Positions 1 through 64,000 of a stretch of DNA of 64,000 bases are shown here, one piece after another. Every line of letters begins with the position of its first letter. Within the stretch, counting starts at the first letter, position 1. Under the pieces are notes generated by a model. It ran no database searches. It had not been told where the DNA came from and worked only from the letters and a program-made list of their open reading frames with translations. The position numbers were made by a program, and so were the translations under genes. This stretch comes from Halarcobacter bivalviorum (GTDB taxonomy: Bacteria > Campylobacterota > Campylobacteria > Campylobacterales > Arcobacteraceae), in assembly GCF_003346815.1 (NCBI RefSeq), contig NZ_CP031217.1, positions 2,108,001 to 2,172,000 of the forward strand, written 5' to 3'.

Positions 1-717
1 AGTTGTTCTTGAAAGTGTTCTTGATACAGAGTTATTTACTACACTATTAAGTGCAGACTCTTTAGAGGTTTGAACACCTTCTCTAATTCTATCAAATACG
101 ATAATTGTATCGTTTAATGAGTATCCTAAGATTGTAAGAATTGCAGCTAGAATATCTAAGTTTACCTCTACACCTACAAGTGATATTGCCCCAAGTGCAA
201 TAATAACGTCATGTGCAAGAGCTAAGATAGAAGCAACGGCAAATCTCCATTCAAATCTATATGATACATAAATTAAAATAATTATAAGAGATAAAGATAA
301 GGCCATAATACCTTTTTCTCTAAGCTCTCCACCAACTTTTGGTCCAACCATATCAACTCTTCTGATTTCAAATTTACCAGTAGAATCAAGTAATTTATGC
401 ATCTCATCACCAATATCATTTGTTAAGTTTGATGATACTCCTGAGATTCTAATAACTACTTCCTCTTCACTACCAAATTTAGTAATAGAAGAACCTTTAT
501 ACTCTGTTGCGTTTAATACTTTTCTGATTTTATCAATTGGTGCTTTATGCTCATATTGAACTTGTACTAAAGTTCCACCAGCAAAATCAATACCAAAGTT
601 TAAACCTTTTGTAAAAAGTATTACAATAGAAGCAATAACTAAAACAGCTGAAAGACCTAAAAATGGGATTCTTTTACCCATAAAATCATGAATTTTATTA
701 CCTTTGAATATTTCCAT
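1..717 (-). CDS. secF: Protein translocase subunit SecF (3' part outside window)
   Basis: SecF works with SecD in the inner membrane and uses proton motive force to help pull exported proteins out of the SecYEG channel. About 239 codons are visible from an ATG at 717; the C-terminal membrane segments lie beyond base 1. Visible are a first membrane segment (about residues 17-36), the GIDFAGGT motif after it, the VGPKVGGELREKG signature (about 125-138) and GYSLNDTIIVFDRIRE (about 195-210), all typical of SecF. The start codon overlaps the secD stop by one base (TAATG), so the two are translationally coupled. The identification is firm; the gene is partial only because of the window edge. Confidence 0.96.
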   Translation of the reverse strand, partial: MEIFKGNKIHDFMGKRIPFLGLSAVLVIASIVILFTKGLNFGIDFAGGTLVQVQYEHKAPIDKIRKVLNATEYKGSSITKFGSEEEVVIRISGVSSNLTNDIGDEMHKLLDSTGKFEIRRVDMVGPKVGGELREKGIMALSLSLIIILIYVSYRFEWRFAVASILALAHDVIIALGAISLVGVEVNLDILAAILTILGYSLNDTIIVFDRIREGVQTSKESALNSVVNNSVSRTLSRTT

Positions 718-2285
718 TATTTAATCCCAAACCATTTATTTAAGTTTTTATCTTTTGCTATTTTAGGTAATAAAGCTTCATAAATACCATGTGTACCTAA
801 GATAGCCGTTAACATAGATGCTAAAATACCAATAGAAATTGTTACTGCAAAACCTTTGATTGGTCCTGTACCATATGCATATAAAATTACTGCAACTAAA
901 AGAGTTGTAATATTTGCATCAAGGATTGCTCTCATTGCATTTGAGTAACCATCTTCAATAGCTTTAGGTATAGAAACTCCTTGTCTTAGAAGTTCTCTAA
1001 TTCTTTCTCCGATAATTACGTTTGCATCAACTGCCATACCAACTGTTAATACAATACCAGCCATACCAGGTAAAGTTAAAGTTGCTCCAAACATTGCCAT
1101 TACTGAAATAATAATAAAAATATTTGTAACAAGTGCAATATTTGCAATAATTCCAGCTCTTCTATAATAAATAATCATAAAGATAAATACCATTAAGAAC
1201 CCAGCTACAAGTGCAATTGTAGAAGCTTTAATAGAATCAGCACCTAATGATGGTCCTACACTTCTTTTCTCAAGTAAGTTTACAGAAGCAGGTAAAGCTC
1301 CTGACCTTAAAGCAATCGCAACATTTCCAGCTTCAACAACTGTAAATCCACCAGAAATTTGACCACTTCCTCCACCAATTCTCTCTCTAATATTTGGAGC
1401 AGAGTAAACTTTTCCATCAAGTACAACTGCAAGTCTTTTACCTACATTTTTACCTGTAAAGTCTCCAAAAATTCTAGCACCGGCTGAGTTAAGAGTAAAG
1501 TTAATAATTGGTTGATTTGATTGGTCAAAAGCAACTTGTGCATCTACAACTTGGCTTCCATTTAAAATTGGAATCTCTTTTACAAGATACTTAACATTTG
1601 GGTTATCAGTAGCCTCTAAAATCACATCACCATATTGTGCTGCTTGTGCTCTTGTCATACTGTAAACTTGGTCTATTCGCTCTTCATCAACAGCCATAAG
1701 TTCTAAATTTGCAGGTTTTGAGATAAGTTCTCTTGCTGCTTTTTCATCTTCTGCTGTTTTGATACCTGGAAGTTGAACCACAATATCAGTTTCACCTTGT
1801 CTTACAACATTTGGTTCTGCAAGTCCAAATTGGTCAAGTCTGTTTCTAATAGTTTCTACTGCTTGTGCAACAGCTTGATCTTTTGTTCTAACCTCTTCGT
1901 CTTGAGTTAATGTAATAGAATATTCAAGTTCAGTTTTTGAAACATTCAGTCCATTTATCTCTTCAAGCATTTTATCAACTTTTGGAAGTTCGTCAGCGTC
2001 TAATACTGTAAAAACAATTCTATCATTGTCTTTGATGCTTAAGCCATCTATTAAAATATCTTCATCATTTGAAAAATATTTTATTGCTGTAGCAATTGAT
2101 TTGATTTTTGAAGTTACTGCTTCATCTGTATTTACACCAAGAAGCATATGAAGTCCACCTTGTAGGTCAAGACCTAAAGAGATTTTTTTCCCAGATTCAG
2201 TTTGTAAAAAAGATGGTACAGAAAATACCACTCCAAAAATTATACTTAAGAAAAATATAATAAGTCTATAATTAAAGATTTTCAA
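717..2285 (-). CDS. secD: Protein translocase subunit SecD
   Basis: SecD is the larger partner of SecF in the proton-driven accessory translocase. The 522-residue product has a membrane segment at the N-terminus, the GLDLQGG motif (about 38-44), a large periplasmic domain with the FTGKNVGKRLAVVLDG and ALRSGALPAS signatures, then a bundle of five membrane segments ending with GMAVDANVIIGERIRE. Length is normal for the phylum. The start is a TTG, supported by an AAGGG ribosome-binding site six bases upstream. It follows yajC after a gap of about 73 bases that contains a strong hairpin, and is followed without a gap by secF. Confidence 0.97.
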   Translation of the reverse strand: MKIFNYRLIIFFLSIIFGVVFSVPSFLQTESGKKISLGLDLQGGLHMLLGVNTDEAVTSKIKSIATAIKYFSNDEDILIDGLSIKDNDRIVFTVLDADELPKVDKMLEEINGLNVSKTELEYSITLTQDEEVRTKDQAVAQAVETIRNRLDQFGLAEPNVVRQGETDIVVQLPGIKTAEDEKAARELISKPANLELMAVDEERIDQVYSMTRAQAAQYGDVILEATDNPNVKYLVKEIPILNGSQVVDAQVAFDQSNQPIINFTLNSAGARIFGDFTGKNVGKRLAVVLDGKVYSAPNIRERIGGGSGQISGGFTVVEAGNVAIALRSGALPASVNLLEKRSVGPSLGADSIKASTIALVAGFLMVFIFMIIYYRRAGIIANIALVTNIFIIISVMAMFGATLTLPGMAGIVLTVGMAVDANVIIGERIRELLRQGVSIPKAIEDGYSNAMRAILDANITTLLVAVILYAYGTGPIKGFAVTISIGILASMLTAILGTHGIYEALLPKIAKDKNLNKWFGIK

Positions 2286-2317
2286 GTTAATCCCTTAAAA
2301 TAAGAAGTAAACATAGA

Positions 2318-2354
2318 TTTTAAAACATGTAAAAGCTCTTTACATGTTTTAAAA
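2318..2354 (-). terminator. Hairpin between yajC and secD
   Basis: A 16-base-pair inverted repeat (arms about 2318-2333 and 2339-2354, loop AGCTC) fills most of the yajC-secD gap. The inner arm is ACATGTAAA/TTTACATGT, extended by A/T pairs. It looks like an attenuator or transcript-stabilising element that sets the yajC:secD ratio, not a full stop, because secDF has no other obvious promoter space. Function is inferred. Confidence 0.55.
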
Positions 2355-2358
2355 ATAA

Positions 2359-2631
2359 TTATTCAGAAAGTTTTGCAACAAACTCTTTTACTAATTTCAT
2401 TTCAGTGTTATCGTGGTTTTTTACGATTAAGTAGCTTTCTTCTACTTTTGTAATTTCTACCATTAAGCCACCATTTGTTACAATTTTATCGCCTTTTTTT
2501 AGTCCAGCGATCATCTCTTTATGATTTTTCGCTTGCTTTTGCTGTGGTCTAATAATTAAGAAATAAAAAATTGCAAATAATGCAACTAGGGGTAACAATG
2601 AGCTTATTAAATCTGCACTTTGACCTTCCAT
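2359..2631 (-). CDS. yajC: Preprotein translocase subunit YajC
   Basis: YajC is a small single-span protein that joins SecDF in the holo-translocon. The product of about 90 residues has one hydrophobic segment (about 12-29) followed at once by the family signature IIRPQQKQ, then a small basic and beta-rich cytoplasmic domain. The ATG at 2631 is preferred over a TTG one codon earlier because an AGGA ribosome-binding site lies 6-7 bases before the ATG. It is the first gene of a yajC-secD-secF operon and diverges from lnt, with fewer than 30 bases between the two starts. Confidence 0.94.
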   Translation of the reverse strand: MEGQSADLISSLLPLVALFAIFYFLIIRPQQKQAKNHKEMIAGLKKGDKIVTNGGLMVEITKVEESYLIVKNHDNTEMKLVKEFVAKLSE

Positions 2632-2659
2632 CAAATTTCCTTTTAAAAAGTATTTTTCT

Positions 2660-3892
2660 ATGTTTTTAGTAAAACGGGCTTATTCTAACAAAACTAATAT
2701 AATAAAAGGCTTCATAACAGCATTATTTTTGTGCTCTTTTATATACTTAGAACACTATGCAATATTCTCAAAACTTTTAAACACTTTATTAGCACTTTTT
2801 TCTTTTTATATGTTATTAACAATAAATAAAAAAAGCTTTGTTATTGCTGGTTTTTTTACAGGGATTTTTTGGTTTTACTGGATAGGGAATAGTTTTCAGT
2901 ATTATGACTTAGCATATTTAAAATATCCAATAATTTTTTGTATTGGTTTAGGTTATGCTTTATTATTCTATTTTATGACAATTGTTGATAAAACTATTTA
3001 TAGAGCAGTTGCTCTTTTTTTAATCTCTTTTATTCATCCTATAGGTTTTAATTGGTTTATTCCTGAGCTAACACTTGTAAATAGTTATTTGCCTTATTCT
3101 AAAGCTCATTTTGCTTTAATACTAGCTCTTGTTTATATGTTTATTAAAATAAATGGTTTTAAAAGATTTCTTGCACCTCTGCCTCTGCTTTTAATTGTTA
3201 CTTCACAAGGAACGTATATTGATTCAACAGGTCTAAAAATCTCTATGCCACAACTAAATACTCCACAAGAACAAAAGTGGTTAAAAAACAATCTAGCTAA
3301 AACAATAGATGACAATTTACTTTTAATTGATAATGCAATCATAGAAAAAAATGATTTAATTATTTTACCTGAGACTGTTTTTCCTGTTGTTTTAAATACA
3401 GAAGAGTTTTTAATGGAGGTCTTACTAAAAAAATCAGAACAGATTGATATTGTTGCAGGAGCTATTTATTATGAAGATAAAAACTATTATAACGCTACCT
3501 ATCATTTCAAAAATGGGAATTTAAATATTGCAAAGAAAGTGGTTTTAGTTCCTTTTGGGGAAGAGATTCCTTTACCTCAATTTTTAGTAGATTTTATCAA
3601 TGAGAAGTTTTATAATGGAGCGCAAGACTATAAAACTGCTTCTAAACCAACTGATTTTAATATCAAAGGTATAAACTTTAGAAATGCTATTTGTTATGAA
3701 GCAACAAGTGAAAAAATATATCAAGATTTAAAAGATACAAAATATATGATTGTTACTTCAAACAATGCTTGGTTTACACCCTCTATTGAACCAACTCTTC
3801 AGAAAATACTTTTAAAATATTATGCTAATAAATATGGAATAACTATTTTTCACTCTATAAATGGAAGTGAAAATTATATTGTTAGACCCTAA
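2660..3892 (+). CDS. lnt: Apolipoprotein N-acyltransferase
   Basis: Lnt adds the third acyl chain to the N-terminal cysteine of lipoproteins at the periplasmic face of the inner membrane. The N-terminal 200 residues hold several membrane segments; the rest is a nitrilase-type domain. The expected catalytic triad is visible: Glu238 in LPETVFP, Lys293 in KVVLVPFGEE and Cys345 in NAICYE. At 410 residues it is shorter than the E. coli enzyme (about 510), as is usual in this phylum. Its 3' end overlaps the convergent cca gene by about 11 bases. It is divergent from yajC. Confidence 0.93.
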   Translation: MFLVKRAYSNKTNIIKGFITALFLCSFIYLEHYAIFSKLLNTLLALFSFYMLLTINKKSFVIAGFFTGIFWFYWIGNSFQYYDLAYLKYPIIFCIGLGYALLFYFMTIVDKTIYRAVALFLISFIHPIGFNWFIPELTLVNSYLPYSKAHFALILALVYMFIKINGFKRFLAPLPLLLIVTSQGTYIDSTGLKISMPQLNTPQEQKWLKNNLAKTIDDNLLLIDNAIIEKNDLIILPETVFPVVLNTEEFLMEVLLKKSEQIDIVAGAIYYEDKNYYNATYHFKNGNLNIAKKVVLVPFGEEIPLPQFLVDFINEKFYNGAQDYKTASKPTDFNIKGINFRNAICYEATSEKIYQDLKDTKYMIVTSNNAWFTPSIEPTLQKILLKYYANKYGITIFHSINGSENYIVRP

Positions 3893-5273
3893 ACTTCTCT
3901 TTTATGGCTTTTAGAAGTTCTTCTTTTTCTAAATCTTCATCTATTTGAAGGTTTAGAGCATAATCTAATATCTCTTTGAACTCTTTTCCTGGGTTCATCC
4001 CTAAAGCTATTAAATCTCTTCCTTGAACTATTGGCTTTAATCCCTCATTTGAAATATTCATCTGTCTTGCTTGTTCTAAAACCCAAGTAATAGCCTTATC
4101 ACATTTATCTTTATCAGGAATTGTTCTTCCTTTACAGTCAGCAAGGCAAACAAGGCAAAGGTCTTCAATAGAGCACTTTAAAGAGAGTCTTTTTACTGCT
4201 TTTAAACTAGATTCAGCTTTATAAAGTTGAAAAGGAGCAAGATGATTTTTTACAAGTGGAACAACTTTTTCAATAAGCTTTTTTTCATCAGTTAATCTAC
4301 TTAAAAAACTAATCGTAGGCTCAACACCTAAAGCTTCATGTTTATGAGAAGTTACTCTCCCCTCTTTTGTAGTTTCAGTACAAAAAGGTTTTCCTAAATC
4401 ATGGCAAAGAAGTGCATAAAAAAGATAAAGGTCTCTATACTCATCTCCTGTTTTATATTTAGCCATCTCATCCAAAGTCATTAGTGTATGAACCCAAACA
4501 TCACCTTCAGGATGGAACTGCTTATCCTGAATACATCCATCTAAAGCTTTTAATTCTGGGAAATATTTTAAAATTCCTAACTCTTTTAGAAGATAAAAAC
4601 CTAGAGAAGGTTTTCTTGATTTTAAAAATAGTTTTTTAAACTCTTCATAGACTCTCTCTTTAGGTAAATATTTTAACTCATCATCATCTACCATCTCTTT
4701 ACATAAAGAAAAAGTCTTTTCATCTAAAGTTAACTCATATCTTGATACAAATTGAACTGCTCGATAGACTCTTAAAGGGTCTTCCACAAAAGTTTCATCT
4801 TTTATATGTCTTAAGGTTTTACTTTTTAAATCTTCTAAACCTCTATTTGGGTCTAAATATTCATCTTTAAAGTAGTCATAACCAATTGAATTTATAGTAA
4901 AATCTCTTCTTAGACTAGCTTGTGCAAAGCTTAGATTTGGATTTGTTGTTACTTCAAAATCCTTGTGTCCATGACCTATTTTTTTCTCTTCTCTTGCAAG
5001 GGCAAAATCAAAATCATAACCAGCTACATTTAAAATCATTACACCAAATGATTTTCCAACTTGTTTTACACTTCCATATTTTTCTAAAATAGTTTGAACT
5101 ATATTTAAATCATCGCAATTAAAAAGTTCAACATCAAAATCTTTGTTGGGAATATTTAATAAAGAGTCTCTAACGCAGCCACCTACAAGAATAGGTTTGA
5201 TTCCTACTTCTTGTAAGCTTTTTAAAATATCAACTAATATTGAAGGAATATTAGCTTTTATGTTTGTATACAT
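3882..5273 (-). CDS. cca: CCA tRNA nucleotidyltransferase with HD domain
   Basis: The product adds or repairs the 3' CCA end of tRNA. The N-terminal nucleotidyltransferase domain shows GGCVRD (about residues 31-36), the metal-binding DFD a few residues later, and RRDFTIN. The C-terminal half contains an HD phosphohydrolase signature (CHDLGKPF) as in multifunctional Cca proteins. The frame is open further upstream to 5318, but that would bury 68 bases in the preceding channel gene; the ATG at 5273 (MYTNIKAN) gives a 23-base overlap and a normal N-terminus. No clear ribosome-binding site is visible, which fits translational coupling. It is the last gene of the aroK-to-cca operon. Confidence 0.92.
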   Translation of the reverse strand: MYTNIKANIPSILVDILKSLQEVGIKPILVGGCVRDSLLNIPNKDFDVELFNCDDLNIVQTILEKYGSVKQVGKSFGVMILNVAGYDFDFALAREEKKIGHGHKDFEVTTNPNLSFAQASLRRDFTINSIGYDYFKDEYLDPNRGLEDLKSKTLRHIKDETFVEDPLRVYRAVQFVSRYELTLDEKTFSLCKEMVDDDELKYLPKERVYEEFKKLFLKSRKPSLGFYLLKELGILKYFPELKALDGCIQDKQFHPEGDVWVHTLMTLDEMAKYKTGDEYRDLYLFYALLCHDLGKPFCTETTKEGRVTSHKHEALGVEPTISFLSRLTDEKKLIEKVVPLVKNHLAPFQLYKAESSLKAVKRLSLKCSIEDLCLVCLADCKGRTIPDKDKCDKAITWVLEQARQMNISNEGLKPIVQGRDLIALGMNPGKEFKEILDYALNLQIDEDLEKEELLKAIKEKFRV

Positions 5274-6066
5274 GTACATCTGTTTGAGGGAAAGGAATTG
5301 AGATACCTTCTTTATCAAATGTAAGTTTAATATTTTCTGTTAAATCAAATTTTACAGCCCAGTAATCAGGAGTATTTACCCAAGCTCTAACTACAAAGTT
5401 TACAGAAGAGTTAGCTAATTCAGAAACTGCAACTGTAATACCTTTATCTTTTAAAACTCTTTCATCTGCTTCAACAATTTGGTTTAAAACATCTTTTGCT
5501 TTTTTAATATCATCGTCATAACCAATACCAACAATTAAGTCTACTCTTCTTGTATCATGTGCATTTACATTTTTAATATTTCCACCTGTAATTGCTCCAT
5601 TTGGCACAATGATTTTTTGGTTATCTCCAGTTTTAAATTCAGTATTAAAAATACCTACTTCTTGAACTGTTCCAGCAACTCCACCTGCTTCTACAAAATC
5701 CCCTACTTTGAAAGGTTTGAAGAAAATAATCATAACACCAGAAGCAAAGTTTCCTAAAGAGTCTTTTAGTGCTAAACCAATAGCAAGACCTGCAGCACCT
5801 AAGATTGCAAAGAATGATGTAGTATCTACTCCAACTTGTTTTAAAGAAGTTAAAATAACAACTACCATTAAAATATAATAAACAATATCATCTAAAAATG
5901 ATAAAAGTGTTTCATCTACATTTTTCTTTTTATTCATTAGTTTTACAAAAAAATCAGTAAGTTTTCTAGCAAGAAATTTACCAATAACAAAAATAACTAT
6001 TGCAGCTGCAATATTTAAAGCATAAACACCAATCACATCTGAAACAGTTTGAATACTAGTTTCCAT
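5251..6066 (-). CDS. Small-conductance mechanosensitive channel, MscS family
   Basis: MscS-type channels open on membrane tension and release small solutes during hypo-osmotic shock. The 271-residue product has the minimal three-span architecture: hydrophobic segments near 15-33, 58-80 and 85-105, the pore helix with AAGLAIGLALKDSLGNFASG, then the beta domain with KPFKVGDFVE, the VPNG motif (IIVPNGAI), and an alpha/beta vestibule. Length matches E. coli MscS (286). A strong AAGGAG lies before the ATG. It sits between proS (10 bases upstream) and cca (overlap), so it is expressed with housekeeping genes. Confidence 0.94.
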   Translation of the reverse strand: METSIQTVSDVIGVYALNIAAAIVIFVIGKFLARKLTDFFVKLMNKKKNVDETLLSFLDDIVYYILMVVVILTSLKQVGVDTTSFFAILGAAGLAIGLALKDSLGNFASGVMIIFFKPFKVGDFVEAGGVAGTVQEVGIFNTEFKTGDNQKIIVPNGAITGGNIKNVNAHDTRRVDLIVGIGYDDDIKKAKDVLNQIVEADERVLKDKGITVAVSELANSSVNFVVRAWVNTPDYWAVKFDLTENIKLTFDKEGISIPFPQTDVHVYKHKS

Positions 6067-6075
6067 TTTTTCTCC

Positions 6076-7800
6076 TTAAGCTTTTAATTTTTCGAAAAGA
6101 ACTTGAGTAACTCTACTTACTTCAACATCTTCTTTTTCTAAAGTTTTTCTATCAATAATCTCAACAAATCCCTCACTTAGTCTTTTACCTACAACTACAG
6201 CATAAGGGAAACCAATAAGTTCAAAATCTGACATCTTAAAACCAAATCTCTCTTTTGTTCTATCATCAATAATTGTTTCAATACCTAAAGCTTTTAAATC
6301 TTCATAGATTTTTAAACCAGCTTCTAATTCTTCATCTTTTTTAGCATTTGAAACAATTACATCAACTAAAAATGGTGCAGTCTCTTTTGTCCAAATTGCA
6401 CCTTTATCATCGTGGTTTTGTTCAATTACAGCAGCAACAAGTCTTGATACTCCAATCCCATAACATCCCATTTCAAATGGTTTTGCTTTTCCATTTTCAT
6501 CTAAAAATGTTGCATCCATAGCAGAAGAATATTTTGAACCTAATTGGAAAATATGTCCTGCTTCAATACCTTTTGTGTACTCTAGTTTTCCACCACAACA
6601 AGAACAAGTATCCCCTTCTTGAACAGCTACAAGGTCAAAATATTTTGCATCTTTTAAAGTTGAAAGGTCTGTTCCAGTAAAGTGATAGTCCTCTTCATTT
6701 GCTCCACAAACTAATCCAACTTCATCTTTTAACTCTTCATCAATTACAAAAGTAACTGCTTCTGGTAAACCAAATGGTCCACAATATCCTGCAACTAAAC
6801 CACTCTCTTTGATTTCCTCTTCTGAAGCATCTACTAACTCTAAAGCATCTACTGCATTACAAGCTTTTGTCTCTTCTAACTCATCATTTCCTCTTACAAA
6901 GAACACAACTACTTCAGTTTTATCTTCATAAACAGCTTTTTTCATAACTGCTTTGATTGATTGAGCTTGTGAAGTACTTAAGAAGTTTGAAACCTCTTCA
7001 ATAGTCTTCATACCTTGTGTTAATACTTTCTCTTGTGCAATTGGAGTATTTGTAGTCTCTTGCCAATTTGGAACAACTTTTTTAGCTCTAATTGCAGCTT
7101 CAATATTTGCTCCATAATCACAATCAGGACAAATAACAATTGTATCTTCACCAGAGTTTGCAAGTACCATAAACTCTTTTGAACCACTTCCACCAATAGC
7201 TCCTGAATCTGCATCAACAATTCTAAAATCAAGCCCTAGTCTTGTATAAACTCTTTTATAAGCTTCTTCCATATTCTTAAACTCTTTTATCAAACACTCT
7301 TGTGAAGCATGAAATGAGTAAGCATCTTTCATAAGGAATTCTCTTCCTCTCATAAGTCCAAATCTTGGTCTAGCTTCATCTCTAAACTTCGTATTAATAT
7401 GATAAAGGTTTAAAGGGAGGTTTTTATATGAAGTAATTCTATTTTTTACCATGTTTACTACAGACTCTTCATTTGTAGGAGATAATACATATTCCCCACT
7501 TTTTCTATCTTTGAATCTTAGTAATTCAGAACCCATAGTTAAGTTTCTACCTGATTCTTCCCAAAAAGACATAGGTGTTACAAAAGAGCATAACATTTCA
7601 TTTGCTCCACTTTTATCCATCTCATCTTTTACAACTGCTCTGATTTTATCAAGAACTATTTTTCCTAAAGGTAAAAAATCATAAAGTCCTGCACCAGATT
7701 GAGAAATAAATCCACCTCTTATTAGATATTGATGTGATGGTAAAGTAGCATCACTTGGTGTCTCTTTTGTAGTTGGTATAAACATTCGAGAAAATTTCAT
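6076..7800 (-). CDS. proS: Prolyl-tRNA synthetase (bacterial type)
   Basis: This enzyme charges tRNA-Pro. The 574-residue protein is the bacterial form with an editing insertion. Class II motifs are visible: motif 1 region around [13 protein letters not shown] (about 42-54), motif 2 [25 protein letters not shown], and motif 3 [14 protein letters not shown]. The YbaK-like editing domain that hydrolyses Ala-tRNA-Pro occupies about residues 220-385, and the anticodon-binding domain is the last 110 residues. It lies between hemA (10-base gap) and the MscS gene. The hemA-proS order is also found in Campylobacter. Confidence 0.97.
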
Positions 7801-7810
7801 TTAATAAATC

Positions 7811-9103
7811 CTATTCATTATTTTTTGTTGCGTGTTCGCATTTATTTAAAAAGTCTGTATCTTTTAGTCCAAAAATAGATTGAACTGTTCCAACAACAAC
7901 ATCACATTGACTATCTTTTGATATTCCTTTTAATCTTGTTGAAGGTTCATGTAAATATTCAGTTAAAACAGTTTGACAAAGTTTTTTAATATTCTCTTGG
8001 TCTTCTTGTTTTATAAAACCTTTTTTTATAGCATTCTTGATTTTTTTATCAATAACCTCATCACCTTTTAGATACATATGTTTTATAACAGGTTCTACTT
8101 CAAGTGATTTTAACCATTCAAAAAATTCCATAGACATCTTATTTACAATTGAGTATGCAGTTTTTGCCTGTTTTGCTCTTAAAGTCATATTTTCATCAAC
8201 AATATCTTGTAAATCATCAACTGAATAAATATCTAAGTTCGATGATTCAATATCATCAATATCTCTTGGAACTGCTATATCAAACCAAAATCTATCAAAA
8301 GCACACTCAGATACCATCTCTTGTTTTATAATTGGGTATGGTGCTGCTGTTGCTGTAATCATTACAGGAACATGGTTTAAAAGTTTTTCTAAGTTTGAAT
8401 ACTCTTCAACTTGAATATGTTGCTCAAAACTATCAGCTAATAGTTGAGCTTTTTTAGTATCTCTACTTGTAAGAATTACATCAAAGCCAGAAGATAATAG
8501 ATGCTTAATAGTAAGTTCACTCATCTCCCCTGCTCCAATTACAAGTGCTTTTACTCCACTTGTATCTCCTACAATCTCTTTTGCTTTTGCAACTGCTGTA
8601 GAAGCAACTGAAACAGAACCTGTACCTAAGCTTGTAGCATTTCTAACTGCTGCTGCACATTTAAAAGAGTAGTGAAGTGCTCTTGGAAGATTTTGTTCAC
8701 AATATTTTTTTGCTAATGAAAATCTAAAGGCATCTTTTAATTGCCCTACAATTTGAGTCTCACCAATTACAAGTGAATCTAAAGCAGAAGCTACAGAGAA
8801 AAGATGATGAATTGCTCCATCATTTTCATAAATATCTGCTCTATCAAAAAGGTTTTCAAACTCTATTTTAGAGTAATTTGAAAGTTTTTCAATTATAGAT
8901 TTTGAAGCAAGTTTTGTATTTCCAACAGCAGCGATAATCTCTACTCTATTACAGGTTGAAAGTAAAATTGCTTCTTCAATATTTTTATCAACTAAAATTT
9001 GTTTTAAAAATCTATCTTTGTTTTCCTCATTTGGAAAAGCTAACTTCTCTCTTGTTTGAATATCTGTATTTTTATGAGAGAAACTAATACATAAATAACT
9101 CAT
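7811..9103 (-). CDS. hemA: Glutamyl-tRNA reductase
   Basis: HemA reduces Glu-tRNA to glutamate-1-semialdehyde with NADPH, the first step of C5 haem synthesis. The catalytic cysteine is Cys51 in the signature LSTCNRVE. GETQIVGQLKDAF follows near 112, then a Rossmann motif VIGAGEMSELTIKHLL (about 189-204), and a helical dimerisation domain at the C-terminus. Length (430) is typical. It starts three bases after ispB ends, so the two are coupled. Confidence 0.97.
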   Translation of the reverse strand: MSYLCISFSHKNTDIQTREKLAFPNEENKDRFLKQILVDKNIEEAILLSTCNRVEIIAAVGNTKLASKSIIEKLSNYSKIEFENLFDRADIYENDGAIHHLFSVASALDSLVIGETQIVGQLKDAFRFSLAKKYCEQNLPRALHYSFKCAAAVRNATSLGTGSVSVASTAVAKAKEIVGDTSGVKALVIGAGEMSELTIKHLLSSGFDVILTSRDTKKAQLLADSFEQHIQVEEYSNLEKLLNHVPVMITATAAPYPIIKQEMVSECAFDRFWFDIAVPRDIDDIESSNLDIYSVDDLQDIVDENMTLRAKQAKTAYSIVNKMSMEFFEWLKSLEVEPVIKHMYLKGDEVIDKKIKNAIKKGFIKQEDQENIKKLCQTVLTEYLHEPSTRLKGISKDSQCDVVVGTVQSIFGLKDTDFLNKCEHATKNNE

Positions 9104-9106
9104 AAA

Positions 9107-10003
9107 CTAAAACTCTCTTTCAATCATTGCACTCATAATTTGAACTAAAGACTCATTCTTCTCTTCTTTTACAGCTTCTATAGCTTCTAGGCCAAGCTCT
9201 TTTGCTTTTGTAATAGAATCAGCTAAAGCTTTTGTATTTATCATCTCTTGTTTTATCCAAGAGCTCTCTTCTTGTGATAACTCTTTTTTATATAAGGCTT
9301 CTAATTTTGTTTTATCTTCAATTCTTTCATGTAGTAAAAGGTAAGGAATAGTAACTTTACCCTCTACAAAATCAAGCATTGCAGGTTTTCCTAAAGTTTC
9401 ACTATCTTGTGTAATATCTAAAATATCATCTATCATTTGGAAAGCAAGTCCTAAGTTTCTTCCATAAAGTGCATATTTTTCTTTATCAAGTCCTGCTAAA
9501 ATAGCTGCTGATTTTGCACTTGCTTCTATTAATGAAGCAGTTTTTTTATAAATCATATCAAGGTATTTTTTATAAGAAGAGTTAAACTCATTTGTTAAAT
9601 TTACATCTAACATCTCTCCAATACTTAAAAGTGTTACTGCATTTGAAACATTGTATGCAACTTCTTTATTCATTTGAGAAAGTTCAGTAAAGGCTTTTGA
9701 ATATAAAACATCTCCAAACATGATTGAAGTTTTATTATCATATAAAGCATTGATTGAAGGTTTACCTCTTCTTGTATCAGCTTCATCAATAACATCATCA
9801 TGTAATAAAGAAGCTGCATGAATCATCTCAACTACTGCACATAGTTTGATTGACTCTTCATTTACTCCTGCAATTTTTAAAATAAGTTTTGACCTTAACA
9901 TCTTTCCAGTTGCAAGTTTGTCTAACAGTTCTAAACTCTTTTCGTCATTACACTCTTCTATAAAACTTCTTATTTTATTTTTAACTTCTTGTAACTCTTC
10001 CAC
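9107..10003 (-). CDS. ispB: Trans-polyprenyl diphosphate synthase (octaprenyl type)
   Basis: This enzyme condenses isopentenyl diphosphate onto allylic diphosphates to make the side chain of menaquinone. Both aspartate-rich motifs are present: DDVID (Asp69, Asp70, Asp73) followed by RRG, and DDILD (Asp192, Asp193, Asp196) preceded by FQMI. Length (298) is normal. The exact chain length cannot be read from the sequence. It starts nine bases after the DUF2018 gene. The pairing with hemA is conserved in the phylum. Confidence 0.92.
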   Translation of the reverse strand: MEELQEVKNKIRSFIEECNDEKSLELLDKLATGKMLRSKLILKIAGVNEESIKLCAVVEMIHAASLLHDDVIDEADTRRGKPSINALYDNKTSIMFGDVLYSKAFTELSQMNKEVAYNVSNAVTLLSIGEMLDVNLTNEFNSSYKKYLDMIYKKTASLIEASAKSAAILAGLDKEKYALYGRNLGLAFQMIDDILDITQDSETLGKPAMLDFVEGKVTIPYLLLHERIEDKTKLEALYKKELSQEESSWIKQEMINTKALADSITKAKELGLEAIEAVKEEKNESLVQIMSAMIEREF

Positions 10004-10011
10004 TTTTAACC

Positions 10012-10308
10012 TTATGAATCTAATCTACAAATAATATCGCCTGTAAGTTCTAAATACAGACCTTTTTTTATTTTTTCTACTTTTTCACTATTCTCTAAGA
10101 TATATCTATTAAGTATCTTATTAATATCAAAATCTTCGCCTTTTTCTTCTGATAAAAGTAATTCCATAACAGCAACTCTTTCTAAGAACTTATCGAACTC
10201 ATCTTCGACAATCTCTTTTGTTGCTTGTCTAGCTACATCAAAATATTTTGATTTTGGTGTTCCAGTAAAGATATCATCTTCATCTTCTAAAAACCAATTC
10301 TTATTCAT
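10012..10308 (-). CDS. DUF2018 family protein
   Basis: This 98-residue acidic, helical protein of unknown function begins WFLEDEDDIFTGTPKSKYFDV and ends CRLDS. The composition and the start resemble the DUF2018 family, found almost only in Campylobacterota (H. pylori HP0242 is the structural representative, an intertwined all-helical dimer). The link is from memory of the family, not a search. It is one base after hisD and nine before ispB, and so is translated with them. No catalytic motif or signal peptide is seen. Confidence 0.82.
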   Translation of the reverse strand: MNKNWFLEDEDDIFTGTPKSKYFDVARQATKEIVEDEFDKFLERVAVMELLLSEEKGEDFDINKILNRYILENSEKVEKIKKGLYLELTGDIICRLDS

Positions 10309-10309
10309 C

Positions 10310-11605
10310 TTAGTTATCTTCTAATCTTACTCTAACTGATTTTGCGTGAGCAGTTAAACCTTCTGTATCAGCTAATAAGGCACAAGCTTCTCCTAACTCA
10401 TCAATTGCTTGTTTTGAGAAGTTTATAATTGAACTCTTCTTTAAGAAATTTTCAACATTTAATGGGCTATAAAATTTAGCTGTACTTCCTGTAGGAAGGG
10501 TGTGGTTTGGTCCTGCTATATAGTCACCAATTGGTTCAGGAGTATTTTCACCTAAGAAAATTGCACCTGCGTGTTTAATTTTTGGTAATAATTCAAAAGC
10601 ATTTGTTGTCATTACTTCTAAGTGTTCTGGTGCAATTTCGTTCATTAGTTCAATTGCCTCATCCATAGAAGAAGCAACAATAATAGCTCCTCTATCTTCA
10701 ATAGATTTTCTAGCTATCTCTTCTCTACTTAGAGTTTGTAAATAGTTTTCTACTTCAATACTTGTTTGTTTAGCTACTTCTTCATCTATTGTAATCATAA
10801 TTGAACTTGCCATCTCATCATGCTCTGCTTGAGATAAAAGGTCAATTGCTAAATATTTTGGTTTAGCCGAACTATCAGCTAAAATTCCAATTTCAGAAGG
10901 ACCTGCAATCATATCAATATGAACTTCTCCAAATACTAATTTTTTAGCAGTTGCAACAAAAATATTTCCAGGACCAGTAATTACATCAACTTTTGGAATA
11001 GTTTCAGTACCATAAGCCATAGCAGCAACAGCAGATGCTCCACCAACTTTATATGCTTTTTCGATACCACAAATATGACATGCTGCAAGTAATAGTTCAT
11101 TTACTTCATTGTTTGGAGTTGGAGTACATACAACAATCTCTTCAACACCTGCAACTATTGCTGGAATTGCATTCATAAGTAGTGAGCTTGGATATGCTGC
11201 TTTTCCACCAGGAATATATAAACCAGCTCTATCTACAGGAGTTACTTTTTGTCCTAAGATTGTTCCATTTTTCTCAAAATCAATCCAAGATTTTGGTAAT
11301 TGTTTTTCATGATATGTTTTAATTCTATTGTATGCGATATGTAAAGCTTCTTTTAGTTTTTCATCAATATTTTCATAAGCTTTTTTCATATCATCTTTTG
11401 AAATTTGAAGTTGAGAATCCTCTTTTACTTCCCATTTATCAAATTTTTCAATATGTTTTTTTAAAGCACTGTTTCCATTTTCTACAATCTCATCAATTAT
11501 TGAAGTTACAATTGATGATACTTCTTTGATATCAGTTTTAGCTCTTGCTAAAATATTTTCAAACTCTTCTTTAAAATTTGCATCATTTGTATTAATTATT
11601 TTCAT
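10310..11605 (-). CDS. hisD: Histidinol dehydrogenase
   Basis: HisD carries out the last two NAD-dependent oxidations of histidine synthesis. The 431-residue protein shows the family signatures TGPGNIFVATAKK, GPSEIGILADSSA, LLSQAEHDE, PEHLEVM and HTLPTGSTAKFYSPL, with the His, Gln and Glu zinc ligands and general bases in their usual places. Its start overlaps the 3' end of aroK by 14 bases. No other his gene lies in the window, so the pathway is dispersed. Confidence 0.97.
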   Translation of the reverse strand: MKIINTNDANFKEEFENILARAKTDIKEVSSIVTSIIDEIVENGNSALKKHIEKFDKWEVKEDSQLQISKDDMKKAYENIDEKLKEALHIAYNRIKTYHEKQLPKSWIDFEKNGTILGQKVTPVDRAGLYIPGGKAAYPSSLLMNAIPAIVAGVEEIVVCTPTPNNEVNELLLAACHICGIEKAYKVGGASAVAAMAYGTETIPKVDVITGPGNIFVATAKKLVFGEVHIDMIAGPSEIGILADSSAKPKYLAIDLLSQAEHDEMASSIMITIDEEVAKQTSIEVENYLQTLSREEIARKSIEDRGAIIVASSMDEAIELMNEIAPEHLEVMTTNAFELLPKIKHAGAIFLGENTPEPIGDYIAGPNHTLPTGSTAKFYSPLNVENFLKKSSIINFSKQAIDELGEACALLADTEGLTAHAKSVRVRLEDN

Positions 11606-12119
11606 TTACTTTTCCTAAAATCTCTTTTACTACTAAATCAATATATTTATTTTCCACATTTACTGTTATATCAGAAACCTTTTTATAATCTTCAACTCTT
11701 TGATTATAAAGTTTTTTAGCCTCTACTAAGTTACTTAAAAGGGGTCTTTTTTTAAGTTTTGCTTTTGCATTAGGTGAAGAATTAATTCTATTTAAAATCC
11801 CTTCAAAGCTAGACTCTAAATAGATTATTGTTCCTATTGTATGGATATTTTCTTGTCTAAAGAAACCTCCACCCGTTGAGATAATTGTATTATCTACATT
11901 CTTTTCAAGCCAGAGAGCACATCTTTTTTCTAAACTTCTAAAATAAGGTTCACCCTCTTCTTCAAAGATTTTTTTAACTCTTCTGTTTTCAATACTTTCA
12001 ATTAAATCATCAGTATCAATTGCAAAATAATCACTTGCCTTAACAAGGGCTCTTGCAACAGTTCCTTTACCTACTCCCATAAAACCAATAAGAATAATAT
12101 TATTTTTTTTACTCAACAC
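11592..12119 (-). CDS. aroK: Shikimate kinase
   Basis: AroK phosphorylates shikimate in the chorismate pathway. The 175-residue product has the P-loop GFMGVGKGT (residues 12-20), the shikimate-binding DTDD pair (about 37-40), STGGGFF, and the lid motif KKRPLL. The residue after the P-loop Lys is Gly (GKGT); most shikimate kinases have GKS or GKT there, as do Campylobacter and Helicobacter, while GKGT is usual in adenylate kinases. It is the first gene of the eight-gene operon that ends with cca and overlaps hisD by 14 bases. Confidence 0.93.
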   Translation of the reverse strand: MLSKKNNIILIGFMGVGKGTVARALVKASDYFAIDTDDLIESIENRRVKKIFEEEGEPYFRSLEKRCALWLEKNVDNTIISTGGGFFRQENIHTIGTIIYLESSFEGILNRINSSPNAKAKLKKRPLLSNLVEAKKLYNQRVEDYKKVSDITVNVENKYIDLVVKEILGKVNENN

Positions 12120-12206
12120 TTCTTCCTGATAAACATATCTCTTTTAAAAATCCTAGATTATATCTAAATTAAAGTAAAAAAATAAATGACTCTTGTTAAA
12201 TTTTTT

Positions 12207-13079
12207 CTACTTATTGAATTTTCGTTCATATCTAGGCTTCATACTCTCATTTCCTAATATTCCGCCTTGATGAATATATAAAATTTCTTCCTCTTTTTTT
12301 GAGCTTTTTAAATATTGTTCTAAACTTAAAAAACCTAAAGGGTCATAGAGTAAATCAAACTCTATTTTTGTTGTTTCTAGTAGTTCATTATAGATTTCAA
12401 AAAACTCTTTATAAAGCTTTCCAAAATGATATTTTTTTGGCATATCTATTATTTTTGGATGATATTTTTCATCCTTTTCTAAAGAGAAAAATTGCTTTTT
12501 TAAATACTCACTTCCACCTACACAAGAGACTGTATAAACTTCAAATTTTAAATGTTTTTGTAAGAATAAAGCAGTAGTTCCTGTACCACTTGGTAAAAAT
12601 ATTTTTAGCTTTTCTATTTTTTTCTCTTCTGCCCATTTTGTAATCTCTTGGGCTAGAATTTTTATACCAAATTGGGCTTCTTTTACTCTTGCACCCTCTT
12701 CTATTAAGATTTCATTCTCTTTTAACTCATAAGTTTTAAAATCAAAATTTTTATCTTCAATAATATTTACACCATTTTCTATAGCTTTTTTATAATTGCC
12801 ATGAGGGTTCTCTTTTAAATAAGAACTTATATGGTTTACATAAAAATCAATATTAATCTCTCTTATCTTTCCTAAAACAGAAAGTGAATATAAAGAGTTT
12901 GCTTGAGCAGAACCAAAACTAATGATTTTATCTATATTTGTTAAGTCATTAACTAAGTAGTAATAAAATTTTCGTGCTTTATTTCCACTAAAGTGCTTAT
13001 CTAGGAGGTCATCTCTTTTTAAATAAATTTCTTTATTTTTAAATTTAATTTTTTCTGTTGGAGAGTTTATATAATTCAT
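12207..13079 (-). CDS. PLP-dependent ACC deaminase / D-cysteine desulfhydrase-like enzyme
   Basis: This is a tryptophan-synthase-beta-fold PLP enzyme of the 1-aminocyclopropane-1-carboxylate deaminase group. KRDDL (about 20-24) followed by HFSGNKARKF holds the PLP lysine, SFGSAQANSL (about 56-65) matches the substrate loop, and LPSGTGTTALFL (about 163-174) the phosphate-binding loop. The 290-residue length is a little short for the family (about 330). The substrate cannot be told from sequence: candidates are D-cysteine or another D-amino acid. It is monocistronic, 87 bases from aroK and divergent from exbB. Confidence 0.82.
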   Translation of the reverse strand: MNYINSPTEKIKFKNKEIYLKRDDLLDKHFSGNKARKFYYYLVNDLTNIDKIISFGSAQANSLYSLSVLGKIREINIDFYVNHISSYLKENPHGNYKKAIENGVNIIEDKNFDFKTYELKENEILIEEGARVKEAQFGIKILAQEITKWAEEKKIEKLKIFLPSGTGTTALFLQKHLKFEVYTVSCVGGSEYLKKQFFSLEKDEKYHPKIIDMPKKYHFGKLYKEFFEIYNELLETTKIEFDLLYDPLGFLSLEQYLKSSKKEEEILYIHQGGILGNESMKPRYERKFNK

Positions 13080-13127
13080 TAAGCTTATTATACTAAAATT
13101 ACACGAAAAGAAAATTAGGAAATATAA

Positions 13128-13607
13128 ATGAATATTATGGAATATATTGATAAGGGTGGGATAATTGTATATATTCTTATCTTTTTAAATATTATTGGAT
13201 TTACAATTATAATTTGGAAGTTTTTAACAATACCTAGAAAAAAAGCAATGGTAGAAAAAATTCAAAAAAAGATAAACGAAGAAAACCTTGCTACTATAGA
13301 AGTTCAAATAGAGTATGAAGTAAAAAGATTAGAAAGTGGTTTAACTTATATCAAAAATATAGCTTCTGTTGCTCCACTTTTAGGACTTCTTGGAACAGTT
13401 TATGGAGTATATAAAGCTTTTGAAGCAATTACACAAAAAGGTTTAGGAGATCCAACTATTTTTTCTAGTGGGATTTCAGTTGCACTTATTACAACTATTA
13501 CTGGTCTTATTGTAGCAATTCCACACCATATTGCTTATAACCACTTTATTTCAATTATCGATTCAATTGAATTAAAAGCAAAAAAAGAGATTATTGGTAA
13601 ATTATGA
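13128..13607 (+). CDS. exbB: ExbB/TolQ-type proton channel protein (first set)
   Basis: ExbB forms the pentameric scaffold of the proton-driven motor that energises TonB. The 159-residue product has three membrane segments (about 14-30, 78-98, 115-135) and the family core VAPLLGLLGTVYGVYKAFEAI and ISVALITTITGLIVAIPHHI. This is the short form. It overlaps exbD by four bases. No tonB follows, so this pair either serves a remote TonB or works like TolQR; the sequence does not decide. An AGGA ribosome-binding site precedes the ATG. Confidence 0.88.
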   Translation: MNIMEYIDKGGIIVYILIFLNIIGFTIIIWKFLTIPRKKAMVEKIQKKINEENLATIEVQIEYEVKRLESGLTYIKNIASVAPLLGLLGTVYGVYKAFEAITQKGLGDPTIFSSGISVALITTITGLIVAIPHHIAYNHFISIIDSIELKAKKEIIGKL

Positions 13608-14002
13608 AAAGAAGAGAATATTTAGGAATAGATTTAACACCAGTTATTGATGTTGTTTTTATTCTTTTAATCTTTTTTATTGTTACTTCTGTTTTCAAAA
13701 AAGATGAACTTGCACTTATGCTTGATTTACCAGAAGCTAATGCAAAAGCAGTAGAGATAGATGAAGAACAAGTTTTTATAGAACTAAATAAAAACAAATT
13801 AGCAATAAAAGGTATTGAAGTATCTTTTGAATCTTTAGAAGATAATCTAAAAGAGATTAAAAATAAGAAAAAACCAATAATAGTAAGAATTGATAAAAAA
13901 GTAGAATATGAAAGAGTTGTTAAAGTATTAGATTTACTTCAAAAATATAATTTAAACAACTTAGCCCTTGTAACAAACGAAGCTAAAAGCAAAGAAGATT
14001 AA
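13604..14002 (+). CDS. exbD: ExbD/TolR-type proton channel protein (first set)
   Basis: ExbD is the dimeric plug of the ExbB pentamer. The 132-residue product has one membrane segment (about 15-33) with the essential aspartate Asp16 in the DLTPVIDVVFILLIFF motif, then a periplasmic domain. It starts on the ATGA overlap with exbB. Its stop codon lies in a palindrome shared with the convergent DUF779 gene. Confidence 0.9.
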   Translation: MKRREYLGIDLTPVIDVVFILLIFFIVTSVFKKDELALMLDLPEANAKAVEIDEEQVFIELNKNKLAIKGIEVSFESLEDNLKEIKNKKKPIIVRIDKKVEYERVVKVLDLLQKYNLNNLALVTNEAKSKED

Positions 14003-14016
14003 TCTTCTAAGCTTTT
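13985..14016. terminator. Shared-stop bidirectional terminator (exbD / DUF779)
   Basis: The perfect palindrome AGAAGATTAATCTTCT (13993-14008) is flanked by a second pairing block AAAAGC/GCTTTT with a 2x2 mismatch between. The TTAA centre gives the TAA stop of both convergent genes, so one hairpin carries both stops and can terminate both transcripts. Confidence 0.7.
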
Positions 14017-14367
14017 ATACTCCTCATCTGTAAAAATCCTAGATTTTGTAATAAATTGATAACCATGGTCTATCTCTAAAGAGAAAGAGTTTCCAAAAGC
14101 TCCTTGCTCCTTTTTTACATCAACTATTATTTGGGAGTGTTTAAAATACTCAAACTGTTCCCTATCAATAAAAAATTCACACCCACAAATCTCGCCTAAC
14201 TTTACATTTCTACTTGGAACATAAAAATCATTCTTCTCATAACACATTGGGGCTGTTCCATCACAACAACCTCCACTTTGATTAAAGACTAATTCTCCAT
14301 GCTCTTTTTTAAGCATCTCTATAACTTCTTTTGCTTCTTGGGTTACTTCAACTCTTTTAACACTCAT
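13999..14367 (-). CDS. DUF779 family protein
   Basis: This 122-residue protein belongs to the DUF779 family, small proteins usually encoded beside NAD-dependent aldehyde dehydrogenases. A cysteine cluster is visible: GGCCDGTAPMC (about 32-42) and ICGCEF (about 60-65), possibly metal binding. The end FSLEIDHGYQFITKSR is typical. It follows the aldehyde dehydrogenase after a 41-base gap with a hairpin and has a good AAGGAG ribosome-binding site. Function is unknown; context suggests a role in aldehyde metabolism. It overlaps the convergent exbD by four bases. Confidence 0.87.
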   Translation of the reverse strand: MSVKRVEVTQEAKEVIEMLKKEHGELVFNQSGGCCDGTAPMCYEKNDFYVPSRNVKLGEICGCEFFIDREQFEYFKHSQIIVDVKKEQGAFGNSFSLEIDHGYQFITKSRIFTDEEYKSLED

Positions 14368-14380
14368 TTTATCTCCTTTA

Positions 14381-14402
14381 AAAAGAGGTTAAAACCTCTT
14401 TT
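14381..14402 (-). terminator. Hairpin between aldehyde dehydrogenase and DUF779 genes
   Basis: The inverted repeat AAAAGAGGTT / AACCTCTTTT (9-10 pairs) lies between the two genes of the operon, followed on the minus strand by TTTT and then the DUF779 ribosome-binding site. It may act as a partial terminator that lowers DUF779 expression relative to the enzyme. Confidence 0.55.
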
Positions 14403-14408
14403 TATTTT

Positions 14409-15905
14409 TTAGAAAAACCCTAAAGCATTTTTACTATATGAAGTTAAAATATTTTTTGTATGTCTATAAGAGTTTAACATCATCATATGAGTCTCTCTTC
14501 CAATACCAGATTTCTTATATCCACCAAATGAAGCATGAGAAGGATATAAATGATAACAATTTACCCAAACTCTTCCTGCTTGAATTGCTCTACTCATACT
14601 ATGAAGTTGGTGTGCATCCCTTGACCATACACCTGCACCAAGACCATACATAGTATCATTTGCGATTTCAATTGCCTCTTTTTCATCTTTAAAAGTAGTC
14701 ACAGCTAAAACTGGCCCAAAAATCTCTTCTTGGAAGATTCTCATTTTATTGTGTCCTTTAAAAACAGTTGGTTTAATATAAAAACCATTTGGATATTTGC
14801 TATTTTCTAAAGCTTCTCCTCCAATTAAACATTCAGCTCCCTCTTCTTTACCAATTTTAATATACTCTAAAATTTTATCTTTTTGATTTTGCGAACACTG
14901 AGCTCCCATCATATTCTCTGGGTCTAGTGGGTCTCCTAATTTAATTGCTTCGATTCTCTCTAATACTCTTTTCATAAAAGGTTCATAAATTGACTCTTGT
15001 ATTAAAGCTCTTGAAGGACAAGTACAAACCTCTCCTGAGTTAAATGCAAATAGAACTAAACCTTCAATTGCTTTGTCAAAAAACTCATCATCTGAGTCCA
15101 TAATTGATTCAAAGAAAACATTTGGAGATTTTCCACCCAGTTCTAAAGTAGAAGGGATAATATTTTCTGTTGCATATTGCATAATTAATTGACCAGTTGT
15201 AGTTTCACCTGTAAAACCAACTTTTTTAACATCTGGATGAGTAGTTAAATATTTACCAATTTTCCCTCCGGCACCATTTATAATATTAACTGTTCCTGCT
15301 GGTAAAATATCTCCAATAATCTCCATCATTAAAATAATAGACATTGGTGTTGCACTTGCTGGTTTCATAACAACACAATTTCCAGCTGCTAAAGCAGGAG
15401 CTAATTTCCAAGCAGCCATTAAAAGTGGGAAGTTCCAAGGAATAATTTGAGCAACTACTCCATATGGTTCATAAACCTCTTGAGAGATAGTATTTGCATC
15501 TAAATCAGCTACTGTTCCAGCTTCTGCTCTTATAACTGAAGCAAAATATCTAAAATGGTCAACAACTAAAGGAATATCTGCATTTAAAGTCTCTCTTACA
15601 GTTTTACCATTATCTAAAGTCTCTGCAACGGCAAGTCTTTCTAAGTTTGCTTCAATTGCATCTGCCACTTTATTTAATAAAGCACTTCTTTCTACAACTG
15701 AAGTATGTTTATAAGTCTCAAAAGCAGCTTTTGCTGAAGAGACTGCTAACTCAATATCTTCTTCATTTGATCTTGGAATTTTTGTAAGAACCTCTCCATC
15801 TACTGGCGAAATATTTTCAAAATACTCTCCACTCTTTGGAGCAATCCATTGTCCACCTATAAAGTTTTCATATTGTGATTTAAATTCTGGTTTTGCATAA
15901 GTCAT
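14409..15905 (-). CDS. NAD-dependent aldehyde dehydrogenase (ExaC/AldB type)
   Basis: The enzyme oxidises aldehydes, probably acetaldehyde or similar, to acids. At 498 residues it is full length. The NAD-binding IIPWNFPLLMAAWKLAPALAAGN, the general base in LELGGKSPNVFF and the catalytic cysteine in FNSGEVCTCPSR are present; two cysteines near the active site are usual in this subgroup. The partner DUF779 gene follows. A putative -10 TAAAAT (15952-15957, minus) is preceded by four TAGC elements at 11-bp spacing, suggesting an activator. The divergent FIST kinase and OmpR-type regulator are candidates for that control (inference). Confidence 0.93.
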   Translation of the reverse strand: MTYAKPEFKSQYENFIGGQWIAPKSGEYFENISPVDGEVLTKIPRSNEEDIELAVSSAKAAFETYKHTSVVERSALLNKVADAIEANLERLAVAETLDNGKTVRETLNADIPLVVDHFRYFASVIRAEAGTVADLDANTISQEVYEPYGVVAQIIPWNFPLLMAAWKLAPALAAGNCVVMKPASATPMSIILMMEIIGDILPAGTVNIINGAGGKIGKYLTTHPDVKKVGFTGETTTGQLIMQYATENIIPSTLELGGKSPNVFFESIMDSDDEFFDKAIEGLVLFAFNSGEVCTCPSRALIQESIYEPFMKRVLERIEAIKLGDPLDPENMMGAQCSQNQKDKILEYIKIGKEEGAECLIGGEALENSKYPNGFYIKPTVFKGHNKMRIFQEEIFGPVLAVTTFKDEKEAIEIANDTMYGLGAGVWSRDAHQLHSMSRAIQAGRVWVNCYHLYPSHASFGGYKKSGIGRETHMMMLNSYRHTKNILTSYSKNALGFF

Positions 15906-15968
15906 TTTTTTTCCTTATTGATTTTTTGAAAAGAAACTTTTCCTTTTAAAAATTTTAGAGAAAAAAAA

Positions 15969-16006
15969 TAGCCTATCTTTAGCAAAAGCATAGCATTGAA
16001 ATAGCA
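15969..16006. promoter_or_regulatory. Four TAGC elements at exact 11-bp period
   Basis: TAGC occurs at 15969, 15980, 15991 and 16002, always 11 bp apart, so all face one side of the helix. The last two are ATAGCATT. They lie just upstream of a possible -10 (15952-15957, minus strand) of the aldehyde dehydrogenase gene, where an OmpR-type activator would bind. The repeats are seen directly; the operator role is inference. Confidence 0.55.
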
Positions 16007-16094
16007 TTTAAATTTTGAAGAAGGAAAGCACCATTAAATAGAGCTTTCAAAGAAAATTTTATTTTATTTTTTTTGCTAAATAATATCTTTTTTT

Positions 16095-18038
16095 ATGCTA
16101 CAATCATTTATGCAAACATTTAATTTTATAATTAAAAATAATCGCTTAGATGATATTATTGATTTTAATAAATTTAAATCCCATAAAAACTTACTTATCC
16201 AAGTTTTTTGTGGGCAATCCAAAGATAGCTTACAAAAAATATTAGATGAAATAAAAAAGAATCTTCCCTCTTCTTTTATAATTGCCTCTTCTACTGATGG
16301 AGAAATTTATGAAGCAAGTGTTAATACCCTAAGTACCATTATAAGTATCTCTTCTTTTGAAAACACAACTTTTAAAGCCCTTTATGTAAATGAAAATTCC
16401 TCTTTTAAAAATGGCATAAAAATAGCGAAAACTTTAATTGAAGAGGATTCAAAACTTCTTATCTGTTTTACAGATGGAGAAAAAACAAATGGAGAGGAGT
16501 TCTTAAAAGGGATTGAAGAGACAAATAATAAGATCCCTGTTTGTGGAGGTATGGCAGCAGATAATGCAAGTTTTACTCAAACTTTTATAGCTTTAGATAA
16601 TAATATCTATACAAAAGGGGCTGTTGCTATTGTTCTTAATTCTAAAATATTAGATGTAAAGACTGCTTTTAACTTCAACTGGTCTGCAATTGGAATATCA
16701 CATAAAATAGATGAAGTGAAAGGAAATCGTGTTTATAAAATTTCAGGACTAAAATCTTTAGATTTTTATGAAAAATATTTAGGAGAGTATGTTGCTAAAT
16801 CTTTACCAGCAACAGGAATTGAGTTTCCTTTAATAGTAAAAAGAAATGGCTTATCCCTAGCAAGAGCTGTAATAAAAAAACATAAAGATGGAAGCCTAAG
16901 TTTTGCTGGGAATTTACATAAAAATGATAGAGTAAAATTAGGTTTTGGGAATATTGAATTGATAATGAATAACCCTTTAAAATCTCTTTTTAAATCTTCA
17001 AATATAAATAATACTCAAAGCTTTTTTATCTACTCTTGTATGGCAAGAAGAAGGTATATGCCAAATATTATTGATTTAGAGATTGAGCCCTTTTCTAAAA
17101 TTGCTCCTACTTCTGGATTTTTTACTTATGGAGAATTTTATTATGATAAAAATAAGCAGAGTAATCAGTTTTTAAATCAAACCCTAACTGTAGTTGCTTT
17201 AAGTGAAAAAGAAGAGGCTTTTATAAATAAAGAACTTCCTAATAAAGAAGAAAATCAAATTAGTGAACATGCAAGAAGTCTACAAGCTTTAACTCATTTA
17301 ATACAACAATCTGCAAATGATTATAATAAACAATCAAAAGAACTTGAAGAAAAAACCCTTTATTCTCAACAACTTTTAAACTTACAAAAACAGTTTTTAA
17401 AACACTCTGTACATGAAACAAATACACCCTTATCTGTAATAATGGGAAATATAGATATGTATAAAATGGAGTTTGGTAAAAACAGATATATCTCAAATAT
17501 TGAAATAGCAATGAAAACACTTTTTAATATCTATGATGATTTAAGCTACCTAATTAGAAAAGACCATATAAATAGAGTCAAACATAATATAAATATTGTA
17601 GATTTTCTAAGAAGTCGCATTGATTTTTTCTCTCTTATTGCAAAAAAAGCAAAACTAGATTTTAATTTTGAGACTTCAAAAAAGCAGATATTTATCTACT
17701 TTGATGAAACAAAACTACAAAGAATTGTAGATAATAATCTCACAAATGCAATTAAATATACTTTTGCAAACAATATAATTGATGTTTCAATAAAAATAAA
17801 AGAAGCAGATGTTATCTTAAAAATCTCAAGCCCTTCAAAACAGATATTAGATAAAAAAAAGATATTTGAAGAGTATTATCAAGAACAAACTAGTCAAAAT
17901 GGTTTTGGTTTAGGACTAAATTTAGTAAAAAGAATATGTGAAGAAGAGAGTGTAAAAATAGAACTAGAATCAAATGAAAACTTAGCTTCATTTATCTATA
18001 CATTTAAGGATATAACTAATGAAAATACTCCTACTTGA
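16095..18038 (+). CDS. FIST-domain sensor histidine kinase
   Basis: FIST is a sensory domain thought to bind small ligands such as amino acids. Residues about 33-225 are FIST_N and 225-365 FIST_C (GGMAADNA near 152 and an SCMARRR cysteine motif near 315). A coiled coil (about 400-435) leads to the phosphoacceptor His440 in HSVHETNTPLS. The N box is VDNNLTNAIKYT and the last glycine motif GFGLGLNL is intact, but the usual DxGxG loop is not recognisable. There is no membrane segment, so it is cytoplasmic. The gene overlaps the next response regulator by 20 bases. There is no ribosome-binding site; TAATAT eight bases before the ATG leaves a leaderless message possible. Confidence 0.88.
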   Translation: MLQSFMQTFNFIIKNNRLDDIIDFNKFKSHKNLLIQVFCGQSKDSLQKILDEIKKNLPSSFIIASSTDGEIYEASVNTLSTIISISSFENTTFKALYVNENSSFKNGIKIAKTLIEEDSKLLICFTDGEKTNGEEFLKGIEETNNKIPVCGGMAADNASFTQTFIALDNNIYTKGAVAIVLNSKILDVKTAFNFNWSAIGISHKIDEVKGNRVYKISGLKSLDFYEKYLGEYVAKSLPATGIEFPLIVKRNGLSLARAVIKKHKDGSLSFAGNLHKNDRVKLGFGNIELIMNNPLKSLFKSSNINNTQSFFIYSCMARRRYMPNIIDLEIEPFSKIAPTSGFFTYGEFYYDKNKQSNQFLNQTLTVVALSEKEEAFINKELPNKEENQISEHARSLQALTHLIQQSANDYNKQSKELEEKTLYSQQLLNLQKQFLKHSVHETNTPLSVIMGNIDMYKMEFGKNRYISNIEIAMKTLFNIYDDLSYLIRKDHINRVKHNINIVDFLRSRIDFFSLIAKKAKLDFNFETSKKQIFIYFDETKLQRIVDNNLTNAIKYTFANNIIDVSIKIKEADVILKISSPSKQILDKKKIFEEYYQEQTSQNGFGLGLNLVKRICEEESVKIELESNENLASFIYTFKDITNENTPT

Positions 18039-18678
18039 AGATGATTTTATGCTTAATGAGATGATTGGTAATTATCTAAATTCTACAGGACACAAAGTTG
18101 TAACTACAAGTACAGGAAGTGAATGTTTAAACTTATTACAAAAAGAGGAGTTTGACCTACTTATCTTAGATATAAATGTTCCTGATATTGATGGTTTTAC
18201 TATTTTAGAGACTTTACATCAACAAAAAAGAGAAATACCAACTATTTATATCTCTGCCTTAATAGATATTGAAGATATTTCAAGAGCTTTTGATATAGGC
18301 TGTTATGATTATTTAAAAAAGCCCTTTCATCTAAAAGAACTTACTATTAGAATAAATAGACTACTTAAAAACCAAATTACACCTAAGCAACATAAAAGGC
18401 TCTCTAAATCATATAGTTTTGATATTGAATCAATGACCCTATATTTTAATAATGAACCACATATCCTGCCAAGAAGACAACTTAAAATTATAGAAGTTTT
18501 AGCAAGAAATAGAAGCTTAGTTGTAGATTATGATATGTTTAAAGAGTATGCTTATAATGGAGATGAAGTAGATATTTCAACAATAAGATCAGAAATAAAT
18601 AGAATCAAAAAAATATTGAAAGAGGATTTTATTATAAATATTAGAGGAAGTGGTTATATGATAAAAACACCACAATAA
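18019..18678 (+). CDS. OmpR-family response regulator (partner of FIST kinase)
   Basis: The 219-residue protein has a receiver domain (1-118) with acidic pocket EDD, phosphoacceptor Asp51 in LILDINVPD and the KKPF lysine, then a winged-helix DNA-binding domain (about 130-217) ending with RGSGYMI. It overlaps the kinase by 20 bases, so the pair is a true two-component system. Targets are unknown; the phased TAGC elements in front of the aldehyde dehydrogenase gene are a natural candidate. Confidence 0.92.
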   Translation: MKILLLEDDFMLNEMIGNYLNSTGHKVVTTSTGSECLNLLQKEEFDLLILDINVPDIDGFTILETLHQQKREIPTIYISALIDIEDISRAFDIGCYDYLKKPFHLKELTIRINRLLKNQITPKQHKRLSKSYSFDIESMTLYFNNEPHILPRRQLKIIEVLARNRSLVVDYDMFKEYAYNGDEVDISTIRSEINRIKKILKEDFIINIRGSGYMIKTPQ

Positions 18679-18680
18679 AA

Positions 18681-18707
18681 TGATAGCCTAAGATTATAGG
18701 GCTATCA
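18681..18707. terminator. Bidirectional terminator (response regulator / fba)
   Basis: The inverted repeat TGATAGCC / GGCTATCA (8 pairs, 11-base loop) lies between two convergent genes, with A-rich sequence on the left and a short T-rich stretch on the right, so it can serve both. Confidence 0.7.
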
Positions 18708-18718
18708 CTTTATAAAAA

Positions 18719-19786
18719 TTAGTTTTTGTTTATAGAACAAAGGTCAGAGTATGCAACTTCAAGTCTAGAAATCATAGTCTCTTGTCCAGCTCTTAACCAT
18801 TTTCTTGGGTCATAATAAGATTTATTTGGTTTATCTTCACCCTCTGGGTTACCAATTTGACCTTGTAAATAATCTTTATTTTTAGCTTCATAAGCTCTTA
18901 CACCATCCCAAAAAGCCCATTGAGTATCTGTATCAATATTCATTTTGATAACACCATACTCAATTGCTTCTCTGATTTCATGTAACTCAGAACCTGAACC
19001 ACCATGAAAAACAAAGTCAACAGGCTTTGTATCTGTACCATGTTTTTCTTCAATGAATTTTTGAGAATTATCTAGAATTTTTGGACTTAAAACAACATTT
19101 CCTGGTTTATAAACTCCATGAACATTACCAAATGATGCAGCTATTGTAAAGTTTTCAGAAACTTTTGATAACTCTTCATATGCATAACATACTTCTTCTG
19201 GTTGAGTATAAAGTAAAGCATTGTCAACATCTGTGTTATCAACACCATCTTCTTCTCCACCAGTAATTCCAAGTTCAATCTCAATCATCATATCAAGTTC
19301 ATTCATTTTTTTGAAATACTCAACACATGTTCCTACATTCTCTTCTAAAGACTCTTCTGAAAGGTCTAACATATGAGAAGTATATAAAGGTTTACCAGTT
19401 TTTTCAAAATGTTTTTTTCCAGCTTCTAATAAACCATCAATCCATGGTAAAAGTTTTCTTGCCGCATGGTCAGTGTGTAAAATTACAGGAATACCGTAAG
19501 CTTCAGCCATTGTATGTACATGAATTGCTCCACTTATTCCACCTAAAACTGCTGCATCAGCAGTTTTAAGACCCTTTCCTGCAAAATATTGTGCTCCACC
19601 ATTTGAAAATTGTATAATTACTGGTGAGTTTACCTTTGCTGCAGCTTCTAATACTGCATTTACAGAATCCGTTCCTACAACATTTACAGCAGGAATTGCA
19701 AATTTATTCTCTTTTGCATATGCAAAAAGTTTTTTTGCTTCGCTTCCACTTAAAACACCAGGTTTAACAATATCTAATACAGCCAC
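18719..19786 (-). CDS. fba: Class II fructose-bisphosphate aldolase
   Basis: This zinc enzyme interconverts fructose-1,6-bisphosphate and two trioses, in this phylum mainly for gluconeogenesis. The 355-residue length is that of the class IIa form. HTDHAARKLLPW contains the catalytic Asp and the first zinc His, IEIELGITGGEEDGVDN holds another signature, and FHGGSGS and NIDTDTQWAFW the phosphate-binding and substrate regions. It starts 11 bases after the peb4-like gene; the same pair is adjacent in Campylobacter jejuni. Confidence 0.97.
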   Translation of the reverse strand: MAVLDIVKPGVLSGSEAKKLFAYAKENKFAIPAVNVVGTDSVNAVLEAAAKVNSPVIIQFSNGGAQYFAGKGLKTADAAVLGGISGAIHVHTMAEAYGIPVILHTDHAARKLLPWIDGLLEAGKKHFEKTGKPLYTSHMLDLSEESLEENVGTCVEYFKKMNELDMMIEIELGITGGEEDGVDNTDVDNALLYTQPEEVCYAYEELSKVSENFTIAASFGNVHGVYKPGNVVLSPKILDNSQKFIEEKHGTDTKPVDFVFHGGSGSELHEIREAIEYGVIKMNIDTDTQWAFWDGVRAYEAKNKDYLQGQIGNPEGEDKPNKSYYDPRKWLRAGQETMISRLEVAYSDLCSINKN

Positions 19787-19797
19787 TCATTTTCTCC

Positions 19798-20628
19798 TTA
19801 TAATTTGATAACTATTTTTGCTTTATCTCTTAATTTATTTGCTTCAGATTCAAGGAAGTTTCTAAACTTTTCTTGTAATAAAACTTGTTTAATTCTATTT
19901 TTAATTTTATCATATTCTAAAGTTTTCGCTGCTTCTTTATCCTCTAAGTAGATAACATGATACCCAAATTGTGTTTTAACTGGGCTTTTAGAATAATTAC
20001 CAACCTTTAAAGCGTTTGCAGCATCAGAGAATTCTTTAACCATTTTTGTCTCTGGAAACTTACCTAAATAACCACCTTGTGGACCAGTTGGACCAACTGA
20101 TTTTGTTTTTGCTAACTCAACAAATTTATCTTTTTTATTTGAAGCTTTATCTAAAGTTTTGATAATCTCTTTTCCTTCTGCTTCAGTTTTTACAAGAATA
20201 TGTCTTGCTTCTAAAGTAGCTGGAACTTTAAATTGAGCTTTATTTTGCTCATAGTAATCTTTCATATCTTTTTCAGATACTGTTACTTTTTCAGACTCTT
20301 TTTTTAACCATACTCTTAAAGCTAAATCTTTTTTTAATTTTTCTAAGCTTTCTTTATATTCTGCATCTTTTTCAACACCACTTTTTACAGCTTTTTCTGT
20401 TAAAAGTTTATTGTTGATAATTTGATCTAAAATTTGATTTTTATTCTTTTTTGGTAAAGAATCGAAATCAATATTTGGATTTCCTAATAAAATAGCAATA
20501 TCTTGTTTTGTGATTTTATCACCATTCACTGTTGCTAAAACATCAGAAGAAGCACATAATGAACTTGTTGTTATTGCAACTGTTGCAATAAGGCTTGTAA
20601 CTAATTTTTTGCTTGTAACTTTAATCAT
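19798..20628 (-). CDS. peb4: Periplasmic peptidyl-prolyl isomerase, PEB4/SurA type
   Basis: This chaperone-isomerase assists folding of outer-membrane proteins in the periplasm. The 276-residue product has a signal peptide (about 1-26, cut near LCA-SSDV), an N-terminal SurA-like helical region (30-125), and a parvulin domain with EARHILVKTEAEG (about 133-145), GGYLGKF and FGYHVIYLED. A C-terminal helix completes the family fold. It is the first gene of a two-gene unit with fba and diverges from hsrA. Confidence 0.93.
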   Translation of the reverse strand: MIKVTSKKLVTSLIATVAITTSSLCASSDVLATVNGDKITKQDIAILLGNPNIDFDSLPKKNKNQILDQIINNKLLTEKAVKSGVEKDAEYKESLEKLKKDLALRVWLKKESEKVTVSEKDMKDYYEQNKAQFKVPATLEARHILVKTEAEGKEIIKTLDKASNKKDKFVELAKTKSVGPTGPQGGYLGKFPETKMVKEFSDAANALKVGNYSKSPVKTQFGYHVIYLEDKEAAKTLEYDKIKNRIKQVLLQEKFRNFLESEANKLRDKAKIVIKL

Positions 20629-20754
20629 TATATTCCTTAATAATTTTGATTTTAATATTGTATCTTTATTTTATTAACATGAAGTTAATTCGCACTTTTT
20701 GTCTAAATTTCAAAATTTACCTTAAAAAACCTTTAATTTTTACTATATTTATGA

Positions 20755-20760
20755 TATAAT
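20755..20760 (+). promoter_or_regulatory. -10 box of the hsrA operon
   Basis: A perfect TATAAT, preceded by the T-rich run usual for the main sigma factor in this phylum, places transcription start near 20767, about 50 bases before the hsrA start. An AAGGAA ribosome-binding site follows at 20805-20810. Confidence 0.65.
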
Positions 20761-20775
20761 ACGGCAAATTTTAAA

Positions 20776-20792
20776 CTTAACTTAAATTTAAG
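20776..20792. promoter_or_regulatory. Candidate HsrA operator (CTTAA/TTAAG half-sites)
   Basis: CTTAA at 20776 and 20781 is followed by TTTAAG at 20787-20792; bases 20781-20792 form a perfect 12-bp palindrome. H. pylori HP1043 is reported to bind TTAAG-type half-sites and to regulate its own gene (recalled, not searched). The position just after the predicted transcription start would suit autoregulation. Confidence 0.4.
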
Positions 20793-20817
20793 TTACGAGA
20801 GTATAAGGAAAATCTAT

Positions 20818-21498
20818 ATGAGAATATTAATTATTGAAGATGAGATTACGTTAAATAGAACTCTGCAAGAAGGTCTAACAGACTTCGGATACCAAGTAGA
20901 TGCAGCAGAAAATTATAAAGATGCAGAGTACTTCATTGATATTAGAAATTATGATTTAGTATTAACTGACTGGATGTTACCAGACGGAGATGGGATTGAG
21001 TTATGTAAAATAGTTAAAAACAGAAGCTCAAGAACTGCAGTTGTTATTTTATCTGCAAGAGATGATAAAGATTCTGAAATTGAAGCATTAAAATCTGGTG
21101 CTGATGATTATATTAAAAAACCATTTGACTTCGATATTCTATTAGCTAGAATTGAAGCTAGATTAAGATTCGGTGGAACAAATGTAATCGAAATTGAAGA
21201 TTTATCAATTAACCCTGATGAAGAAAAAATCGAATATAACGGTGAAGAGATTGAATTAAAAGGTAAACCTTTTGAAGTATTAACTCACCTTGCAAGACAC
21301 AGAGATCAAATCGTATCTAAAGAACAATTATTAGATGCTATCTGGGAAGAACCAGAATTAGTAACTCCAAACGTAATTGAAGTTGCAATTAACCAAATTA
21401 GACAAAAAATGGATAAACCATTAAACATCTCTACTATTGAGACGATTAGAAGAAGAGGTTACAGATTCTGTTACCCTGATACTGACGAAGAAGCATAA
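20818..21498 (+). CDS. hsrA: HsrA-type response regulator with intact receiver
   Basis: The C-terminal half (about 115-222) is almost the same as that of H. pylori HsrA/HP1043, an essential homeostatic regulator: GKPFEVLTHLARHRDQIVSK and IEVAINQIRQKMDKPL are both present. Unlike HP1043, whose receiver lacks the phosphoacceptor, this one has a normal pocket: Asp8, Asp51 (in LVLTDWMLPDGDG), Ser79 and Lys101. It is followed after 26 bases by a histidine kinase gene, so it is probably phosphorylated. Expected targets are respiration, translation and redox genes, as in relatives (inference). Confidence 0.93.
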   Translation: MRILIIEDEITLNRTLQEGLTDFGYQVDAAENYKDAEYFIDIRNYDLVLTDWMLPDGDGIELCKIVKNRSSRTAVVILSARDDKDSEIEALKSGADDYIKKPFDFDILLARIEARLRFGGTNVIEIEDLSINPDEEKIEYNGEEIELKGKPFEVLTHLARHRDQIVSKEQLLDAIWEEPELVTPNVIEVAINQIRQKMDKPLNISTIETIRRRGYRFCYPDTDEEA

Positions 21499-21524
21499 GA
21501 AACCTAAAAAAGGTTAAATAAACT

Positions 21525-22817
21525 ATGCAAGCGAAGAGCATTTATAAACAGTTTTACCAAAAACTAATTCTTGCTACTTCGCTTTTTATTATTATTCTCT
21601 CATTTATTTTTTACGGATATACTAAATCAACTATTTATGAAGAGCTGAAAGAGTCTCTTCTTTCTGATGCAGAACTAATTTTTAAAATTAGTCAAAATGC
21701 TGATGTAAATTCTAGAAACTTTAATATTATTACTCATAATGGAATTAATGTTGACCTTGTTACTTTAAAACACATTCCTGAAGTAGCCTACTCAACTTAC
21801 AAGCTAAATGATAATCATTTTATGCAAATTCTTTATCCTTTTAATCTTGAAAAAAATCAATATATTAAAATTGTAAAGAATATTAACTCATCAATAAAGA
21901 TGCTTACAAAAATTTTTAACAACATTCTTTTAATCTCTTTTGGTGGTTTAATAATGGTTGTTCTTTATGCTTTTACTGTTTCAAAAACACTATTAAGACC
22001 AATTATTCAAATTACAAAAAAACTTTCTAATATGGATGAAAACTATCTAACTCAAATAAATAAAAATAACCTTCCTATAGAGTTTCATCCTTTAGCAGAC
22101 TCAATTAACTCTTTAACTACAAGAATAGAGACAAATATCAAATTTAAAAAAGAGTTATTTATTGGAGTTGCTCATGAATTAAAGACTCCTCTAGCAGTAA
22201 TGAAACTAAAAAATGAAGTTACTTTAATGAAAGATAGAGAGACTCAAAAATATAAAGATACATTAAAACTTACAGTTGAACAAATCAATGATATGAATAA
22301 AATGATCTCTTCTATTTTAGATATTGGACGAGCTGAAGGGGCACAATTTGAAAAACCTGAAGAGATAGATTTAGTTCAATATATGCAAAGAAAAACAAAT
22401 GATTATAGAATGTTAAGTGCAAAAAAGAAAATTATTCTTACTTTCTTTTCAAATGTAAATCATCATAAAGTATATTTACAACCAACACTATTAAATCAAA
22501 TTATTCAAAACTTTGTACAAAATGCTATAAAATTTACACCTGATAATAAAGCAATTGCCATAAGATTAGAAAAAACAAAAGATACTACAACTCTTTCTAT
22601 TACTGATGATGGAAGTGGAATTGATGAATCAATTGATCTTTTTGCTCCATTTAAAAGAATGGGTGAAGAAAGTGGTGCAGGACTTGGTCTTTTCTTAGCA
22701 AAAAATGCTGCTGATGCACTGGGAGCAACTATAAGTTTAAAAAATAGAACTGATGGAAAAACAGGATGTATTGCTACTTTAGTTTTAAATAACAAAACAC
22801 CCCAAAGTAAAAGTTAA
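21525..22817 (+). CDS. Membrane histidine kinase paired with HsrA
   Basis: The 430-residue protein has two membrane segments (about 14-32 and 132-152) around a small periplasmic domain of about 100 residues, a HAMP-like linker (153-205), the phosphoacceptor His217 in VAHELKTPL, an N box NFVQNAIKFTPDN, DDGSGID and GAGLGLFLAKNAA. All kinase motifs are intact. It lies 26 bases after hsrA in the same operon and is the obvious partner. The signal is unknown; the periplasmic domain has no recognised motif. Confidence 0.93.
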   Translation: MQAKSIYKQFYQKLILATSLFIIILSFIFYGYTKSTIYEELKESLLSDAELIFKISQNADVNSRNFNIITHNGINVDLVTLKHIPEVAYSTYKLNDNHFMQILYPFNLEKNQYIKIVKNINSSIKMLTKIFNNILLISFGGLIMVVLYAFTVSKTLLRPIIQITKKLSNMDENYLTQINKNNLPIEFHPLADSINSLTTRIETNIKFKKELFIGVAHELKTPLAVMKLKNEVTLMKDRETQKYKDTLKLTVEQINDMNKMISSILDIGRAEGAQFEKPEEIDLVQYMQRKTNDYRMLSAKKKIILTFFSNVNHHKVYLQPTLLNQIIQNFVQNAIKFTPDNKAIAIRLEKTKDTTTLSITDDGSGIDESIDLFAPFKRMGEESGAGLGLFLAKNAADALGATISLKNRTDGKTGCIATLVLNNKTPQSKS

Positions 22818-22819
22818 TC

Positions 22820-23251
22820 TTAGTTAAATATATTATTATGTTCGATTTTAGTACATTTATTTTGTACTACTTTCATACCTGCTGCTTCAGCTTTTTGTGC
22901 AGCTTCATTATTTACTAAACCTAATTGAGTCCATACTGTATCAATATCTCCTCTTTCAATTGCAGCATCAACTACTTGCCCTATTACATCAGGCTTTCTA
23001 AAAATATCTACCATATCAATTTTAAAAGGTATCTCTTTTAAACTTCTATATACTTTTTCTCCTAAGATTTCATCCTCTTTTGGATATACAGGAACAATCT
23101 TAAACCCTGCATTTTTTAAGTAATTTGCAACTCTATTACTAGCCTTTTCTTCATTTGGAGAAAGCCCAATAATTGCAATTGTTTTTGTATTTTCAAAAAT
23201 TTCTTTTATCTCTTCAATATTACTGTTTACAGTAGGAAATTCACATTCCAT
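22820..23251 (-). CDS. CoA-binding domain protein, YccU type
   Basis: This 143-residue Rossmann-fold protein belongs to the small CoA-binding family related to the N-terminus of succinyl-CoA synthetase alpha. TIAIIGLSPNEEKASNRVANYL (about 28-49, abridged family motif GLSPN...R.A) and IVPVYPKEDEI are seen. Function of the family is unknown. It is monocistronic, convergent with the hsrA-associated kinase with only two bases between. Confidence 0.86.
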   Translation of the reverse strand: MECEFPTVNSNIEEIKEIFENTKTIAIIGLSPNEEKASNRVANYLKNAGFKIVPVYPKEDEILGEKVYRSLKEIPFKIDMVDIFRKPDVIGQVVDAAIERGDIDTVWTQLGLVNNEAAQKAEAAGMKVVQNKCTKIEHNNIFN

Positions 23252-23332
23252 TTTATCTCCTTTTCTTTTATGATAAATATTAGCAAAATAGTGTTTAGTA
23301 AAGCAAGAAAGAATTATATTTTAGGCATAAAA

Positions 23333-23360
23333 AAAGCCAAACTCTTTCAAGTTTGGCTTT
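23333..23360 (-). terminator. Terminator of the oad operon
   Basis: An 11-base-pair perfect stem AAAGCCAAACT / AGTTTGGCTTT with a six-base loop is followed on the minus strand by a run of T. It lies 25 bases after the oadB stop. Confidence 0.88.
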
Positions 23361-23384
23361 ATATGTTTTATTAAATGTTGTTTT

Positions 23385-24701
23385 TTAAAAAATCGATAAA
23401 AGTACACCAGCAGCTACGGCAGAGCCAATAACACCAGCAACATTAGGACCCATCGCATGCATTAATAATACATTTGATTTGTCATATTCTTGTCCAACTT
23501 TACTAACAACTCTTGCTGCCATTGGTACAGCTGATACTCCTGCAGCACCAATAAGAGGGTTAATCTTATTCTCATCAGACGAAAATTTATTCATGATCTT
23601 TGCCATGATTACACCTGCTGCTGTTCCTGCTGCAAATGCAATTAATCCAATAACCATAATCCCAAGTGTCTCTAACACTAAGAATTTATCAGCAGCTAGT
23701 TTTGAACCAACCCCTAATCCTAAGAAAATTGTTACTATATTGATTAATGAATTCTGCATTGTATCAGAAAGTCTCTCAACAACTCCTGATTGTTTGAAGA
23801 AATTTCCTAAACAAAATGCTCCAATTAGTGGAGTTGACTCTGGTAAGAACAGAATTGCTAACAATAATATAACAATTGGCAGTGTTAAATTCTCTAATTT
23901 ATGCACTTTTCTTAATTTTGGCATTTTGATTTTTCTTTCAGCCTCTGAAGTAAGTGCCTTCATAATTGGAGGTTGAATTACTGGTACTAATGCCATATAA
24001 GAGTATGCTGCTACTGCAATTGCACCTAATAATTCAGGAGCTAATCTATTTGCAATAAAGATTGATGTTGGTCCATCAGCTCCACCAATAATAGAAATAG
24101 CTGAAGCAGACTGTAAATCAAATCCTAAAACTACTGCACCTACTAGTGATCCAAAGATACCAAACTGTGCTGCTCCTCCTAGGATTGCTGCTTTTGGATT
24201 TGCTAATAGTGGAGTAAAGTCTGTCATTGCTCCAACTCCCATAAAAATTAATAATGGGAAAAATCCATTTGCAATACCCATATTATAAATAATACCAAGC
24301 ATTCCAGTCTCTCCACCAATTCCAGCTAGTGGAATATTAGCTAAGATACCACCAAAGGCTATTGGCATTAATAATAATGGTTCAAATCCTTTTGCAATTG
24401 CAAGGTAGAATAAGAATAGACAAATTGCTATCATTATTAATCTACCCCAAGTTTGTTCAAAAGTAGTCATAACTCTTGCATCTTCGGCATGAGCTTCTGA
24501 AGTCATTACATCATCACTTGGATTTGTAAAAGCATAAATCCCTGTTGTTTTATAGAATGACTCTAATAATTGACCTAATGATTTTTCATGATATTCATGT
24601 TTTACTTCTTCTGCAGGTGCTGCATTTGCACTTGCAAAAGAGTTTGTTGTGAATAGTGTAAAAAACAACAGTAGCATTGAAGCTAGTATTTTTTTATTCA
24701 T
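23385..24701 (-). CDS. oadB: Oxaloacetate decarboxylase beta subunit (sodium pump)
   Basis: OadB decarboxylates carboxybiotin and pumps sodium ions outward. The 438-residue protein is mostly membrane segments. Key signatures are [23 protein letters not shown] (about 204-226, abridged GGADGPT), the SAFA-like [11 protein letters not shown] and [11 protein letters not shown] near the end. The N-terminus carries a signal-like segment and about 50 extra residues before the first conserved part, longer than in enteric OadB. It is the last gene of oadG-oadA-oadB. Confidence 0.94.
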
Positions 24702-24727
24702 TAAATATTTCTCCAGTTCTTTATAGC

Positions 24728-26533
24728 TTAGCTAATTGTTGCTATTGCTTGACCTTCTTCAACAGCATCACCTGGATTAGCTAAAATTGCACTTACTGTT
24801 CCATCACAAGGAGCTTCTACATCAATTTCCATTTTCATTGCTTCTAGAATTGCTACGATATCACCTTGTTTTACTGTATCTCCAACTTTAACATTTACTT
24901 TCCATACATTTCCTGCAACAGTTGCTCCAACTTCTGCTCCACCACCACTTACTGGTGCTGCTGATGCTGATGTTTCTACTGGTGTTACTTGAATATCTGC
25001 ATTACCTTCAGCTACAGTTACATTAAATTTTTGTCCATCTACAACTACTGTATAGTTTCCTGTTGCATTACTCATACTATTTTTCTCTCCTAATTTACAT
25101 TCTTTATCATTTTCGCATGTTGCATCATTTGTTTTTCTTACATTTAATGGGCTTTCACCTTTTAGAAAAGCAATTCCTTTTTCATCACAAGCTGCTGCTA
25201 TAAAGATATTCTCATCACTTGTTTCGATATTCTCTTCTTTTAATCTTCCTTCCCAGTAAGACATAGTTTTCTTCTCATCTCTATCTGCTATATCTAGTGG
25301 GTTTTCACTTGTTGGTTCAAGTTTTAGTTTTTCAGAAGCTAATTTAACAATCTCTTGGTCTGGTTCAACTGGTGTTTTACCGAAGTATCCTAATACCATC
25401 TTTCCATAACCTGGTGCAATTTGTTTCCATGGTCCAAACATTACATTTGCGTATGCTTGTTGCCAATAGAATTGTGAAACTGGTGTTACTGATGTTCCAT
25501 ATCCACCTTTTTCTACTACTTCTTGCATTGCTTTTATTACTTCTGGGAATTTATCTAAAGTTCCATTATCTCTCATCATTTGTGTATTTGCTGTTAATGC
25601 TCCACCTGGCATTGGAGAGAATGGGATTAAAGGAGAAACTTGTGTTGCTTCTGGTGGCATAAAGTAATCTTTTAAACAAGATTGTAAAGTATCTTGATAT
25701 TTTAATACTTTAGAGATTTCTAATCCACCTAAATCATAATTCATACCTTTTACTGCGTGCATCATTGTTAGGATATCTGGTTGAGATGTCCCTCCACTTA
25801 CAGGAGATGCTGCTAGGTCTATTCCATCTGCTCCTGCATCTAATGCTGCTAAGTAACAAGCTACTGATACTCCTGCTGTTTCATGTGTATGTAATCTAAT
25901 ATGAGTATCTTCACCTACTAATTTTCTTGCCATTTTAATAGTATCAAATACTTTTTGTGGAGAAGATGTTCCACTTGCATCTTTAAAACAAATAGAGTCA
26001 AATGGTAAGCCACTATCTAGGATATTTCTTAATGTCTTTTCATAGAATGGTACATCATGAGCTCCTTCACATCCTGGAGGTAAGTCCATTAATGTTACTA
26101 CTACTTCATGATTTAGTCCATATTTTTTTATACATTCTGCACTATATTCTAAGTTTTGTACATCATTTAATGCATCAAAGTTTCTTATTGTTGTTACACC
26201 ATGTTTTGCAAACATTTTTGCGTGCATCTCTACTAGTTCTCTTGAACCTGTATCTAGCATTACTGTATTTATACCTCTTGCTAGGGTTTGTAGATTCGCT
26301 TCTGGTCCTACAATTTCTCTAAATTTATCCATCATTTCGAATGCGTTTTCTTGTAGATAGAAGAATAAAGATTGGAATCTTGCTCCTCCTCCGAACTCGA
26401 AATGATTGATACCTGCTTCTTTCGCAGCTTCAACAGCTGGAAAAAAATCTTCCATTAAAACTCTACCTCCGAAGACAGATTGGAATCCATCTCTAAATGT
26501 AGTATCCATAACATCAATATATTTTTTTGACAT
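24728..26533 (-). CDS. oadA: Oxaloacetate decarboxylase / pyruvate carboxylase alpha (biotin) subunit
   Basis: This subunit carries the carboxyltransferase and the biotin. The DmpG-type TIM barrel starts with MDTTFRDG, followed by a conserved carboxylase domain (about 300-470) and a biotinyl domain (about 525-601) with the biotin lysine Lys567 in EAMKMEID. Between the last two lies a linker with two cysteines ([10 protein letters not shown]). With OadG and OadB beside it, it forms the membrane decarboxylase; it could also work with a separate PycA as pyruvate carboxylase, as PycB does in Campylobacter. It starts five bases after oadG. Confidence 0.95.
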
Positions 26534-26538
26534 TTAAT

Positions 26539-26784
26539 TTAACCTTTTAGATTTTTATGATGTTGAACAGCTGCTACTATAGCCGCTATCTTTGCAGTTT
26601 TCTCTTTTGAAGCCTCTGTAGTTCTTGGCTTTGTAGGTGCTGGTGTCTCTCCTTGCGGAAAATACTTACCAATTATTTTTGCTTGCAGTTTTAAAGCATA
26701 GACCATTACGATCAAGAATAAGAATACTATCCCCATCCCCAAGACCATAAACTTTATCGCTTCTGCAACTAAGTTTGTTTCCAT
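26539..26784 (-). CDS. oadG: Oxaloacetate decarboxylase gamma subunit
   Basis: This small subunit holds the alpha and beta subunits together. The 81-residue product has one membrane segment (about 10-31) that follows EAIKFMVLGMGIVF, typical of OadG, then a charged tail ending in VAAVQHHKNLKG; the histidines may bind zinc. It is the first gene of the operon and diverges from an AraC regulator; the 126-base gap contains phased repeats. Confidence 0.9.
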   Translation of the reverse strand: METNLVAEAIKFMVLGMGIVFLFLIVMVYALKLQAKIIGKYFPQGETPAPTKPRTTEASKEKTAKIAAIVAAVQHHKNLKG

Positions 26785-26849
26785 GTTTTTCCTCTAGTTC
26801 AATTTAGATAATCTATTGTAATGTAATAATAAAACTTTTTCTTCTTCTT

Positions 26850-26905
26850 TTTTGCTAATTTTATTGTTCATTAGTGCTAATTTTTTAGTTTAATAGTGCT
26901 ATAAT
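26850..26905. promoter_or_regulatory. Three 22-bp-spaced GCTA elements and leaderless promoter
   Basis: TAGTGCTA occurs at 26872 and 26894 and a 6-of-8 variant at 26850, so the three copies are exactly 22 bp (two helix turns) apart. The last overlaps TATAAT (26900-26905), which lies only five bases before the ATG of the AraC gene, so its message is probably leaderless. AraC-type dimers bind direct repeats at about this spacing; autoregulation and control of oad are inferred. Confidence 0.5.
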
Positions 26906-26910
26906 TTTTT

Positions 26911-27774
26911 ATGAAAAAAGATACTCTGGAAAAAAGAACAAGAATTGCAAATGATATTCTTTACTACATCTACACTCATATCGACACGCACATTGATATT
27001 GAAGAATTAAGTTATGACTTACATATTAGTAAATATCATATGCATCGTATTTTTAAAGAGGCTTTTGGAAAAAATATCTATGAGAGTATAAAATCTATTA
27101 GACTTCAAAAAGCTGCAAACCTACTTCTTACAAATAGATATTCAACAATTTCAGAAATTGCAAGCTCTTGTGGATATAGTTCTCAATCTTCTTTTATCAA
27201 AGCTTTTAAGAATAGATTTGATTTTTCACCAAAAGAGTGGAGAAATAATGGTTATAAAGAGTATTCAAATAAGATTTTAGAAGAATCAGAATTTGCTTTA
27301 AAATCAACCGCAAACTTTACAAATCTAGAACCAAAAATTGTGAAGATGCCTTATTTAGAGAGTTATTATATTAGAAACAAAGGTTATAATGTAAATATTA
27401 AACAGACTTGGCAAAAACTTCAAACTTGGATATTAAATTCTGATATTAAAAACTACAAGCAAATAGCTTTGTTACATGATAATCCTACAATTACCCACTT
27501 AAATGAGTGTCAATATATTGCTTGTATTATGACTGATGCAGATAATGATAAACTACCTAAATTTAAAATTGCAAATGGTGTTTATGCGAAATTTGATTTA
27601 GTTGGAAATCATGGAGATATGTTAAAGTTCATTCACTGGGTTTATCATGAATGGTTAATCAAAAGTGGATATGAAACAACAACAAAACCATCATACGCTG
27701 TTTATAAAAAGAATAACTTTCTAAGCGATGATGATAAGTTTGAATTGAGTTTTTATGTATCAGTAAAATTCTAG
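26911..27774 (+). CDS. AraC-family regulator with GyrI-like effector domain
   Basis: The 287-residue protein has an N-terminal AraC DNA-binding domain with two helix-turn-helix motifs (about 14-112; IEELSYDLHISKYHMHRIFKEAFG and EIASSCGYSSQSSFIKAFKNRF in abridged form) and a C-terminal GyrI/SoxR-effector-like domain (about 130-287) as in Rob and BmrR-type sensors of small hydrophobic ligands. There is no ribosome-binding site, and TATAAT is five bases from the ATG. It diverges from oadG and is a candidate local regulator. The stop codon overlaps that of the convergent DHH gene. Confidence 0.9.
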   Translation: MKKDTLEKRTRIANDILYYIYTHIDTHIDIEELSYDLHISKYHMHRIFKEAFGKNIYESIKSIRLQKAANLLLTNRYSTISEIASSCGYSSQSSFIKAFKNRFDFSPKEWRNNGYKEYSNKILEESEFALKSTANFTNLEPKIVKMPYLESYYIRNKGYNVNIKQTWQKLQTWILNSDIKNYKQIALLHDNPTITHLNECQYIACIMTDADNDKLPKFKIANGVYAKFDLVGNHGDMLKFIHWVYHEWLIKSGYETTTKPSYAVYKKNNFLSDDDKFELSFYVSVKF

Positions 27775-28823
27775 CTAGCTAAAGAATCTAGTTTAGCTTG
27801 AATATATTTTTTTACATCTTCGTAGTTAATAGTCTCTTTAAAATCATCAAATTTACAACCACTTGCATTAACATGACCACCGCCATTTGCAAGTTTTTGT
27901 GCCAACATAGATACATCAACTTTTCCATCAGCACGGAAAGAAGCATTACCTTTTTTACTAATATCAATAAAAAAATCATAGTCTTTATTAGCTCTTAAAA
28001 AAGCATTTGCTGGAATAGAGATAGAACCTAAAGTATAAGTTAAAAGCCCTTTATGTTCTTTATATGTAATTGTTAAATTCTCTTTTAAATCAGCTAAAGA
28101 ACTAACTAAATATTTTGCCGCAAGATTATCTATAGTATCATCTTTTTCATCTAACTTTAAAAACTCTTTTTTTAAAGTATGAATACTATTATCTAAAAGA
28201 ATATTTCCATCTTCTTTTTCTAAATATTTTGCAGACTCTTTTAATAAATAAAATCTCAAATCTCTGTTTAAATCAGCAAAAAGTACATTATTTATCTCTC
28301 TAACTCTACTTATCATAGAGAGTAAAACTTTTCCAAATTCAAAATTCTTTATTTCATTGTCAAGCCAAATATCAATTGCATTTACACTATTTATTAAAGG
28401 ATTCAACCACTCTTTTGTCTTTTCATCAAAAGCATTGAATTCTTCAAGCATATAATCATAAGTTATTTTTGCTGCACATCTTTTTATATCAAGAAAATAC
28501 CAGTCATATTTAGCTGCACTTTTTTCACCTGTTGCATGATGGTCTAATAATTGTAATTTAATCTTATAACCATTTGCTTTTAGTTCATCAATATTTTTAT
28601 TTAAATCTTTTGCTTCTTGAATTGTTAAATTTAAGTCTGTAATTAAAAAAAGAATATCTTCATCTTTAAAAGGTTCAATATCTTCTAAAATCTTTTTAAG
28701 TGAAAGTTTTACTTCTACTCCGTAATTTGCGTTATAAAAGAAAGCCTCTTTAAAATACTCTTTTGTGATTAATTGACAACTAAATCCATCTAAATCTGTA
28801 TGAGATAAATGAAAAAGCTTCAT
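27771..28823 (-). CDS. DHH-family phosphoesterase
   Basis: DHH/DHHA1 enzymes cleave phosphodiesters, for example nanoRNA, pAp or cyclic dinucleotides. Residues HTDLDG (8-13) replace the usual DxDxD start, DHH is at 94-96 (LLDHHATGE), and the DHHA1 motif GGGHVNASG lies near 313. The 350-residue length fits the group. It has no membrane or GGDEF-like part, so it is a soluble NrnA-like or related enzyme; the substrate cannot be told. Its start overlaps the Rrf2 gene by four bases (ATGA), so both are made together. Confidence 0.88.
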   Translation of the reverse strand: MKLFHLSHTDLDGFSCQLITKEYFKEAFFYNANYGVEVKLSLKKILEDIEPFKDEDILFLITDLNLTIQEAKDLNKNIDELKANGYKIKLQLLDHHATGEKSAAKYDWYFLDIKRCAAKITYDYMLEEFNAFDEKTKEWLNPLINSVNAIDIWLDNEIKNFEFGKVLLSMISRVREINNVLFADLNRDLRFYLLKESAKYLEKEDGNILLDNSIHTLKKEFLKLDEKDDTIDNLAAKYLVSSLADLKENLTITYKEHKGLLTYTLGSISIPANAFLRANKDYDFFIDISKKGNASFRADGKVDVSMLAQKLANGGGHVNASGCKFDDFKETINYEDVKKYIQAKLDSLAS

Positions 28824-29221
28824 GTAGCAATATCCTTTAATGTAAGACTTCCTAAAAAGTCATTGATTTTGCCTTGTAGATTATTTAGTAGTGGCCAAAC
28901 GCTACATGCATTTGCTATATCTTGAGGACATGATGTTACAGAAGGAGAACACTCAAATACTGAAGGTATTTTTTCTTCTGCTACTGTTGTAATCTCTAAG
29001 ATAGTAATTTCATCATAAGGTTTTTTAAGAACAAAACCTCCATTTACTCCTCTTTGAGAAAGCACAATATCATTTTTTGCAAGATTTTGCATTATTTTTG
29101 CTAAAAAAGATTTTGGAATATTTAACTCTTTTGATAATACATCAACATTCTTAGGACTATCACTTTTCGCAATAGAAATTAAAGAAAGTAAGGCATATTC
29201 ACTCTTTTTTGTAAGTAACAT
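28820..29221 (-). CDS. Rrf2-family regulator with three cysteines
   Basis: The 133-residue protein has the winged helix of the Rrf2 family (1-80; YALLSLISIAKS, PKSFLAKIMQNLAKNDIVLS, RGVNGGF). Three cysteines, Cys91, Cys98 and Cys106, are placed like the iron-sulphur ligands of IscR and NsrR, so it may sense iron-sulphur status, NO or redox. It precedes and overlaps the DHH phosphoesterase. Possible minus-strand -10 is TAGAAT about 40 bases upstream. Confidence 0.9.
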   Translation of the reverse strand: MLLTKKSEYALLSLISIAKSDSPKNVDVLSKELNIPKSFLAKIMQNLAKNDIVLSQRGVNGGFVLKKPYDEITILEITTVAEEKIPSVFECSPSVTSCPQDIANACSVWPLLNNLQGKINDFLGSLTLKDIAT

Positions 29222-29317
29222 TTTTTCCCTAAAATTATTTTTTAAATATTCTACAAGAAGATTTATTAATATTTATTATTATTAGAAATTAATTTTTATC
29301 TTTATGTTTAATTCAAA

Positions 29318-29352
29318 AAAAAAGGTTGCAAGAAAACCTTGCAACCTTTTTT
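29318..29352 (-). terminator. Terminator of rpsO
   Basis: A 15-base-pair stem (arms 29318-29332 and 29338-29352, loop AAAAC) with core GGTTGCAAG / CTTGCAACC and long A/T ends starts about 19 bases after the rpsO stop. It separates rpsO from the Rrf2 gene. Confidence 0.9.
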
Positions 29353-29370
29353 ATTTATAAAAGCTAGTAA

Positions 29371-29643
29371 TTACTTAGCTCTAATTCCTAAGTCTGCAAC
29401 TAATGAAGTGAATTTAGTATAATCAGTTTTTCTTAAATATGCTAAAAGTCTTTTTCTTTTACCAACCATTTTTAAAAGACCTAATCTTGATGAGTGATCT
29501 TTTTTGTTAATTTTTAAGTGCTCAGTTAATACTTTAATTTGCTCTGATAAAAGTGCAATTTGTACTTCTGCTGAACCTGTATCTTTATCTTCTCTTCTGT
29601 ATTTTGCAATAATTTCTGCTTTTACGTCCTGATCTAAAGCCAT
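29371..29643 (-). CDS. rpsO: 30S ribosomal protein S15
   Basis: S15 binds 16S rRNA early in assembly of the small subunit. The 90-residue product shows the family signature region [25 protein letters not shown] (about 47-71, abridged KDHSSRLGL) and ends LGIRAK. A very strong ribosome-binding site (TAGGAGG) lies six bases before the ATG. A likely -10 TAAAAT is at 29695-29700 on the minus strand. The gene stands alone with its own terminator. Confidence 0.98.
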
Positions 29644-29779
29644 AATGACCTCCTAATAGGTATATATTCTCACTTATATTAAAAGTGGAACCGCATTTTA
29701 TCTTAATGATTATTAATCTTTCTTTAAGGAAAATATTTATTTTAGAGTTAACTCTTAGTAAAATTTAATCAAAGTAAAC

Positions 29780-29785
29780 TATAAT
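29780..29785 (+). promoter_or_regulatory. -10 box before membrane protein of unknown function
   Basis: TATAAT 27 bases before the start of the next plus-strand gene; an AAAGG ribosome-binding site follows at 29803-29807. Confidence 0.55.
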
Positions 29786-29812
29786 ACGCCAATTTAAATA
29801 TAAAGGTAAATA

Positions 29813-30637
29813 ATGCAAAAGCTTAATCTTACACTTGATAAAGCCTATTCATACAAAATATTTATGCTAGTTGCATTTTCTCTTTTTGCATCAGTAATGT
29901 ATCAAGGACATATCCAACAAGGTGGAATTTATTCTGTTTTATTTTTTATAGCTCTTGGTCTTTGTGCTTTTCAAATTGCTGCAACAATTTATGTAACATT
30001 TGTAAAAAGAGTTATTGATATTGAAATTAGTGATAATACTATTTTTTGGAATTTTTCAGACAATAATAAAAAAAATAAAAAACATTCTATAGAGTTAGAA
30101 AATATAAAAGATATTAAAACAGAGATAAACTATTTACTTGGAAATTTCTATTCTTCTTTTCAAGTAACTTTTTTATTAAAAGATGATTCTGAAATTATTT
30201 TAACTGATGGATTAATATATGACTTTGGATTAAAAAAAGCAGAAGAGGTATGTAGATTTCTTTTAGATAATAACTTAGGAGAAGAACAAGATATTAAATT
30301 TGCTAAACTTATTAAAGAGTTAAATATTGATATAAGCAAAATAAATCAAAAATTTACTAAAAAAGCTGGAAATTCATATTATGTAGGAATCATTTCAGAT
30401 AACAAAAAAGAGTTTTTATCTCTTAGAATACAAATTGAAACTCTTTATGATGATTATAAAAAAGTAGAAAAAAATGTAAATAATGAATATTTAGTTGCAA
30501 GTGATACAATTAAAGATTCACATATTCATTTAAAATCAAATGCTATTGGATTATTTGTAGAATTTTATAATGTAAGTAGAAAACAAGAACTTAAAACATT
30601 AAAAGAGCTAGGGAAGAGAAAAAAAATAGGTTTCTAA
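29813..30637 (+). CDS. Unknown two-span membrane protein
   Basis: I do not recognise this 274-residue protein. Two membrane segments lie at about 17-34 and 39-60, followed by a cytoplasmic part with alternating strands (about 68-135; IDIEISDNTIFWNF, VTFLLKDDSEIIL) that looks like a PH-type domain, and a charged alpha/beta C-terminal part rich in Lys. There is no signal peptide or catalytic motif. It has its own promoter, faces the convergent moaA and is not part of an operon. Confidence 0.75.
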   Translation: MQKLNLTLDKAYSYKIFMLVAFSLFASVMYQGHIQQGGIYSVLFFIALGLCAFQIAATIYVTFVKRVIDIEISDNTIFWNFSDNNKKNKKHSIELENIKDIKTEINYLLGNFYSSFQVTFLLKDDSEIILTDGLIYDFGLKKAEEVCRFLLDNNLGEEQDIKFAKLIKELNIDISKINQKFTKKAGNSYYVGIISDNKKEFLSLRIQIETLYDDYKKVEKNVNNEYLVASDTIKDSHIHLKSNAIGLFVEFYNVSRKQELKTLKELGKRKKIGF

Positions 30638-30642
30638 CCTAT
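30626..30642 (-). terminator. Terminator of moaA overlapping the neighbour's stop
   Basis: The hairpin ATAGGTT / AACCTAT with a three-base loop is followed on the minus strand by seven T. It contains the stop codon of the plus-strand gene and touches the moaA stop. Confidence 0.7.
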
Positions 30643-31610
30643 CAGCCTCCCGTCTCATAAAATGCTCTTGTTGAAGTCTCACTATTATCCTCTGTAGACC
30701 ACTTATTCTTTTCAGGTTTATTTGCTAAAACATCTTTTAATATTGCTGCTGCTTTTTTAATATCTTTTGCTTGAATTGCTTCTTTAATACTTTGTGCATC
30801 TTCAAAATATAAACATGGAATTAATACTCCACTTGCAGTTAATCTTATTCTATTACATGTAGCACAGAAATCATCTTTATGAGGTTCAATTATTCCAAAA
30901 ACATAACCATCATCTAATTTATAATCTTGAGAAGGAGAAGGTCCTGTTCTTTCTTGTTTTTTAAAGTTATATGATTTTTTTATTATCTCTTGAATCTCTT
31001 CACTTGTAAGACCTTTTGCTGTATCTTTTGCATGAGAGTTCTCCATATATTCAATATATCTTACAGGATAACCCTTCTCTTTACAAAAATTTAAAATATC
31101 TACAAGCTCATCATCATTGATACCTTTCATAGGTACACAATTAATTTTAATTTTTAATCCTACTTTATCAGCAGCTTCAATACCTTTTAATACTTTCTTT
31201 AAAACATTTTTTTGTGCAATTTTAGCTGCAACTTCATCTTTTAAAGAGTCTAAAGAGACATTTATTCTTTTAAGTCCTGCATCTTTTAATTTTTGTGCAG
31301 CTTGGTCTAATAAAAACCCATTTGTTGTTAATGCTAAGTCTATATCTTCTTTATATGATGCTATCATTTGGATAAAGTTTTCTAATCCTTCTCTTAATAA
31401 AGGTTCTCCACCAGTAATTCTTACTTTTTTAATACCTTCATCTATTCCAACTTTTATAAATTCAAAAAGATCTTCATAACTTAATAATTCCTCTTTTGGA
31501 ACCCAAGAAAATGGTTTTTCAGGCATACAATATTGACACCTAAAATTACATCTTTCCGTTACAGAAACCCTTAAATAGTCTACTTTTCTACCAAATCCAT
31601 CTACTAGCAT
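30642..31610 (-). CDS. moaA: GTP 3',8-cyclase MoaA
   Basis: MoaA is the radical SAM enzyme of the first step in molybdenum cofactor synthesis. The N-terminal cluster motif is CNFRCQYC (Cys21, Cys25, Cys28); the second cluster is [18 protein letters not shown] near the C-terminus; and the chain ends with the essential GG. GGEPLLR and VSLDSL are further family motifs. Length (322) is normal. Confidence 0.97.
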
Positions 31611-31790
31611 TAACTCTCCAAAATGAAAAATTTCATAAGCTTATTATAAAACTGCTTAAATTTGACAAACATAGTTTTAGTAATTTACATATTAATAATG
31701 TATTAAATGTAATTTATAAATAGTGTCAAAATTGCTCATTAATTATACAAAAATTTTTTAAAGTTGGTAATTTTATACAATATAATTGTC

Positions 31791-31825
31791 ATTGCTACAC
31801 AATTGCTATATTTAGTTTATATAAT
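31791..31825 (+). promoter_or_regulatory. Promoter region of the aap operon
   Basis: The 245-base gap before aapJ holds no gene. It contains ATTGCTA at 31791 and 31802 (11 bp apart) and TATAAT at 31820-31825, about 30 bases before the start. A second TATAAT-like box lies near 31781. An AAGGA ribosome-binding site is present. The repeats may bind a regulator. Confidence 0.45.
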
Positions 31826-31854
31826 TATTGTGAAACTAAAAAAAGGATAGAAAG

Positions 31855-32871
31855 ATGAAATTATTTAAAACTGCTACATTAAGTCTTGCTGCTTTAGCAA
31901 TGACTGCAACGGTATCTATGGCAGATACATTAGATGATACAAAGAAAAAGGGTTATTTAAGTTGTGGACTAAATACTGGTCTTGCTGGTTTTGCTGCTCC
32001 TGATACAGATGGTGTTTGGAAAGGTATTGATGTAGATTTTTGTAAGGCTGTTTCAGCAGCAGTTTTAGGTGATGCATCTAAAGTTAAATATGCTCATTTA
32101 AATGCAAAAGAGAGATTTACTGCTTTACAAAGTGGTGAAATTGATGTTTTAGCAAGAAATACAACATGGACAGCAACAAGAGATACTTCTTTAGGATTAA
32201 ACTTTATTGGTGCTAACTATTATGATGGGCAAGGATTCCTTGTTTCTAAAAAGCTAGGTGTAAAATCAGCAAAAGAGTTAGATGGAGCTGCATTTTGTAT
32301 TCAAGCGGGAACTACAACAGAACTTAACTTAACAGACTATTTTAAAGCAAATAAGATGGAATATACTCCTGTAACATATGATACAGCAGCACAAGTTATT
32401 GAAGGGTTTAAAGCTGGTAGATGTGATGTTGTAACATCAGATGCTTCTCAATTATATGCATTAAGAACTCAATTAAAAGATCCAAGTTCAGCATTTGTTT
32501 TACCTGAAATTATTTCAAAAGAGCCTTTAGGGCCTGTTGTTAGACAAGGTGATGATAAATGGTTTAATATTGTAAGATGGACACATATTGCAATGTTAAA
32601 TGCAGAAGAACTAGGAGTAAACTCTCAAAATGTTGACCAAATGTTAAATTCAAGCAATCCAAGTATTCAAAGACTTCTTGGAGTATCAGGAAAAATTGGT
32701 GAGCAAATGGGATTAGATGCGAAATGGGCATACAATATCATTAAACAAGTTGGTAATTATGGAGAAGTTTTTGAAAGAAATGTAGGGAAAGGTTCTCCTT
32801 TACAAATTGATAGAGGTTTAAATAAACTTTGGAAAGATGGTGGTCTTCAATATGGAGCACCAATTAGATAA
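31855..32871 (+). CDS. aapJ: General L-amino-acid ABC transporter, binding protein
   Basis: The periplasmic binding protein of an Aap/Bzt-type polar amino acid importer. A signal peptide (about 1-23, cut at SMA-DT) is followed by a family-3 solute-binding fold: LSCGLNTGLAGFAAPD, WKGIDVDFCKAVSAAVLGD, LQSGEIDVLARNTTWTATRD. The 338-residue length fits AapJ. It is separated from aapQ by 74 bases with a hairpin, a common way to make more binding protein than membrane subunit. Confidence 0.95.
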   Translation: MKLFKTATLSLAALAMTATVSMADTLDDTKKKGYLSCGLNTGLAGFAAPDTDGVWKGIDVDFCKAVSAAVLGDASKVKYAHLNAKERFTALQSGEIDVLARNTTWTATRDTSLGLNFIGANYYDGQGFLVSKKLGVKSAKELDGAAFCIQAGTTTELNLTDYFKANKMEYTPVTYDTAAQVIEGFKAGRCDVVTSDASQLYALRTQLKDPSSAFVLPEIISKEPLGPVVRQGDDKWFNIVRWTHIAMLNAEELGVNSQNVDQMLNSSNPSIQRLLGVSGKIGEQMGLDAKWAYNIIKQVGNYGEVFERNVGKGSPLQIDRGLNKLWKDGGLQYGAPIR

Positions 32872-32900
32872 TAAAAGTAGAAATACTTAATTATTTAATA

Positions 32901-32927
32901 AAAGAGAAAGGATTTTCCTTTTTCTTT
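32901..32927 (+). terminator. Hairpin between aapJ and aapQ
   Basis: A 12-base-pair stem AAAGAGAAAGGA / TCCTTTTTCTTT (one G-U pair, three-base loop) lies in the gap after the binding-protein gene. No strong T run follows, so it is more likely an attenuator or a 3' stabiliser of the aapJ message. Confidence 0.6.
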
Positions 32928-32945
32928 AAATATCAAGGTAATAAA

Positions 32946-34130
32946 ATGAAAAAATATAGAAAAGAGCCTCAAGAAAATGTAGCCTTTTATAATAATCCTG
33001 AAAAAAGAGCTATCATTTATCAAATACTTGCACTTGCAGCAATATTTATCTTTACATATTTTATTTTAAATAATATGTTTACAAATATTGAAAAACGTGG
33101 AATTAATACAGGATTTGACTTCTTAAGTAGTGAAGCAGGATTCGGTATCTTACAATCTTTGATTGAATATGATGAATCTAATAGTCATGGAAAAGTCTTT
33201 ATAGTTGGACTTTTAAATACTCTTTTAGTTTCAGCAATTGGTATATTTTTTGCTTCAATAATTGGTTTACTAATTGGAATTGGAAGACTTTCAAAAAACT
33301 TTATGGTTTCAAAACTTTGTATGATTTATGTTGAAACATTCAGAAATATTCCTATTCTTTTACAAATACTGTTTTGGTATAATGTTGTATTAGCTTCACT
33401 CCCAAATCCACGACAATCATTCTCTTATTTTGATTCAATTTTCTTAAATAATAGAGGACTTTATATTCCTAAACCTATTTTAGAAAGTGGATTTATTGCA
33501 GTTATAATTGCATTTATTTTAGGACTAATTGCTTGTGCTTATTTAGTAAAATGGGCTAAAACTAAGCATGATGAAACAGGAGAAGAATTTCCTGTAGTTT
33601 GGACTTCATTAGCAATTTTAATTGTAGCTCCAACTTTAGTATTTTTTGTAAGTGGAACTCCTGCAACTTTAGAGTATGCCGAACTTAAAGGCTTCAACTT
33701 TAAAGGTGGTTGGACTCTAATTCCTGAGTTACTAGCCCTAGCCTTTGCTCTTAGTATTTATACAGCTACTTATATAGCTGAAGCAGTAAGAGCAGGAATT
33801 GAAGCAGTTCCAAAAGGACAAAAAGAGGCAGCTCATGCTTTAGGTTTAAAAGATCATATTATCTTAAAAAAAGTAGTTTTACCTCAAGCACTTAGAGTTA
33901 TTATTCCTCCTGTAATTAATCAATATCTAAATCTAACAAAGAACTCATCACTTGCAACTGCAATTGGATATCCTGAGTTAGTAACGATATTTGCAGGAAC
34001 TTCTTTAAATCAAGTTGGACAAGCAATTGAAATTATCTTAATGACAATGGCTGTTTATTTAACTATTAGTATTGTTATCTCACTTATTATGAACTATGCT
34101 AATGAAAAAATGAAGATAAAGGAGAGATAA
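32946..34130 (+). CDS. aapQ: General L-amino-acid ABC transporter, permease 1
   Basis: The 394-residue inner-membrane permease has an N-terminal span (about 25-43), a first half with GLLNTLLVSAIGIFFAS, and the permease EAA loop EAVRAGIEAVPKGQKEAAHALGL near 280, with VLPQALRVIIPP. The long insertion in the middle is typical of AapQ/BztB. It overlaps aapM by one base (TAATG). Confidence 0.95.
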   Translation: MKKYRKEPQENVAFYNNPEKRAIIYQILALAAIFIFTYFILNNMFTNIEKRGINTGFDFLSSEAGFGILQSLIEYDESNSHGKVFIVGLLNTLLVSAIGIFFASIIGLLIGIGRLSKNFMVSKLCMIYVETFRNIPILLQILFWYNVVLASLPNPRQSFSYFDSIFLNNRGLYIPKPILESGFIAVIIAFILGLIACAYLVKWAKTKHDETGEEFPVVWTSLAILIVAPTLVFFVSGTPATLEYAELKGFNFKGGWTLIPELLALAFALSIYTATYIAEAVRAGIEAVPKGQKEAAHALGLKDHIILKKVVLPQALRVIIPPVINQYLNLTKNSSLATAIGYPELVTIFAGTSLNQVGQAIEIILMTMAVYLTISIVISLIMNYANEKMKIKER

Positions 34131-35209
34131 TGGCTACTTTTGAATCAAAACAAGCTAGACCAGCTCCTAGAAATACAAAAGGGATCACGCACTGGTTAAG
34201 AGAAAATCTATTTTCAGATATAACTAGTTCAATTTTAACAATACTATCTTTTGTTCTTTTATATCTTACAATTCCACCACTATTAGATTGGATGATTTTT
34301 GATGCAACATGGACAGGAACAAAAGAAGAGATTACTAAAGATGGTGCAAGATGGATTTTTATATTTGAAAAATTCAATCAATTTATTTATGGTTTTTATC
34401 CAGAAGACCAATATTATAGACCAAATTTAGTTCTATTTATTTTCCTTTTATATATTTATGGATTTAAGAAAATAAATAATACTTTAGTTCGGGCTTTTAT
34501 TGTTTTATCATTTCCTGTAATCTCTGTAGTTTTATTATACGGTGGTTTTGGATTAGAGATTATTCCTACAACTAAATGGGGTGGTTTATTACTTACTATT
34601 GTTGTTGCAGCTGTTGGTATTATTGTATCTTTTCCTATTGGTATTTTATTTGCTTTAGGAAGACAATCAAAAATGCCAATTATAAAGACAATCAGTATTA
34701 TGTATATTGAGTTTATTAGAGGTGTTCCTTTAATTACCCTTCTATTCATGTCTTCTGTAATTTTACCTCTATTTTTTCCAGAAAATATGGATTTTGATAA
34801 ACTTCTTAGAGCCTTAATTGGTATTACTCTTTTCCAAGCTGCTTATATTGCAGAAGTTATAAGAGGAGGTTTACAAGCAATTCCAAAAGGTCAATATGAA
34901 GCTGCTGATTCAATTGGTTTAACATATTGGCAAACAATGGGATTAATTATCTTACCTCAAGCACTTAAGATATCAATTCCAAATATTGTTGGGTCTTTTA
35001 TTTCATTATTTAAAGATACAACCTTAGTACTAATTATTGGTTTATTTGATGTCTTAGCGATGGTTACATTAACATCAACTGATCCAAAATGGTTAGGTTT
35101 TGAGACAGAGGGTTACGTATTTGTAACACTAATTTATTGGGTAATTTGTTTTAGTATGTCTAAATATGCTAAATCATTAGAAGAAAAATTTAATACAGAT
35201 CATAGATAG
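34130..35209 (+). CDS. aapM: General L-amino-acid ABC transporter, permease 2
   Basis: The second permease (359 residues) pairs with AapQ. Membrane segments, the EAA loop EVIRGGLQAIPKGQYEAADSIGL (about 244-266) and ILPQALKISIPNIVGSFISLFKDTTL are family signatures. It overlaps aapQ by one base and is followed nine bases later by the ATPase gene. Confidence 0.95.
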   Translation: MATFESKQARPAPRNTKGITHWLRENLFSDITSSILTILSFVLLYLTIPPLLDWMIFDATWTGTKEEITKDGARWIFIFEKFNQFIYGFYPEDQYYRPNLVLFIFLLYIYGFKKINNTLVRAFIVLSFPVISVVLLYGGFGLEIIPTTKWGGLLLTIVVAAVGIIVSFPIGILFALGRQSKMPIIKTISIMYIEFIRGVPLITLLFMSSVILPLFFPENMDFDKLLRALIGITLFQAAYIAEVIRGGLQAIPKGQYEAADSIGLTYWQTMGLIILPQALKISIPNIVGSFISLFKDTTLVLIIGLFDVLAMVTLTSTDPKWLGFETEGYVFVTLIYWVICFSMSKYAKSLEEKFNTDHR

Positions 35210-35218
35210 GAAAAGATA

Positions 35219-35965
35219 ATGAGTGAATTAGAATATATGATAGAAATGAACAATGTAAATAAGTGGTATGGTGATTTTCATGTTCTTAAAGATGTTAACT
35301 TAAAAGTAAAAAAAGGTGAGAGAATCGTAATTTGTGGACCTTCTGGTTCAGGTAAATCTACAACTATTAGATGTATGAATAGACTTGAACAATTCCAAGA
35401 GGGACAAATTATAATTAATGGTTTAGAGTTAACAGAAGATGTAAAAAGAATTAGAGAGATTAGAACACATGTGGGAATGGTATTTCAACACTTTAATCTT
35501 TTCCCACATTTATCAATCTTAGAAAATCTAATCCTTGCTCCAACTTGGGTTTCAAATAGACCCAAAAAAGAGGCAATTGAGACTGCAATGCACTATTTAG
35601 AAAGAGTAAAAATTGCAGAACAAGCTCATAAATATCCAAATCAATTATCTGGTGGTCAACAACAAAGAGTTGCTATTGCTAGATGCCTTTGTAATAATCC
35701 AGAAATCATGCTTTTTGATGAACCAACATCAGCATTAGACCCAGAGATGATTGGAGAAGTTCTTGATGTAATGGTTGAACTTGCTGAAGAAGGTATTACT
35801 ATGGTTTGTGTTACGCATGAGATGGGCTTTGCTAAAAAAGTAGCAGATAGAGTTATCTTTATGGATGCTGGACAAATTGTAGAAGAGAATACTCCAACAG
35901 AGTTCTTTGAAAACCCACAATCTGATAGATTAAAACTCTTCCTAGAGCAAATTTTAGACCACTAA
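35219..35965 (+). CDS. aapP: General L-amino-acid ABC transporter, ATPase
   Basis: The 248-residue ATPase shows Walker [10 protein letters not shown] (about 39-47), Q loop [11 protein letters not shown], signature LSGGQQQR, Walker [13 protein letters not shown] and the H-loop VTHEM. This is the standard polar amino acid transport subunit. It ends the aapJQMP operon, followed by a bidirectional terminator. Confidence 0.97.
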
Positions 35966-35970
35966 AAAAC

Positions 35971-36005
35971 TTAATTCACAAAGAACTCTTATCTTTGTGA
36001 ATTAA
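35971..36005. terminator. Bidirectional terminator (aapP / TVP38)
   Basis: A 14-base-pair perfect stem TTAATTCACAAAGA / TCTTTGTGAATTAA with a seven-base loop, A-rich on the left and AAAATATT on the right, between convergent genes. Confidence 0.85.
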
Positions 36006-36009
36006 AATA

Positions 36010-36669
36010 TTAAGCTCTTAATTTAATTTTGTTTCTCTTCATAAAAATTAACCATAACAACCAAAAAACAAAAGTTACACCTAAAGCTGCATAAATTGCT
36101 GGCATTGGATTATCTAAATTTGAAATAGAACCGGCATAGGCAATAACACATAAATAAGGGATTGTCCCTAAAGACCAAGCAAAAAAGAATCTTTTAAAAG
36201 ACATTTTACAAGTTCCTGCTAAACATGACGAGATTTCAGGAAGCATAGGAACAGCTCTTGAAAGAATTAAAACTAAAACACCATATTTATTAAATAGCTC
36301 TGTCATCTCCATCTTTTGTTGCTCATCACTTGAAAGTTTATCAAGAATCTTTTTACCATGTTTTCTTGATAATAAATATCCTGTAATTGAAGCAGAAAAA
36401 AGACCTATAAAAGTATAAAGTACAGCTAACTCAAAACCAATAAAATATCCTGCTAAAATAATTATTGTCATAGTTGGAACAGCAATAAATAAATCTACAA
36501 AAAGAAGTAATACTATTAATCCACCTAAAATATATGAAGGCTGAGATTTTAAAGTTGCAAATATCTCTTTTATATCTTGAACTGTCAATACTCCACTAAA
36601 TTTTATTATCAGAAGTGTAGCTGTAAAAATAGTAGCTAAAATTAAAATAGATTTTATTAATAGTTTCAT
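36010..36669 (-). CDS. TVP38/TMEM64 (VTT/DedA-like) membrane protein
   Basis: The 219-residue protein has about five membrane segments and the VTT-domain core: SRKHGKKILDKL, then LILSRAVPMLPEISSCLAG near 137-155 and FFFAWSLGTIPY. Families of this type are linked to lipid scrambling and membrane homeostasis. The specific role is unknown. It follows the LysE gene by 13 bases and probably shares its transcript. Confidence 0.87.
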   Translation of the reverse strand: MKLLIKSILILATIFTATLLIIKFSGVLTVQDIKEIFATLKSQPSYILGGLIVLLLFVDLFIAVPTMTIIILAGYFIGFELAVLYTFIGLFSASITGYLLSRKHGKKILDKLSSDEQQKMEMTELFNKYGVLVLILSRAVPMLPEISSCLAGTCKMSFKRFFFAWSLGTIPYLCVIAYAGSISNLDNPMPAIYAALGVTFVFWLLWLIFMKRNKIKLRA

Positions 36670-36682
36670 TATAACTTTTTAC

Positions 36683-37312
36683 TTAGCTTGAAGCTAACCA
36701 AATTCCTATTCCTATCATCATAATTCCAGCAATTTTATTAATCAATCTTACATTATTACTATTTTGTAAAAGTCTTCTTAGAGTATTTCCACCTGTTGCA
36801 TATATAATTAAACACATAAACTCTAATAATAAAATAATTGCAAGTAATACAGAAAGTTGTGGTGCTAATTCTAAATTTTTATCAATAAAAGGAGGTAATA
36901 AAGCGATAAAAAAAGCCCACCCTTTTGGATTTGCTATTGCAGTTAAAAAACCTTGTAATGCTAAACTTTTTTTAGAAACATTAAAACTACACTCATCAAG
37001 GTTTATGGCCATTTTCCCTTTTGACATCCACATTTGAATACCTAAATAGATTAAATAAGCTCCACCACCATACTTTAGAACTAAAAATATTGTTGGATAT
37101 TTTAACATTATTGTAGCTACTCCAATTACCGAAGCACTTGCTACAAGACCAACACCAATTAATTCACCATACATCATAAAAAATGTTCTTTTAAGTCCAA
37201 TACTCATTCCCATACTAAGAGCAAGAGTCATACACATTCCTGGTGTAATTGAAACAATAAAAAAAGTTGGAATAAATACAGCAAGAAGTGTCAAATTTAG
37301 CAGATCAAACAG
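36683..37312 (-). CDS. LysE/RhtB-family exporter, probable CTG start
   Basis: This six-span protein (about 209 residues) belongs to the amino acid and homoserine exporters: TPGMCMTLALSMG near the N-terminus, GAYLIYLGIQMW and ANPKGWAFFIALLPPF. The frame with normal start codons begins at a TTG at 37294, far from any ribosome-binding site. A perfect AAGGAG (37318-37323) lies five bases before an in-frame CTG at 37310-37312, which restores the family's usual start FDLLNLTLL. I chose the CTG. The family cannot be assigned to one substrate. Confidence 0.82.
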   Translation of the reverse strand: MFDLLNLTLLAVFIPTFFIVSITPGMCMTLALSMGMSIGLKRTFFMMYGELIGVGLVASASVIGVATIMLKYPTIFLVLKYGGGAYLIYLGIQMWMSKGKMAINLDECSFNVSKKSLALQGFLTAIANPKGWAFFIALLPPFIDKNLELAPQLSVLLAIILLLEFMCLIIYATGGNTLRRLLQNSNNVRLINKIAGIMMIGIGIWLASS

Positions 37313-37390
37313 GGGTTCTCCTTTTAAATAAATGAATTATATAAAAAAGGAGTATTTTTTTTGTTTAAGACTTGATATTAAGTCTATTTT

Positions 37391-38353
37391 TTATGAAAAT
37401 AGGTTTTTAAAGAAACTTAAAAATCCTTTCTTCTCTTCAACTAACATATTATATGCTTCATTTATTGAACCTACTCTCTTTGCAGCAAAAAGTAAAATTG
37501 CAACATTTAGCTTAGCTAATTTCATAGTCTCTTTATCTGGATTTTGAATAAAAGCAATAGCTTGTTCTAGTGTGATATTTTCAAATTTTCTAGTATAGTT
37601 TATATTTAACTGTTTTAAATCAACACTTTTCTCTTCAATTTTCCCATTTTCTTTAACCCAATATTTAAAGTTAGAGAAAACTTCAGGTGTACCTTCATTT
37701 CCTTTTAATACTAAAAAGTTTTTATAATTACTTGCAAATAAAGTTGTATATTTCTCTACATAAGGTTTATGAAAAGCTGAAGTAATCGCGTATTTTGAAT
37801 TTGCAGGATTTAATAGTTTTTCTGTTGTATTAAAAACTGTTCTCATATATAGTTTTTTTCTAAGTTCAGTTAAATCAGATAACTCTTTAAAGTAATCTTT
37901 TCTATCAAAAAAATGTATATTATCTTCTAATTCTATATTTGTAGCAATATCTTTTACTGTAAGCCCCTCTTTTGCAGGTTGACAATAATCACCACTAATT
38001 ACAATATCTAAAGGCTTGATTTGGTTGTTTTTCTCAAAAAACTCTTTTAATATCTTTCCATATAAAGGGAAAAGATATGGCTGATTTGTTTTACCATCAT
38101 ATGAAAATCCTAACTCAATTGATTCAGGAATATTATCTCTTTTTATATATTTCTCAAAAGCTTGTAAACAACCTGCTAACTCATCTTCACTCTCTAGCTT
38201 TACTCTTAAAAGCATTAAAAAAGCTGCAGCTTGTTCATTTTCACACTTTTGTTCTAAAATCCCTTGAATTGCCTCTATTATCTCTTCTTTTGTTAAATCT
38301 CTATTTGATTTTGGTCCCGTTCCTACTGCTTTAATATATTTAAAAAAATTCAT
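37391..38353 (-). CDS. TrpD2/YbiB-like nucleic-acid-binding protein
   Basis: This 320-residue protein resembles the anthranilate phosphoribosyltransferase fold of the TrpD2/YbiB branch, which lacks TrpD activity and binds nucleic acids in E. coli. It has YIKAVGTGPKSNRDLTKEE at the N-terminus and helical N-domain residues AAAFLMLLRVKLES. The ATG at 38353 is chosen over an upstream ATG (38410) because AGGA lies six bases before it. It lies 78 bases upstream of the LysE gene on the same strand. Confidence 0.8.
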   Translation of the reverse strand: MNFFKYIKAVGTGPKSNRDLTKEEIIEAIQGILEQKCENEQAAAFLMLLRVKLESEDELAGCLQAFEKYIKRDNIPESIELGFSYDGKTNQPYLFPLYGKILKEFFEKNNQIKPLDIVISGDYCQPAKEGLTVKDIATNIELEDNIHFFDRKDYFKELSDLTELRKKLYMRTVFNTTEKLLNPANSKYAITSAFHKPYVEKYTTLFASNYKNFLVLKGNEGTPEVFSNFKYWVKENGKIEEKSVDLKQLNINYTRKFENITLEQAIAFIQNPDKETMKLAKLNVAILLFAAKRVGSINEAYNMLVEEKKGFLSFFKNLFS

Positions 38354-38440
38354 AATTATCCTAAAAAAATATTTTTTGTATTCTAACACACAATAGTAAC
38401 TAAAATACAAAAAATATACAATTATATTGTAGAATACAAC

Positions 38441-38815
38441 ATGATAAAAGTTTTACTAATAAATTTACTACTTATTAATTTTCTTTTTGCTTCACCCAAA
38501 ATATATAATGCTTACGCATTAACTATTTCAGATGAAAATGGGAAAAAAGAGCATATCCAAAACAAAAGAGAAACTGATTCTGATTTTAATGGTACTTGTT
38601 TTGTAGAAATCTTTGTAAATACAAAATATAAAGTAGAAATGCCAAAAGTTACAATTGGTACAGCAATAGGACATTTTAAATCTTCAAAGTCTGTTTATAA
38701 AAATAAAATTAAAGTTGGAGAGATAATGGTATTTAAACTTTATAATATAAGAAAAGGTTATTTAAAAATAACAATTTATGACAAACTTTATGATATGAAA
38801 ACATTTATCAAATGA
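38441..38815 (+). CDS. Small secreted protein of unknown function
   Basis: The 124-residue product has a signal peptide (about 1-17, cut near LFA-SPK). The mature part is basic and beta-rich, about 105 residues, with one cysteine (NGTCFVEIFVN). I do not recognise it. It stands alone before the next gene, 95 bases away, and diverges from the TrpD2-like gene. Confidence 0.7.
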   Translation: MIKVLLINLLLINFLFASPKIYNAYALTISDENGKKEHIQNKRETDSDFNGTCFVEIFVNTKYKVEMPKVTIGTAIGHFKSSKSVYKNKIKVGEIMVFKLYNIRKGYLKITIYDKLYDMKTFIK

Positions 38816-38910
38816 TTATTTATAAAATATAACTAAAATATAACGATTAATTTTGATTTTTCTGCTATTTTTTTGTAAAATAATTTAATTTTATAAAAGA
38901 AGAGTTACTT

Positions 38911-40902
38911 ATGATTGATAAAGTACAATTAAATGAATTAATAAATAAAGCAGAAGATATAAAAGTTTTATATGTCGAAGATGACGAAGAAGTTAGATTA
39001 AATATACTGAAACTTCTTTCTTCAATTTTTACTGATATAACTTTAGCCCAAAATGGTCATGAAGCTTTAGAAATATTTAAAAATAATAAAAACTTTGATT
39101 TAATCATAACTGATATAAATATGCCAATTATGAATGGTATTAAACTCATTTTAGAAGCAAGAAAAATCAATTATAATATACCTTCAATAATAATTACAGC
39201 TCATAATGAAAGAGAATTAATTGATGAAGCAATTATGGCTGGAATTGATGGTTTTATATTAAAACCAATTAAATTAGAGCAACTTTACAATACCCTATTA
39301 AAAGTAACAGAGAAATGTAAACTTATAAAAGAACATGAAAAAAATCTTGCTATTTTAAATCAATATAAAGATATTACAAACAAGAGTTCTATTATCTCAA
39401 AAACTGATCCAAATGGAATGATTACTTTTGTTAATGACAATTTTTGCAAAATCTCAGGATATAGTGAAATAGAATTAATAGGAAGACCTCATAATATAGT
39501 AAGGCATCCAGATAATCCAAAAGAGCTATTTGCAAATCTATGGAAAACAATTAAAGTTGATAAAAAGCCTTGGGCAGGAATTATCAAAAACCTCACAAAA
39601 GATGGAAAAAGCTATTTTGTTAAATCTACAATAAAACCTATTTTAGATAATCGAGGCGAGATAATAGAGTATATGGCATTAAGAGATGATATAACTGAAA
39701 TTATGAGTGAAAAGAAACAACTTATTGCTAGTTTAGAGTCTTGTAGTAAATCTTTCTTAGCTTTAATACAAATTGAAAACTTTGATATTTTAGATAAATT
39801 TTATGATACAAGAAGTGTTGAAAAAATAGAAGTTATCTTAGGTAATGCTATTTTAGCTTTATTACCTAAAGAGGGTCAGATTTTTGAGAAAATATATAAA
39901 CTTGGAGATGGTTTATTTGCTTTAAGTTGTGACTATTCAAGGCTTGAAAAAGCAGATAAAAAAGTAGAAAATACTCTTAGTGAACTTATTATAAATACAA
40001 AACAAGAGACAATAAAACTTGATAATATCGAGTATGATATCTCTATTGTAGTAAGTTATTGTATTGGAGAAAAAAATCTTTTTGAAAATGCAAAATATGG
40101 AATTGAAAGAGCTATTGATACAAATATGAATCTAATCTTTGCAAATAATCTTGTAGAAGAGGCTCAAAAAACTGCACAAAAAAATATTGAAACAATTCAT
40201 ATGGTAAAAAAAGCCTTAGATAATTTTAAAATCATCTCTTATTTTCAACCTATTATTGATAATAAAACAAAGAATATAATCAAATATGAGTCTTTAGTAA
40301 GACTTATAAATGAAGAAGGAGAAACAGTCTCTCCCTTTTATTTTTTAGATGTTTCAAAAAAAGGTGCCTATTATACAAAAATCACAAATAGAGTAATAGA
40401 AAGCTCCTTTAATATTTTAGACCATATTGAACATAATGTTAGTATTAACCTTTCCGTACTGGATATAGAGAACAATGCAATTAGAAATAAACTTATTAAT
40501 TTAGTCTCAAAAGATAAATATAAAGGTCGAGTTACCTTTGAACTTTTAGAAGATGAAAATATAAAAAATTTTCAAAATGTTAAAAACTTTATTTCCCATG
40601 TAAAAAAAGTGGGGAATGTCAAAATTGCAATTGATGATTTTGGAAGTGGTTATTCTAATTTTGAAAGACTATTAGAGTACACACCTGATATTTTAAAAAT
40701 AGATGGAAGTTTAATAAAAAATATTGAAACAGATGAATTTAGTAGAAGTCTTGTAGAAACTATTGTAACTTTTGCAAAAAAACAAAATATTGAAACAATT
40801 GCAGAATTTGTAGAAAATGAAAATATATATAATATTTTAAATGAAATTGGTGTTGATTATTCACAAGGTTACTTTTTTGGTAAACCTGAAAAACTGATAT
40901 AA
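38911..40902 (+). CDS. Response regulator-PAS-GGDEF(degenerate)-EAL protein
   Basis: The 663-residue protein starts with a receiver (about 15-135, phosphoacceptor Asp68 in LIITDINMP), then an Aer-type PAS (about 150-265), a degenerate GGDEF domain (about 285-410; GDGLF in place of GGDEF) and an EAL domain (about 425-660). The EAL catalytic set is present: ESL, NLS, FELLEDE, DDFGSGYS, LKIDG and AEFVE. It should hydrolyse c-di-GMP under control of phosphorylation and the PAS signal. The PAS closely resembles the first PAS of the HD-GYP protein at 61.4 kb. Confidence 0.92.
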   Translation: MIDKVQLNELINKAEDIKVLYVEDDEEVRLNILKLLSSIFTDITLAQNGHEALEIFKNNKNFDLIITDINMPIMNGIKLILEARKINYNIPSIIITAHNERELIDEAIMAGIDGFILKPIKLEQLYNTLLKVTEKCKLIKEHEKNLAILNQYKDITNKSSIISKTDPNGMITFVNDNFCKISGYSEIELIGRPHNIVRHPDNPKELFANLWKTIKVDKKPWAGIIKNLTKDGKSYFVKSTIKPILDNRGEIIEYMALRDDITEIMSEKKQLIASLESCSKSFLALIQIENFDILDKFYDTRSVEKIEVILGNAILALLPKEGQIFEKIYKLGDGLFALSCDYSRLEKADKKVENTLSELIINTKQETIKLDNIEYDISIVVSYCIGEKNLFENAKYGIERAIDTNMNLIFANNLVEEAQKTAQKNIETIHMVKKALDNFKIISYFQPIIDNKTKNIIKYESLVRLINEEGETVSPFYFLDVSKKGAYYTKITNRVIESSFNILDHIEHNVSINLSVLDIENNAIRNKLINLVSKDKYKGRVTFELLEDENIKNFQNVKNFISHVKKVGNVKIAIDDFGSGYSNFERLLEYTPDILKIDGSLIKNIETDEFSRSLVETIVTFAKKQNIETIAEFVENENIYNILNEIGVDYSQGYFFGKPEKLI

Positions 40903-40910
40903 TAAATATT

Positions 40911-41255
40911 ATGAAATACATTTTTTTAACTTTTCTTATTTCTTTATCTTTAGAAGCTAACTCCTATGGGAATTTACTCTTAGAAGGAAATTGTACAACT
41001 TGTCATCATAAAACAAAAAATATATCAGCCCCTTCATTAAAAGTGATAGTTACAAGATATAAAGAAGCCTTTGCAAAAAAAGAAGATTTTGTTTCTTATA
41101 TGAGTACTTGGGTTGTAAAACCTAAAGAAGAGACATCTATTATGTTAGATATGATTAGTAAATATGAACTTATGCCTGAATTAGGCTATGATAAAGATAC
41201 ACTTGAAATAATTTCAAGTTATCTTTATGATATGAATTTTGATGAAGAAAAGTAA
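40911..41255 (+). CDS. Small periplasmic monohaem cytochrome c
   Basis: The 114-residue product has a signal peptide (about 1-17) and one haem motif CTTCH (about 26-30), with NISAPSLK after it and a methionine near the C-terminus (ELMPELG) as a possible axial ligand. It starts eight bases after the EAL gene and is probably co-transcribed; a link between the two is not obvious. It converges with serS. Confidence 0.88.
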   Translation: MKYIFLTFLISLSLEANSYGNLLLEGNCTTCHHKTKNISAPSLKVIVTRYKEAFAKKEDFVSYMSTWVVKPKEETSIMLDMISKYELMPELGYDKDTLEIISSYLYDMNFDEEK

Positions 41256-41261
41256 GATTTC

Positions 41262-42500
41262 TTAGAAATATCTTTTAAGCACTTCTGGAATACTTACTGT
41301 TCCATCTTCATTTTGATAGTTTTCCATAATAGCTAGTAATGTTCTTCCAACTGCTAATGATGAACCATTTAAAGTATGAGCAAGAAGATTTTTCTTATCC
41401 TCTTTATATCTAATTTTTGCTCGTCTAGCTTGGAAATCTCTTGTATTTGAGATAGAAGAGATTTCTCTATATTTATTTTGTCCAGGAAGCCAAACTTCAA
41501 GGTCAATAGTTTTTGCTGCTGAGAATCCTAAATCTCCTGTACAAAGCATAACTTTTTGATGAGCAAGACCTAAAGATGATAATAAATCACTTGCACAATT
41601 TACCATCTTTTCAAATATTTCATCTGACTCTTCTTGTTTTGTAATAGCAACCATTTCCACTTTATCAAATTGATGTTGTCTAATTAATCCTCTTGTATCT
41701 CTACCAGCACTCCCAGCTTCTTTTCTAAAACAAGGAGTATATGAAGTTAAAAGAAGAGGTAACTCTTCAGCGGGAAGAATCTCATCATTATAAAGGTTCG
41801 TTAATGAAACTTCTGCTGTAGGAATAAGATATAAATCTTCTCCTTCAATCTTAAATAAATCATCTTCAAACTTAGGTAACTGTCCTGTCCCTTGAAGAGT
41901 ATTTGAATTAGCCATAAAAGGAACATACCACTCTTCAAAACCTCTTGCTCTGTTAAAATCAAGCATATAGTTGATTAAAGCTCTTTCTAATCTTGCACCC
42001 TCTCCTTTTATTGCAGAGAATCTAGATTTTGCCAGTTTTACACCTCTTTCAAAATCTAACCAACCACAAGATAAGTCCCAGTGTTCTTTTGGCTCAAATG
42101 AGAATTGAGGCTTTTCTCCAATTACTTCTAAAACAATATTTTCAGTTTCATCTATACCATCAGGTACATTTTCATCAGGAAGATTTGGAACACCAAGTGC
42201 TATAGAAGTTAAATTCTCTTCTAAAACTCTTACTTCCTCTTCTAACTCTTGTTTTTTAGATTTTAATTCATTAATATTTGCTTGTAAAGGTGCAATATCA
42301 AGCCCCTCTTTTTTATATCTTCCAAACTCTTTTGAAAGTTTATTTTGCTCTGCTGTTACATCTTCCATCTCTTTTCTTTTAGCCTTAGCCTCTTCAGAGA
42401 TAGTTTTTAAATTATCTAATACTTCTTGCTCAACACCTTTTCTAGTAAGTGAATTTGCAACTGTTTCAAAATCTTTTTGTAATAGTCTTACGTCAATCAT
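41262..42500 (-). CDS. serS: Seryl-tRNA synthetase
   Basis: This class II enzyme charges tRNA-Ser. The 412-residue protein has the N-terminal coiled coil (about 27-100) that binds the tRNA variable arm, motif 2 [21 protein letters not shown] (abridged) and motif 3 [18 protein letters not shown]. Monocistronic. Confidence 0.97.
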
Positions 42501-42616
42501 ATCAATCTTTCAGTTTTAATTTTCGTGATTATATCTAATTTTTTCTATGTGATTGCTTTGCAAGTTTCTATTCAAATAATTTCTTTTGAATTCTAACTTT
42601 TTTTAAATTTTAATTA

Positions 42617-42631
42617 TGATAATATTTCTCA
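42617..42631 (+). promoter_or_regulatory. Fur-box-like site before the ECF sigma gene
   Basis: TGATAATATTTCTCA matches the 7-1-7 Fur consensus TGATAATNATTATCA at 12 of 14 positions. It overlaps the likely -10 (TATGAT/GATAAT) and lies 25 bases before the start. Confidence 0.6.
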
Positions 42632-42655
42632 AAATCAAAAAGGATTCTATTAAAA

Positions 42656-43123
42656 GTGGTTCAATATTATCAAGAGTTAATATATTATGTTCAAAGAATG
42701 ATAGGTGATAAAGAGAAAGCTAAAGATGTTATTCAAGAAGCATATAGCAGATTATTATATGTAAATAAAAACTCAAATATTGATAATGAAAGAGCCTATT
42801 TATACAAAACCTCAAGAAATATTGTAATAGACCAATCAAGAAAAGAGAAAAATTCATCTGTAACTTTATATGAAGAAGAGGAACATACTATTCCCCAAGA
42901 AGAACAACCCCAAGAACAAGTTGTACAATCAAACCAATATGAACAAATAATGAAAATAGTTCAAGGTCTTCCACCAAAATGTCAACAAGCCTTTATTTTA
43001 CACGTAATTGAAGGATACTCTAGAAAAGAAATATCTTCAAAAATGGGTATAAGCATTGCTGCTGTTGAGAAAAATATTCTAAGAGCCAGTGAAAAAATCA
43101 AAAACAAATTGAACAATTATTAG
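42656..43123 (+). CDS. ECF sigma factor, FecI-like
   Basis: The 155-residue protein has sigma region 2 (about 5-70; YYQELIYYVQRMIGDKEKAKDVIQEAYSRLL abridged) and region 4 (about 95-150; LPPKCQQAFILHVIEGYSRKEIS and AAVEKNILRA). With FecR and a FecA-like receptor after it, it forms a Fec-type surface-signalling set. The start is a GTG with an AGGA 11 bases upstream, which is long; the FecI N-terminus fits. Campylobacter and Helicobacter have no ECF sigma factors, so this marks the group. Confidence 0.9.
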   Translation: MVQYYQELIYYVQRMIGDKEKAKDVIQEAYSRLLYVNKNSNIDNERAYLYKTSRNIVIDQSRKEKNSSVTLYEEEEHTIPQEEQPQEQVVQSNQYEQIMKIVQGLPPKCQQAFILHVIEGYSRKEISSKMGISIAAVEKNILRASEKIKNKLNNY

Positions 43124-43132
43124 GAGCCAAAT

Positions 43133-44098
43133 ATGAAAAATATCGAACAAATAGCTATATCTTGGCTTACAAGAGAAGAAGAAGGTTTAAATAAAAAAGA
43201 AAAAAGTGAATTAAACTTTTGGTTAAATTCAAATGAAATACACAAAAAGATATATGAAGAAAATAAATCTATTAGAAGGGTATTTAAATCTCTTCCTTCT
43301 CAATTAAAAGATGAATTAGCCTGTAAAGCGAAAAAAGGAGCAAAAAAAACAAAGATAATTGAAAAAATAAAACCATTAGCAGCAGCGGCAATATTTATTT
43401 TAGCCCTTGGTTTTGGAAGTTTCAAATACAATGAGTTTGTTTCTCCTACTTACTCAAATCATCTAGTTTCACAAAATAGTATTAATAAGAATATTCTTTT
43501 ACCTGATAATACAAAAATAGTTTTAGATAAAAACTCTGATATAGAAATTAACTATTTTAAAAATAAAAGAGAAATAAAGTTTAATGAAGGTCGAGCAATG
43601 TTTTATGTTGCAAAAGATAAAACAAAAGTTTTTACAATAGATATAAAAAATACTGAGATAAAAGTTTTAGGTACTGCTTTTGAAGTTGATAAGTTTGATA
43701 AAAAGATTTCTATAAAAGTAAAAGAAGGTCTTGTAAAAATATCAAAGGAAAACAACAATAATAAATATGAAACAATCGCTTTATTGAAAAAGGAGGATTC
43801 TCTTTTATTAGATGAAAACTCAAATATATTATCTTTAAATAAAATTCAAATAAATAAAATAGCAAATTGGGAAGAAGGATATATTTTATTTAATGACACT
43901 CCTTTACAAGAGGCTATTAAACAATTTTCAAGATACAATGAAATTGAAGCTAGCTTTGAAAATTATGATATTTCTCAAACTGCTATAACAGGTAAATTCC
44001 AACTAAATGAATTTGATTCTTTTATTAAAGCTTTACCAAAAATTTATGCACTTAAAATAGAAAAGAAAAACAAAAAAATAAAATTTTTTAAAAATTGA
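43133..44098 (+). CDS. FecR-type anti-sigma/sigma-regulator
   Basis: FecR carries the siderophore signal from the receptor to the sigma factor. The 321-residue protein has an N-terminal cytoplasmic part (about 1-80; AISWLTREEEGLNKKEK), one membrane segment (about 84-100), a periplasmic FecR domain (about 110-215; LPDNTKIVLDKNSDIEI and VLGTAFEVD) and a C-terminal part (about 245-315; LQEAIKQFSRYN) like the STN-like end of FecR. It begins ten bases after the sigma gene. Confidence 0.92.
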   Translation: MKNIEQIAISWLTREEEGLNKKEKSELNFWLNSNEIHKKIYEENKSIRRVFKSLPSQLKDELACKAKKGAKKTKIIEKIKPLAAAAIFILALGFGSFKYNEFVSPTYSNHLVSQNSINKNILLPDNTKIVLDKNSDIEINYFKNKREIKFNEGRAMFYVAKDKTKVFTIDIKNTEIKVLGTAFEVDKFDKKISIKVKEGLVKISKENNNNKYETIALLKKEDSLLLDENSNILSLNKIQINKIANWEEGYILFNDTPLQEAIKQFSRYNEIEASFENYDISQTAITGKFQLNEFDSFIKALPKIYALKIEKKNKKIKFFKN

Positions 44099-44146
44099 TG
44101 TCTGATTTTTTTTATTCATCCGTCTTATTATCGAAAAGAATAATTT

Positions 44147-44161
44147 TAATAATCATTCTTA
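44147..44161 (+). promoter_or_regulatory. Fur-box-like site before the FecA-like receptor
   Basis: TAATAATCATTCTTA fits the 7-1-7 Fur pattern at 11 of 14 positions, 28 bases before the receptor start. It may also be part of the sigma-factor-dependent promoter region. Confidence 0.45.
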
Positions 44162-44188
44162 ATACTAAAAAGAAACTAAAGGACACAA

Positions 44189-46483
44189 ATGATTAAAAAG
44201 AAATCAACATTGATTGCACCAATGTTAGCTCTTGCTTTATCAACAAGCTTATACGCAAAACAATATTCAGTAGAAAACTTATCCCTACAAAAGGCAATTG
44301 AACAATTATCAAAAGATTCAAATATGTCATATATGCTTGATGCAAAACTATTAAAAAATCAAAAAGCATCAAACTTTAAAAATATAGAAGGTATTGAAAA
44401 AGCTTTTGAAGAATTATTAAAAAACACAAACCTTGAGGCAATTATTGAAGATAATACTATCTTAATTAGAAAAAGAATAGTAGATAAAAAAGAAAAAAAT
44501 AGCTCGAATAACTTAGGAGAAGTGGAAGTTCAAGGAGAGTGGTTAGGTAATTCAAGTTATGAAGATGTAAAAACATATAGTGGAGCAAGAACAATTATTG
44601 ATTCAGCAACATTAAGTAAAACTGCTGTAAAAAATATTGAAGATGCACTAAGAGTTGTACCAGGTATTCAAATTCAAGATGAGACAGGAACAGGAGTTTT
44701 ACCAAATATCTCATTAAGAGGATTAAAACCTGGTAGAAGTGCAAATTTAAATGCAATGGTAAATGGAATACCAGCTTCAATTGCTCCTTATAGCCACTCA
44801 AGTTTCTCACTATTTCCAATTACAATGGAAACTTTAGAAACTATTGATATAGTAAGAGGTGGAGCAGCTGTTCATTATGGTCCAAACAATGTTGGAGGAG
44901 TTGTAAACTTTGTTACAAAACCTATTTCTACAAAACCTTCTTCTACGATAAAAGGAACTGTACAATCAGCTGATAATGGAAATATTTTAACTGATACTTA
45001 TTTTAGAACAGGTGGTTTTATAAATGATAATTTAGGTTTACAACTTCAATACAATAATATAAATGGAGAATCATTTAGAGATCATTCTGATACAAATGTA
45101 AATAACTTTATTTTTGATTTAGAGTATTTTCCAACAGATAATAGTGAAATAAAATCAAATATTCAATACTACAAAGCAGATGCCAACTTACCAGGAGCAC
45201 AACTTCCAAAAGATTATAAAGATGACAAAAGTTCTTCACAAAGACCTCATGATGAGTTTCATGGAAAAACAAAAAGAGCTTCTATCACTTATAAGTTAAA
45301 TCTCACTGAAGATACAGAGTTTTACTGGATGAACTATGCACAAAAAAGTGAAAGAAGATTTGATTGGGGTTGGAATACATCAGGTTCTTCATTTACTCCA
45401 GGAACAGCTAATTCTGTAAGAGTTGCCGATAGAGAAATTGATGTTTTTGGAACAGAACCTAGATTTACTTTTGAAAAAGCTAATCACAAAGTTACTTTTG
45501 GAACAAGATATGTAAAAGAAGATGTTGATTATTTATTACATCAAATGAAATTTAGTGATGGAGTTCAAGATACACTTAGAGATTGGAAAATCAAAACAGA
45601 TGCTGTTGCAGCTTATTTAAGTGATACTATCTCTTTAATGGATGGAAGATTAAAAGTTACACCAGGGATTAGATACGAAAAAATTGATACTGATTTTGGT
45701 GATAACTTAAGTAATGACCCACTTGCAGATAAGAGAAAAGATATGAGGTCTTGGCTTCCTGGGTTAAGTATTGGGTATCAAGCAACAAATGACCTGTTTT
45801 TATTTACAAATGCACAAAGATCTCTTAAATCTCCACAAGTTGCTCAAGTAAGAAAAGATGGCGATTTAGCAGCTGAACTTGCTTGGAACTATGAGCTTGG
45901 ATTTAGATATGAGCCAAATAGTAAATTTAGTATTGGAAGTACACTTTTTAGAATTGATTATGAAGACCAAATTGAATATGTAGCAAGTACTCAATCTTTT
46001 AAAAACCTTGGAGAGACAAGACACCAAGGTATTGAAACTCAAATCAATTTTAAACCAAGTGATAATACACAGTTTGCCTTAGGATATACATATCTTGATA
46101 CAGAACAATTAACAGGGGATAATAGAGGAAATCAGCTTCCTTGGGTAGCTAAACATCAATTTAGTATCTCATCTGACTATGAATATGATAAAAATAAATT
46201 CAATCTAACAGGGCTTTATATTAGTAAAGCATTTTCTGATAGTACTAATACAAAAGAAGAATCAGCAAATGGACAATATGGAGAAGTTCCTTCATATACT
46301 TTATGGAATGCAAAAGTTTCAAGAGAAGTTAAAATCAATAGTGACTTTACAGCTGATTTGAGCTTTGGAGTTAATAATATCTTTGATAAAGATTATTACT
46401 TTAGAGGTGTTGATGTAAGCCCTATTGGTAGAGTTGCAGGACAAGGAAGAACATTTATTATTTCTGCTCAAATAAATTTCTAA
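44189..46483 (+). CDS. TonB-dependent receptor with STN signalling domain (FecA-like)
   Basis: The 764-residue outer-membrane receptor has a signal peptide (about 1-23), an STN domain (about 25-92; SVENLSLQKAIEQLSKDSNMSYMLD abridged) that talks to FecR, a TonB-box-like GEVEVQG, a plug (about 125-245; NIEDALRVVPGIQIQ and ETIDIVRGGAAVHYG) and a beta barrel ending in ...INF. The ligand is unknown; FecA-like receptors take ferric dicitrate. The gene follows the sigma/FecR genes and has a Fur-box-like site. Confidence 0.94.
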   Translation: MIKKKSTLIAPMLALALSTSLYAKQYSVENLSLQKAIEQLSKDSNMSYMLDAKLLKNQKASNFKNIEGIEKAFEELLKNTNLEAIIEDNTILIRKRIVDKKEKNSSNNLGEVEVQGEWLGNSSYEDVKTYSGARTIIDSATLSKTAVKNIEDALRVVPGIQIQDETGTGVLPNISLRGLKPGRSANLNAMVNGIPASIAPYSHSSFSLFPITMETLETIDIVRGGAAVHYGPNNVGGVVNFVTKPISTKPSSTIKGTVQSADNGNILTDTYFRTGGFINDNLGLQLQYNNINGESFRDHSDTNVNNFIFDLEYFPTDNSEIKSNIQYYKADANLPGAQLPKDYKDDKSSSQRPHDEFHGKTKRASITYKLNLTEDTEFYWMNYAQKSERRFDWGWNTSGSSFTPGTANSVRVADREIDVFGTEPRFTFEKANHKVTFGTRYVKEDVDYLLHQMKFSDGVQDTLRDWKIKTDAVAAYLSDTISLMDGRLKVTPGIRYEKIDTDFGDNLSNDPLADKRKDMRSWLPGLSIGYQATNDLFLFTNAQRSLKSPQVAQVRKDGDLAAELAWNYELGFRYEPNSKFSIGSTLFRIDYEDQIEYVASTQSFKNLGETRHQGIETQINFKPSDNTQFALGYTYLDTEQLTGDNRGNQLPWVAKHQFSISSDYEYDKNKFNLTGLYISKAFSDSTNTKEESANGQYGEVPSYTLWNAKVSREVKINSDFTADLSFGVNNIFDKDYYFRGVDVSPIGRVAGQGRTFIISAQINF

Positions 46484-46490
46484 TATCTTA

Positions 46491-46523
46491 AAGTTGAGTT
46501 CTACTAAAGAGTAGACTCAACTT
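46491..46523 (+). terminator. Hairpin after the FecA-like receptor
   Basis: A 14-base-pair stem with one bulge (AAGTTGAGTTCTACT / AGTAGACTCAACTT, four-base loop) directly follows the gene. There is no T run, so termination is weak or read-through is possible. Confidence 0.55.
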
Positions 46524-46576
46524 AAAATAATCACTTATCATGATAGCTTTGATATTAAGTATTAATTTAAGTTAAA

Positions 46577-46598
46577 TGATTATAATTCTCAAAATTAA
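46577..46598 (+). promoter_or_regulatory. Fur-box-like site before the PepSY operon
   Basis: TGATTATAATTCTCA matches 12 of 14 positions of the 7-1-7 Fur pattern. It is identical over 22 bases to the site at 54382 before the TonB2-like operon. Confidence 0.65.
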
Positions 46599-46610
46599 AT
46601 AAAGGTATTA

Positions 46611-46934
46611 TTGTTGAATTCAAATTGTAAAACTATATATAAAAATCTCTCAACACCTGAAAACAGCGGAAAAAAAATTGGGTTGTTTAGAACTTTATGT
46701 TCTATTTTTGGTGGACTATTGGTCTCTTATTTATTTATGACTCTATTAACTTTTTTAATTCCTGCTCCACTAGGAGAATCACTTGTAATACCTATTTATC
46801 TTTATACTTTATTATGGGCAGTCCTATCTTTTTGGATAGCACTTTCATATACAAAACTAATTGCACTTAAAAGGGTTTTTATTCCTAGTTTAATATGTGC
46901 TATTGGAATCTTATTATTTATTTTAGGAAGTTAA
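46611..46934 (+). CDS. Small membrane protein of the PepSY iron operon
   Basis: The 107-residue product has three hydrophobic segments (about 25-48, 52-74 and 85-105) and a short polar N-terminus. It resembles small proteins (DUF3649/DUF3325 group) found next to PepSY reductases in iron-uptake operons; the match is tentative. The start is TTG with AAAGG five bases upstream. It precedes the PepSY gene by three bases. Confidence 0.72.
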   Translation: MLNSNCKTIYKNLSTPENSGKKIGLFRTLCSIFGGLLVSYLFMTLLTFLIPAPLGESLVIPIYLYTLLWAVLSFWIALSYTKLIALKRVFIPSLICAIGILLFILGS

Positions 46935-46937
46935 TCT

Positions 46938-48503
46938 ATGGAAAATGCAAGTAAACTATTTAAACAAAGACTTCAAAGAATACATGTAAGTGTAGGAATT
47001 AGTGCTTCCTTATTTATGTACCTGTGTGTTTTCTTTGGTATTTTTGCAATTTTTTTACCCTATATTCAAACATGGGAAAAACCCTCACGACACTTTGAAG
47101 CTGCAAATATCAAAGAGATAAACTATTCTAAAATGATTGACCCAGTTATTAGTGACCCAAACTTTCCTACAAACAATATTATTATAGAACTTCCTGGATA
47201 CTTCAATGACCCTGCTTTAAAAGTAACTCATATGTTTGTAGAGCCAGTAGTTTTCAACCCAAAAACTATGGAAAAAGTTAATGATGAAGGTGATAATTCT
47301 CAGCTAGCAAAGTTCTTAAATCATATGCACTATGGAAGACCTTTTATGAGTGTTGGATATTTTGTATTTGGTCTTGTTGCAGTAGCGGTTATGCTTTTAA
47401 TTATTGGAGGGTTAATTCAAGTTTATTATTTAAAATACAATAATAATCCAAAAAATCACCAAGGAAAGTTCTCTAAATATCATAGAAAAGTATTTATTTG
47501 GCTATTTGCTCCTTTTGTAATAGTTACTCTTACAGGAGCTTATATGAATATTGGATATTCAGGCTCAACTTTAATGACCTATATCTCTTCAAAAGGAGAG
47601 ATCTCAAATACTTGGCAAGCAGTTGGTCCAGTATTGAAACCTCAAAGGGCTTTAGTTGAAAAAAATGATGAGCAAGTTTCTATGCTTCCAATTAGTGAAT
47701 TAATTCAAAAAGCAGAAGATATAAATCCAAGTATCAACTTTGACAAAATAAAACTAATAAACTGGAAAGATAGCTCTGCACAAATTGAACTTACAGGATA
47801 TAATCCAAACTTTCCCTTTCTAAATGGAGTATTTAATAATCCAGTTGTTGTTTTAAGTGGAGTTGATGGAAGTTTAATTGAGTACAAAAAAGTACTTGAT
47901 GGAAACTGGACAAGTATGTTTGCAGATACTTTATATTTCTTACACTTGCTTTTTGGAGTTGATATTTTTGTAAGAACTATCATTGCAATTATCATGGCTA
48001 TTTGTGGAGTTGCAATTGGTTTTGCAGTTATGCTTTTCTTAGAGAAAAAAGCTAAAAAGTTTGATAATAAAATTCCCTTTTATCACTGGTTTGGAAAACT
48101 ATCTTTAACAGTTATGATTGGAGTTATTCCTGCAACTGGTTTTATCTTTTTACTTCAATGGCTTTTACCATTTGATATGCAAGAGAGAATGTTTTGGCAA
48201 AAAGGACTATTTTTTATTGCTTGGCTTAGTACTTTAACTTGGTCTTTTTATAGAGTTTGTTCTTTTAAAGCAGCAAAAGAGTTTTTAGTTCTAGGTGCAA
48301 TTTTATTTATGATAACTCCATTTATTCATTTTTATATGTCAGGATTTTCTCCTATTGAACTATTTACAAACAATATGTTTATCATCTTAAATGTTGATAT
48401 TGCTCTATTTATTTTTGGACTTTTACTTCTATTTATAGGCTTTAAAATACCAAAAGATAGAGAAGAATTTAAACTTCTATTTTCTAAAAAAAAGGATAAC
48501 TAA
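46938..48503 (+). CDS. PepSY-domain iron-uptake membrane protein
   Basis: The 521-residue protein has a membrane segment at about 20-42, two PepSY-like periplasmic stretches (about 60-120 and 260-335), and membrane segments at about 145-170, 185-205, 340-370, 390-420 and later. Conserved His residues are seen, such as LNHMHYGRPF and YHRKVFIW. Such proteins (PiuB/FsrB-like) are thought to reduce ferric siderophores at the inner membrane. It lies in an operon with the preceding small protein and the following periplasmic protein (TAATG overlap by one). Confidence 0.88.
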   Translation: MENASKLFKQRLQRIHVSVGISASLFMYLCVFFGIFAIFLPYIQTWEKPSRHFEAANIKEINYSKMIDPVISDPNFPTNNIIIELPGYFNDPALKVTHMFVEPVVFNPKTMEKVNDEGDNSQLAKFLNHMHYGRPFMSVGYFVFGLVAVAVMLLIIGGLIQVYYLKYNNNPKNHQGKFSKYHRKVFIWLFAPFVIVTLTGAYMNIGYSGSTLMTYISSKGEISNTWQAVGPVLKPQRALVEKNDEQVSMLPISELIQKAEDINPSINFDKIKLINWKDSSAQIELTGYNPNFPFLNGVFNNPVVVLSGVDGSLIEYKKVLDGNWTSMFADTLYFLHLLFGVDIFVRTIIAIIMAICGVAIGFAVMLFLEKKAKKFDNKIPFYHWFGKLSLTVMIGVIPATGFIFLLQWLLPFDMQERMFWQKGLFFIAWLSTLTWSFYRVCSFKAAKEFLVLGAILFMITPFIHFYMSGFSPIELFTNNMFIILNVDIALFIFGLLLLFIGFKIPKDREEFKLLFSKKKDN

Positions 48504-48988
48504 TGAAAATAAAATCAATACTTGTACTTTTACTATTAAGCTTAAATCTAAATGCTCATACTTTGATTATGGATATTATTGATAATGAAGACAATACGAT
48601 AACAGTAGTTGGAGCCTTTAGTACAGGAGAAAAAACTGTAGGGGCTTTAGTAAAACTTGAATCACTAATTACAGGAGAGGTTTTATATCAAAAAAGACTT
48701 CCCAAGGAAAGTGAACTTACAATTGAGATTCCAAAAGAGCAGTATCAAGTAGTTCTTGATGGAGGACCTGGGCATACAGTTGTAAAAGAAGGTTTTGCAC
48801 CTCTGGAAGGTTTTACTAAAAAAACAGATAAAACACAAACAAGTAAAAAGCTTTCTCAAAATCAACATGGTGCATTAATCAACACTTCTGTTATAGTACT
48901 ATTTTCAATAGCCTTTGTTCTTCTTGTCCTTACTTTATATTTTAGTGCAAAAAATACAAAAATGCTAACTTCTCAACTAAAAAAGTAG
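48503..48988 (+). CDS. Membrane-anchored periplasmic protein (NikL-like)
   Basis: The 161-residue protein has a signal peptide (1-18), a beta-rich domain (about 20-100; GALVKLESLITGEVLYQK, VVLDGGPGHTVVKEG) and a membrane anchor near the C-terminus (about 128-150). The DGGPGH motif and the layout recall the NikL-type periplasmic helper of metal transporters; this is from memory and tentative. It ends the PepSY operon. The stop codon lies in a hairpin shared with the convergent kinase. Confidence 0.7.
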   Translation: MKIKSILVLLLLSLNLNAHTLIMDIIDNEDNTITVVGAFSTGEKTVGALVKLESLITGEVLYQKRLPKESELTIEIPKEQYQVVLDGGPGHTVVKEGFAPLEGFTKKTDKTQTSKKLSQNQHGALINTSVIVLFSIAFVLLVLTLYFSAKNTKMLTSQLKK

Positions 48989-49004
48989 ACCTACTTTTTT
49001 AGTT
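48975..49004. terminator. Shared-stop bidirectional terminator
   Basis: A 14-base-pair perfect inverted repeat AACTAAAAAAGTAG / CTACTTTTTTAGTT with only two bases between its arms. It contains the stop codon of the NikL-like gene and touches that of the convergent kinase, and carries A/T runs on both sides. Confidence 0.8.
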
Positions 49005-50712
49005 AGACCTCTATGGTAAAACAAGCACCTTCTTTTTTATTTTCTACTTTTAACTCCCCTTTAAAGTGTGAGCTGATTATTGTTTTAGACATATAAAGCC
49101 CTATTCCACTTCCACTCTCTTTTGTAGTAAAATATGGTTCAAATATTTTTTCTATATGTACTTTATTTATTCCCTCTGCATTATCACAAACAGTGGTAAA
49201 TGATTTATTAGAATAACTATCTATGGTAATTTTTATTTTAGGCTTTGCTATTTTTCTTTGTACTAAAACATCTTTTGCATTTGTAATTAGATTTAATACT
49301 ACTTGAGAATATTCATTTGCATAAGCACAAATCTCTTTATCTTTTTTTACTTCAACTTCTATTTCTATATTTTCTTTATTTAATAAAACAGACATAATTT
49401 CTACTGCTTGTTTTACAGCCTTTGATATAAAAAAATTCTCTTTCTCTTTTTGTGGTTTATAAAAATCTCTAAAACTATCAATTGTATTTGACATAAACTC
49501 CAATTGCTTATTTGATTCTTCTATTTTTTCTGCTAAATACTCTTTTGAAAGTTTTTTATCATAGGAAGCCATTTGTAAATTCATATTTATAAAACTTAAG
49601 TGCATCAAAGGCTGTCTCCATTGATGAGCAATATTATTTATCATTTCCCCCATTGAGGCTAACTTATTTTTATGAATTAGAAGTTTCTCTTTTTCATTTT
49701 TTTCTTGAACAAAACTTTTTAAAGTAAAAGCTAATGCAAAACTAAAAATCAAAGACTCCATAGGTGCCACAAAATGAATAGTATAAATACCACTTATTGA
49801 TATTAAATTTTTTTCTGCCATAAAAATAAAGCTAAGCATAAAAGCCCAACCAAAAGTATAAACTATAGCTTTTTTATCTCCTTTTAAAATAGAAATAACT
49901 CCTAATAATGTAGGTATTAAAAAACTAATATAAAAAGGCATATACTCATAAAGTAACGAGTAATTTAGAACAAGAATTATTCCTATATCTATAAAATTTA
50001 TAAATAAAAAAAGCTTTATTATAAAAAGAGCAGAAGGGTATATTTTTTTAATATTTAATATCTCTTTTGCAAAGAGTATAGTGAAAATAAAACTAAGATT
50101 TTCAAAAATATCTATTACTGTTTGTGCAAAAACTGAAGGATAGGGTTTAAAACTAACAATCATAAAACCAAATAAAGATAAAAGAACAAAAAGTTGCATA
50201 GTTGAATAAAAAAGAAAACATCTCTTTTTCATAGAAAGATAAATGATAAAATAGTAAAGTGCTGCACAAAAGATTATTCCATAAGCTAAACCATAAATAA
50301 TACCTTCAATAGGAAGAAGGTATTTATATTCAAATTCACTAATTGCTTTTAACCTAAAACCTACTCTTTTAGGATTTTCATACTTATAAAAAAAGAGTAA
50401 ATTATCAGGGGTTTTCTCATCTAATTTAATTAACATTTGATAAGGGGTTTTTATATATTTAATATTTGAAGAGAGTAAGTTGTCATAATCCGAAACAACA
50501 CTTAAATAATAAGTTTTTTTTGAAATCTTATTTTTGTTTAGTTCTACTTTTATAGAGAACTGTTCTACTTTTTTATTTTTATAATCTTTATATTTTGCTA
50601 ACTTATAAGTTTTAAAATCTTCAGAAATATATACCTTATCAATTATTCCAAATTTATCAGAAGCAAAAGAAAAAGAATAAAAAATAAAAAAAATAAAAAC
50701 TATTTTCCTCAT
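49003..50712 (-). CDS. 7TMR-type histidine kinase (HQWRQPL type)
   Basis: The 569-residue protein has a signal peptide (1-17), a periplasmic ligand domain (about 20-130), seven membrane segments (about 135-330) and a kinase core with phosphoacceptor His363 in IAHQWRQPL, N box LNLITNAKD, DNAEGIN and GSGIGLYMSK. This is the 7TMR-DISM plan; HQWRQPL kinases are common in the phylum. It overlaps the preceding response regulator gene by four bases. Placement among Fur-linked genes suggests a role in iron or siderophore response. Confidence 0.92.
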   Translation of the reverse strand: MRKIVFIFFIFYSFSFASDKFGIIDKVYISEDFKTYKLAKYKDYKNKKVEQFSIKVELNKNKISKKTYYLSVVSDYDNLLSSNIKYIKTPYQMLIKLDEKTPDNLLFFYKYENPKRVGFRLKAISEFEYKYLLPIEGIIYGLAYGIIFCAALYYFIIYLSMKKRCFLFYSTMQLFVLLSLFGFMIVSFKPYPSVFAQTVIDIFENLSFIFTILFAKEILNIKKIYPSALFIIKLFLFINFIDIGIILVLNYSLLYEYMPFYISFLIPTLLGVISILKGDKKAIVYTFGWAFMLSFIFMAEKNLISISGIYTIHFVAPMESLIFSFALAFTLKSFVQEKNEKEKLLIHKNKLASMGEMINNIAHQWRQPLMHLSFINMNLQMASYDKKLSKEYLAEKIEESNKQLEFMSNTIDSFRDFYKPQKEKENFFISKAVKQAVEIMSVLLNKENIEIEVEVKKDKEICAYANEYSQVVLNLITNAKDVLVQRKIAKPKIKITIDSYSNKSFTTVCDNAEGINKVHIEKIFEPYFTTKESGSGIGLYMSKTIISSHFKGELKVENKKEGACFTIEV

Positions 50713-51392
50713 AAAATTTCTATCTTATAACCCAATTTAGATATATTTTTTATACTATTTTTAGGAAGTTTCTTTCTTAAATCTCGAACTAAAAGCCTTA
50801 CTGCATTTTCACTCATATATTCATCAAACCAAATATAGTCTTGTAGTTCATCATAAGAGGCAATATTTGGATATTTTCTACATAATAGTTCTAAAAGTTT
50901 GATTTCACTTTTTGTTAATTTAATCTCTTCTTCATCTACCACTAATTTAGATTCAAATAGATTAAAATAACTCTTTTTATCAAAAAATTTTTTATTAGAG
51001 TCAGCTTCTAAACAGTTTTTTGCACATTGTAAAAGTAAAGGGAAAATAGTTTCATGTCTAATAGGTTTACTTAAATATTTAACTAAACCTAAATCAATAG
51101 CATCTAATAAATACTCTTTATCTGTAAATGCTGTCAAAACAATAAATTGAGTTTTTTTATCCTCTTTTCTAACCTGTCTAATCATATCAAGACCATTTAA
51201 TTTTGGCATCTTTATATCAGTAATTACTAAATGAGGATGCTCTTTTTCAATAAGATTTATAGCTTCAAAAGCATCTTTAGCTTCATAGACTTCACTAAAA
51301 AATCTTTTTAAGTAAGAGATTGCATTTACTCTTATTAATTCTTGGTCTTCTACATATAATACTTTTAATTTTTTATACTTTTCTTCTAACAT
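50709..51392 (-). CDS. OmpR-family response regulator (partner of 7TMR kinase)
   Basis: The 227-residue protein has a receiver (about 8-125) with phosphoacceptor Asp59 in LVITDIKMP and SKP lysine, then a winged-helix domain (about 145-226) whose recognition helix region reads ENAVRLLVRDLRKKL. It precedes and overlaps the kinase. A Fur-box-like site lies 32 bases upstream of the ATG. Confidence 0.92.
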   Translation of the reverse strand: MLEEKYKKLKVLYVEDQELIRVNAISYLKRFFSEVYEAKDAFEAINLIEKEHPHLVITDIKMPKLNGLDMIRQVRKEDKKTQFIVLTAFTDKEYLLDAIDLGLVKYLSKPIRHETIFPLLLQCAKNCLEADSNKKFFDKKSYFNLFESKLVVDEEEIKLTKSEIKLLELLCRKYPNIASYDELQDYIWFDEYMSENAVRLLVRDLRKKLPKNSIKNISKLGYKIEIL

Positions 51393-51423
51393 AAAAAGAA
51401 TTATAGTATATTTTAATTAAAAT

Positions 51424-51438
51424 TAATAGTTATTATCA
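51424..51438 (-). promoter_or_regulatory. Fur-box-like site before the response regulator
   Basis: On the minus strand TGATAATAACTATTA matches 12 of 14 positions of the 7-1-7 Fur pattern, 32 bases before the start codon. Confidence 0.5.
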
Positions 51439-51453
51439 TAATTGAGAGTTTAA

Positions 51454-51477
51454 CTAAAAAGGAAAGCTCCTTTTTAG
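51454..51477 (-). terminator. Terminator of siderophore receptor gene
   Basis: A 10-base-pair stem CTAAAAAGGA / TCCTTTTTAG with a four-base loop lies nine bases after the receptor stop; the 3' arm contains the T run. Confidence 0.75.
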
Positions 51478-51486
51478 CTAATTGTT

Positions 51487-53589
51487 TTAGAAAGTATATT
51501 TTAAAGTAAGCATAACATTTCTTGGATCCCCATATGTCATACTATTTGCCCCTATTCCTGAGTAATATTTTTTATCAAAAACATTATTCACATTTAATTG
51601 AAGATTTGTATTACTGTTAAGCTTATAAGAGGCCATTGCATTTGCTATTGCATAAGCTTTTTGTGTAATTTTTTCTGCACCAGCTCCTGTATAAAATTTA
51701 CTTTTATAATTTACACCTGCTCCAACTTGAAATTTATTCATACTATATTTAGCAAAAAGATTTGCTGTTGTTCTTGAAGCTTTTGTATCAAACTTTTCTC
51801 CCTCTGCTGTCTCAGCCTTATAGTTTGCAACTCCAAAACTAAGATTTAAATTATCAGTAATTTGTCCATTTAAATCTAATTCAAAACCTTTACTAACAAC
51901 ACCACTTACTAATTTATAAGGTTGTTTCCCAGCAATTGGAGTACCATCTTCTTCAGCTCCATCTTGTTCTATTCTAAAAACAGATAAAGAAGCATTTAAT
52001 TTTCCATCAAAATATTCTGCTTTTATACCAGTTTCATAGTTTTTACCCTCAATTGGGTCTAAAAAGTTATCACTTCTATTTTTCTTATCTGAAGGTTTGA
52101 AAATACTTGTATAACTTGCATAAATAGAGTGGTTTTTATCTAAATCGTAAACCACTCCTACATAAGGTGTTAACTCATTATCAAATTTTCTTTTTTCTTT
52201 TGTTTCATCTGTACTTGAATATTCCCAACTTGAAACTCTTGCTCCTGCAATTAGCTTTAAAGTCTCTGTAAGAGAAAAATTTCCAGCTAAATAAATAGCT
52301 TTTTGCTCAATTTCTTCTGGCTCAACTATATAAGGTATATCAGCATTTGAAACTTTTGCTAAAGTTAAATCATAATTAAAAAAGTTTGGTAATGATGAAT
52401 AATAACCATTTGGATATCTACCTTTATAGTTACTTGTTTTATCTTTATTATATGAAGTTCCAATAATAATCTCTTGTGCTAAGTTTCCAAACTCAAAAGG
52501 AAGTTTTAAATTTAAATCTAAATTATGTTGTTTATTAGTTTTATCTGACTCCCAATCCATATATGAAATACCACTTCCATCTGCTTTATTAACTTTTCCT
52601 TTAAAATATAACATTGCATTTTTATTATCAATCTCATCATATGAATAAGCAAGGTTTAAAGATATATCTTTATATAAAAGTTGCTCTAAATTTGCAAATA
52701 TTGATTTTACTTCAGTATCCCAATATGTCCAATCATCAGAAACAGTTAAAGACCTATCAAAATTAGTTTTACTTCCATCACTATAAAAAGCAGGAAGACC
52801 ACCCCATCTAACACCTTTTCTTTCAATATTTTGATAACTTGCACCAACTGATACAAAAGTAGAATCAGTTAAGTCCATATCTACAACACCATATAAAAGA
52901 TTATTCTCTTTTTCATATCCATCCATAAAAGAGTTTTTATCCTGATGTTTTGCAATAAGTCTACCTCTAATACTTCCATCACTATTTAAAGCTGATGAAA
53001 TATCTGTCATAAAACTATAAGCATCCCATGAACCTACAGAAATAGAAGCATCTGCTTTAAACTCTTTACTTGTTGCTCTTTTTCTAACTAAATTTATACT
53101 CAATGCAGGATTACCTGCACCAGTAGTAAGTCCATTTGCACCTCTTACAATTTCAACTCTATCAAACATAGCAAGGTCTAAATCTCTATCATTATAAGTT
53201 ATATAAGTTGGCATACCATCAACTTTATAATAATCAATTTCAAAACCTCTTGCTGTAGTTTTTAACCTCTCATCCCATCTATCTAAAGATACTCCTGTAA
53301 CATTTGTAAGCATCTCTTGATAAGAAGTTATTCCTAAATCATTTAGCTTTTGTGTTGTAAGTACATTTACTGATTGTGGTGTATGTCTTAATGATAAATT
53401 CAACTTTGTAGCACTATTCATTGAATCAACAGTATATGAATTTGTAGTTTCTGAATCATTTGAACTAACTACTTCTACCGTTCCAAGAGATGTTTTTTCT
53501 TTATTATTTTCAGCTGCGAATACTGAACCATGGATTAAAAAGGCTGTACAAAAAGATAGCCCTAATATTTTTTGTTTACTTAATTTCAC
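51487..53589 (-). CDS. TonB-dependent siderophore receptor
   Basis: The 700-residue outer-membrane receptor has a signal peptide (1-25), a TonB-box-like GTVEVV (about 36-41), a plug (about 60-180; TPQSVNVLTTQKLNDLG, VDGMPT and RVEIVRGANGL) and a beta barrel closing with KYTF. The stretch VRWGGLPAFYSDG and the DWTYWD motif resemble FpvA/FhuE receptors for hydroxamate or pyoverdine-type siderophores. It has no STN domain. The start is GTG with AAGGAG six bases upstream. A Fur-box-like site is 14 bases upstream. Confidence 0.94.
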   Translation of the reverse strand: MKLSKQKILGLSFCTAFLIHGSVFAAENNKEKTSLGTVEVVSSNDSETTNSYTVDSMNSATKLNLSLRHTPQSVNVLTTQKLNDLGITSYQEMLTNVTGVSLDRWDERLKTTARGFEIDYYKVDGMPTYITYNDRDLDLAMFDRVEIVRGANGLTTGAGNPALSINLVRKRATSKEFKADASISVGSWDAYSFMTDISSALNSDGSIRGRLIAKHQDKNSFMDGYEKENNLLYGVVDMDLTDSTFVSVGASYQNIERKGVRWGGLPAFYSDGSKTNFDRSLTVSDDWTYWDTEVKSIFANLEQLLYKDISLNLAYSYDEIDNKNAMLYFKGKVNKADGSGISYMDWESDKTNKQHNLDLNLKLPFEFGNLAQEIIIGTSYNKDKTSNYKGRYPNGYYSSLPNFFNYDLTLAKVSNADIPYIVEPEEIEQKAIYLAGNFSLTETLKLIAGARVSSWEYSSTDETKEKRKFDNELTPYVGVVYDLDKNHSIYASYTSIFKPSDKKNRSDNFLDPIEGKNYETGIKAEYFDGKLNASLSVFRIEQDGAEEDGTPIAGKQPYKLVSGVVSKGFELDLNGQITDNLNLSFGVANYKAETAEGEKFDTKASRTTANLFAKYSMNKFQVGAGVNYKSKFYTGAGAEKITQKAYAIANAMASYKLNSNTNLQLNVNNVFDKKYYSGIGANSMTYGDPRNVMLTLKYTF

Positions 53590-53602
53590 TTATACTCCTT
53601 AT

Positions 53603-53617
53603 TGATAACAATTATTA
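53603..53617 (-). promoter_or_regulatory. Fur-box-like site before siderophore receptor
   Basis: On the plus strand TGATAACAATTATTA matches the 7-1-7 Fur consensus at 12 of 14 positions. It is in the 170-base gap between the receptor and the transposase-like gene and may serve both. Confidence 0.65.
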
Positions 53618-53759
53618 GAATTAAGATATTTTGGAATTATTTCGGATTTAAACTTAGAATAAAATTATGAGTAATAAATACATGATAAGCAAAAAAAAGA
53701 ACTATTCATTAACTATTTTAATCACATAATTTACACATTTTTTTTAATTAGAATAGTCT

Positions 53760-54326
53760 ATGATTTCTTTTAAAGCACAGAATAAATATAAAAAAATAGA
53801 TAAAAACTCTTTTACAAATATTTGTAAATGTTTTAGCGAAGATTTAACTGCAAGTGAAGCCTCAACTAAAATAGATATTAGTAGAGTAACAATTAATAAA
53901 TACTACAAAATTCTAAGAAACTATATTAACCTATACTATTGCCATACTTTAAATAGTTCTCCTAAATATTGCTACTTAAAATATTTTAATTTTAATAAAA
54001 ATATGATTTTTTACATTGAACACAATAGTGAAATTATTTTATTAAATGATTTTAGGTACTCAATACAAGAAGAGATTAAAAAGAGCCTATTAAACAATAG
54101 AAAAATCAATTGTGCAAAATTATTATTAAATGAAAATAAAAATACCTATTTATTATTAGGATATATGAATAAAAAAAATAGTTTAAATACCTATATTTCT
54201 GAAAGATTAAAAAAATTCAGAGGTATTAATAAAAATAATATTAACACTCATATTAAAGAATCTATTTTTAGATTCAACAATAAGAATACTCCTATATTCT
54301 CGAATTTATCTAGCCTTTTTATCTAA
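53760..54326 (+). CDS. Protein derived from an IS1595/IS1016-type transposase
   Basis: The 188-residue basic protein has a helix-turn-helix (about 18-56; SEDLTASEASTKIDISRVTI) like the one at the start of IS1016-type transposases, and an end (RLKKFRGI at 149-156, HIKESIFRFN at 164-173) like their C-terminus. The middle is short and lacks a recognisable DDE set; near the expected third acid there is Asn or Ser. No terminal inverted repeats are seen around the gene. It appears to be a domesticated DNA-binding protein. TAGAAT five bases before the ATG and no ribosome-binding site suggest a leaderless message. It sits between a siderophore receptor and the TonB2-like operon. Confidence 0.7.
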   Translation: MISFKAQNKYKKIDKNSFTNICKCFSEDLTASEASTKIDISRVTINKYYKILRNYINLYYCHTLNSSPKYCYLKYFNFNKNMIFYIEHNSEIILLNDFRYSIQEEIKKSLLNNRKINCAKLLLNENKNTYLLLGYMNKKNSLNTYISERLKKFRGINKNNINTHIKESIFRFNNKNTPIFSNLSSLFI

Positions 54327-54381
54327 GGTAAAATTCATTGTTACTATTTAATAAACATATAAGTTTATTTTTATTTTCAAT

Positions 54382-54403
54382 TGATTATAATTCTCAAAAT
54401 TAA
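54382..54403 (+). promoter_or_regulatory. Fur-box-like site before the TonB2-like operon
   Basis: TGATTATAATTCTCA matches 12 of 14 positions of the 7-1-7 Fur pattern, 23 bases before the DUF3450 start. It is identical over 22 bases to the site at 46577. Confidence 0.65.
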
Positions 54404-54419
54404 TACTAAAAGGAATTAG

Positions 54420-55166
54420 ATGAATAAGTTATTTAAAACTATTTTCATTTCATTATTTCTGACATCAAGCCTATTTTCAAATGAGATAGATAAGTCATTA
54501 GATGTAATAGAAAATACAAATACTAAACTTAAGACTTATCAAAATAAGATTGACAATGTAGAGTACCAAAGAGAAGAGCTTTTAAGTAAGTATAAATATA
54601 CAAATGCTGAATTAAAAAGTACTAAAATTTACAATGAACAACTAAGAAAAATTCTTCAATCACAACAAGAAGAGTTAAAAAATATGAATCAACAAATTAT
54701 TGATATTGAAAATACTCAAAAAAATATTTTCCCACTTATGATTAGTATGGTAGAGAGTCTAAAAAAATTAGTAGAGATGGACACTCCATTTTTAATTGAA
54801 GAGAGAACTACAAGAATTAAACAACTTGAATCAAACTTAGATAAAGCAGATATTAAAACAGCAGAAAAATATAGAATTATTTTAGAAGCATTTAAAATTG
54901 AGTATGACTATGCAAATAGTATAGAGACATACCAAGATAAAATCGATGGAAAAACATATGATTTTCTTAGACTTGGAAGAACTGCTTTATATTATCAAAG
55001 TTTAGATTTTAAAAACTATGGATATTGGAATAATAAAACAAAAACTTGGGAAAAAATTGATAGTTCTAATGCTAAATCAAATATTAGAAGAGGAATTAAA
55101 ATTGCTCAAAAACATCAAAATGTAGATTTCTTAAATCTTCCATTTCTTACATCGAAGGATAACTAA
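54420..55166 (+). CDS. DUF3450-type periplasmic coiled-coil protein
   Basis: The 248-residue product has a signal peptide (1-21, LFS-NEI) and a long coiled coil (about 22-105) rich in Lys, Glu and Gln, then a globular part with DFLRLGRTALYYQSLD and YWNNKTKTWEKI, typical of DUF3450. In Vibrio-type TonB2 operons a protein of this kind helps the energy complex. It is the first gene of a six-gene operon, with AAGGA five bases upstream, and its stop overlaps the next start (TAATG). Confidence 0.9.
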   Translation: MNKLFKTIFISLFLTSSLFSNEIDKSLDVIENTNTKLKTYQNKIDNVEYQREELLSKYKYTNAELKSTKIYNEQLRKILQSQQEELKNMNQQIIDIENTQKNIFPLMISMVESLKKLVEMDTPFLIEERTTRIKQLESNLDKADIKTAEKYRIILEAFKIEYDYANSIETYQDKIDGKTYDFLRLGRTALYYQSLDFKNYGYWNNKTKTWEKIDSSNAKSNIRRGIKIAQKHQNVDFLNLPFLTSKDN

Positions 55167-56482
55167 TGTTAAAATATTTATTAGTAACACTACTATTTAT
55201 AAACCAAGGTTTTGCACTTGATTTAGAGAACTTATTAAAAAATGTAAAAACTACCTCAAATCAAGAATTAATAGCTGAACAACAAAGATTAAAAAATTTT
55301 ATTGAAAATAAAGAGGAGCAAAAAGAGCTTCTAATAAAAGTAACAAATGAATTAAAAATTGAAAATCTTGAAACTAAAAAATTAAAAAAGATTATTGAAG
55401 AGAATGAAAAAGTATTAGCTGAAAAAGAGGCTGAGTTAAATCTAAAAATTGGTGACTTAGGAGAGATGTTTGGAAGTGTTAGACAAACTTCAGCAGACTT
55501 TTTAACAAATTACCAAAGAAGTTTTACAGCATCTGAGTTTCCACAAAAAGAAGAGATTTTTACAAAATTTTCAAACTCTAAAAAACTTCCAACAATAGAA
55601 GAACTAACTCTATTTTGGCATACAATGTTAGATGAAATTATTCAAAGTGGAAAAGTATCAACTTATCAAGCAAGTGTAATCTTACAAGATGGAGAGAGAA
55701 CTCTTCAAGATGTTACTAGAATTGGTATTTTTTCTGCATTTTCAAAAGGACAATTTTTAAAATATTCAGATGATATTAACTCTTTAATTGAATTATCAAC
55801 ACAACCTCCTTCAACATTTATATCAAATGCAAAGGATTTTGAAGCAAGTAAAGCAGAGATTAAATCTGTACTTGTAGACCCTACAAGAGGTACACTATTT
55901 GAGATGCTTGGAAATAAACCAACATTTATGGATAGAATTCATCAAGGTGGGATTGTAGGATATATAATCATCTTACTAGGTGTTTTAGGTCTTCTATTTG
56001 CAGCTTATAAAATTCTATTTTTAAACCTAATTCATACAAAAATTAAAAAACAACAAAAGAACTTAGAAAACTATGATGAGACAAACTCTTTAGGAAAAAT
56101 TGCAGGGGTATTTTATAAAAATGTAAATGACTCAATCAATGATTTAGAAATCAAAATTGGGGAAGCAATTTTAAAAGAAACAAACCATATCAAAAAAGGT
56201 CAAAGCTTTGTAAAGCTTCTTGCAGCAGTAACTCCACTACTTGGATTATTAGGAACTGTTACAGGGATGATTGCAACTTTCCAAGCTATTACTTTATTTG
56301 GTACAGGTGACCCAAAACTTATGGCAGGTGGGATTTCAACTGCACTTATTACTACAGTTTTAGGTCTTGTTACAGCTATTCCTTTACTTTTTGCATACAC
56401 ATATATCTCTTCAAAAGCTGAAGCTATTGTATCTGTATTAGAAGAGCAAAGTATAGGAATGTTAGCAAAAACACTTAAATAA
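55166..56482 (+). CDS. TtpC-like ExbB-family protein with periplasmic coiled coil
   Basis: The 438-residue protein has a signal peptide (1-17), a long periplasmic coiled coil (about 20-110), a linker, and an ExbB-type domain with membrane segments (about 265-285, 355-375, 390-412) including TPLLGLLGTVTGMIATFQAI and GGISTALITTVLGLVTAIPL. This is the architecture of TtpC, the extra part of TonB2 systems. It is followed by exbB with a one-base gap. Confidence 0.92.
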   Translation: MLKYLLVTLLFINQGFALDLENLLKNVKTTSNQELIAEQQRLKNFIENKEEQKELLIKVTNELKIENLETKKLKKIIEENEKVLAEKEAELNLKIGDLGEMFGSVRQTSADFLTNYQRSFTASEFPQKEEIFTKFSNSKKLPTIEELTLFWHTMLDEIIQSGKVSTYQASVILQDGERTLQDVTRIGIFSAFSKGQFLKYSDDINSLIELSTQPPSTFISNAKDFEASKAEIKSVLVDPTRGTLFEMLGNKPTFMDRIHQGGIVGYIIILLGVLGLLFAAYKILFLNLIHTKIKKQQKNLENYDETNSLGKIAGVFYKNVNDSINDLEIKIGEAILKETNHIKKGQSFVKLLAAVTPLLGLLGTVTGMIATFQAITLFGTGDPKLMAGGISTALITTVLGLVTAIPLLFAYTYISSKAEAIVSVLEEQSIGMLAKTLK

Positions 56483-56483
56483 T

Positions 56484-57002
56484 ATGATTGATTTATATAT
56501 AGATAACTTCTTTAACTTTTTTGATAAAGGTGGTTTTGTTTTATATATCGTATTTGCAATTGCCCTATTTCTTTGGGCTTTGTTAATTGAAAGATATATC
56601 TATATTAGTTTTGAGTACAAAAAGTATGCAAAGGCTTTAAAACAAGATTTATCAAAACAACAATTCAATCAAAAGTTTAAAGAAGAGATAAAAAAGTATC
56701 TAATTGAAGACTCTAATATTAGACTAAAAACAGGTCTTAGTTTTATTAAGACCTTAATTATAGTTTGTCCTTTAGTTGGTCTTTTAGGAACTGTTACAGG
56801 GATGATTGAAGTCTTTGATGTGATGGCACTAAATGGTACAAGTAATGTTAAATCTATGGCAAATGGTGTATCAATGGCAACTATTCCAACAATGGCAGGA
56901 ATGGTTGTAGCACTTAGTGGAATTTTATTTGAAAAAAAATTAGAACTATCAATAAAGTACCATACAGATAAATTATATTTAGAAATATCAAAGGTTTTAT
57001 AA
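56484..57002 (+). CDS. exbB: ExbB proton channel protein (second set)
   Basis: The 172-residue protein has three membrane segments (about 16-36, 86-106, 128-148) and the core CPLVGLLGTVTGMIEVFDVM and MATIPTMAGMVVALSG. It is the channel of the TonB2-like motor and is distinct from the set at 13.1 kb. One-base gap to exbD. Confidence 0.94.
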   Translation: MIDLYIDNFFNFFDKGGFVLYIVFAIALFLWALLIERYIYISFEYKKYAKALKQDLSKQQFNQKFKEEIKKYLIEDSNIRLKTGLSFIKTLIIVCPLVGLLGTVTGMIEVFDVMALNGTSNVKSMANGVSMATIPTMAGMVVALSGILFEKKLELSIKYHTDKLYLEISKVL

Positions 57003-57003
57003 A

Positions 57004-57408
57004 ATGAGAAGATTTTCACAAAAAAACAATAAAGAAGAGACAGAAATAAACTTAACACCAATGCTTGATGTTGTTTTTATTATGTTAATTTTCTTTATTG
57101 TAACAACCTCTTTTGTAAAAGAAGCAGGAATAGAAGTAAATAGACCAAGTGCAAAAACTAGTCAACAAAAAACAGAAGCAAATATTTTAATTGCAATTAA
57201 AAACAATGATGAGATTTGGATTGATAAAAGAATGGTTGATATAAGAGCTGTTAGGTCTAATATAGAGAGGCTTAAAGCTTCAAATACTGAAAGCAGTGTT
57301 GTAGTTCAATCAGACAAAGATGCAAGAACTGGTGTTTTAGTAAAAGTTATGGATCAAGTAAGACTTGCAGGCATAACAAATATCTCTGTTTCAACACTAA
57401 AGAATTAA
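57004..57408 (+). CDS. exbD: ExbD proton channel protein (second set)
   Basis: The 134-residue protein has one membrane segment (about 21-39) with the essential Asp22 in NLTPMLDVVFIMLIFF and a periplasmic domain with NILIAIKNNDEIWIDK. It lies between exbB and tonB with one-base gaps on both sides. Confidence 0.95.
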   Translation: MRRFSQKNNKEETEINLTPMLDVVFIMLIFFIVTTSFVKEAGIEVNRPSAKTSQQKTEANILIAIKNNDEIWIDKRMVDIRAVRSNIERLKASNTESSVVVQSDKDARTGVLVKVMDQVRLAGITNISVSTLKN

Positions 57409-57409
57409 G

Positions 57410-58036
57410 ATGCGTATTTTAATTGCAGTAGCTGTATCTTTTATTATTTCTGTGGGAATGTTTATTTTAATGCAAAAGATGACCTCAACACAAAGTGAAG
57501 CAATAAAAAAAGAGACAAAATCAGTGGAACTAAACTTTTTAAGAGATAAAAAAGATACTGTTGTAGAAAAAAAACAAAGGGTTAAACCTAAAGAACCAGT
57601 TAAAAAAGTAGAGCCTAAAAAACTGGATATGAAAACAAATTTAAATCAAGAATTAAATAAAAATGTAAAAATAAAACCTTTAGATATTAGCCAAAACATT
57701 GATATTTCATCTATCAACTCTTTAACTGGTGCACAAATAAATATTGGCTCAAATCTTTTAGATGCAAATATGTTAACTGCACTTAAAAGAGTTAATCCAA
57801 GATATCCAAGACGAGCAAAAATCAAAAGACAAGAAGGGTTTGTTCAATTGGCTTTTAAAATTGATTCAAGTGGTTTTGTTTCTGAAGTTCAAGTTGTAGA
57901 TTCAAATCCAAAAGGCGTATTTGATGAAGAAGCTAGTAAAGCAATCAAAAAATGGCGATTTAAACCAGCAAAAGATGATATTCCTGGAAGCTTCAAAAAT
58001 GCAACAATTACATTTAATTTTAGGTTGGCAAAATGA
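57410..58036 (+). CDS. tonB: Energy transducer TonB
   Basis: The 208-residue protein has a membrane anchor (about 3-21), a short Lys/Pro/Glu linker (VKPKEPVKKVEPKK) and a TonB C-terminal domain (about 125-208; VNPRYPRRAKIKRQEGFV, ASKAIKKWRFKPA). It couples the motor to the receptors in this region. The short linker resembles TonB2. It overlaps the TPR gene by four bases. Confidence 0.95.
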   Translation: MRILIAVAVSFIISVGMFILMQKMTSTQSEAIKKETKSVELNFLRDKKDTVVEKKQRVKPKEPVKKVEPKKLDMKTNLNQELNKNVKIKPLDISQNIDISSINSLTGAQINIGSNLLDANMLTALKRVNPRYPRRAKIKRQEGFVQLAFKIDSSGFVSEVQVVDSNPKGVFDEEASKAIKKWRFKPAKDDIPGSFKNATITFNFRLAK

Positions 58037-59208
58037 TAAAAAAAATACTATTTTTAACACTTATTTGTTTTTGCACAAATATTTTTGCACAAATGCAAAT
58101 GTCAAAAGGTACATATAATAGTTTACTTAAAGCACAAAAACTTATGGAAAAAGAGGATTATAAAACAGCTAAGAGCATATTAGAAAAAATTTTTGCAAAT
58201 GACTCTAAAAATAAATATGAGAAATCTTATGCTCTTCAAACTATAAGTAATATCTATATTCAAGAGAATAAATATGAAAAAGTAGCAAAAGCTTATGAAA
58301 AAATCATAAGTTATAATGCCTTTGAAAAAGATAGCCTTGATAGAATAAAACTCTCTTTATCTAAAATCTATTTATCCCTAGAAAAATATAAGCAGAGTCT
58401 AAAACTTTCAAATGAGCTTCTTAATAGTAAAGTGATTAAAAAAGAAGAGCTTTATGAATCTTTTATTCTTGCTTTTTACTATACAAAAAAATATAAACAA
58501 AGTATTGAATACTCTAAAAAATATTTTTCACTAAAAGATAAAATTAATGAATCATGGTACAAAATTCTTTATTCCTCTTATGTTGAAATCAAAGATTATA
58601 ATGGTGCAATAAAAACTATGGAAACCATGGTTAAACTATTTAGCAAAAATGAGAGTTATTGGGTACAACTAGCTTCTTTATATCAAGAGAAAGATAGATT
58701 AAAAGATTCTCTTTCTACCCTTGAATTAGCATATAAAAATGGTATTTTAAAAAACAAAAACAATATTCTTTATTTTATAAATATCTCTTTACAAAATGGT
58801 GTATATAAAAAAGCAAATCTATTATTAGCAAAAGCAGTTAAAGATGGTCTTATTGAAGAGGATAAAAAGATATTTGAACTTCTTATTTCAACTCACATAA
58901 ATGCAAAAGATAATGAACTTGCTATTAAAAAAATCACTAATTCTAAATTTGCAAAAGAGGATAAATATAGATTGATTCTTGCAAACTTATATTTCAATAA
59001 ACAAGAGTATAAAAAAAGTATCTCTATCTTAGATGAAATAAAAGCAAAACATAAAAGTGATATCTCTGGAGAAAAAGATATTTTAAAAGCTTTATGTTTT
59101 TATGAATTAAATGATAAAACAACTTCAATCAAAATTTTAAAACAAGCTTTAAATAACCCTCACCATAAAAAAAGAGCAAAGAGTATTCTAAAAAGCCTTG
59201 AGAGTTAA
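58033..59208 (+). CDS. TPR-repeat periplasmic protein of the TonB2-like operon
   Basis: The 391-residue product has a signal peptide (1-19) and a series of TPR-like helical repeats from about 25 to the end (AQKLMEKEDYKTAKSILEKI, AKAYEKIISYNAFEKDS, QLASLYQEKDRLKDSLSTLE abridged). In Vibrio TonB2 operons a TPR protein also ends the set. It starts by ATGA overlap with tonB. Its stop is in a palindrome shared with the convergent kinase. Confidence 0.9.
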   Translation: MIKKILFLTLICFCTNIFAQMQMSKGTYNSLLKAQKLMEKEDYKTAKSILEKIFANDSKNKYEKSYALQTISNIYIQENKYEKVAKAYEKIISYNAFEKDSLDRIKLSLSKIYLSLEKYKQSLKLSNELLNSKVIKKEELYESFILAFYYTKKYKQSIEYSKKYFSLKDKINESWYKILYSSYVEIKDYNGAIKTMETMVKLFSKNESYWVQLASLYQEKDRLKDSLSTLELAYKNGILKNKNNILYFINISLQNGVYKKANLLLAKAVKDGLIEEDKKIFELLISTHINAKDNELAIKKITNSKFAKEDKYRLILANLYFNKQEYKKSISILDEIKAKHKSDISGEKDILKALCFYELNDKTTSIKILKQALNNPHHKKRAKSILKSLES

Positions 59209-59220
59209 CTCTCAAAGCTT
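59193..59220. terminator. Shared-stop bidirectional terminator (TPR / kinase)
   Basis: The perfect 18-bp palindrome TTGAGAGTTAACTCTCAA (59198-59215) is extended by AAGC/GCTT with one mismatch. Its GTTAAC centre provides the TAA stop of both convergent genes. Confidence 0.75.
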
Positions 59221-61274
59221 ATTACAAAAGTAGTACTCTCTTCTTTAGAATTTACCCTTAAATTTCCACCCATATTTTTCTCTATTATTGTTTTTGACAT
59301 ATAAAGTCCTAACCCTGTACCTTTAGAACTAAATTTTGTAGAGAAGTATGGCTCAAAAATTTTATTAATAATATCTTCTTTTATAGCTCCACCATTATTT
59401 GAGATTTCAATTATATTTTTTTTATCGTTATATACTTTGATTTTAATACAAGGCTCTTTTATTTTATTTAAAACTATTGCATCTTTTGCATTATTTAAAA
59501 TATTTATTAATACTTGTTCCAACTGGTTTTTATAAGAGTTCATTTCTATACTTTCATCAAGTTCTAACTCTATATCAATAAAATTCTCTTTCAAAGAACT
59601 ACCAATAATATTTAAAGTACTTGAAACTGCTTCACTTATTTTAAAAAGTTCTTTATTCTTATTGGGAGTAAAAAAATCTCTAAAATCATCTATTGTTTGA
59701 GAAAGATATTCTATTTGATTTTGCAGTTTTAAAGAGATTTCTTCAACTTTTTGTTTATCAAGTTCTGCATACTCATATTTATATTTTAAATCAACAGCCG
59801 TAAGGTTTAAAATATTTAAAGGTTGTCTCCATTGATGAGCTATATTTGAAAGCATCTCCCCCATTGAGGCTAATTTTGATTGTTGTATAAAAAGTTCTTG
59901 TTGCTCTTTTATCTCTGTTATATCTTTAGCAATAAGTAAAACTTTATTTTGTTTTTTAATTTTGATTAAACTGATTAACAAAGTTATATTTTTATTATCT
60001 TTTGAAAGAAATGAATACTCAAACTTTTGAGCCTCATTATTTAAACTAAGCTCAAGTTTTTCAAGAAACTCCTCACTTTTTTCTTTTAAAAATTGATTTA
60101 TCTCTTTTCTTAAAATCTCAGCTTCACTAAAACCTGTAAGTTCTAAAAAAGCTCTATTTGAAAATTCAATAATTTTTTCTTCATTTATGATTAATACCAT
60201 ATCATTAGTAGTATTAAGTATAGTTGTGAATTTTTCATTTAGTCTATTTAATTTTTTATTTAATTTTTTTGTCATACTTAAATCAAAATATAGATTTTTT
60301 AAAGCTCTTAAGATAAAAAAACTTACTAAATAAGTCAGTAGTAAAACAATTAAAATAGTAAAAAGATATTGAATATTTTGATTACTATATAACTTCTCTA
60401 AATACTCTTTTTTAGGTTGTAAAATTAAAATTGGCATATTGGCAATAGGAACATCTAACTTTTTAGAAATATACTCTTCACTTGTATAAATCTTATTTTC
60501 TAAAATTGTTTTATAATTATTAAACTCTGATTTAATATTATATTTCTCTTCTTTAAAAAGCCCCCAACTCTTTTTTGAGTCATAATGAACTAAAGTATTC
60601 CCTTCTTTATCAACTAAAATTAAATTATATAAAGTAATATCGTCAAAAGCTTTTAAAAAATCATTCATAAAAAAGTTGATAATTATAATTCCATCAAAAC
60701 TCTCATTGTTTTTTACAGGAAGAATAGCTCTTAATGTAGGTTTATAAGGCTTTTCAACTCTCCCATCTTCTATATTTAAATCTAAATTAGAAAACCAAAC
60801 CTTTTCAAGCTCTCTTTTTTTTGATTCACTAAAATAGTATCTTGAAGCTTTATTTTGTAAATTATTTGATTCATAGACTTTCCCATTTTCTTCTTTTCTT
60901 TCAACTCTTATTATCTCATTTCCAGATTTATCGATATATCTTAGTTGCATAAAATTAGAGTGAGTATTTGAAATCAATAAAAACATCTTTTTTAAATGAT
61001 TTAAATATTTTTCATCTTTATTATGTAAATACTCATTAAAAACATTTGTATTCCTTAGATTTTCTAAAACAATCATTGACTTATTTATAAAGCGTTTTAA
61101 AATCTCTTCTCTCTCATCAATTTGATTTTTTCCATTTTCAACTATAAGAATTTGAATATTATTATAAAAAAATATTTTATCTACAGCAACAAAAGCAATA
61201 AGTATAAAAATTGAATAAAAAAATAAGATTATTCTAGTTTTTTTCTCTTTGATTTTAAGAATTTTTTTTAGCAT
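59205..61274 (-). CDS. Cache-PAS histidine kinase (HQWRQPL type)
   Basis: The 689-residue protein has membrane segments at about 14-33 and 300-322 around a periplasmic dCache-type sensor (about 40-295), a PAS (about 345-455), a coiled coil and kinase core with His480 in IAHQWRQPLN, N box LINILNNAKD, ISNNGGAI and GTGLGLYMSK. It diverges from the HD-GYP protein, and the receiver of that protein may be its partner (inference). Nothing shows the ligand. Confidence 0.92.
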   Translation of the reverse strand: MLKKILKIKEKKTRIILFFYSIFILIAFVAVDKIFFYNNIQILIVENGKNQIDEREEILKRFINKSMIVLENLRNTNVFNEYLHNKDEKYLNHLKKMFLLISNTHSNFMQLRYIDKSGNEIIRVERKEENGKVYESNNLQNKASRYYFSESKKRELEKVWFSNLDLNIEDGRVEKPYKPTLRAILPVKNNESFDGIIIINFFMNDFLKAFDDITLYNLILVDKEGNTLVHYDSKKSWGLFKEEKYNIKSEFNNYKTILENKIYTSEEYISKKLDVPIANMPILILQPKKEYLEKLYSNQNIQYLFTILIVLLLTYLVSFFILRALKNLYFDLSMTKKLNKKLNRLNEKFTTILNTTNDMVLIINEEKIIEFSNRAFLELTGFSEAEILRKEINQFLKEKSEEFLEKLELSLNNEAQKFEYSFLSKDNKNITLLISLIKIKKQNKVLLIAKDITEIKEQQELFIQQSKLASMGEMLSNIAHQWRQPLNILNLTAVDLKYKYEYAELDKQKVEEISLKLQNQIEYLSQTIDDFRDFFTPNKNKELFKISEAVSSTLNIIGSSLKENFIDIELELDESIEMNSYKNQLEQVLINILNNAKDAIVLNKIKEPCIKIKVYNDKKNIIEISNNGGAIKEDIINKIFEPYFSTKFSSKGTGLGLYMSKTIIEKNMGGNLRVNSKEESTTFVISFES

Positions 61275-61444
61275 TTTTTTCTTTTAAAAATAGATTAATA
61301 GTAATACGATTGTATAAGAAAACATTTTAAAAAATTATTAATTAACTTATATTAAAGTTTTTCGGTTTCTAGGGTGTTACTTTAATAGATACTTTATTAA
61401 AAGTTCTATAAAATCTATTAATTATTTATATAGGTGTATAAAAA

Positions 61445-63244
61445 GTGATCAATAAAAAATATAATATTTCTTTACTTTATGTAGAAGATGATGAACTCAC
61501 AAGAGAAGGATTATCTTCAATTTTATCTTATCATATTGATGAGTTATATTTTGCCTCAAATGGGGAAGAAGGTTATGAACTTTATAAAAGCAAAAAACCA
61601 GATTTAGTTTTAAGTGATATTAAAATGCCTAAGTTAGACGGTATTGCAATGAGTAAAAAAATCAAACAATTCGACCCATTTGCTAGAATTATTTTATTAA
61701 CTGCTTTCAATGAGAGTGAATACTTACTTGAATCAATAAAATTAAATATTGATGCTTATATTACAAAGCCTGTTAATATAGAAGAACTTTTTGACAATAT
61801 TCAAAAAATTGCTGAAATAGTAGAACTAAAAAAAGAAAAAAATAAAATAAATAACCTACTTGATGAGTATAAAAAAACAGTAGATTTAAGTTCAATTGTT
61901 TCAAAAACAAATCCTAAAGGAATTATCACTTTTGTAAATGAACAATTTGAAAATATCTCTGGATATAAAAAAGAAGAACTTTTAGGAAAATCTCATAATA
62001 TAGTAAGACATGAAGATACATCATCTGAAGTTTTTAAAGAGATGTGGCACACAATAAAAATTGAGAAAAAACCTTGGTATGGGAAAATAAAAAATAAGAA
62101 AAAAGATGGTGGTTCTTATTATGTTAAAACAGTAATTAATCCTATTTTAGATGAAGATGGAAATATTTTAGAGTTTATTGCTGTTCGTTCTGATATTACA
62201 GAACTTGAAGAGACTAAGCTAAAACTAGAAGATGCTTATAAAGTAACTGCTGAGAAATATACCCATGCCTCTTCTTTATCAAGAATTTATGAAGATGCCT
62301 TTGACAAAAGTAGTATTATTATAAGAGTTACAAGTGATATGAAAATAAAATATGTAAATGACATGTTTTGTGAGCTTACAGGTTACTCAAAAGAGGAGTT
62401 AATTGGTGAATCTTATTGGACAATTAAACATCCAAAAACTCAAAAAAACCTTCTTGAAAAAGCCTTTATCTCGGCAAGAGAAGATGGTATTTGGAAAGGG
62501 CAATTAAAAGGGATTACAAAAGATAAAAAAGATATTCATTATATTTCTACTATTGTTAGTATAAAAGATATAAATAACAATCTAATTGAATACCTTGGAA
62601 TTAGATTAGATATTACAAAAGTAATTGCTTTACATGAAGAGTTAGAAGAGACTCAAAGAGAGATAATCTATACAATGGGTGAAATTGGAGAAACAAGGTC
62701 AAAAGAGACAGGTTTCCATGTAAAAAGAGTAGCAGAATACTCTAAACTTTTAGCTTTAAAATATGGTTTAAGTGAGAGTGAAGCAGAGACTTTAAGATTA
62801 GCAAGTCCTATGCATGATATTGGAAAAGTAGGTATTCCTGATTCTATTTTAAACAAGCCAGGAAAACTAACAATTGAAGAGTATGATAAGATGAAAGAGC
62901 ATACTCAAATAGGATATGAACTTCTTAAAAATTCAACTAGAGATATCTTAAAAGCTTCAGCTATTGTTGCTTATGAACACCATGAGAAATGGGACGGAAG
63001 TGGTTATCCTAGAGGTTTAAGTGGTGAAAATATTCATATCTTTGGAAGAATAACAGCTATTTGTGATGTTTTTGATGCTTTAGCACATGAAAGACCTTAT
63101 AAAAAAGCTTGGGAACTAGATAGAATTATTGCTCTATTTAAAGAAGAGAGAGCTAAACATTTTGACCCTACTTTAATTGATTTATTCTTAGAAAACTTAG
63201 ATGAGTTTTTAGAAATTCAAAATGCTTATGAAGGAAGATTTTAA
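61445..63244 (+). CDS. Response regulator-PAS-PAS-HD-GYP protein
   Basis: The 599-residue protein has a receiver (about 5-125; Asp58 in LVLSDIKMP), two PAS domains (about 145-258 and 275-395) and an HD-GYP domain (about 405-590) with MHDIGK, HHEKWDGSGYP and CDVFDAL, all signature residues for c-di-GMP hydrolysis. The first PAS is very like that of the EAL protein at 38.9 kb. The start is GTG; no strong ribosome-binding site is seen. A divergent kinase is 170 bases away, in a gap with TACTTTA repeated 12 bp apart. Confidence 0.93.
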   Translation: MINKKYNISLLYVEDDELTREGLSSILSYHIDELYFASNGEEGYELYKSKKPDLVLSDIKMPKLDGIAMSKKIKQFDPFARIILLTAFNESEYLLESIKLNIDAYITKPVNIEELFDNIQKIAEIVELKKEKNKINNLLDEYKKTVDLSSIVSKTNPKGIITFVNEQFENISGYKKEELLGKSHNIVRHEDTSSEVFKEMWHTIKIEKKPWYGKIKNKKKDGGSYYVKTVINPILDEDGNILEFIAVRSDITELEETKLKLEDAYKVTAEKYTHASSLSRIYEDAFDKSSIIIRVTSDMKIKYVNDMFCELTGYSKEELIGESYWTIKHPKTQKNLLEKAFISAREDGIWKGQLKGITKDKKDIHYISTIVSIKDINNNLIEYLGIRLDITKVIALHEELEETQREIIYTMGEIGETRSKETGFHVKRVAEYSKLLALKYGLSESEAETLRLASPMHDIGKVGIPDSILNKPGKLTIEEYDKMKEHTQIGYELLKNSTRDILKASAIVAYEHHEKWDGSGYPRGLSGENIHIFGRITAICDVFDALAHERPYKKAWELDRIIALFKEERAKHFDPTLIDLFLENLDEFLEIQNAYEGRF

Positions 63245-63250
63245 TTTAAT

Positions 63251-63273
63251 AAAGCTAAGAAACTCTTAGCTTT
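63251..63273. terminator. Bidirectional terminator (HD-GYP / AraC)
   Basis: The stem AAAGCTAAGA / TCTTAGCTTT (10 pairs, three-base loop) lies between two convergent genes and extends by A/T pairs. Confidence 0.8.
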
Positions 63274-64000
63274 AATAATACTTCCTTTTTTTGATTAAAT
63301 CTTTAGGAAGAACTCCATAATGCCTAAAAAAAGCAGTAGAAAAACTTTGTTGATACTTATATCCTACTAAATTTGAAACTTCTGCAATATTATATTCCCC
63401 ACTACTCAATAAAATTTTTGCTTTATCCATTCTAGTTTTTAAAACTAAAGCCCCAGGTGTTGTATCAAATAATTCTTTAAAGCCAAGCTTTAGTTTAAAC
63501 TCATTTATTGCTACTTTTTTACAAAGTTGTTCTAAAGTATAAAAAGCATCTGCTTTTTCTATTAACTCTTTTGCTTTATATAAAGCTATTCTATCTTCGT
63601 GATTTATTTTTGAACATCCACAAGTGCATAAATTATTATGTTCATTTACAATAGTAGTTAACTCTTCATATATTAATTCAAAAACTTTACTTTGTGTATA
63701 CAAATCATTTAATTCTCCCTCAAAAGGGGAATTGTATAATTCCTTTGCAAGAGAAACAACCTTATAATTTTCAAACCTTTTTTCAAAATCTGTTGAGATA
63801 TTATTCTCATAGTTACTAAATAATTCATCTCTATTCTCAATTTTATTTAAAAAGTATTTTTCTAAAAATTCATCCCTTAAAATTAGACATAAATTACTAC
63901 TTTTAGAATTCTTATCAAAATTCATAACAGAATCATATTTATTTACATATTTAGTAATTACACTATTCTTTCTCACATTTAATGCACTTTTATTACTTTT
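63272..64000 (-). CDS. AraC-family regulator, PchR-like (5' part outside window)
   Basis: The C-terminal AraC domain (last about 95 residues; LEQLCKKVAINEFKLKLGFKELF, LVGYKYQQSFSTAFFRHYG abridged) is clear. PchR-like regulators of siderophore genes are about 300 residues; here the visible frame is 234 codons from a GTG at 63976 and stays open to the window end, so the true start is probably outside. A CTCGC cysteine motif (three Cys) sits just before the DNA-binding domain. The target is unknown; siderophore receptor genes are the usual ones. Confidence 0.85.
   Translation of the reverse strand, partial: KSNKSALNVRKNSVITKYVNKYDSVMNFDKNSKSSNLCLILRDEFLEKYFLNKIENRDELFSNYENNISTDFEKRFENYKVVSLAKELYNSPFEGELNDLYTQSKVFELIYEELTTIVNEHNNLCTCGCSKINHEDRIALYKAKELIEKADAFYTLEQLCKKVAINEFKLKLGFKELFDTTPGALVLKTRMDKAKILLSSGEYNIAEVSNLVGYKYQQSFSTAFFRHYGVLPKDLIKKRKYY

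Follow-up and report, generated by a model that had tools for sequence, protein, structure and literature searches.

A domesticated IS1016-group transposase as a putative DNA-binding regulator beside a siderophore receptor gene of Halarcobacter bivalviorum

Transcription factors of transposase origin, familiar from eukaryotes, are rare in bacteria; the bacterial cases known to us, TldR and RAYT, belong to protein classes other than that of the protein described here. TldR is likewise a transposon-encoded protein turned transcription regulator (PMC13418256), but it originates from TnpB nucleases and uses a guide RNA, whereas the present protein has its origin in a DDE transposase equipped with a DNA-binding helix-turn-helix (HTH), and no known RNA family was found near its gene. 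TnpA-REP (RAYT) equally is a single-copy domesticated bacterial transposase; it is tied to REP repeats, whereas the present protein has lost catalysis and is tied to receptor promoters (PMC8266576). TnpA-REP belongs to another transposase class, Y1 HUH. Also among the closest described systems is the IS1016 group (DDE_Tnp_IS1595, PF12762; ISApl4, PMC12561309), with which the protein shares the HTH, the order of secondary structure elements and the C-terminal LxKFxGI..LHLKECEFRFN region, but from which it differs by the absence of D, D and E, a shrunken middle, the lack of terminal inverted repeats, a single copy at a fixed place and a similarity below Pfam detection. In the open-access literature searched, no description has been found of this family, of a sister family linked to hyp genes or of a further lineage linked to argH.

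The gene is an open frame at positions 53760-54326 of the window, the 64,000-nucleotide stretch of Halarcobacter bivalviorum DNA, and occurs only once in the 2.68-Mb genome. Its surroundings are summarized in Table 1; the ExbD-like, TonB-like and TPR products of the downstream operon are what we take them to be from names read from the sequence. If the TAGAAT hexamer is the -10 element of the gene, which is possible from inspection by eye, the leader would be very short. A Rfam scan of positions 50000-58000 found no RNA. The island contains a second TonB receptor at 44189-46483, the N-terminus of which resembles a secretin/TonB short (STN) signalling domain; no FecI/FecR-like pair has been seen among the open reading frames read nearby.

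Table 1. Coordinates of the gene, its presumed regulatory elements and neighbouring genes in the window
Feature	Position	Strand	Remark
Sensor histidine kinase	49003..50712	-	presumed partner of the response regulator
OmpR/PhoB-type response regulator	50709..51392	-	behind the receptor
FhuE-like TonB-dependent siderophore receptor	51487..53589	-	divergent partner of the transposase-derived gene
Fur-box-like TGATAACAATTATTA	53603..53617		just upstream of the receptor; by eye, no statistics
m1, TAAG-N9-GAAATAATTCC	53633..53656	-	receptor promoter element, rigid 23 bp from m2
m2, CTTATCATGT (family CTTGTCATGA; CATGAYAAG towards the transposase-derived gene)	53680..53689	-	IS1016-end-like; candidate operator of the domesticated transposase
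m3, 11-bp-period direct repeat CACATAATTTA-CACATTTTTT	53723..53743	+	upstream of the transposase-derived gene; probable response-regulator box
-10-like TAGAAT	53749..53754	+	by eye, ~6 nt 5' of ATG
Domesticated IS1016-group transposase, putative DNA-binding regulator	53760..54326	+	188 aa
Helix-turn-helix region	53802..53936	+	residues ~15-59; invariant R42, T44, N46, Y48, R53
Shrunken middle domain	53967..54179	+	~residues 70-140, b-b-b-a-b-b; without D, D or E
IS1016-like C-terminal region	54180..54320	+	RLKKFRGIN..HIKES.FRFNN
Coiled-coil + two ExbB/TolQ-like + ExbD-like + TonB-like + TPR operon	54420..59208	+	downstream of the transposase-derived gene

Searches against Pfam, NCBIfam, PHROGs and PDB sequences assigned the protein to no family beyond weak HTH_11/Sigma70_r4 matches of its HTH and a match to phrog_9697 (E 1.5e-4, HTH only), and neither Pfam nor NCBIfam holds a model for the family. 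An order-wide search with the family profile retrieved intact IS1016-like transposases from other Campylobacterales, which display the catalytic blocks VDESYFG, SDxWxxY and HINGIExFW. Alignment of the family profile by hhalign with five intact Campylobacterales IS1016-like transposases (L114, L128, L129, L139 and L147) extended over 189 columns with 99.0% probability and an E-value of 6.6e-18. In the alignment to the intact transposases the D2 column is occupied by K, R, S, Q or T in 28/28 members, and the D1 (S/K/C/N/...) and E (N/K/D/...) columns are scattered and unconserved, the window copy carrying S, R and N at the three positions. The N-terminal HTH of IS1016 type has been retained, as has the C-terminal K-F-x-G..K-E-x..R-x-N region, of which G, E, R and N are invariant in 28/28 members. 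An AlphaFold model of the protein (pLDDT 86.7, pTM 0.81), which places the HTH helices at residues 15-26, 31-38 and 42-59, and a model of an intact relative (pLDDT 77.5, pTM 0.79) have the element order HTH, b-b-b-a-b-b-a-a-a in common; for the intact relative the PDB returns ISCth4, Mos1 and integrases, with E-values down to 3e-6, whereas a Foldseek search of the PDB with the model of the transposase-derived protein found no match. Around the gene no terminal inverted repeats are present, only AT-rich chance pairs in the flanks, and neither the protein nor any other protein of the whole genus reaches the PF12762 cut-off. Equally, the multiple copies or shifting insertion sites of a mobile insertion sequence (IS) are not observed, the gene being single-copy in a conserved neighbourhood. 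Homology, the lost triad, the contrast between the models in the PDB, the absence of inverted repeats and the absence of PF12762 proteins from the genus thus identify the protein as derived from an IS1016-group (IS1595 family) transposase and as a transposase no longer. The initial annotation, made from sequence alone, had claimed an IS1016/IS1595-type HTH at the start together with an FRFN-type end, a short middle without a DDE set and the lack of terminal repeats, all of which held upon the profile, catalytic-residue and structure comparisons that it had proposed and upon inspection of the flanks for repeats. As a separate observation, Foldseek aligned the model over its full length (E 7.8e-5) with an uncharacterized phage protein of 225 aa, BFVD A0A8S5TLG3 (Siphoviridae sp. 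ctwQT14), which may be a relative carried by a phage.

A pattern-based contig search with the single protein yielded nothing, and relatives were recovered by whole-genome tblastn, which identified 30 copies in 29/104 Arcobacteraceae genomes, the relatives in 28 further genomes being full-length with 34-62% identity except in G013. The 29 genomes include G013, the copy of which is frameshifted. One copy, carried by plasmid pACLO of Arcobacter cloacae and annotated as 'hypothetical protein', is likewise in divergent orientation to a gene for a TonB siderophore receptor. All 30 copies lie within iron-uptake loci, 22 directly divergent from a TonB receptor and the remaining 8 adjoining a response regulator/histidine kinase pair, an exb-tonB operon or a receptor, with variable genes on the far side (exb-tonB operon, AraC with receptor and PepSY, or RND-MFP-TolC efflux). 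Residues S41, R42, T44, N46, Y48 and R53 of the HTH and R149, F153, R154, G155, E167, R171 and N173 of the C-terminus are invariant in the 28-member alignment. The family is monophyletic (support 100/98) and separate both from the intact IS1016-like transposases and from a further two dead lineages; its pairwise dN/dS (NG86) of about 0.1-0.3 compares with about 0.1-0.2 for the coiled-coil and ExbB genes next to it. Purifying selection and monophyly argue against a decaying insertion, and the orthologues show the gene to be a host gene under purifying selection at a conserved place. The frameshifted gene of G013 (L059:9451-9979, G013:C14) has retained m3 and m2-m1 and is a candidate for a natural knock-out.

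Two sequence elements accompany the family. At receptor promoters a composite element, m2-m1, reads CTTGTCATGA-N23-TAAG-N9-GAAATAATTC and is followed by the Fur-like box; among 20 anchored loci the spacer between m2 and m1 measures 23 bp, with a single exception of 22 bp. With at most one mismatch, m2-N23-m1 is found in 22/29 genomes with the gene versus 0/75 without (Fisher 8e-17, uncorrected for relatedness, common ancestry inflating the co-occurrence), and two matches with two mismatches among the genomes without the gene are chance-like. Despite presence of the gene, G032, G033, G086, G087, G089, G091 and G095 lack m2-N23-m1 at up to two mismatches; G091 carries the element with a 22-bp spacer. 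In addition, m2-m1 stands in front of second receptors and of PepSY operons that are located apart from the gene (L033, L034, L059 and G084:C10). From this distribution and the sites away from the gene we infer that m2-m1 follows the transposase-derived protein, a conclusion that is likely and rests on distribution only, without binding data. It remains possible that m1 is instead part of the promoter itself or is bound by a different factor.

The m2 half resembles the ends of the elements from which the protein is derived. Intact IS1016-like elements end in GGCTCAAGATAAGTTA, GGGTCTAGACTAGCAT, GGGGCTAGACTAGTTTA and variants, that is in ends of the GG..CWNKAYWAG type, and the IS1595-family element ISApl4 has the end GGGGCTGTACTAGA (PMC12561309). 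When a matrix of the IS-end core was run over both strands of the anchored intergenic regions, the top score fell exactly at m2, in the orientation CATGAYAAG towards the transposase-derived gene, and 2/1000 column-permuted matrices equalled this score (P=0.003). The likeness is suggestive and no more than a possibility, as it comprises only about 9 bp and was noticed post hoc. Intact elements of about 750 bp with GGCTCAAGATAAGTTA or GGGGCTAGACTAGTTTA ends are available in other Campylobacterales (L185-L192).

The second element, m3, consists of (C/G)(A/C)CATTTTTT repeated twice with an 11-bp period about 37-44 nt 5' of the ATG of nearly all family copies. The period of 11 reaches z=18.6 against dinucleotide shuffles, other periods tested not exceeding 4.4, and a score of at least 11 is attained by 68% of the family copies versus 0.6% of 178 control upstreams, which are non-coding stretches preceding the other genes of those loci. 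Repeats of this type, for example GACATTTTTTAGACATTTTTT, are also present upstream of the receptor in five loci which retain the receptor and a related response regulator and in which no family gene adjoins, namely those of G011, G012, G014 and G031, which have no family gene, and the second locus of G033, which has its family gene elsewhere. There m3 outscores all but one of 209 control regions, the single exception being the genuine m3 site before the frameshifted gene of G013, and m2-m1 is absent. Direct repeats with an 11-bp period and TGTC/A-rich units are the architecture of PhoB/OmpR boxes, and m3 satisfies this description in lying near OmpR/PhoB-type regulator genes. Since m3 precedes receptors in response regulator loci without a family gene, it is better read as a response-regulator box, and m3 is likely to be the box of the neighbouring OmpR/PhoB-type regulator, binding data being absent. 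The m3 unit covaries with the type of response regulator (14:0 versus 0:10, relatedness uncorrected), which by itself cannot separate the response regulator from the transposase-derived protein as the binder because the two are co-inherited. Scans of the window's own genome for m3 alone or m1 alone were uninformative beyond the known site owing to AT-rich chance matches.

The model that we favour, by a modest margin and in the absence of binding or expression data, is a chain from the two-component system via the domesticated transposase to the siderophore receptor. The adjacent response regulator would bind m3 and control the transposase-derived gene, by activation or repression; the product, a sequence-specific transcription factor of siderophore uptake, would bind the IS-end-like m2 through its transposase HTH and, aided by m1 at the fixed distance of 23 bp, would most likely activate the receptor gene, with Fur acting alongside. 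Activation rather than repression is inferred from geometry alone. In some genomes the protein may also control a second receptor or a PepSY operon. In this way a relay of transposase origin would have come to stand between the two-component system and the receptor. What computation has shown is the ancestry of the protein, its loss of catalysis, the selection on it, its placement in iron loci and both motifs with their distribution. A bolder reading, which we would as a whole rather doubt than endorse, holds that the operators descend from or mimic the terminal repeats of the ancestral element, that the relay was inserted between the two-component system and the receptor, that in relatives without the gene the response regulator controls the receptor directly and that a sister lineage has been domesticated beside hydrogenase-maturation genes.

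The initial annotation had proposed a domesticated regulator of siderophore uptake located between two Fur-linked units. Domestication is supported by selection and monophyly, 'regulator' remains an inference with indirect support from an operator-like element confined, at up to one mismatch, to genomes with the gene, and the placement is supported in part, by a Fur-like box recognized by eye on the receptor side. The neighbourhood survey that it had called for did find orthologues adjoining iron genes, and none of the outcomes that it would have taken as refutation, an intact DDE triad, terminal inverted repeats or orthologues without iron linkage, has been encountered. It had missed the probable response-regulator box before the gene and the IS-end-like element at the receptor.

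Among the rival explanations, the one that survives best is that the protein autoregulates its gene via m3 and that m2-m1 belongs to another regulator. This is possible: m3 lies just 5' of nearly every copy, including those without a divergent receptor, and the hyp-linked sister family likewise has a conserved element directly 5' of its own gene. Against it stand the occurrence of m3 before receptors that neighbour the response regulator at loci where no family gene adjoins, in four cases in genomes devoid of the gene, and the PhoB/OmpR-box architecture of m3. As a candidate for the protein's own autoregulatory operator m3 has been dropped on account of these five loci. Less readily can it be maintained that the response regulator binds both m3 and m2-m1 with the transposase-derived protein serving as accessory or cofactor, for instance by corepression or by bending DNA; response regulator and receptor do adjoin in most loci, but G011, G012, G014 and G031, with a related response regulator and receptor and no family gene, have m3 without m2-m1, and m2 resembles IS ends and not m3, which leaves this explanation unlikely. 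Very unlikely is regulation of another process, such as the exb-tonB operon or RND efflux, by a protein that merely adjoins the receptor: the downstream genes vary (exb-tonB operon, RND-MFP-TolC efflux, AraC/PepSY), but the constant partner is a TonB receptor or the response regulator/histidine kinase pair, and m2-m1 is situated at receptor promoters. A recent, functionless decaying IS remnant, for which transposase ancestry and the frameshift in G013 might speak, is all but excluded because conservation already contradicts it, with single-copy full-length frames in conserved neighbourhoods of 28 genomes, low dN/dS (~0.1-0.3), invariant HTH and C-terminal residues and no terminal inverted repeats.

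If the circuit from two-component system via the domesticated transposase to the receptor is true, siderophore uptake in Arcobacteraceae gains a named regulator, and the sister family offers a candidate for the control of [NiFe]-hydrogenase maturation across Campylobacterales. Relatives with and without the gene, and intact IS together with their ends, are at hand for comparison, which makes it directly testable how a transposase, and possibly the site that it binds, was turned into a regulatory circuit.

The hyp-linked sister family (A2/A6), present in many Campylobacterales, combines an HTH with an IS1016-like C-terminus without DDE and aligns with the present family at 97.5% in hhalign. Like the latter it is a dead IS1016-like protein that is encoded only once and often in divergent orientation to a metal-related operon; it differs by four Zn-ribbon cysteines, proximity to hypBCDE(A) and a different upstream motif. 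Members with Zn-ribbon, HTH and dead IS1016-like domain are encoded in L060-L065, L068-L071, L116-L127 and L132, mostly divergent from hypBCDE(A), and in many of them a conserved element resembling CTTATATATTTTTAGAAC precedes the member's own gene. The match of IS ends in upstream regions of the hyp-linked family was not significant (P=0.27). These proteins might possibly be regulators of hydrogenase/nickel genes across Campylobacterales. A third dead lineage consists of IS1016-like proteins of about 200 aa without DDE (L133:9458-10084, L134:9062-9664 and L110:1120-1707), of which at least those of L133 and L110 are encoded convergently with argH or in partial overlap with it.
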